Source: a virus. From it: a stretch of 27,714 nt of DNA. A program made the position numbers and the translations under genes. Every line of letters begins with the position of its first letter. The stretch's first letter is position 1. The stretch is taken from positions 1 to 27,714 of the IMG/VR virus record IMGVR_UViG_3300028198_000016; one strand, given 5' to 3'. The notes beneath the pieces were generated by a model. That model had not been told where the DNA came from and ran no database searches. It was given only the letters and a program-made list of their open reading frames with translations. This document shows positions 1-27,714 of the stretch, one piece after another.

Positions 1-1390
1 GTTGAGTTTCCATCGTAGTACTGGCTTGACCAGCCCATACAGCCTTCATAGCTACTTGTGTGCCACTGGTTAGCCCAGTAGTCTTACCAAGTTTGACTTG
101 CTTAGTCGTACCACTAAAGGTTTGAGCCGTTCCATAACTTGCGGCTTCAGTCCAGTTCGATCCGTTGTCTGCCGTGAAGTAAATCTTTAAGTGTGTTCCA
201 AGCACCGTACTACTTGAACCGTTGTCCTTGTACAATATTACCCCTGAAGCTTCTGTAGTGGCTGACGGTGCGGTTTGTGTGTCGCTTATGAGTGTGCCAG
301 TTGCAGAGGTTACAAGAGTATCTGAAGCTGGGGTAAAATTAGCAGTGTAGCGTGCGATCCCTTTGGAAATTCTGATTTCATCGAAATAGTAGCCACTTGG
401 AACAAACTCGCTAGGTGATGTAGGGTCATAAAATCCAAATGTAATATCTTGCTGATCACCAGTTGTTCCTGTACGACAAGCCTCATCTATTCGATTAGTC
501 CCATTGATATAAACAGTTATATTACTGCCATATCGTTGCATAGCAACGTGATTCCACGCATTGGTGTTGAAATATTCTCCAGACGTTGAATGATCACCAG
601 CCCCACCAAAAGACATATTGAATGCATCTGCTTTGTCTGATGCTGGCCTGATGAACCATTGTCCTCCATTGCTCCAATGATGGTTAGGCCAATGAGAGGC
701 TAGCCTTCCTGCTTGTGAAAGAGTAGTTGGGCAATACGCCCAAAATTCTATCGTAAAGTCTGCATCAAATTGCAAAGATGAGTGCCACGGAATTTTTAGC
801 CCGTTAGAGCCGTTCATGGCTATTGCCGTTGCCCCCAATTTATTTTGTGCCGTTGAATGTGAAATTGTACCCTGAGTGTTTACAGTGTGACCATAAGATG
901 AACTATCGGTGAAGGTTGTGCTACCGTTTGTTGTGTCGCTATGGATAAGTAATGAAGTCTGTGAATCTGATACAAAACTACCTGACGAACCTGTAATACT
1001 ACTCACATACTCACCAGTTGTATCCCTATCAACCGTAGTTTCCGTAGTTATCCCAGTATCATCCTCAAAGGTATCTATAAACGCATTAGGTAAATTGAAG
1101 GCAGCTTTATTATCTGAAACTGCTGTGTGTAAACCTAATGTAGCTATTGCTTGATGTACTGCCGTTAAATCTGTAGCTGTAACGTGCTGAGTCACAGCAC
1201 TCGCTGGAATGCGAGCATCTGGTATCGTACCTGTCGTTAGATTAGACGCAGATAATGTGGTTAAATCTACGTTAGATAATCTAGCTGTTGCTATTGTACC
1301 AGTAAGTTTTGTTGAATCTAAATCTGCGATGTCAACATTAGCAACCGTACCATCTTCTATATTACTTGATTTTATTCGTGTGATTGCCAT
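1..1390 (-). CDS. Tail fibre-like protein with LamG (concanavalin A-like lectin) domain, partial
   Basis: The reading frame is open from an ATG at 1390 to the left edge without a stop, so about 463 residues are visible and the C-terminus is missing. The first 75 residues are fibre-like (MAITRIKSSNIEDGTVANVD, then repeated T-x-L-S/T-G-T-I turns). Residues about 148-350 look like a LamG/concanavalin A-type beta-sandwich: SLLIHSDTTNGSTTFTDSS, GSNGLKIPW, FTIEFWAY, WNHVAMQRYG, ITVYINGT and FDEIRISKGIARYTANFTP are the usual landmarks. Such domains bind carbohydrate, so a receptor-binding role at the tail tip is inferred. The start overlaps the stop of the gene upstream by one base (TAATG), which implies coupled translation. 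By eye it uses more ACG/GCG codons than its neighbours, possibly a sign of recent acquisition. Confidence 0.85.
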   Translation of the reverse strand, partial: MAITRIKSSNIEDGTVANVDIADLDSTKLTGTIATARLSNVDLTTLSASNLTTGTIPDARIPASAVTQHVTATDLTAVHQAIATLGLHTAVSDNKAAFNLPNAFIDTFEDDTGITTETTVDRDTTGEYVSSITGSSGSFVSDSQTSLLIHSDTTNGSTTFTDSSSYGHTVNTQGTISHSTAQNKLGATAIAMNGSNGLKIPWHSSLQFDADFTIEFWAYCPTTLSQAGRLASHWPNHHWSNGGQWFIRPASDKADAFNMSFGGAGDHSTSGEYFNTNAWNHVAMQRYGSNITVYINGTNRIDEACRTGTTGDQQDITFGFYDPTSPSEFVPSGYYFDEIRISKGIARYTANFTPASDTLVTSATGTLISDTQTAPSATTEASGVILYKDNGSSSTVLGTHLKIYFTADNGSNWTEAASYGTAQTFSGTTKQVKLGKTTGLTSGTQVAMKAVWAGQASTTMETQ

Positions 1391-1737
1391 TAGCTATTTA
1401 CATCCTCTAATATGGCTGCAACTACATCTAAAACACTCGCGGCACTTGCAGTTACTCTTACAGCATCTCCTGCTTCCAATACAATTTTCTGTCCTGCTAT
1501 AACCATCAAAGAACCACCAGAAGGGACCGGTGCGTTTTTAACTAAGTATCTCCATGCAGATGCAGATACACTTGAATCTAATATTTCAACAGAGGCCTCA
1601 ACAACATTCTGTGTCGTGTTGGCAACATCCAATTCCAAAAGAATAGAAGTCTTTGTTGCTGGAACTGTGTAGATAGTAGTACCTCCAGCAGCATTACTTA
1701 CATTTTGTGCTATTGCGTTTTTAAAATCATTTGCCAT
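1390..1737 (-). CDS. Small conserved virion-type protein (115 aa)
   Basis: The sequence opens MANDFKNAIAQNVSNAAGG and continues TIYTVPATKTSILLELDVAN. From memory, small proteins of this type (FKN..., then VYTVPA-T-S-IL-L-LAN) are common beside fibre genes in marine T4-like phages and are usually listed as virion structural or hypothetical proteins. It looks all-beta, with no signal peptide or membrane segment. A clear ribosome site (AGAGGAA) precedes the ATG, and a TATAAATA late promoter lies 26 nt upstream. Its stop overlaps the LamG fibre start, so the pair is probably co-translated and could act together as fibre and accessory or adaptor. That role is inferred. The reading frame itself is well supported. 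Confidence 0.8.
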   Translation of the reverse strand: MANDFKNAIAQNVSNAAGGTTIYTVPATKTSILLELDVANTTQNVVEASVEILDSSVSASAWRYLVKNAPVPSGGSLMVIAGQKIVLEAGDAVRVTASAASVLDVVAAILEDVNS

Positions 1738-1763
1738 TATTTGTTCCTCTTCATTGTTTTATA

Positions 1764-1771
1764 TATTTATA
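1764..1771 (-). promoter_or_regulatory. T4-type late promoter (TATAAATA)
   Basis: Exact TATAAATA octamer on the minus strand, 26 nt before the ATG at 1737, with a GAGGAA ribosome site between. In T4 this octamer is read by polymerase carrying gp55. Confidence 0.75.
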
Positions 1772-1782
1772 ATACTTATATA

Positions 1783-2319
1783 CTATCCAAGTGCGATTGC
1801 CATGGCAACAGCAAATCCTGATGTTGGAATCCCTGCAGCTGACATTGTTTGATTTTTCCATGAACTAGTTCCATTATCATATTGAAGAATGTCAAGATTT
1901 GCCAAACCCGACATAGTAGTATCGTTCATCTCTGCCAGAGTGTCCTCAGTAGCGACTTGTGCATCAACATATGCTGTCGTTGCAATTAATGTAGAATTAT
2001 TACTAGCAGCTTGAGTTACAGCTGTAACAGTTCCTGCAATATTTGTAGCTGTCAATGTACCAGTAATACCAATATGACCAGTTCCAGTAATAGTATTGCC
2101 GTTCAGATCAAGATTTCCTCCCAACTGGGGTGTCGTATCATCAACGACATTTTCCATATCATCACTATCATTTGAGAAAATCTCATTAATAGCTGCAACA
2201 AGATTTGTTTTATCGGTAGTAGAGAGAGCAGTCAAATCACCAAAATTACTTGCCGTGGTATTATTCTTAACTCTCCATTCATCGAAAGTATCTGTTAAAT
2301 TGACTACCTGTATTGCCAT
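1783..2319 (-). CDS. Short tail fibre-like virion protein (178 aa)
   Basis: The N-terminus (MAIQVVNLTDTFDEWRVKNN, then LSTTDKTNLVAAINEIF) is of a type met at the start of fibre or baseplate-attached proteins in marine T4-like phages. A repeated-strand fibre region follows (LGGNLDLNGNTITGTGHIGI, then TLTATNIAGTVTAVTQ and TTAYVDAQVA). The C-terminus carries a module ILQYDNGTSSWKNQTM that in longer fibres usually leads into a distal domain, but here the protein ends soon after. It may be a natural short fibre, a connector, or a fibre that lost its tip domain. The ribosome site GGAGAA and a TATAAATA promoter lie directly upstream. Its position between the kelch-like paralogues and the LamG fibre supports a role in the tail fibre array. 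Confidence 0.8.
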   Translation of the reverse strand: MAIQVVNLTDTFDEWRVKNNTTASNFGDLTALSTTDKTNLVAAINEIFSNDSDDMENVVDDTTPQLGGNLDLNGNTITGTGHIGITGTLTATNIAGTVTAVTQAASNNSTLIATTAYVDAQVATEDTLAEMNDTTMSGLANLDILQYDNGTSSWKNQTMSAAGIPTSGFAVAMAIALG

Positions 2320-2343
2320 TGTTTAATTCTCCAATTTTTCTAG

Positions 2344-2351
2344 TATTTATA
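2344..2351 (-). promoter_or_regulatory. T4-type late promoter (TATAAATA)
   Basis: Exact TATAAATA octamer 24 nt before the ATG at 2319, overlapping the intergenic space after the upstream kelch-like gene, with GGAGAA between box and start. Confidence 0.75.
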
Positions 2352-2353
2352 CA

Positions 2354-3454
2354 TTAAACCTGTGAACCTACTGGAGGTGCATACCATTTTGCAATAGTTA
2401 CATCACCGACATCAGTAGCATTTGAATCTGTACTCACACTATATTTTTCTATTGTATTTATGCCTCCACTGCCACCATGCCCAGCAGCACTATAACCATA
2501 AGTTTCTGATGAACACCCTGTATGTGCATGACGAGTTGCAGTTAACTCTCCATTCATAATAGTAGAATTTCCACCAGATGCAAAAGAATATCTACGAATA
2601 CTATTAACATACCCAGTATCAAACCCTCCAGTTATATATCCATGTGTTAAAGATGACGTTCCTGAGGAAGAATCAGTAGCAGGATCACAATCACCTACAT
2701 CAGTAGCATTAATATCAGTAGCATAACTAAACTTATCAATTGTATTATCTCCACCTGGAGTTGGACCTCCGCCTCCAGCAGAATAACCATGTGTAGATGA
2801 TGATGATCCTGTATAACAAGTTCTAGCTACTGTTAAATCTGCAATATCTGTTGCATTATTTGTACTACCAGTAGATGCAAATGCAAACTTTTGTATATTA
2901 TTAAGATATGTGTGGCCTCCACCTTGTGGCCCATTATTACCACCACTATGATAACCATGAGTTTCTGATGATTGGCCAGTACCCTGTCCTGACGCAACTG
3001 CTAAATCACCATGATCTGTTGCGTTTCCTTCTGAAGCAAAACTCCACCTATCAATTGTAATATTAATTGGTTGAGTAACATGTCCACTACCAGAAATATA
3101 ACCATGAGTTTCTGATGATTGGCCAGACATATGTGATCTACCAACTCCTGTTACATCACCTACATCAGTAGCACTTACATCTGATGTAAAACTCCATCTT
3201 TGAATATCTGTTGCGTATGGTGCAGCTCCTGATGGACTTAAATTACCAGCAGCACAATATCCTTTGACTGTTCCCGGGAATGTCCAAAGTGGTTGACCCC
3301 ATTCAGGTGCAGTAACAGATTCATTCATAGTAAGAACTTCTCCAGCATCTCCTTTTGCAAGACGAACCCAATCAGTTCCATCAAAGTAGGCAACATCACC
3401 TTCTGCTTGACTTTCCAAATCTATTGTAACACCTGATATTTTTTGTATGGCCAT
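2354..3454 (-). CDS. Kelch-like repeat tail fibre protein, paralogue 1 of 3 (366 aa)
   Basis: Residues 1-52 form a short N-terminal module (MAIQKISGVTIDL, GDVAYFDGTDWVRLAKG, EVLTMN, APEWG) that is shared with the next two genes. The rest is six copies of a unit of about 50 residues with core SSETHGY-x-x-GG, a hydrophobic I-x-x-F/W-SFAS strand and NATDVGDLT. Repeats of this kind resemble kelch or RCC1 blades, so a beta-propeller is predicted. No catalytic residues are evident. Ribosome site AAGGAA. As the third-transcribed member of a tandem triplicate in the fibre region it is probably a receptor-binding or decoration protein. The fold is inferred from repeat length and pattern only. Confidence 0.85.
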   Translation of the reverse strand: MAIQKISGVTIDLESQAEGDVAYFDGTDWVRLAKGDAGEVLTMNESVTAPEWGQPLWTFPGTVKGYCAAGNLSPSGAAPYATDIQRWSFTSDVSATDVGDVTGVGRSHMSGQSSETHGYISGSGHVTQPINITIDRWSFASEGNATDHGDLAVASGQGTGQSSETHGYHSGGNNGPQGGGHTYLNNIQKFAFASTGSTNNATDIADLTVARTCYTGSSSSTHGYSAGGGGPTPGGDNTIDKFSYATDINATDVGDCDPATDSSSGTSSLTHGYITGGFDTGYVNSIRRYSFASGGNSTIMNGELTATRHAHTGCSSETYGYSAAGHGGSGGINTIEKYSVSTDSNATDVGDVTIAKWYAPPVGSQV

Positions 3455-3464
3455 TATCTATTCC

Positions 3465-4559
3465 TTAATATTGATGTCCAGACATTCCATCTGTAGCTAT
3501 GGTTATATCTCCTACATCTGTAGCTGTTGTGTTAGAAGCATATGCAAATTTTTGTATTACATCAACCACAGTTGTACTACCAAAAGCTCCACCACAAACA
3601 TATCCATGAGTTGTTGATGATGCAGCTGAAGAATGTCTAATAACAGCAGTCAAATCTCCGTGATCGGTAGCATTTCCACCAGTAGCAAACGAAACCCTAT
3701 CAATAACATTATAGTCAGTAGGCGCACCCGTATCGTGTCCTCCACAACAATAACCATGTGTTAGAGAAGATACTCCTGCTGGTGAATGTCTTGTAACAGT
3801 TATATCTCCTACATCTGTAGCATTTGTTTGTGTCGCAAATGGATATCTTTCAATACTATTAATTACTGTTCCACTCGGTATACCCGGTGCTACATGCTGA
3901 ACACCTCCCATGGCATAACCATGTGTTTCTGATGAACATCCCGCACCAGCATATTGTGCTTTTACCGCATCAGCCCAATCTGTAGCATTTGTTTGTGAAG
4001 CAAATGGAAACTTATCAATAACATTAGTATTAGCATTAGTACCATTTTCACCACCATATGTAAATCCATGAGTACATGATGATGCGGGTGCTGCTCTCAC
4101 TTTCATAATTCCCGTTAAGTCTGCCCAATCAGTTGCATTTATATCTGCTGTAAAACTAAAACGATCAATCTGATTATAATTCACAAGAGGTGAACCCTTG
4201 TATCCACTAGTTACAAAGCCATGAGTTTCAGATGAATGGCCGTTACAAAATCTACGACTAGATACTAGATTGCCAATATCGGTACTATTACCATCTGTAA
4301 CAAGACTATATTTGTCAATATTATCTGAATAAGTTTCACCCGGTCCTGTCCACCCACCACATGAATATCCAGTTTGTGTTCCAGTAAAATAACAAGCTGC
4401 ACCCCATCGAGGTGCTGTTTCAGTATCATTCATAGTAAGTCTTTCACCAGCTATACCTATTGCTAATCGTTGCCATGAACTTCCATCAAAATACATAACA
4501 TCACCAGCAGTATCAGATCCTAACTTAATTGCTCTTCCCGGTATTTTTTGTGTCGCCAT
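3465..4559 (-). CDS. Kelch-like repeat tail fibre protein, paralogue 2 of 3 (364 aa)
   Basis: Same architecture as its neighbours on both sides. The N-terminal module is MATQKIPGRAIKLGSD with GDVMYFDGSSWQRLAIG, GERLTMN and APRWG. Five clear blade-like units follow, with cores SSETHGFVTSG, SSCTHGFTYGG, SSETHGYAMGG, SSLTHGYCCGG and SSTTHGYVCGG, plus a degenerate first one (TGYSCGG). Cysteines cluster in or just before the GG turns (YSCGG, YCCGG, YVCGG), which is less marked in the other two copies. Ribosome site AAGGAT. Gaps to its neighbours are 10 and 18 nt, so it belongs to one transcript. Role inferred as for paralogue 1; the copies differ mainly in the loops between units, as expected for surfaces that choose a ligand. 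Confidence 0.85.
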   Translation of the reverse strand: MATQKIPGRAIKLGSDTAGDVMYFDGSSWQRLAIGIAGERLTMNDTETAPRWGAACYFTGTQTGYSCGGWTGPGETYSDNIDKYSLVTDGNSTDIGNLVSSRRFCNGHSSETHGFVTSGYKGSPLVNYNQIDRFSFTADINATDWADLTGIMKVRAAPASSCTHGFTYGGENGTNANTNVIDKFPFASQTNATDWADAVKAQYAGAGCSSETHGYAMGGVQHVAPGIPSGTVINSIERYPFATQTNATDVGDITVTRHSPAGVSSLTHGYCCGGHDTGAPTDYNVIDRVSFATGGNATDHGDLTAVIRHSSAASSTTHGYVCGGAFGSTTVVDVIQKFAYASNTTATDVGDITIATDGMSGHQY

Positions 4560-4577
4560 TATCTATCCTTATACTGT

Positions 4578-5681
4578 TTAAAAATGTGATGATGCGTGAT
4601 GAGCTCTCAAGGTCGTTAATCCTGATCCTAAATCTCCAACATCAGTAGTATTTGACTCGTTAGCAAATGCAAATTTACCTATATCCGTATAAAGTTCACC
4701 GCCAGCACAATAACCATGTGTCATTGATGACATTCCATTTCCTCTAGCACCACCACCGCCACCGCCACCCCAGAGTGATGCTCCATGGGTTAGATTTCCT
4801 ACATCAGTAGCGTTTGCAGATGACGCAAATATATATTTGTCTAAATTAGTGAAGAGATTGCCCGCTCCTAAAAAATAACCATGTGTTTCTGATGAAGCAC
4901 CAGAAGCATGGCCAGATACTGCTGTTACATCTCCTACATCATCAGTTGTTGTTTCATTAGCAAAAGAAAATCGAGAAATATGATTTACTTGAGGACTTCC
5001 ACTCCCGGCAATATAACCATAATCAGCAGTTGAATCAGTTACTCCACCACCCTCTGTTCCAGAATGAGTGTTTGGTAAATTACCTACCAAAGTTGCGTTT
5101 GCTGTGTTAGCAAATGCAAATTTTTCTAAGGTAGTAGCTGAAACTTCGCCGCCAGTAGCATAACCATGTGTCAAACCTGAAACTGGTGTCATGTGATGAT
5201 TAACAACAGTTAAATCAGCAAGGTCAGTTGCATTACCACTAGGATTTGTATTCTGAAAACTTTGAATCGTATTTACACTAATAGCATTATTTTGACCACG
5301 ACCTCCAGCTACAAACGAATGTGTTTCACTTGAAAACCCAGAAACAGCATGTGATGGTGCAACTAAATCACCAGTTGAATCAACTGCATTTCCATCTGTA
5401 GCAAATTCATGTGAATATATATCTGAGTAAAAATACCAGACACCTGTTCCACCACCACCATAGTGATTAGCACCACCCATAGAAAATCCTCTAATACTAC
5501 CACGATAAACCCAATCGGATGTACCCCATTGTGGAAATGTTCCAGCGTCATTGACAACTAATACTTGTCCTGCTTCTCCTTTTGCAAGTCGCACCCAATC
5601 AGTTCCGTTATGATACATAATATCAGAACTTACTTGTGAATCTAATTGTATTGCTCTACCTGGGACTTTTTGTAATGCCAT
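4578..5681 (-). CDS. Kelch-like repeat tail fibre protein, paralogue 3 of 3 (367 aa)
   Basis: First-transcribed of the three tandem copies. Its N-terminal module is MALQKVPGRAIQLDSQ with DIMYHNGTDWVRLAKG, GQVLVVN and PQWG. Units follow with cores SSETHSFVAGG, SGLTHGYATGG, STADYGYIAGSG, SSETHGYFLGAG and SSMTHGYCAGG, separated by FAFANTANAT/FSFANETTTDDVGD-type strands. A run of nine glycines before the last unit (residues about 308-316) is an unusual insertion. Ribosome site AAGGAT, 9 nt after the stop of the collar-domain fibre. Its N-terminal module also occurs inside that upstream fibre (residues about 141-177 there), which suggests the triplicate arose from or exchanges with it. Function inferred as host recognition. 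Confidence 0.85.
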   Translation of the reverse strand: MALQKVPGRAIQLDSQVSSDIMYHNGTDWVRLAKGEAGQVLVVNDAGTFPQWGTSDWVYRGSIRGFSMGGANHYGGGGTGVWYFYSDIYSHEFATDGNAVDSTGDLVAPSHAVSGFSSETHSFVAGGRGQNNAISVNTIQSFQNTNPSGNATDLADLTVVNHHMTPVSGLTHGYATGGEVSATTLEKFAFANTANATLVGNLPNTHSGTEGGGVTDSTADYGYIAGSGSPQVNHISRFSFANETTTDDVGDVTAVSGHASGASSETHGYFLGAGNLFTNLDKYIFASSANATDVGNLTHGASLWGGGGGGGARGNGMSSMTHGYCAGGELYTDIGKFAFANESNTTDVGDLGSGLTTLRAHHASSHF

Positions 5682-5690
5682 TATATATCC

Positions 5691-7898
5691 TTATGTCTTA
5701 ATAATATAATTCAAAATAATTGTTGGTTGTACACTAGAACCAATAACCATAGCCGCACTTCCCGATACTTGAAAAGCACCCCCTGAGGCTACAGTACCAT
5801 GAATATGACTTTCTTCATCTACACTTGCACCAAGTACATCACCATCAATTGCACTACCAGCCGTTGTCAAACGATTTGCTGAAGTTCCACCCATGTCATC
5901 TTGACCAGCTGCAACTCGTCCTCTCATATCTGGAAGAAGGAAAGTCGTACTTCCATCACCCACTCCGTAAGTAGTACCAATTGCTGTAAACAATGTTGAG
6001 TAAACTGTTCGTGAAATTGCTTGACCAAAACATAACAACCAACCTGCAGGTGCTGTTGCTCCTGCATATGGATTAAGTACACCAGTTGGGACAAGTGAAC
6101 CACCAGATACTAATGAAGCATCTGAGTATTCTTCAACTAATATAGCAGCCGATCCACCTGAGCCCTGCCAATTGGATTCTGGTTGTTCAGAAACTTTCCC
6201 TCTACCAATATTGCCACCTAGAGGTCCTGCTCCGGATCCATCACTACTTTCACCAGATGCTCCAGTAAAATTGAGTTGACCACCTGTTGCATTACCACCA
6301 GAACCACCAGCAGTACCACCACCTGCAGATGAACCTCCAGCTCCTCCAACAATCGTTGTATTGAAAGATGAATCAACTGAGGTAACTGTAAGATTACCAG
6401 CCATAGAAGTTCCGCCAATAACATATGGATAAGATGTAACATTTGTTACATCTAAAACTGACAACGCACAACCACCACCTCCACCCATACCTGAGTGGCT
6501 GGTGTTTACAAAATGGCCTGATGCTCCACCAGGTCCAACTACATAAACTTTAATTTTTGTAATATTAGCAGGTTTTGTCCAAGTACCAGTCGCGGTCGAA
6601 CTACTCGTAAATAATTGATGTGATACTAATTTCTCTCCAACTAGGGAGGCACTTGCATCTGAGTATTCTTTGATAAAAATACCACCTGCGTTTCCAGCAT
6701 TAGAACCACCAGTATTACAAGCTTCAGCTCCTAGCCCAAGTCGTTTTAAAGGTGCTAGAGTATTTATTCCTCTTTCACTATCACTGCCAGCAAGATTACC
6801 AGTACCAGGTTCATTAAGTAAATTACCACCAGTCGCGGCTCCTCCTGCACTAGCAGATCCTGATGTCGATTGGCTACCACCATTAGCTGTCATTGTTACA
6901 CCACCAATGACAAACTCACTAGGACCAGCACTATTATTAGTACTTGCACCAATCAGCCATGTTCTTCCACCCATACCAATTTCATATGTAGCTGATGAAA
7001 TATTTGTTACATCAAAAACACTATACGCAACACCACCTCCACCTGCACCCGGACAACCGGCAGTTGAACCACCTTGAGAATTTGAACTATTAGAACCACC
7101 TCCACCAACAACCCAAACTTCTATTCTTTGTACACCAGCTGGTTTTGTCCAAGTACCTGTTCCCAAAATATATGGACCCGGAGCACTATTACCAGCTCCG
7201 TGACCATTGCCAGCAGTATCAAAATTATTTAAATCAAACAATTGAATTGATACCAACTCACCACCAACTCCACCGAGAGGAGGTTGACTACTCCAATCAG
7301 ACCCATCAGATGTTAATACATTTCCATCTGCACCTACACTAGGTAAAGCAGCTGTAGCTGCATTAACCCAATTAGGTGCATTAGCAGCCGTATTAGTTGC
7401 GAGAACTTGTAACGCTGTTCCAATACCTAATTTCTGATAATCTGTTCCATTATAATAAAGAATATCACCAGCCACATCACCACCCATAGATAGTTTAGCA
7501 CCCGTAATACTATTATCTGCAACAGAACTTGCAATACCTAAATGTACTACTCTTATAGCTGCACCATTGCCAGGTGCGGGACTAAATGTAATTGATGTTG
7601 TTGATGGTAAAGTAAATGATGTGGTTGGTTGAGCAACACCATCAATAAAAGTTAATATTGATTCTTCATAAGGCGCACCAGTACTTAATGTAAACGTAGC
7701 TGTAGTACCATCACCTGTAAAAAGATTTTCTATATATGTGGAAGAACCTACAGCACCACCTGCACCAACTGTTGCAAAAGTCATTGTACCAGATCCGTCT
7801 GTAACTATTGCCTGGCCTGAAGTTCCGTCAGTTACAGCCAATTGTGGAATACCAACTGTGTTGTCGGTAACCATTCTACCATGTGTTTTAATAGTCAT
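5691..7898 (-). CDS. Modular tail fibre with glycine-rich repeats and C-terminal tail-collar domain (735 aa)
   Basis: Domains in order: N-terminal turn motif VTDGTSGQAIVTDGSGTMTF (residues 22-41); a strand module ending ILTFIDGVAQPTTSF (about 81-95); GDVAGDILYYNGTDYQKLG (140-158), shared with the kelch-like paralogues; two tandem glycine-rich domains each opened by TGTWTKPA (about 250 and 443); and a Phage Tail Collar domain (about 610-665) with LNPYAGATAPAGWLLCFGQ and FLLPDMRGRVAAGQD. Near residue 696 is SHIHG; HxH motifs bind metal in T4 short and long tail fibre tips, so a metal site is possible. The protein ends IILNYIIKT, a usual ending for collar-domain fibres. It is probably a short tail fibre or distal fibre that contacts the host surface. 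Start at ATG 7898 follows the upstream gene by 5 nt. Confidence 0.88.
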   Translation of the reverse strand: MTIKTHGRMVTDNTVGIPQLAVTDGTSGQAIVTDGSGTMTFATVGAGGAVGSSTYIENLFTGDGTTATFTLSTGAPYEESILTFIDGVAQPTTSFTLPSTTSITFSPAPGNGAAIRVVHLGIASSVADNSITGAKLSMGGDVAGDILYYNGTDYQKLGIGTALQVLATNTAANAPNWVNAATAALPSVGADGNVLTSDGSDWSSQPPLGGVGGELVSIQLFDLNNFDTAGNGHGAGNSAPGPYILGTGTWTKPAGVQRIEVWVVGGGGSNSSNSQGGSTAGCPGAGGGGVAYSVFDVTNISSATYEIGMGGRTWLIGASTNNSAGPSEFVIGGVTMTANGGSQSTSGSASAGGAATGGNLLNEPGTGNLAGSDSERGINTLAPLKRLGLGAEACNTGGSNAGNAGGIFIKEYSDASASLVGEKLVSHQLFTSSSTATGTWTKPANITKIKVYVVGPGGASGHFVNTSHSGMGGGGGCALSVLDVTNVTSYPYVIGGTSMAGNLTVTSVDSSFNTTIVGGAGGSSAGGGTAGGSGGNATGGQLNFTGASGESSDGSGAGPLGGNIGRGKVSEQPESNWQGSGGSAAILVEEYSDASLVSGGSLVPTGVLNPYAGATAPAGWLLCFGQAISRTVYSTLFTAIGTTYGVGDGSTTFLLPDMRGRVAAGQDDMGGTSANRLTTAGSAIDGDVLGASVDEESHIHGTVASGGAFQVSGSAAMVIGSSVQPTIILNYIIKT

Positions 7899-7903
7899 TT
7901 ATT

Positions 7904-8269
7904 TTATCCTTTAACGCTTAGTTTCCAAGTTATATTATCTTCATCCCATTCATAAGTATCTGCCGCATCATGGCCTGTTGGATAAGCAACTGGTGCATCC
8001 CATAGACAAGTATCCTCATCCAATATCCATGATGGATAAGGTTGTGGAGGAATAAATGCATCTCTAGTTTTATCATAAGTCATACCTACACCAGCATAAT
8101 TTTTTCTCAATGGTGTTCCACCTAAACTATGTTCACCCCCATATGTATTAAATGAAGTTTGAATCCAATTAAGAGGATTACCAAACTCACCAGAGTTGAC
8201 AACTTCTTCATCAATAACAAGAACTCTTGTAACTATATTATTCTTATCTATTTTTGCATAATGGGCCAT
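7904..8269 (-). CDS. Conserved marine-phage protein (121 aa), fibre-associated
   Basis: The sequence opens MAHYAKIDKNNIVTRVLVID and contains LRKNYAGVGMTYDKTRDAFI, followed by a WILDEDTCLWDAPVAYP segment. From memory this combination is widespread next to fibre genes in marine T4-like phages, and its biochemical role has not been settled; a tail-fibre assembly or accessory role is the usual guess. The protein is acidic with many aromatic residues and no signal peptide or membrane helix. It lies 3 nt after the 2OG oxygenase stop and 5 nt before the collar-domain fibre start, so the three are translated from one message. The family recognition is from memory and not searched. Confidence 0.8.
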   Translation of the reverse strand: MAHYAKIDKNNIVTRVLVIDEEVVNSGEFGNPLNWIQTSFNTYGGEHSLGGTPLRKNYAGVGMTYDKTRDAFIPPQPYPSWILDEDTCLWDAPVAYPTGHDAADTYEWDEDNITWKLSVKG

Positions 8270-8272
8270 GCT

Positions 8273-8881
8273 CTATACCTTACTATAAAAATGTGTCATA
8301 CAATATCTACCCAATCCTTGATCTCTGTATTTATTTTCTATTTTTACTTTATCTACTTCATGTAAATAATAGCTTGGAAACATTATCATTCTATTATGTA
8401 TACACTCAACTGTTTCATTTGATTCTGGAAATCTTAAATTTCCATCTTCAAATCTTTTTGGTTCTTTATAAAACCATATCAAAACTGTATGCATAAACGA
8501 ATCAAAATGTTCTCCATAACTATTTGAATCTTCATAATAATTAACTATCGAACAATCATAGTTAGTATTTTCAAATTGTCTTGCAGCTGGTGTCGTCTGT
8601 CTATAATTTTCTAAAACTTCTTGTGATAATATTTTTTTATATACTGTTAATATATTTGAATCTTCTCTATTGTCTGGATATATTCCTTCCAGATAAATTC
8701 TATTTAAATTGGCTACTGGACTAACACCATAACTACCTGGGAACTTTCCATCTGTATAAAGATTGTCTTGTCTATACCATTCAAGTTCTTCCCAAATTAA
8801 ATCTTGTTCTTCGATTGAATAAAAATCATCAACAATCATATATGGAAAAGCTTTATCATCTGTACATAATGTAAAATTCAT
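8273..8881 (-). CDS. 2OG-Fe(II) oxygenase-like protein (202 aa)
   Basis: The double-stranded beta-helix signature is visible: iron ligands H125 and D127 in EHFDSF, a following strand and turn VLIWFYKE and FEDGNLRF, third ligand H174 in FPSYYLHEV, and R192 in GRYCMTHFYS as the likely 2-oxoglutarate carboxylate anchor. This is the HxD...H...R layout of 2-oxoglutarate/Fe(II) dioxygenases, related to prolyl hydroxylases. Length is typical of phage copies. The substrate is unknown; it sits between a glycine-rich fibre and a conserved fibre-associated protein, so hydroxylation of a virion protein is one possibility and a host target another. The ATG at 8881 has only a weak ribosome site (AAG in ATAAGTATT), so coupling to the upstream gene 12 nt away is likely. 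Confidence 0.82.
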   Translation of the reverse strand: MNFTLCTDDKAFPYMIVDDFYSIEEQDLIWEELEWYRQDNLYTDGKFPGSYGVSPVANLNRIYLEGIYPDNREDSNILTVYKKILSQEVLENYRQTTPAARQFENTNYDCSIVNYYEDSNSYGEHFDSFMHTVLIWFYKEPKRFEDGNLRFPESNETVECIHNRMIMFPSYYLHEVDKVKIENKYRDQGLGRYCMTHFYSKV

Positions 8882-8893
8882 AATACTTATAAT

Positions 8894-10105
8894 TTAAGGG
8901 GTGTATATAATAACATCTCCTGTTGCACCAGAGGTTCCACCAGTAAGTGTTTCACCAGTAACAAAAGCTCCTGTTGGTTCTGATAGACTTATTGTTCGCC
9001 GAGGTGTAATCCAACTTAAATTTCCTGTTCTTGCATCATTAGTACTTGAACCAATACCACCAGCACCTACTGCAATTGCATAAGTCCCAGATACAATCTG
9101 TGTACCAGTAGCAACGTGCATACCACCAGCACCTCCACCACCTCTAAACCATCCACCTTCACTATTACTATTACCATGACCACCAGAACCTCCACCACCA
9201 GATATAATCATAGTATCAATATTACCAGTTCCAGTTACAACAATTGCACCGGAAGATAAAAAAGTATGTGATTTATAATTTACCGAACTAACTGTATAAG
9301 TATTTGTAGTACCACCTGCAATACTAAATCCTGATTGACTTGTATCATATCTCACAACTACAATACCAGAACCTCCATTACCCGGTACGGATCCAGCTGC
9401 GCCACCTCCACTTCCAGTATTTACAGCACCAACAGCAGTAGTTCCACTACCACCTCCACCTGATCCACCTGCAGCATAACTTGGAGTTACATTACCTCCT
9501 GCACTTCCACCACCGCCTGCAAATATATGCATCCCTACAGTAGTTCCAGCAGTATTTCCATCTCTATAAAAATTAGCTAAACCAGCACCGCCTGCTCCAC
9601 CAGTATTACCACCTCCACCGCCACCGGCAGCACCTGCTCCTCCACCGCCACCGCCTGCACCTGAATGAGCATTTCTATCTCCACCATTACCACCATTATT
9701 TCCTTGGCCTGTAGTTGATCCACCTCCACCAGAAGGACCCCAATTGTTTGAAGCTCCTCCTCCACCTGAACCACCACCATAACCAGCTTCTTCACCCGGA
9801 CCTCCTGCACCTCCACCTACACAAGTTGCTAACTCTGTTGTTCCTATTAAAGTAACACCTTCGTAAACTGCTGTATATCCATTTACACTTCCTGTAACTG
9901 TTTCACCTAATTGAAAATCTGGTAAAGCAGTAAGAGTTCTTTCTATCACTTGTGATGTCCCAGGAGTTCCATGATAAGGAATCTGTTCTGGATTTGTTCC
10001 ACCCGGACCGGGAATATTACCTTGAATTTTAATCTGTAAATCCATTAATGCAGCTGCAGTTAAACCGACTACACTAAGATGTCTGCCCTGATTAATAAAT
10101 GCCAT
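8894..10105 (-). CDS. Glycine-rich tail fibre/adhesin-like protein (403 aa)
   Basis: After an N-terminal segment (MAFINQGRHLSVVGLTAAAL) and a QLGETVTGSVNGYTAVYEG module come two long glycine-rich tracts (residues about 98-250 and 300-345) of runs such as GGGGSGTTAV and SGGGGSGG, separated by a strand-rich stretch (GIVVVRYDTS, NYKSHTFLSSGAIVVTGTG). The C-terminus ends with a [18 protein letters not shown] module that also occurs in the DUF4815 protein. Glycine-rich tracts of this sort form polyglycine-II bundles in some T4-like adhesins (for example the gp38-type adhesin of phage S16). A tip-adhesin function is inferred. It follows the Mtd-like fibre by 3 nt and precedes a 2OG oxygenase by 12 nt. 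Confidence 0.82.
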   Translation of the reverse strand: MAFINQGRHLSVVGLTAAALMDLQIKIQGNIPGPGGTNPEQIPYHGTPGTSQVIERTLTALPDFQLGETVTGSVNGYTAVYEGVTLIGTTELATCVGGGAGGPGEEAGYGGGSGGGGASNNWGPSGGGGSTTGQGNNGGNGGDRNAHSGAGGGGGGAGAAGGGGGGNTGGAGGAGLANFYRDGNTAGTTVGMHIFAGGGGSAGGNVTPSYAAGGSGGGGSGTTAVGAVNTGSGGGAAGSVPGNGGSGIVVVRYDTSQSGFSIAGGTTNTYTVSSVNYKSHTFLSSGAIVVTGTGNIDTMIISGGGGSGGHGNSNSEGGWFRGGGGAGGMHVATGTQIVSGTYAIAVGAGGIGSSTNDARTGNLSWITPRRTISLSEPTGAFVTGETLTGGTSGATGDVIIYTP

Positions 10106-10108
10106 ATT

Positions 10109-11500
10109 TTATGCCTTACATTTTAACATAAATCTTACACCTGATCCAGCAACTCCAGAACCAATTTGTGTAACTTTAAAAGTTATCCTATCACCAGAAA
10201 CAAAAGCAGTTGTTGATAGTACACCAACAGTCATCGCATTGGTACTAACTGCAAACTGTGGTTTAGTAGAATAAATACTTGTTCCATTTTTTAAAATATC
10301 ACATATAAGAGCTTGACCAGTACATACAGTATCTATGTACCCGACTTCTCCTTCAAATATTCCAGTTCGTGCCATAACCATTTCACCATATGTTTGAACT
10401 ACCACTGCTTGTGCAACAGTAGCAGAAGAATAACCAGCAATAAAAGATATATCATAAGGCCATCCAAAAGCAGCACCAAACGAAGTTGGATTTCCAGCAA
10501 TCTTAGTTCCATCAATAGAATCATCTGCTATATCAGTTCCAACGATTGAACCATTTGCAATTTCTTGTGAACGAATAGTTCCCGGAGAAATTGATGCATT
10601 TGTAATTGTTTGTGCAAATATCTTGGCTTCTGTTACAGCATCATCAGCTAACTTAACTGTTGTAATTACACCATCTATAAATTTAGTTGATGTTACCGCA
10701 TTAGATGCAATCTTAGCAGTCGTAACTGTTCCATCTGAAGGTACACCAACTGTAGATTGAAAACCAAGATGTAAACATCGAATGATTGAACTTACAGGAG
10801 GTGCTGTCATAAACTGAATAGATGTTGCTGTCGGTAATGCGTATGCAGTTGTTGGTTGAACAATACCATCAATATAAACTAGTAATGCATTAACAGAACC
10901 AACTGAAGCAGAAAGAGTAAATGTTGTTTGTGCGGATACACCTGTAAATTCATCTATTGTAAAATTCTTTAATGCTGTTGTCAACATTCCAGATGTTATC
11001 GTATCCTGATTAATTACAGCTGCAGATGTTGTACCAGAAATATGACCACCCATAGCAGGGTCTGTAAGAACATCACCAAATGTAAGAGTACCAGCACCAT
11101 TAGTAATAAGTGCTTGTCCACTTGTACCATCAGTTACAGCTATTTCTGTAATACCAACTGCGTTAGCTACAATCTGTGCATTTCCAACAGTACCAGATAT
11201 ATCACCACCAACAGCAGAACCTGTTACATCAATCGTACCAAAACTAATCGTACCAGCACCATCAGTTTTAATTACTTGGTCTACAGTTCCATCTATCAAC
11301 TTTAATTCTGTAACACCAATCAAGTTTGTCAAAGTAACATTACTTAAATCTTCTCTTGCTAATGGAAACCCAGCAGTCGTAGCACCATCATGAACTACTA
11401 CAGTATCTTTAGTAGTATCAACAGTCGTTTCACCAGTAAATCCTGTAAAGGCCGCATGTTCTGATGTTGTACCTCTTCGTCTTTGTACTCTTTTTGCCAT
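10109..11500 (-). CDS. Tail fibre with Mtd-like N-terminal domain (463 aa)
   Basis: Residues 1-52 (MAKRVQRRRGTTSEHAAFTG, GETTVDTTKDTVVVHDG, AGFPLARED) match the N-terminal 'major tropism determinant' type domain found at the base of many phage fibres. Then come strand repeats: VTDGTSGQALITNGAG (about 121-136), FTLSASVGS followed by LLVYIDGIVQPTTAYALPT (about 206-224), and repeated A-V-T-x-x-K/I turns. The C-terminal 140 residues (GWPYDISFIAGYSS to RFMLKCKA) look like a compact jelly-roll-type tip. A possible late promoter lies 60 nt upstream inside the preceding small gene, and only 1 nt separates start and upstream stop. Role: fibre shaft and base for host recognition, inferred from domains and position. 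Confidence 0.85.
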   Translation of the reverse strand: MAKRVQRRRGTTSEHAAFTGFTGETTVDTTKDTVVVHDGATTAGFPLAREDLSNVTLTNLIGVTELKLIDGTVDQVIKTDGAGTISFGTIDVTGSAVGGDISGTVGNAQIVANAVGITEIAVTDGTSGQALITNGAGTLTFGDVLTDPAMGGHISGTTSAAVINQDTITSGMLTTALKNFTIDEFTGVSAQTTFTLSASVGSVNALLVYIDGIVQPTTAYALPTATSIQFMTAPPVSSIIRCLHLGFQSTVGVPSDGTVTTAKIASNAVTSTKFIDGVITTVKLADDAVTEAKIFAQTITNASISPGTIRSQEIANGSIVGTDIADDSIDGTKIAGNPTSFGAAFGWPYDISFIAGYSSATVAQAVVVQTYGEMVMARTGIFEGEVGYIDTVCTGQALICDILKNGTSIYSTKPQFAVSTNAMTVGVLSTTAFVSGDRITFKVTQIGSGVAGSGVRFMLKCKA

Positions 11501-11501
11501 G

Positions 11502-11705
11502 TTATTTCTCGCTTATCTTTAGTAAAAGATTTTTTATTTCTTGCATATCATCTTTCAAAGTATTTATATCAGTTATACAATCTTGTAGTTTTTTTTGTTC
11601 TTCTAATTTTATTGCTCTATTTATTTTATAACGACTCAATGCAGTTTTATCTGTATTTAAAACAGCACTAGAATTAGAATCTCTTGTATATTTAAGTTCA
11701 CTCAT
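11502..11705 (-). CDS. Small coiled-coil virion-associated protein (67 aa)
   Basis: Begins [20 protein letters not shown]; residues about 30-67 form a predicted coiled coil (KINRAIKLEEQKKLQDCI, INTLKDDMQEIKNLLLKI) with regular hydrophobic spacing. From memory, small proteins starting S-x-LKYTRD...AVLNTD sit after large fibre or baseplate genes in many marine T4-like phages; their role is unknown, though trimerisation or an assembly aid is plausible. The start ATG overlaps the stop of the 1795-residue gene by one base (TAATG), so it is translated by coupling. Shares the operon with the Mtd-like fibre, 1 nt downstream. Confidence 0.78.
   Translation of the reverse strand: MSELKYTRDSNSSAVLNTDKTALSRYKINRAIKLEEQKKLQDCITDINTLKDDMQEIKNLLLKISEK
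11561..11568 (-). promoter_or_regulatory. Possible T4-type late promoter (TATAAATA), intragenic
   Basis: Exact TATAAATA on the minus strand inside the coiled-coil gene, 60 nt before the ATG of the Mtd-like fibre at 11500. The spacing is longer than at the other boxes, so it may be functional or chance in AT-rich DNA. Confidence 0.45.
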
Positions 11706-14700
11706 TATGCTAATGCTATTACTCGTAAATCTTTCAATAATGGTACTGTACTTGTTGTTGCAGAGTTCATAACAATTTTAATTGCAAAGTTTTTAAATGA
11801 ATTATAAACAACACCACTAGAAGTATAGTTAGCATTTGCTCCCGCTGGGTCAAATTGCAACTCTAAATAATCACTAACATTATCCGTTCCCGAAACTGTA
11901 ACTGTGTTTGTTGTTTCACCCATCAATTGCCAAGGTCTGTTATCAAATGTATCAGAATCAAATTGTGATAATATTTTATAATACACTTTAATACTAGTTC
12001 CAGCCCGTCTATTACAACTCACAAATACTGTTAAGTCTGTTGCATCAAATCCATCTTTTAGATTTACGCGTCTTGTTACATATCGTGCTAGTGCATCACC
12101 ACCAGAACTTGCTGCTTCATTTGTAGAAAGATTATTAACTATATTCTCAATCGTAATAACACTATTTCTTGCCGTATCAATGATAGGAGAAATTTTATCA
12201 CTTGTAGAAGTTAGAGTTGCCTTTGCAACATAAGTTCCAGCAGCTGTTCCAATTAACTTTTGAGTGGTAAGTGGATAATTAGTACCTTGTATTACATTAG
12301 TATAATCAGTTGCTAATACATTTGTTCCGCCATCAGTCATCCTAACACCCCATGTAATACTTGTTCCACTATGACGAATTTCCTGTGGTGTTAAATGAAT
12401 CATATCAGCTTTAACATCTACACCACCTGTACTATCTTTAAAAACTGCCTGTGCAGTTGCATCAATAGTAAATTTGTTTCTGTTAATTTGAAACATCATA
12501 TCTTGATTTTGTTCAGCAGTCCATGTACTTGCATTTTGTGATTTAAATAAAACACCGGCATATGGTTGTTCAGAAACTTTTCTAGTTGTTCCAATAATAT
12601 TTTCACCAACTTCAGCAATATATGTTTCATATTTTAAGCTATTGCTTAATACAACTAATGAATATTCACCCGGTTTTAAAAATACAGGACTAGAGAAAGC
12701 AAAATTTGTTGCTAATGATGCATCTTCACTAACATTTACATCAGCAGGAAGTTTATTCATATGAGTAAAAGGAACAATCACTCTTGTTGGATAACCATTA
12801 GTAGTAGTTCTAATCTGTATTGAAACTGGTAAACCATCTGTGTCTTTTGATTTAAAATATAAATCTACATCAGAAATAAATACACCATCAGGATGTAGAG
12901 TTCCATCAATCAAAAATGTTTCAGCTAATGGATCATACCAACCACCTACATGATTCCTTGTAAAAGATTCTGTACCAAAGTTAACATCAGCTGCACTACC
13001 CATTCCACCCTGTTCTACTCTCGGTACTCTGGTTGAAACAATAACATTTTCTTTTGTTTGCAACATTCCTTGTGCTTGATAAATTGCCATTCCGTATGTA
13101 GATGCTGTTACTAAATCACCAACTGTATTATCAACTAAAAGAAATTGTCGTTCTCCAGTTCTAAATCTTAGTGTATCTGAATTTGGAATTACATATGTTA
13201 AACCAGTAATAGAACCTGCATTATCTGTGTAAATTGCACCCGCCAAACTTCCACCACTAGGAGTACAATAAGCCGCAATTGCTTCATTATCAAAAAATGG
13301 ATAGACTCTTGTATTTGGTTTCATTCCAGTAACAGAAATAGTCAAAGTTCTTGAACGAATAAATGGAACAATGGAAACATCAACAATCCTATCACCAATA
13401 CTATTTCTAACAGTATCAGTTCCAGTAATCATATTTTGGATTCCTCTTCTTACCTGAAGGGTATCTCGTTCCCAATTCTCAGTCGTAACTTGGCGAATCC
13501 ATGGCCAACGTCCCTGTCTTTCAACAGACCTTGTAATTCCTGTCATTCGTTCTTCACCAAATCCACCAGATTGAATCTGTTGCCAATCATCCCATTGTGA
13601 ACCAAATCCCAATCCAACCAAACTTTCCCAACCACTATTTTCACCTTGAAGATTGACTATAACTTCTGGTCTATTTGCTGTATCAATCCAATTATCACTA
13701 GGAGGATTTAACTCTACATTACCAATCCATGCCAATACAGCAAATGGATTAACATTGATTGCTTTACTTGCAACTGTTTGAGTAACTACTGGTGTAGATG
13801 TAAATGGTAATGTGATTAAATCACCAGTTTTAGTAACACCAGTCGATGCTGATGAATCATAAATAACATCTGTGTTATTAGATACAAACGGAGGCCTCAT
13901 AATTTGTTGCTTAAAATCAATTGAACATTTATGATCTGCACTCAAAACATTTCCTACACTATGACCCATAAATGCATCTACTAATATTCCATTTTTAAAT
14001 CTATCTAAACCAGCAGTATCTTTAATATCTAATGATTCAGCTTCCTTTTCCAATAAAGATAAACTTGTATAATATTCAACATGCTGTATTCGTTTTTCAA
14101 GTCTACCAATATCTCTCATAGTATATCGTTTATTTTCAATATACTGTGTAATAACATCAGATGCATTAAACGTATAGGCAGGAACATATACGGTATATAA
14201 ATCCATTGTACCATCTAAACGATTGGGAGGAGTTGTTCCATTAGAAGAAACACCGGTATTGACTCCAAAAGTTCTTGACCTACTTAAATATACTGTATCA
14301 ACTCTAGGAAGATAAAAACTATAATCAGCAGACCAATTTGTATTTGGAATAGGCACTTCGGAATTTTGTATTGCTGTTCCACCATCAGCTCGGCGAGGTC
14401 GAAAATCAATACAATCTCTTAGTTCTACTTTAGCTCCAGTAACGGGACTAATATATGTTGGAACATTATCATAACCAGTTGAACCAGTATATGAATCAGC
14501 AGAAAGATACCCAGTACCAGAATGAGTAAAATAATCTATAATAGCTGTAATTCTTCCTGTTGGAGCAGTTGCACTTGTTAATTTAATTTTGCCGTGGTCA
14601 TAAAAATTATCTTTCTGTCCAGTATCTAAACTATATTTTGAAGAAATCTCTGTATCACCAGCTGCGACTGATGAAGCAACCTTTATAAAACCACTTGTTC

Positions 14701-17092
14701 CACCTGTAATTGTTTCTGCAACAAAAGTTCCAGATACAACAACATAAGTAACACTTGTAGTTCCAGATGCTCCAACAATAACCGTTCCAGTTGCACCAGA
14801 AGTTCCACCTGTAATTATTTCGCCAGGTGTAAATGTATCAACTGTGCTTGCAACTGTAAGTGTTGGGAGAGTCGGGTTCGTTGCAAGGTTGCCCGAATCA
14901 TAAACTGCTTTAATAGCATGAACATCAGCTAACCCCATAGAATCAAAATTAAGGTTCGTAGTGTTCGGTGTGTTTATAATAACTTCTTTATTTTTAACAA
15001 ATGATTTAGTTTTTTCTGATTTAACATCTACATTAATAGTTGCAATAATATCCGCAGTAAATGAAGTTGTACCAGTATTATCATTTAATGTAATTGTTGT
15101 ATTGGTAGGCCCGTTAACTGTTATTGTTTGTCCACCACCATCAAAGGCAACCTGTTCACCAATAGTCAATCCTGAAGTACCAACAGTTCGTATAGTAGTT
15201 GTATAATATTCTCTTTTATTACTATCACTTAATGCACCAGTTCCATGAAATGTTTCTGTAGAACCAGCAGTAGAAAGTGTTGCTTGTCCTGCCGTAAAAG
15301 TAACATTCTCAAATACTCGTTTAGTAGTATAACTTGTATCAACATTACCAGAAGAATCACGAATAGTTTTAATTGTTTCTTGTGGTAATTGAAAAACCAT
15401 ACTATTGAATGTAGATTCATATAATGTTACATTACCACCAACGACGCCACCCACTTTACCAGAATCATCAATATTTGATTTAGCACCAAGTACTACAGGT
15501 GTAACATTTGCATCAACAGGAACAACTATAGATTCAATTGATTCAAAATTAGAACTAGACATTGTAATATCATAAAGATACATATTAAGAACTTGTACAG
15601 CACCAGTACCAGAAACATAATCAATTGCTCTTACTTTAGCTGTACCAATTTTTGTATTAACATAAGTAACAGGAGTTGTTAACACAACAGAAGCATGAGC
15701 TACATTATGTAAATCAACTGTTGCATGTTCTGTAATATTAAACAAACCAGAATAATCTTTTACAACGACATAGTTGCCGTACTGTATTAATCTATCAAAA
15801 TTATTAACATTTTCAAACTCTCGGGCCTTATCTATTATAAGATCACTTGAAACAATTGTTTCATATTCCAACCCTTCGATGTATGCCTTACCTGGGTCTA
15901 ATCTAAAAATAAATTTTGAAGTGTCATTAGGATCATCTTTTAATTGAACATTAAATGCTCGTACAGTATAACTACCAGATTCATCAAAAGTTCTTCTACC
16001 AAAAGTTTCTTCTAAAACAGTATAAATTGGTATCTGTATATCTTTTTCTTTAATCCCATTATTAGTTCTTAACAATTCATAAAAATCAGTATCATCAATT
16101 GAAGTCATTGCTTTCTTTGTCAATGCTAATTCAAACTTTAATCTATCAGCACCCGGTGCTGCATAGTTATACGACCCTTGTGCATTATCTAAAAGTGTAG
16201 TATCATCACCAGATGAAATAATACTTGCTGTAACTTGTAAACCAACTTTATAAGAAGGAGTGTTTGTGTATTTGTCTAAAATAAGTGTGTTCGCACCAAT
16301 GTTAATAAAATTTCCATTCACATAAAACACACCAGAATTTATAGATACAGCACTACCTGTTCCTGTTGGTAAAGATGCAGCTGCAAGAGCAGATATACTT
16401 AAATCTGTTGCACTAATTCTTTCACCACCAAGAAATGCTGGTGATGTTGTTAAAGTAGATACTGCTTGAGAACCTGTTCCTGAACCACCAGAAATTGTAA
16501 CTGTTGGTATGGAAGTATAACCACTACCTCCGTTTGTGATATCAACAGCATAGAGCGAACCACTAGAAATAACAGCAATTGCTGTTGCACCTGTACCCCC
16601 ACCACCTGTAATCGTAACTGTGGGAGTTGAAAGAAAACCATTACCACCAGCTGTAACATCTATGCCTTGAACAACATCAGTAAGAGCACCACCAGTAATA
16701 TATTTTACAAATATAGTATCTGGGTCACCAGTAGTAGCATCAATAGCTGATGTATTTAATACAAGTGCCTTTGTGCCTGATTGACTACCAACAACAGTTT
16801 TGCCTGCAAAAGTTGCTACATTAATATTTGTTAAATTATATTGCTGTTGTAATTTTATATATTCGTAATCTAAATTAAGAGTTAACTCACCACCAGTTAC
16901 TTTAGAACCATTCGCAAATACATGATCGCCAAATCGTTTGAGTTGATTTCTTATTATTGTTTGTTCTTGAGTAAGCTCTCTTGCCTGTACAGCTACAGCA
17001 GGTTTATAGAGGACCTGATGAAAATCTTTAGTTTCATCATAATCATCAAAGTATGGACTCTGATTAAGATTTAAATTTATATTGGTTGTCAT
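11705..17092 (-). CDS. Giant DUF4815-type virion protein (1795 aa)
   Basis: The N-terminus ([20 protein letters not shown], then [20 protein letters not shown] and [11 protein letters not shown]) and the CIDFRPRR motif near residue 895 are marks of DUF4815 proteins, large virion components of marine T4-like phages. Inserted near residues 144-225 are two copies of a G-x-GY-x-x-x-P-T-V-T-I-x-GG-x-GTGA module. Further modules [12 protein letters not shown] and [11 protein letters not shown] lie near residues 755-795. The C-terminal third ([49 protein letters not shown]) is beta-rich. Its place directly after gp8 and before the fibre genes suggests a baseplate-to-fibre connector or a long baseplate-attached fibre. 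The ATG at 17092 lies 15 nt after gp8. Exact location in the virion is inferred. Confidence 0.88.
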
Positions 17093-17107
17093 GTATTATT
17101 ACCTTTA

Positions 17108-18433
17108 TTAAAATTCAACTACTAGCTTGACATCCTCAGTTTGGTCAGATGCACGATTGATCGGAGCTCTATACTCTACATATATTTGTTCACCACTATC
17201 ATCATCTAGTTCTGCACCTGTATATGTGGTTGATACTGCGGCAGCACCACTTGCATTTGGATTTGCAATTAAGAGTACTTTTCTAAAATCATCTCCTACT
17301 ACAAAGTCACCACCTTCTGTTCCAACCAAACGAATATTAATCATTACATATGCACCACCAAGTTCTGTCTTTGCATTTTTACCATGTCCATTCTTGGGAC
17401 CGATTCTTGGTTCAAGAATACAACCATTCCCACCACCACCAGTAATAGTCGCAGCTGCAGAACGATAAAGAGTTCCAACATTTGTCATTGATACTTTTTT
17501 AACAACACCACCAACCACACTAGAAACTCTTGCTGCTGCACTAGAACCTTCTGTTGTTGTAATTGCAATTGCCGGCATTACTTCATACACACTTGTATTA
17601 TCTGGAGTCGTTGTCCATGCAGAAACCGTTGCAGTTTTTGTAGAACCAACATAATCTGTAATAACTTTTATCTGTCCACTTCCAGTTCCAGAAGAAATAT
17701 AAACTGTCATACTATTATAAACATCATCTGTAGTAGAAGCAGCCGTTGATAACTGTATTGTTGTAGATGTTGCACCCTGTGCTGTACCTGTATGAATATT
17801 AACATATCCAGTTCCACCTGCTGTTACATCTATATGTTCTAATGCTCCGTCAACAGCTGCTTGTTGTACATCCCATTGTGGTGTACCATCATCAGATGTC
17901 AAATATTTTATTGGAATCCAATCTGTCGTTACATATTTCAAAACATCTGCCTGCTGAACTTCATACATAAATTTCCAACGGTAGTTATCAGATGTTTCAA
18001 TAATAGAAGAAGTTTGTCCTGTCGGTTTAACAGTAGATGCAACTCCACCATAATTACTGATACACTTGTAAACATTATACTGATCTGTCATTACAAAAAA
18101 TGTTTGGTCAATCTGGTCATCTTGAAGATGATTGTATTCTGTATAAACAGTTCCTGATGTCCAGTCAGTTCTTTTAACAACATGAGATACATCTGAGGTA
18201 TTAATTAATTTTGCAGCTATCATATCATTATGATGAATGAAAGGTGCTACAGTTGTATCTATGGGTGTTGGAATTGCAGTATCGGATGGTGAAGCTTCTG
18301 TATATTGACCTAGACTTGCACCAGACCAACTATCAGCCTTACCAATCATTAGATACATTTTATTAGTTGAAAACGAACTAATAAAATTATCTGCGTTATA
18401 AGTTCTAAATGCGTTAGTTATAATTGCTGGCAT
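17108..18433 (-). CDS. 8: Baseplate wedge subunit gp8-like (441 aa)
   Basis: The N-terminus (MPAIITNAFRTYNADNFISS, then NKMYLMIGKADSW) and the conserved segment FFVMTDQYNVYKCISNYGG followed by SSIIETSDNYRWKFMYEV are the features I associate with gp8-like wedge proteins of marine T4-like phages. T4 gp8 has 334 residues; the extra length here is partly an inserted glycine module (DVTAGGTGYVNI at residues about 204-215). C-terminal motifs include GCILEPRIGPKNGHGKNA and GGDFVVGDDFRKVLLIANP. gp8 dimerises in the wedge and contacts gp6, gp7 and gp10 in T4, and gene order here agrees. A TATAAATA promoter and an AAGGA ribosome site lie directly upstream. Confidence 0.85.
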   Translation of the reverse strand: MPAIITNAFRTYNADNFISSFSTNKMYLMIGKADSWSGASLGQYTEASPSDTAIPTPIDTTVAPFIHHNDMIAAKLINTSDVSHVVKRTDWTSGTVYTEYNHLQDDQIDQTFFVMTDQYNVYKCISNYGGVASTVKPTGQTSSIIETSDNYRWKFMYEVQQADVLKYVTTDWIPIKYLTSDDGTPQWDVQQAAVDGALEHIDVTAGGTGYVNIHTGTAQGATSTTIQLSTAASTTDDVYNSMTVYISSGTGSGQIKVITDYVGSTKTATVSAWTTTPDNTSVYEVMPAIAITTTEGSSAAARVSSVVGGVVKKVSMTNVGTLYRSAAATITGGGGNGCILEPRIGPKNGHGKNAKTELGGAYVMINIRLVGTEGGDFVVGDDFRKVLLIANPNASGAAAVSTTYTGAELDDDSGEQIYVEYRAPINRASDQTEDVKLVVEF

Positions 18434-18453
18434 AATCTCAATCCTTTTTTATT

Positions 18454-18461
18454 TATTTATA
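18454..18461 (-). promoter_or_regulatory. T4-type late promoter (TATAAATA) for gp8
   Basis: Exact TATAAATA octamer 20 nt before the gp8 ATG at 18433, in the 31-nt gap after the oxygenase gene, with AAGGA between. Confidence 0.78.
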
Positions 18462-18464
18462 ATG

Positions 18465-19034
18465 CTATTCTATGTAATGACAATATGAATGTATAAAATA
18501 CTTTGATTCTGATATTGGTTTAAGTCCCGCATGAAACCATGGCCACAAAGGTGGAAAAATTATCATGCGACCTTTTCTTGCTTCTATCTTTGCTGTCTTA
18601 TTTGACAAATAAAATTCTGTTTCTCCCCCTTCATCAACATCATTCAAATATACAAAAAATGCTAAAAATCTTCTGGATGTTTGTAAATCTCTTACGTCAA
18701 CATGAGAATCAAATCTATCATAATCATTATTTAAATATCGCTTCATTCTTACTGCTTCGTAACCATGTTTTTCAGGCCACATTGTTGGAGTGATTAAACA
18801 TTCCTTTTTATAATGTTCAACATAAGTCTGAAAGACTGTCATCATCCCTTCCTGAACAGATTTCCATTCCTCATGTTTTGTTAATATAATCTGTTCAAAA
18901 GATATTCTATTATCAGCATCCTTAACATGAACCTTCTCAAATTTGTCTTTTGATACTTCAAATTTTTCTATCAAAGATTCACAAGAATCATCAGTTATTA
19001 CATTGTTATATACCTTCACAAAATCATCAATCAT
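18465..19034 (-). CDS. 2OG-Fe(II) oxygenase, prolyl 4-hydroxylase type (189 aa)
   Basis: All key residues of the 2-oxoglutarate/Fe(II) dioxygenase fold are present: H111 and D113 in SHVDVRD, the strand FLAFFVYLNDVDEGGETEF that typifies prolyl 4-hydroxylases, H168 in WPWFHAGLKP, and K178 in ESKYFIHSY as the 2-oxoglutarate anchor. The length matches single-domain phage copies. The substrate cannot be read from the sequence. It is placed between the gp7-position gene and gp8, and is driven by its own pair of late promoters, so it is made with the virion proteins. This fits modification of a structural protein, but action on a host protein late in infection is not excluded. Ribosome site AAAGGAC. 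Confidence 0.88.
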   Translation of the reverse strand: MIDDFVKVYNNVITDDSCESLIEKFEVSKDKFEKVHVKDADNRISFEQIILTKHEEWKSVQEGMMTVFQTYVEHYKKECLITPTMWPEKHGYEAVRMKRYLNNDYDRFDSHVDVRDLQTSRRFLAFFVYLNDVDEGGETEFYLSNKTAKIEARKGRMIIFPPLWPWFHAGLKPISESKYFIHSYCHYIE

Positions 19035-19053
19035 AAGTCCTTTTCATAATAAT

Positions 19054-19061
19054 TATTTATA
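19054..19061 (-). promoter_or_regulatory. T4-type late promoter (TATAAATA), proximal of a tandem pair
   Basis: Exact octamer 19 nt before the ATG at 19034. A second exact copy starts one base further upstream, giving TATAAATATTATAAATA on the minus strand. Confidence 0.75.
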
Positions 19062-19062
19062 A

Positions 19063-19070
19063 TATTTATA
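19063..19070 (-). promoter_or_regulatory. T4-type late promoter (TATAAATA), distal of a tandem pair
   Basis: Exact octamer 28 nt before the ATG at 19034, overlapping the stop region of the upstream baseplate gene. Confidence 0.7.
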
Positions 19071-21027
19071 CCTTAGTTATGTGACTATTCATCACAATTC
19101 TTGTTTTTTCGTTCTGAGTTGTAATATATCTTGCAATCATTTCATCTTTAAAATGTTCTAAACGATAACCACCACCCAAATGTTCGCCTGTATTATTATC
19201 AGTATCTTTACTAAATCCACCCTGTTTATTGAATTTCTGTCGATCTAGCTGCCTACGCAAAGGTCCCAATTGTAATGCACCCTCAACACCAGCTGAACTC
19301 TGTCCCCAATCTTCCCAATATGCTGAACCGACTGTGGCATTTATATTATCTGTAATCAATCCCCAATCTGCTTCTAAAAGCATTGGTTGATGAACAAATA
19401 ACCAATCATCTGAATCTGTTATGCTTAATATAAAAATTGGTAAATCTATTTCAACAATATGCCAATCAGAATGTCCGAGTCCCATCTGTGAACCAAAAGC
19501 TTGTCCATTGTGTGGCCACGGACCTCCATCTGGCCATTCTGGATTTGTCTGTTGTAATTGTAGATTGAGTCGTACTGGTGGCTCAATATCTCCATCATGC
19601 CAAACAATTGTCCAAGGATATTTGTGTCGTGGAGGAATAGAAAGATTTATTCCTGTTTCGAGTAATCCCGTAATTAATGTTCTACCAAACAATGCGAGCC
19701 CAGAAGGATGCACTACTCGTTTAACATAATCTCTCCACTTGTCAATTGTATTACCAGATTTAATCTCATAAGAAAATGCTTGATAATATCTACTATCTTG
19801 AATATAATTTGCGGCTGATAAAAATCCATCATCACCAAGCCATCTTGTTTGGTACTCATTTTCATAACCACTAATTATTGCAGTACCCTTTGCTGTTCCA
19901 TCACCAATATTAGAAAAATCAAGAAGAGGTACTGACTGATAATGAAAACCATTTTGTCTTAGCTGAAGTGTTTTAATTCCACCAATACCACTACCATTTA
20001 ATGTGATGCTTACTCCTGTTCCACTTCCTCCTCCTGAAACAGTTGGTAATGATTTGTAACCCAAACCATTATTCTCAAACTCCAACGCAGTAATTCCACC
20101 AGAACCATTTACTGTCTTAACAAGTAAACTACAAGTCCTTCCATCAATTTCTAATTTATTTGTATTATCTATTGTTAGTTTATCACCAACAACATATCCA
20201 CTTCCAGCTGCAACAATATTTGCTATTGTAATACTTCCTGTAGATAAAGATTCAACTAAGAGTTGTGCTCCAACAGCTCCTGCTCCACCACCCGTTACTG
20301 TAACATTATCATCTACACTATAACCATTGCCAGGATTCGTCATAGTATACCCAGTTACCATACTATCCAGAGTAAACGTATTTGTTCCGTCTGTAACAGT
20401 TTCATTTGCTAAAAATGTTCCAACAACTTTAGAAAGATAAATTGTGGATACTTCAAAAGCACCAATCTGTTCTTTAAGAACCAACTCAACGATTCCGTTT
20501 GAACCAGAAGTTCCACCAGTAATTTCTTGTCCAGTAAAATCAAATATAGCTGAACTACCACTAGTGTCAATACATCTTAAAATTTTATCTTTAGTGTATC
20601 GACCATCTGATACACGAAGCATATCAACAGATGGATAATAAAATTCAATTTCTTCTTGATACAATAAACGAAATAAAAACTGGAAAGATTTCTCACTACC
20701 TTTAGAACGATAGAAATCACGCAATCGTTTTATTACATGAGGTTTATTTGAATTAGCAAATACAGCCTCTGGAATATCCTTACCAAATTGTGTTTTAAAA
20801 TACTGTAAGAAATCATCAACTGTTTTATCAACATTAAAATAATTTGGAAGATTACCAATAATCTCATATGGTTTTCCAGTTTGTTCCAGATACTCATAGT
20901 ATGCTTCCAAGAAAGCTACAAACGTAGCATGATCCTGTTTTACAAAATCTGGTAATTGTCCTTCTACACGAACAGATATTCGTTCATCAAACGAAGGATG
21001 TATTGGGGTGTTTGGATTACTTGCCAT
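19066..21027 (-). CDS. Baseplate protein in the gp7 position (653 aa)
   Basis: Lies between gp6 and gp8, where T4 has gene 7. The first 150 residues are the conserved part: RVEGQLPDFVKQDHATFVAF, FLEAYYEYLEQTGKPY, HVIKRLRDFYRSKGSEKSFQ (97-116), FLFRLLYQEEIEFYYPSVD (117-135) and VSDGRYTKDK. This block is familiar from marine T4-like phages, where it is listed as a virion or baseplate structural protein. Residues about 160-370 hold glycine-turn modules (ITGGTSGSNGIVEL, NPGNGYSVDDNVTVTGG, AAGSGYVVGDKLTI, NNGLGYKSLPTVSGG). T4 gp7 is 1032 residues, so this is much shorter, and homology to gp7 is inferred from synteny, not from sequence. The start follows the gp6 stop by one base and is coupled to it. 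Confidence 0.8.
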   Translation of the reverse strand: MASNPNTPIHPSFDERISVRVEGQLPDFVKQDHATFVAFLEAYYEYLEQTGKPYEIIGNLPNYFNVDKTVDDFLQYFKTQFGKDIPEAVFANSNKPHVIKRLRDFYRSKGSEKSFQFLFRLLYQEEIEFYYPSVDMLRVSDGRYTKDKILRCIDTSGSSAIFDFTGQEITGGTSGSNGIVELVLKEQIGAFEVSTIYLSKVVGTFLANETVTDGTNTFTLDSMVTGYTMTNPGNGYSVDDNVTVTGGGAGAVGAQLLVESLSTGSITIANIVAAGSGYVVGDKLTIDNTNKLEIDGRTCSLLVKTVNGSGGITALEFENNGLGYKSLPTVSGGGSGTGVSITLNGSGIGGIKTLQLRQNGFHYQSVPLLDFSNIGDGTAKGTAIISGYENEYQTRWLGDDGFLSAANYIQDSRYYQAFSYEIKSGNTIDKWRDYVKRVVHPSGLALFGRTLITGLLETGINLSIPPRHKYPWTIVWHDGDIEPPVRLNLQLQQTNPEWPDGGPWPHNGQAFGSQMGLGHSDWHIVEIDLPIFILSITDSDDWLFVHQPMLLEADWGLITDNINATVGSAYWEDWGQSSAGVEGALQLGPLRRQLDRQKFNKQGGFSKDTDNNTGEHLGGGYRLEHFKDEMIARYITTQNEKTRIVMNSHITKV

Positions 21028-21028
21028 A

Positions 21029-22870
21029 TTAGATTATCGTTTCCGCGACCATTGTAATATTAATTGCAGCTGTGTCAGTCGAATCAGTTGTTATTATTTG
21101 TTCTCTTAATGGAGTAATATCCTGATTGTTAGTTCCAGGTGTTACAGTCATCTTGATATATGATTTTCCATCCGAAATAGTATATGGAGTAAAATTATTT
21201 AAAACAACTTTGCCAGTAGTATAATCTATTGTTCCAAGATTCTGAGAACCATCAGCAAGAGTCATATACGTTGTTGGAATATCTATAGCAACACTATCTG
21301 TTGAACTAGTATAAGTTGATCTAACTAATTTAACATTACCAAGACTATCATCAATCAATGTATATGTAAATCCATCACTCGCCGTAAAGGCAGTACTGGT
21401 AAGTGTTCCCTCAGCTAGCGTCGTATTAAACTCCATAGTGTATGTTGCAGCTACTGCTAAAGTTGTTGGAGCAATTTGCATCTGATATCTAATAGATGTT
21501 TTACTATTGCGTATAGAACTATTCGTATCATCTATTACTCCTGCTAACTTAGAATATCTAAACTTATTATCAAACTTTTGCAAACTCGTTGAGAAGTAAT
21601 TTGTAATAGTTGAACTTATTAGAGATTTTAAAGTATCTTCATTCGTCAACAAAGTAACAGGATCATAATTAATAGTTGTGTCAATTAAAATATAATAAAA
21701 AATAGGATCAACAATTTCTGGTGTTACAGTAACTACATTAGTCTTTTTCAATATAGAAGTTTTAATTGAATCTTTCGTAGCTGCACTAAATGCTGTATTG
21801 CCTTTTGGTTTAACTGCTATATAAACTTTACCATATACTGCTGGACTTGCATCCTCACCACCATATACCGTAATAGATTCTATATCACTTCTCTCACCAA
21901 GCAAGATAGCTTTATAATCTTCTTTAGTTGTTGCACGTTTTTGTGCTTGATATAATTTTGGTGCATTTGTTTTTATTGAAGCAACAGATTCAATCTCTGC
22001 CCCACCTGAAGCTGCACTAGCAACTGTCAATGTATAGTTAGCTGATGATAAACCAGCAACTGTTCCGACAGCCGTAAATGAACTTGCCTTATTTGCGGCT
22101 AAACCACTTGTAACTAAATACTCAATAAAAATAATATTAGCATCAGCTAACTGAGCTCCAACTGAACCATCACCAAATAAAATTTCGTATTTTTGTTCTT
22201 CCACTTCTTGTATCCAAAAAACTTTTTGTGTAGATGCTATTGTTGTAACATCTAATGCATTAGCATTTGTCCAAGTAGTTACTGCTGTATCTGATGATGA
22301 ATTTTGAACTTGAACTGTAATAGTAGAAATATCAACATTTCTATTTGGCACAACAAATCTTTGTGTTGTATCAGCTAAGTTGACAGTATATTTTTTATTA
22401 ACAATTGTTCCTTCTCTGATCGGTAAATTAGTAACTGAATAGGCACCAGCAATCGGATAAATTGTTTTGTTGGCTGTTGTTGTAAACGTATAACTTGTTG
22501 CACTAATACTAGTAGTAAATCTTGTATTTTTTGCAATTGATAAAGATGTGGGAGAACCACTTGGAGTAAAAGTCATATCCAAGTATGCAGTAGAAGCAGT
22601 GACTGATGTTGGTATAACATTCAAATGTTTTGCATGAGAAACTACTGATTCTCTAAGTGAAGCAGAATCTATAAACATTTCATTGACTGCCATGTTTGCA
22701 TAGTATCCCATATAGTGAGTATTGTATGCTAAGACATCTAACAAAACATCCATACCACTTCCAGTAAAATCATAATCAGCAAATTGACTTTGTGCTGATA
22801 AATATGATTTTAAATTTGACTTGATACCATCAAATTCTAAATCTGTTATTGTTAATTTATTGCTTGCCAT
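21029..22870 (-). CDS. 6: Baseplate wedge subunit gp6-like (613 aa)
   Basis: The N-terminal helix region (LKSYLSAQSQFADYDFTGS, GMDVLLDVLAYNTHYMGYYA, NEMFIDSASLRES; residues 20-75) is characteristic of gp6-like wedge proteins. FGDGSVGAQL near 230 and TTKEDYKAILLGERSDIESI followed by VYGGEDASPAVYGKVYI (about 310-352) fit the baseplate J-like core shared by contractile tails and type VI secretion. T4 gp6 has 660 residues, so the length is right. gp6 dimers hold the wedges together and form the inner baseplate ring. It starts directly after the gp25 stop, with GGAGAGG as ribosome site, as expected for proteins made in a fixed ratio. Confidence 0.92.
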   Translation of the reverse strand: MASNKLTITDLEFDGIKSNLKSYLSAQSQFADYDFTGSGMDVLLDVLAYNTHYMGYYANMAVNEMFIDSASLRESVVSHAKHLNVIPTSVTASTAYLDMTFTPSGSPTSLSIAKNTRFTTSISATSYTFTTTANKTIYPIAGAYSVTNLPIREGTIVNKKYTVNLADTTQRFVVPNRNVDISTITVQVQNSSSDTAVTTWTNANALDVTTIASTQKVFWIQEVEEQKYEILFGDGSVGAQLADANIIFIEYLVTSGLAANKASSFTAVGTVAGLSSANYTLTVASAASGGAEIESVASIKTNAPKLYQAQKRATTKEDYKAILLGERSDIESITVYGGEDASPAVYGKVYIAVKPKGNTAFSAATKDSIKTSILKKTNVVTVTPEIVDPIFYYILIDTTINYDPVTLLTNEDTLKSLISSTITNYFSTSLQKFDNKFRYSKLAGVIDDTNSSIRNSKTSIRYQMQIAPTTLAVAATYTMEFNTTLAEGTLTSTAFTASDGFTYTLIDDSLGNVKLVRSTYTSSTDSVAIDIPTTYMTLADGSQNLGTIDYTTGKVVLNNFTPYTISDGKSYIKMTVTPGTNNQDITPLREQIITTDSTDTAAINITMVAETII

Positions 22871-23287
22871 TTATCGTAACCTCTCCAAAAACAATGAAAT
22901 TTCTATGGGCTCTGGTGAATTGACTACATGGAAAAAAATTGAAACATCAAAACCATTTTTATCTATATCTCCACCAACAACAACATCATCTACCACAACT
23001 CTTGGTTCATAGTTTGCTAAACATAATTCTACAGCTAATTGAATATCATATTTCGTATGAGCAGTAGCCAGGCCAAACAAATGTCTAGTTACTCCTCCAT
23101 CAACTTCAGGATGGAATGGTTTATCATACTTGTTTGTCAATATGAGATTCTTAACAGCTCGTTTAACAGCCTCTACATTTGTCTTTCGTACAATGTCTTT
23201 TGTTATAGGATGAGCAACAAAATCCAAATCCAGATCAGCCCATTGTCTGTTATGTGTAGAAAGTCCCTTTGTATATATTGCTGCCAT
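22871..23287 (-). CDS. 25: Baseplate wedge subunit gp25-like (138 aa)
   Basis: A GPW/gp25 family protein: RQWADLDLDFVAHPITKDI (14-32), NVEAVKRAVKNLILTNKYDK (37-56), FHPEVDGGVTRHLF (58-71) and the typical NYEPRVVVDDV (92-102), ending in a beta-hairpin EPIEISLFLERLR. T4 gp25 has 132 residues. gp25 is a small wedge protein next to the sheath-initiating ring, and gp25-like proteins are also core parts of R-type pyocins and type VI secretion baseplates. Ribosome site AAGGA, 8 nt before the ATG. It is followed at once by gp6. No exact late promoter precedes it; transcription probably enters from the promoter at 23525. Confidence 0.92.
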   Translation of the reverse strand: MAAIYTKGLSTHNRQWADLDLDFVAHPITKDIVRKTNVEAVKRAVKNLILTNKYDKPFHPEVDGGVTRHLFGLATAHTKYDIQLAVELCLANYEPRVVVDDVVVGGDIDKNGFDVSIFFHVVNSPEPIEISLFLERLR

Positions 23288-23369
23288 AACTTGTTCCTTG
23301 TATTACTATTTTCTGTGTGTTATAATGTATTGTAGGTTTGGTTAGGGATCAAGATATTACTTATATTAA

Positions 23370-23510
23370 TTATCTTCTTTTCCCTTGTCCTTTATATCTT
23401 TTCCAGCTTACTTTTTTCTTCTTATTCTTTGGCATACTTCTAGTAGAATGTCCAATAGAAGTAACTTTTTTAATCTTTTCTCTCTTGTTTTTAACTACTT
23501 GTTGAGCCAT
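23370..23510 (-). CDS. Small highly basic conserved peptide (46 aa)
   Basis: ATG at 23510 to TAA at 23370. The peptide is MAQQVVKNKREKIKKV, then TSIGHSTRSMPKNKKKKVSW and KRYKGQGKRR. It is very rich in Lys and Arg and has no hydrophobic core, so it may bind nucleic acid or a virion protein. From memory, similar short peptides with GxSTR-x-MPKN-K...YKGQG lie close to gp25/gp53 in marine T4-like phages. A strong ribosome site AGGAGATATT directly precedes the ATG, and a TATAAATA box lies 14 nt upstream, which supports real expression. It is separated from gp25 by 82 nt, in which I see no further gene. Confidence 0.78.
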   Translation of the reverse strand: MAQQVVKNKREKIKKVTSIGHSTRSMPKNKKKKVSWKRYKGQGKRR

Positions 23511-23524
23511 AATATCTCCTCATA

Positions 23525-23532
23525 TATTTATA
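23525..23532 (-). promoter_or_regulatory. T4-type late promoter (TATAAATA) upstream of basic peptide and gp25
   Basis: Exact octamer 14 nt before the ATG at 23510, placed between the 643-residue gene and the basic peptide. The transcript start would fall at or inside the AGGAG ribosome site, giving a very short leader. Confidence 0.7.
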
Positions 23533-23538
23533 ATAGTT

Positions 23539-25470
23539 TTAGTAAGATTTTGCAAAAGGACCGAAATGCCATTGCTGTCCTTTCTTCTGAGCCCAATAAA
23601 ATAAATCAGTCATAAAACTTTCAAATGTTTGTTTTGAACTTGGTTTATTCATTGTTTTTTGCATCACGGCTAATAAATAGATAAAATCTACCATCTGCAT
23701 CATTACAGTATTAACTTTCTCTCTCCGCGTTCCTCTTGTCCCCATAGAATGCTCCAAATTATCTATCCAATTCTCCCAGGCCTCAGTCTTATTAACCTCT
23801 GTTTTATCAGCAAGTGCCTCTCGATATTTTTGCTTCATTTTATCAGCAGATAACTGCGTCCCTGTCCAAGAATCTTTAAATTCTTTGTAAGATACTTTAG
23901 ATTTTAAATCAGACCTAGAACTCATATTAATCTTCCAATCATATTTTTTTAAAAAAGGAGTTACTATTTTATGAACTGTTGTCCAATAAGCCCTGTTAAA
24001 TTTTTTTGTATGAGTGTCAGATAATTTAGGATAACCCGATATGCCGGGTAATTTCAAAGATGCTAATTTTTTGTCAAATCTATCCTTAGGAACTTTACCA
24101 AGTTGTGCCGGCATATTAGCTTCTCCAAATTCATATGTAATATCTGTCATATGACTTTGATTTGATCTAAAAGTTAGTTTATAACTTCTGCCAGCCTTAT
24201 TATTATCAGTTAAAATAATATTTGATGTAACTGATGAAAACCCTTTAAGTTTTTTATTATAATGTGGATCGAACTCAATTGTTTTTATCACTACTTGTGG
24301 CATGTTTCCTTTTTGTCCTTTTACTGTCGGAAATAAATTTACTTCATCCCACAACAGTTGACCTTTTCCACCACGATTTTTCTTTAATGAAATTCCTTTA
24401 ATAACCTTGTCGTGAAATGCATTTTGCATAATCGTATTTACTTTTGCAACTGTTGTAGCTGCTTCTAATTCTTTTTTAACCTTTTCATATGCACCACCTG
24501 TCGTATCTAATAACCAAATATCAGCAGGATTCCAAGAATCTTTTTTAGCAAACATTTTTATTGAAGCTTCATCCAATGAACCACCAGTACCCTTTGTAAT
24601 AAGATCAGATATAAACTGCATAAAATCTTCACCAGGTTTCATTCCCGTTCCATCACGATTATAAACTTCATAATGACCAACTTTTAAGCCAACCCCATAT
24701 TTATCAGCTGCACTTATTATTTCTTTATATTGTCTATCAAAATGCAACCACCAATCAGTTTCATCATATCTATTAACTTTATTTAAACCAGAATGAATCG
24801 CTTTTAATCCTGATTTAGGATCATTATACATCTTCTCAAAACTAACCCAGTTAGGTGTTCTTTTTTCTAAGACTGCTTTAAATATTGCTGTTGATATTAA
24901 TTCCTGTTGAGCTGTATCAATTTTTACTGTACCTATTTTACCATCTTTACCTTTTTTGGATTTAGTGGAAGCCTTGGAAGGATCTCTCACACTTATGCCA
25001 GTTTCAGTAAGTTTAAATTTATACAATAATTGTGGTGTACCACCAACTTTCCACGCCTTCTCACTTTGTCCTCTGGGAGCTTCTTTCAAACCATCCCATA
25101 TGGAAAACACAAGCCAGTTATTTTTTGTGTCTTTTATTTTATCAATCGTTAATATAGTATGTTCTTTTTTAGTATATGCTAAATCTAAATAACCATATGT
25201 TTTATAATTTCTAGCATCCGTTATTGCTTTAATTGTTTTTTTTACAGTCGCAAAATCTGGAGCCTTGGAAGGACCTTTACTTGAAAGATACAAACCATGT
25301 GCCTTGGCAAAAGTTGCACCTTTTTGTGGTTTAGCATTTATACCAAAAAAAGAATTAGGATCTACTTTTCCTTTTATAAATACAATTTTTTCAAACCACT
25401 CATAAAAAGATTTAAGGGGAGCTGTACCACCAGTTTTTGTTTGGGCCCAGGTTCTATCTTTTGCAGCCAT
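23539..25470 (-). CDS. Unknown 643-aa protein with a PAD...ISLKK motif (possible nuclease-like domain)
   Basis: I do not recognise a named family. The protein is long, Lys-rich and soluble, with no signal peptide or membrane helix. Two linked motifs stand out: KKDSWNPADIWLLD (309-322) and, after a helical stretch of about 35 residues, KGISLKKNRGGKGQLLW (358-374). A 'P-x-D ... ISLK' pair followed by a G-rich QL stretch occurs in PD-(D/E)xK-type nuclease cores, so a nuclease or nuclease-like fold is possible, but spacing is larger than usual and the second acidic residue is not obvious. The C-terminus contains MMQMVDFIYLLAVMQKTMN and a final tail of aromatic residues. It lies 6 nt after the small CTS-like gene and before the baseplate block. 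Confidence 0.75.
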   Translation of the reverse strand: MAAKDRTWAQTKTGGTAPLKSFYEWFEKIVFIKGKVDPNSFFGINAKPQKGATFAKAHGLYLSSKGPSKAPDFATVKKTIKAITDARNYKTYGYLDLAYTKKEHTILTIDKIKDTKNNWLVFSIWDGLKEAPRGQSEKAWKVGGTPQLLYKFKLTETGISVRDPSKASTKSKKGKDGKIGTVKIDTAQQELISTAIFKAVLEKRTPNWVSFEKMYNDPKSGLKAIHSGLNKVNRYDETDWWLHFDRQYKEIISAADKYGVGLKVGHYEVYNRDGTGMKPGEDFMQFISDLITKGTGGSLDEASIKMFAKKDSWNPADIWLLDTTGGAYEKVKKELEAATTVAKVNTIMQNAFHDKVIKGISLKKNRGGKGQLLWDEVNLFPTVKGQKGNMPQVVIKTIEFDPHYNKKLKGFSSVTSNIILTDNNKAGRSYKLTFRSNQSHMTDITYEFGEANMPAQLGKVPKDRFDKKLASLKLPGISGYPKLSDTHTKKFNRAYWTTVHKIVTPFLKKYDWKINMSSRSDLKSKVSYKEFKDSWTGTQLSADKMKQKYREALADKTEVNKTEAWENWIDNLEHSMGTRGTRREKVNTVMMQMVDFIYLLAVMQKTMNKPSSKQTFESFMTDLFYWAQKKGQQWHFGPFAKSY

Positions 25471-25476
25471 CTACCT

Positions 25477-25704
25477 TTACTCCACTCGTATCCACTTCAT
25501 GTCTTTAGCATGCTTGACTGAATCGTTCCACTCTTTCTCATTATGAAATATAGTAAACTCATCATGAGCTAAAGTAAATCCAAGTACTTGTCCCTTCTTC
25601 AATCGCTTCTTATGTTTCTCTGCAGCTTTGAGAACATTACGATCCTTCATATCTGCCCAGCTCTTTACTTTTGCTTCCATAAATTCTTTGTATGTTTTTT
25701 CCAT
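25477..25704 (-). CDS. Small basic protein with capsid-targeting-like N-terminus (75 aa)
   Basis: It opens MEKTYKEFMEAKVKSWADM and continues with a Lys-rich stretch KAAEKHKKRLKKGQVLGF and an aromatic tail FTIFHNEKEWNDSVKHAKDM. The opening is close to the capsid-targeting sequences of T4 internal head proteins (MKTYQEFIAEA-type), which the gp21 protease cuts after Glu; here the cut would fall at FME|A. If so, the mature basic protein would be packed in the head and injected. This is an inference from about ten residues. The start overlaps the HAD gene stop by one base (TAATG), so expression is coupled. No other family is recognised. Confidence 0.72.
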   Translation of the reverse strand: MEKTYKEFMEAKVKSWADMKDRNVLKAAEKHKKRLKKGQVLGFTLAHDEFTIFHNEKEWNDSVKHAKDMKWIRVE

Positions 25705-26180
25705 TAGACTCCTAGCCCTTTCAGTTGTTTGATGGTGCTGTTTGTATTAACATGAAGAACGCCGGTCCCACCAGCACTCTCCCACTCTCTTATATTCTTC
25801 TTATGGTCATCAATCAGTATTATATCTTTACCAGCATAATTCCTCTTCTCTTTGCGCTGTACAATATTGACTTGACTTTTTGGAATGCCCAGATTATTTT
25901 GACACCATTGAGTTTTGCCCTTTATTACATTTTTGTCTTGATTACAAACGGATGGACAAGCAGATAGTATCTGTGGTTTATATGATTTGATATACTTCCA
26001 GAGCTGTTTGCCACCAGACTCCCAGCCACATTCAGCCCAGAACTCTGCACCAGTACCAGCATCACTATAAAAGAAGTCATCAATTAGTCCCTGATTCAGT
26101 TTAGGATTACCAAGATGTTTCTTGATACTACCAAGCAAATCTACTAATACACCATCCATATCACAAAATATTTTAATCAT
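25704..26180 (-). CDS. HAD-superfamily hydrolase, 5'(3')-deoxyribonucleotidase-like (158 aa)
   Basis: Motif I is FCDMDGVLVDL with nucleophile D7 and acid/base D9; motif II is probably LSACPS with S73; a candidate motif III lysine is K88 in IKGKTQW; motif IV is ILIDDHKKN with D124 and D125. The short length and DMDGVL-VD start fit 5'(3')-deoxyribonucleotidase-like HAD proteins, which remove phosphate from deoxynucleoside monophosphates. A phage could use one to adjust nucleotide pools, but the substrate is not shown by the sequence. Ribosome site AGAGGAT; a TATAAATA box lies 36 nt upstream inside the end of the preceding gene. The stop overlaps the next start. Confidence 0.85.
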   Translation of the reverse strand: MIKIFCDMDGVLVDLLGSIKKHLGNPKLNQGLIDDFFYSDAGTGAEFWAECGWESGGKQLWKYIKSYKPQILSACPSVCNQDKNVIKGKTQWCQNNLGIPKSQVNIVQRKEKRNYAGKDIILIDDHKKNIREWESAGGTGVLHVNTNSTIKQLKGLGV

Positions 26181-26208
26181 TCGTTATCCTCTAAAAACGA
26201 CATAGTAT

Positions 26209-26655
26209 TTATTGTATATTTATAAGTTTTATATCCCATTCTTTTCTCAAATGAGCAATTGTTTTCTTCTCGTCAAAATGGGCTAAATGGATATTACGCT
26301 TCGTTCTGGTATATCCATATGCGAAGCCTTTCTCATATTCCAGAAGGTCCTCTTCATCAAAACGGTACCCCTCTGGATATAGGTATTTTGCACAAATCTC
26401 AAATAGCCATCTGACCCAAGAACTTGTAGTTTCACTATTGCCCATAGTAAATCCAATTACCATAGCTTCATCTCTGACTTCCATATCACGCTTTAATAAC
26501 AAATGAATGATATCGTGGTTATAAAGATTTATTGCTCCAGTAAGGCTAATCGGACTTTTTGGATTTTCTAATAACCATACGAACCAATGAATATCGGACT
26601 GTATTTTATATGATGGTTTTTTACGCCATTTTTTGAGTGCATTGGATAAAAGCAT
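26209..26655 (-). CDS. COQ4-like protein with HDxxH-x11-E motif (148 aa)
   Basis: Residues 47-63 read HDIIH, eleven residues, then E63, which is exactly the HDxxH-x11-E metal-ligand motif of COQ4, a ubiquinone-biosynthesis protein. Around it are the helical segments DIHWFVWLLENPKSPI (21-36), DEAMVIGFTMGNSE (62-75) and SSWVRWLFEICAKYLYPEGY (78-97). It is shorter than cellular COQ4 (about 220-265 residues), so it would be a minimal core. COQ4 acts in removing the C1 carboxyl group from coenzyme Q precursors; whether the phage protein does this is unknown. No clear ribosome site precedes the ATG at 26655, and a TATAAATA box ends only 12 nt upstream. First gene of the minus-strand block in this window. 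Confidence 0.75.
   Translation of the reverse strand: MLLSNALKKWRKKPSYKIQSDIHWFVWLLENPKSPISLTGAINLYNHDIIHLLLKRDMEVRDEAMVIGFTMGNSETTSSWVRWLFEICAKYLYPEGYRFDEEDLLEYEKGFAYGYTRTKRNIHLAHFDEKKTIAHLRKEWDIKLINIQ
26217..26224 (-). promoter_or_regulatory. T4-type late promoter (TATAAATA) for the HAD gene
   Basis: Exact octamer inside the last codons of the COQ4-like gene, 36 nt before the HAD gene ATG at 26180, with AGAGGAT between. Confidence 0.65.
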
Positions 26656-26667
26656 GGTATTTGTAAG

Positions 26668-26675
26668 TATTTATA
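26668..26675 (-). promoter_or_regulatory. T4-type late promoter (TATAAATA) for the COQ4-like gene
   Basis: Exact octamer 12 nt before the ATG at 26655. If transcription starts about 6 nt after the box, as in T4, the leader is only about 7 nt and the message almost leaderless, which matches the absence of a ribosome site. Confidence 0.65.
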
Positions 26676-26686
26676 AGGGGTCGTTA

Positions 26687-27001
26687 TAACTCGTTATAAT
26701 ACAAGGGTTTATACGCCATCGGTAAGAAAACTCATAAGTCGTTGTAAACAAAGGGTTTATTTCATTCAGTTTAAGTCATTGTTTTATATAGGGTTACAGT
26801 CGCGTGTCTGTAACTCGTTTAAAAACAAGCATTTATATTAAGCGCATTTCAATCAATATTTCACGGCGGATGAGTATTTTCTAAAATCAACGGTCGATTG
26901 TCTGTAATGACCAATAAAACAAGGACTTACAAGGGCGTGTAAGTCCCCATTTCTAAAGGGCCCGGTCGATTGTCTGTAACTACTTGTAAACAAAGGGCCT
27001 A
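26687..27001 (+). repeat. Array of six related 25-nt direct repeats
   Basis: Units at 26687-26711, 26735-26759, 26772-26796 (most diverged), 26811-26835, 26905-26929 and 26977-27001. The approximate consensus is TAACTCGTTGTAA then ACAAAGGGTTTA. The copies at 26811, 26905 and 26977 are each preceded, with the same 12-nt offset, by GTCGNNTGTCTG, so they form 37-nt units. Spacing is irregular (37-94 nt) and the units are imperfect, unlike a CRISPR array. The last unit ends 15 nt before the -35 box of the rightward promoter. Confidence 0.7.
26923..26946. other. Perfect 9-bp hairpin
   Basis: GGACTTACA at 26923-26931 pairs with TGTAAGTCC at 26938-26946 around a six-base loop. On the minus strand it is followed by TTGTTTTATT, which could make a weak intrinsic terminator; on the plus strand no T-run follows. 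It overlaps the end of one direct repeat, so it may instead be a regulatory or replication structure. Confidence 0.5.
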
Positions 27002-27016
27002 ATCAACTAGAAATAT

Positions 27017-27046
27017 TTGACATATGAATTGAAAGCTGGGTATAAT
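27017..27046 (+). promoter_or_regulatory. Consensus sigma70 promoter for the rightward operon
   Basis: TTGACA at 27017-27022 and TATAAT at 27041-27046 are both perfect matches, with an 18-bp spacer. It points to the small gene at 27097, whose ribosome site is GAGGA at 27086-27090. A perfect host-type promoter is what an early phage operon needs before phage sigma factors are made. Confidence 0.85.
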
Positions 27047-27096
27047 GGTTATGTTTCGTTGATGAGGAACAAATATTAATTAAATGAGGACTACAA

Positions 27097-27258
27097 ATGA
27101 GTGAGATTAAACCACAATATTACGGAGCAGTTATTACTGGAAATATGGTAACAGAAAAAGAGTTGAAAAAACTCAAAAAAAATGGTGGCTTTGTTAAGTG
27201 TCCAACACGAAAAGCACAAGGCTCTAAAAATGCACGTTGGGGTCAAGTTGGAAAATGA
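27097..27258 (+). CDS. Small unknown protein (53 aa), first gene of the rightward operon
   Basis: ATG at 27097 preceded by GAGGA with a 6-nt gap; TGA at 27256. The sequence is MSEIKPQYYGAVITGNMVTE, then KELKKLKKNGGFVKCPTRKA and QGSKNARWGQVGK. It is basic and probably a small soluble protein; one cysteine is present and there is no membrane helix. I recognise no family. It lies about 50 nt after a consensus host promoter and its stop overlaps the next start (ATGA), so it is probably made early in infection, when small phage proteins often act on host machinery. That role is inferred from position only. Confidence 0.72.
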   Translation: MSEIKPQYYGAVITGNMVTEKELKKLKKNGGFVKCPTRKAQGSKNARWGQVGK

Positions 27259-27335
27259 ATATTAAAGAGATTTTAACAGATATATTCATATTATTATTAC
27301 TTTGTATATTAACTTTTTTAGGACTATTCTTATAA
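27255..27335 (+). CDS. Single-helix membrane peptide (26 aa)
   Basis: The frame opens with ATG overlapping the previous stop (ATGA) and closes with TAA overlapping the next start (TAATG). After the short polar start MNIKEILTD, the remaining 17 residues are almost all Ile, Leu, Phe, Cys and Gly (IFILLLLCILTFLGLFL), enough for one membrane-spanning helix. Both junctions are coupled overlaps, which supports it as a translated gene despite its size. It may sit in the inner membrane as a small host-modulating peptide. It could also be a chance frame whose main use is to carry ribosomes onward, so confidence is moderate. Confidence 0.55.
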   Translation: MNIKEILTDIFILLLLCILTFLGLFL

Positions 27336-27595
27336 TGAAATTAAATTTAATTGGAAGCAATCAAACGGAAGTAGAATTTGACAACGGAACTTGTATTTTC
27401 TTTTCTTATGAACAAGCAGTTTGTGTTCGTAATGAAAACGGATGTTTTGTAACAGATGAAAAATATTCACAAACTACTTCTAGGCATATTAATAAATGGA
27501 TTGCGCACACACCGGATATAATAAAGATAGTTCCGCAATCTGAACTTGATACAATGTTAGGCTTCACCAAATCCAAAACTGAAAGAGGTGCATAA
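27335..27595 (+). CDS. Small phage protein with TTSRHINKW motif (86 aa)
   Basis: I chose the ATG at 27335 (MKLNLIGSNQTEVEF) because it overlaps the upstream stop as TAATG and begins at the conserved-looking start; an in-frame TTG at 27302 would lengthen it but has no ribosome site. The core reads TCIFFSYEQAVCVRNENG, then KYSQTTSRHINKWI (44-56). From memory, small phage proteins with FSY...PV...YS-x-TTS-x-HINKW are widespread (a DUF8033-type group), function unknown. It is probably a small beta-strand protein followed by a helix. The stop overlaps the next start by one base. Confidence 0.75.
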   Translation: MKLNLIGSNQTEVEFDNGTCIFFSYEQAVCVRNENGCFVTDEKYSQTTSRHINKWIAHTPDIIKIVPQSELDTMLGFTKSKTERGA

Positions 27596-27714
27596 TGAGT
27601 ACATATAAACTAGAAATTCCAAGAAATCAATTTGATCGAATCGCAGGCGCATTTGAATCAACAATTATTAATGTTAACGGATATGATCTTGATAAAGATA
27701 CGGTCATTTTTTCG
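27595..27714 (+). CDS. Unknown protein, partial at right edge (40 aa visible)
   Basis: ATG at 27595 overlaps the preceding TAA as TAATG, and the frame stays open to the edge. The visible part is MSTYKLEIPRNQFDRIAGAF, then ESTIINVNGYDLDKDTVIFS. Too little is present to name a family. It continues the rightward operon of small, overlapping genes. Confidence 0.6.
   Translation, partial: MSTYKLEIPRNQFDRIAGAFESTIINVNGYDLDKDTVIFS

Follow-up and report, generated by a model that had tools for sequence, protein, structure and literature searches.

The DNA considered here, hereafter called the window, is a stretch of 27,714 nt that an initial annotation had attributed to a T4-like phage. This attribution is borne out by the presence of gp25, gp6, and gp8 in the window, which indicates that the gene of interest is carried by a real phage. 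In this marine phage, that gene encodes P0001, a protein of 148 amino acids (aa), in an ORF that runs on the minus strand from 26655 to 26209 with its ATG at 26655-26653; the plus strand across 26209-26655 is interrupted by stops. The surrounding features, all on the minus strand, are as follows.

26668..26675, minus: TATAAATA, a T4-type late promoter core that ends 12 nt before the P0001 start codon
26209..26655, minus: Coq4-superfamily-like gene for P0001, 148 aa (from the ORF, family, and Coq4 matches)
26467..26517, minus: codons of HDIIH-x11-E (H47, D48, H51, E63), putative metal ligands (from sequence, conservation, and model helices)
25704..26180, minus: HAD-type NT5C-like nucleotidase, 158 aa (PF06941, E 9.6e-5, just below cut-off)
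25477..25704, minus: 75-aa gene in the same run (cluster C3, about 30 related loci; no Pfam match)
23539..25470, minus: 643-aa gene (no Pfam match)
22871..23287, minus: baseplate wedge gp25 (PF04965)
21029..22870, minus: baseplate wedge gp6 (PF21379)

The promoter core TATAAATA is found 10 times in the window, where 4.2 matches are expected, and nine of these 10 are on the coding strand, several of them just upstream of other window genes. Among phage relatives that form a clade with the window, 14 of 25 carry it within 36 nt of the start of the family gene. This placement suggests that transcription of the P0001 gene is probably late and driven by a T4-type promoter of its own. Members of the window clade keep the family gene beside gp25 and together with the nucleotidase gene, which in the window lies 28 nt downstream from the P0001 gene, has its own TATAAATA at 26217-26224, and accompanies the family gene in many relatives. 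The nearest cultured relatives of gp6 are from Mosig and HTVC008M, two phages of Pelagibacter (about 40%, by tblastn).

Other parts of the window were also distinctive. The 643-aa gene carries a KDSWNPADIWL-type segment, and the slot it occupies varies in size and content among close relatives. Two 2OG-Fe(II) oxygenases (18465-19034 and 8273-8881) are located inside the structural gene region, and three tandem proteins of ~365 aa with repeated SSETHGY...GG / FA...NATDVGDLT units (2354-5681) are probably tail-fiber paralogs.

The HDxxH-x11-E Motif and the P0001 Family

The COQ4 motif is HDXXH-(X)11-E, with a looser form of HDXXH-(X)10-13-E (PMC9774615). The initial annotation had reported that residues H47, D48, H51, and E63 of P0001 have exactly the HDxxH-x11-E spacing, and this observation was confirmed. 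Shuffled versions of P0001 contained the exact motif in 160 of 200,000 trials (~8e-4). Because this rate applies to a pattern noticed post hoc among ~30 genes, the motif in P0001 alone is suggestive rather than decisive. At the level of sequence it is conservation, unlike the chance rate of the pattern, that is decisive support for HDxxH-x11-E: the exact motif is present in 131 of 133 distinct homologs in which the region is intact. Only L047 (E to K) and L104 (GYYCLH...K) depart from it, and both look divergent or degenerate. Homolog scans relied in part on the adjacent segment VIGFTMG as an anchor, whose own invariance is in part an effect of ascertainment, and H47, D48, H51, and E63 lay outside the search patterns of the last viral scan and of the bacterial scan. 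The motif is also kept in five members with a VIGYTMG variant that were reached via their proline dehydrogenase neighbors.

Viral contigs, when scanned iteratively, yielded 4, then 23, and then 60 loci, and a single scan of bacterial genomes provided 80 of 108 loci. Two of these 80, in an Acidimicrobiaceae MAG (L065) and a Pelagibacteraceae SAG (L073), group among phage members and are probably phage contigs. The family is distributed across many bacterial phyla (Planctomycetota, Verrucomicrobiota, Bacteroidota, Chlorobiota, Spirochaetota, Cyanobacteriota, Pseudomonadota, and others) and at least three phage clades. Its members are annotated as “hypothetical”, and those borne on plasmids likewise as “hypothetical protein”. 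The bacterial members constitute an unnamed sister family of about 80 loci that shares the motif with P0001 at about 30-49% core identity and falls in the same clade in profile and tree. However, these proteins are usually 170-220 aa long, with ~20 extra N-terminal residues and a C-terminal extension, and their genes have neighbors that differ from those of the P0001 gene.

One phage member comes from the cultured cyanophage S-TIM5 (UTS51936; L005:1432-1758, a 109-codon ORF). This protein shares HDxxH-x11-E, LGF-x-LG, and YP-x-x-YR with P0001 and scores 41 bits against the family HMM, compared with at most 3.6 for 500 shuffles. It is shorter at both ends, is without the C-terminal tail, and has about 27-31% identity to P0001; judged by motif and profile score, it belongs to the family and places a cultured phage among the carriers.

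Several further arrangements were seen among bacterial members. The Coq4-like domain is fused to a C-terminal membrane segment in the cyanobacterial loci L072, L081, L085, and L104, and the same segment is encoded by a separate adjoining gene in L083, L087, L098, and L100. A bacterial operon at L107:25-5546 comprises genes for OmpA, vWA, an NMT1-type binding protein, a coiled-coil membrane protein, TelA, and a Coq4-like protein, and similar operons are present at L106, L108, L110, L134, L139, L058, and L060. The NMT1-type binding protein of this operon has an OmpA domain in Photobacterium. Two of these loci, L058 and L060, are on contigs listed as viral that are probably bacterial, as they carry this NMT1/vWA/OmpA/TelA operon.

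Remote Relation to the Coq4 Superfamily

When P0001 alone was searched, no Pfam family was matched, including Coq4 (PF05019; gathering cut-off 22.9 bits), and neither PHROGs (weak matches, E above 0.03) nor the PDB returned anything convincing. PDB sequence matches to LAGLIDADG endonucleases and laccase (E at least 0.2) were rejected as chance, as were all NCBIfam matches of the family and the Pfam matches of members to L27_N and Sp-DndD. A BFVD fold search with the P0001 model gave no match. PF05019 was the Pfam family matched by the most members, every time below the cut-off: four of 19 members (best 0.086), nine of 46 (0.011), and 13 of 41 bacterial members (4e-4). The best family members shown reached 17-19 bits.

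A relation to Coq4 had been proposed from the motif, and this proposal, to which the PF05019 search with P0001 by itself lent nothing, was upheld once the family profile was used in controlled profile-profile and profile-sequence comparisons. The comparison set consisted of 32 proteins above the PF05019 cut-off, drawn from searches centered on a cyanobacterium and a Kordiimonas genome. Alignment of a 76-member family profile to this set with hhalign gave a score of 72.3 (96.8%) over 140 columns, with HD..H and E in register and the alignment extending over the helices and the C-terminal tail. Viral members alone scored 61.5 and the phage clade of the window alone 44.1 (88.7%), versus at most 24.0 for 201 reversed or column-shuffled controls, at most 23.4 for 200 shuffles compared with the 76-member family, and at most 24.5 for about 30 genuine but unrelated families drawn from the same loci. 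At E<=0.01, a Coq4 HMM detected 72 of the 76 members; P0001 itself gave 7.5e-4, and the best E among 1520 shuffles was 0.049.

What is shared with Coq4/COQ4 is the HDxxH-x11-E site, the helical order, and the C-terminal tail, across 98-140 columns. In contrast, the P0001 family has DEAFVIGFTMG in place of the GE...F..aQ of the Coq4 set, scores below the Pfam cut-off, and is missing the N-terminal third of Coq4, with the alignment starting at profile column 97 for the family and 137 for the phage clade. A full-length Coq4 domain of about 220 residues, including N-terminal helices, is thus more than the 148 aa of P0001 provide. These profile comparisons support well, and make very probable, the conclusion that the P0001 family is a remote homolog within the Coq4 superfamily; P0001, which lies outside PF05019, is a remote member of that superfamily and not a Coq4.

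Two confident AlphaFold2 models of P0001 (pLDDT 89 and 91) are all-helical. Rather than being scattered, the motif residues cluster on two adjacent predicted helices: helix 44-53 carries H47, D48, and H51, and helix 60-73 carries E63 at its beginning. Foldseek comparison of model 1 with 350,542 PDB chains placed two Coq4-like structures from Nostoc, 6E12 (Alr8543) and 3MSQ, at ranks 1 and 2, and model 2 found 6E12 at ranks 2 and 4. The structural comparison suggested by the initial annotation brought the expected proteins to or near the top, but with weak matches for both models (E 0.7-3, TM about 0.46); the ranking of these predicted folds supports a Coq4 relation, whereas a Coq4 fold for P0001 is tentative. 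In 6E12, two Mg2+ ions are located at the motif and oleic acid is bound (PMC9774615).

Gene Neighbors and Candidate Functions

COQ4 is an oxidative decarboxylase that acts (at C1) on CoQ precursors (PMC11495197), and the initial annotation offered two options for P0001: an auxiliary gene of ubiquinone synthesis touching host respiration, or a lipid/quinone-binding fold used for something else. The tie to ubiquinone synthesis was not supported. Among 20 bacterial genomes that carry the family gene, UbiG is above its cut-off in nine and absent at that threshold in 11, and the corresponding numbers for Coq4 (PF05019) are three and 17. Moreover, ubiquinone genes were not seen adjoining any family member examined. 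Unlike Coq4, the family is thus tied neither to ubiquinone genomes nor to ubiquinone genes, and P0001 is probably not a ubiquinone-synthesis enzyme. The second option fits better because relatives of the P0001 gene abut genes for proline dehydrogenase or PutA and aldehyde dehydrogenase.

The family gene overlaps a proline dehydrogenase gene by 1 nt in phage L055, adjoins one in L056 and L059, and is separated from one by a beta-eliminating lyase gene in L054. A PutA-like gene overlaps the family gene by 4 nt in L049, and PutA ends 7 nt upstream of it in the Cellvibrio-type locus L070, with the same order in L074, L077, and L105. Aldehyde dehydrogenase is encoded just upstream in L025 and in the gammaproteobacterial locus L199, and a gene of the saccharopine dehydrogenase family ends 8 nt upstream in L057. 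In a quick tree, L054-L059, L057/L064/L225-L235, L049, the Cellvibrio loci, and L199 are on separate branches. The L054 contig (126 kb) carries a Gp23 capsid gene, and its T4-like phage island at L054:411-9767 encodes 2-oxoacid:ferredoxin oxidoreductase alpha and beta, ferredoxin, aldehyde dehydrogenase, beta-eliminating lyase, proline dehydrogenase, and a saccharopine dehydrogenase family protein, gene types that are very rare across phage records.

Viral records with the family gene encode aldehyde dehydrogenase in nine of 36 cases and proline dehydrogenase in six of 36, compared with 77 and five, respectively, among 50,697 control phage records, some of which look bacterial and most of which are cultured phages unmatched in habitat to marine IMG/VR contigs. 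When approached from the partner, 47 viral proline dehydrogenase loci included five seeds, and five of the 42 others had, no more than 6 kb away, a family gene absent from the results of the earlier scans (two of these five are identical in family protein). The proline dehydrogenase of “Microcystis phage MaAM05” was discarded as probably bacterial, being encoded beside fliM, pomA, and murJ.

Within the window clade, aldehyde dehydrogenase genes are present in L011, L025, and L038, tens of kb from the family gene in L011 and L038, and 2-oxoacid:ferredoxin oxidoreductase genes are present in L025 and L037. No aldehyde dehydrogenase or proline dehydrogenase gene is visible in the 27,714-nt window. 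Proline dehydrogenase is encoded in 19 of the 20 bacterial carrier genomes, a figure that stands without a matched background. Many bacterial members have unrelated neighbors (the TelA/vWA/NMT1/OmpA operon, SugE, pdxJ), so the link to amino-acid oxidation genes is recurrent, not universal. In the literature, we found no link between Coq4 and phages or PutA.

A role for the family in amino-acid oxidation, read from this gene context, seems to us evenly poised between right and wrong. With slightly less confidence, we propose that P0001 bears a metal, binds a lipid or quinone, and assists amino-acid oxidation that is linked to quinones. P0001 would be a minimal member of an unnamed Coq4-superfamily clade, small and all-helical, with a conserved putative metal site and a pocket, assumed from the Coq4 analogy, that would take a lipid tail. 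It may act alongside flavin- or NAD-linked amino-acid dehydrogenases at the membrane, for which proline dehydrogenase/PutA, aldehyde dehydrogenase, and enzymes of the saccharopine dehydrogenase family are candidates. There it could bind a quinone or another isoprenoid or acyl lipid and either hand this lipid to the dehydrogenase or stabilize the enzyme, such that electrons from host amino acids would enter respiration late in infection. Binding of metal and lipid by P0001 is presumed in this proposal, and quinone in particular is put forward tentatively as the ligand. PRODH binds CoQ1 directly (PMC4752965). The same role may extend to the phage of the window itself, where no partner gene is visible, and a change in host metabolism during infection is suggested by gene neighbors alone.

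The main rival holds that P0001 is a metal-dependent enzyme of amino-acid breakdown that has lost the quinone link, perhaps acting on semialdehydes or cyclic imines that arise from proline dehydrogenase and from lysine/saccharopine-type dehydrogenases. Proline dehydrogenase, PutA, aldehyde dehydrogenase, and saccharopine dehydrogenase family enzymes all produce or consume semialdehydes, and it speaks for this rival that they are common partners of the family gene, that the metal site is nearly invariant, and that the family is present in genomes without ubiquinone genes. However, imine ring-opening is spontaneous, and the small membrane proteins that lie beside, or are fused to, some family members suit a membrane role. 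Coq4 relatives also hold lipids, as with oleic acid in 6E12 (PMC9774615), and we judge a breakdown enzyme to be unlikely. A virion or assembly factor, active within the particle or at the membrane when the phage enters or leaves the cell and using its lipid pocket for membrane contact, is suggested by late transcription beside baseplate genes, from the gene's own TATAAATA promoter and at a position upstream of gp25-gp6 that is constant across the window clade. This reading is improbable given that other phage clades carry the gene by metabolic genes or terminase, that bacterial members are not within prophage structural modules, and that the gene is absent at the corresponding position in Mosig and HTVC008M.

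Pelagibacter uses ubiquinone, and it is the host of the nearest cultured phages, which together with the exact motif and the remote Coq4 homology could indicate a true ubiquinone-pathway helper, a short phage Coq4 that raises host ubiquinone synthesis. This is slightly less probable still: the protein is below the Pfam cut-off without the N-terminal third or ubiquinone neighbors, and relatives occur in genomes that lack UbiG over the cut-off, among them Bacteroidota, Planctomycetota, and cyanobacteria. That the motif arose by chance in an unrelated phage protein, small and helical, would agree with the absence of a Pfam match for P0001 alone, the chance-only PDB matches, and the weak fold scores. 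That reading is already disfavored, and is the least credible of all, given the conservation in 131 of 133 homologs, profile scores three times the best control, and an alignment with Coq4 that runs along the helices and C-terminal tail.

The P0001 gene resembles phage auxiliary metabolic genes in that a metabolic protein of host type is encoded in the genome of a lytic-type phage, with relatives located beside genes for aldehyde dehydrogenase, proline dehydrogenase, and 2-oxoacid:ferredoxin oxidoreductase. The window clade differs from typical cases in that the gene is in the late baseplate region and its enzymatic role is putative. A wider proposal, which we consider doubtful, is that this widespread unnamed clade provides amino-acid dehydrogenases, especially proline dehydrogenase/PutA, with a quinone or lipid adaptor across bacteria that differ in their quinones. 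Several phage lineages would then have acquired it, in some cases along with proline-, aldehyde-, and 2-oxoacid-oxidizing enzymes, drawing host amino acids into respiration in the course of infection.

These proteins (about 108-148 aa, one from a cultured cyanophage) offer simple models for the poorly understood Coq4 metal site. Should the proposed role be right, the Coq4 superfamily would reach beyond ubiquinone synthesis, and an unannotated family of bacteria and phages would gain a testable partner in proline dehydrogenase/PutA. It would also hint that phages commandeer the amino-acid respiration of marine bacteria.
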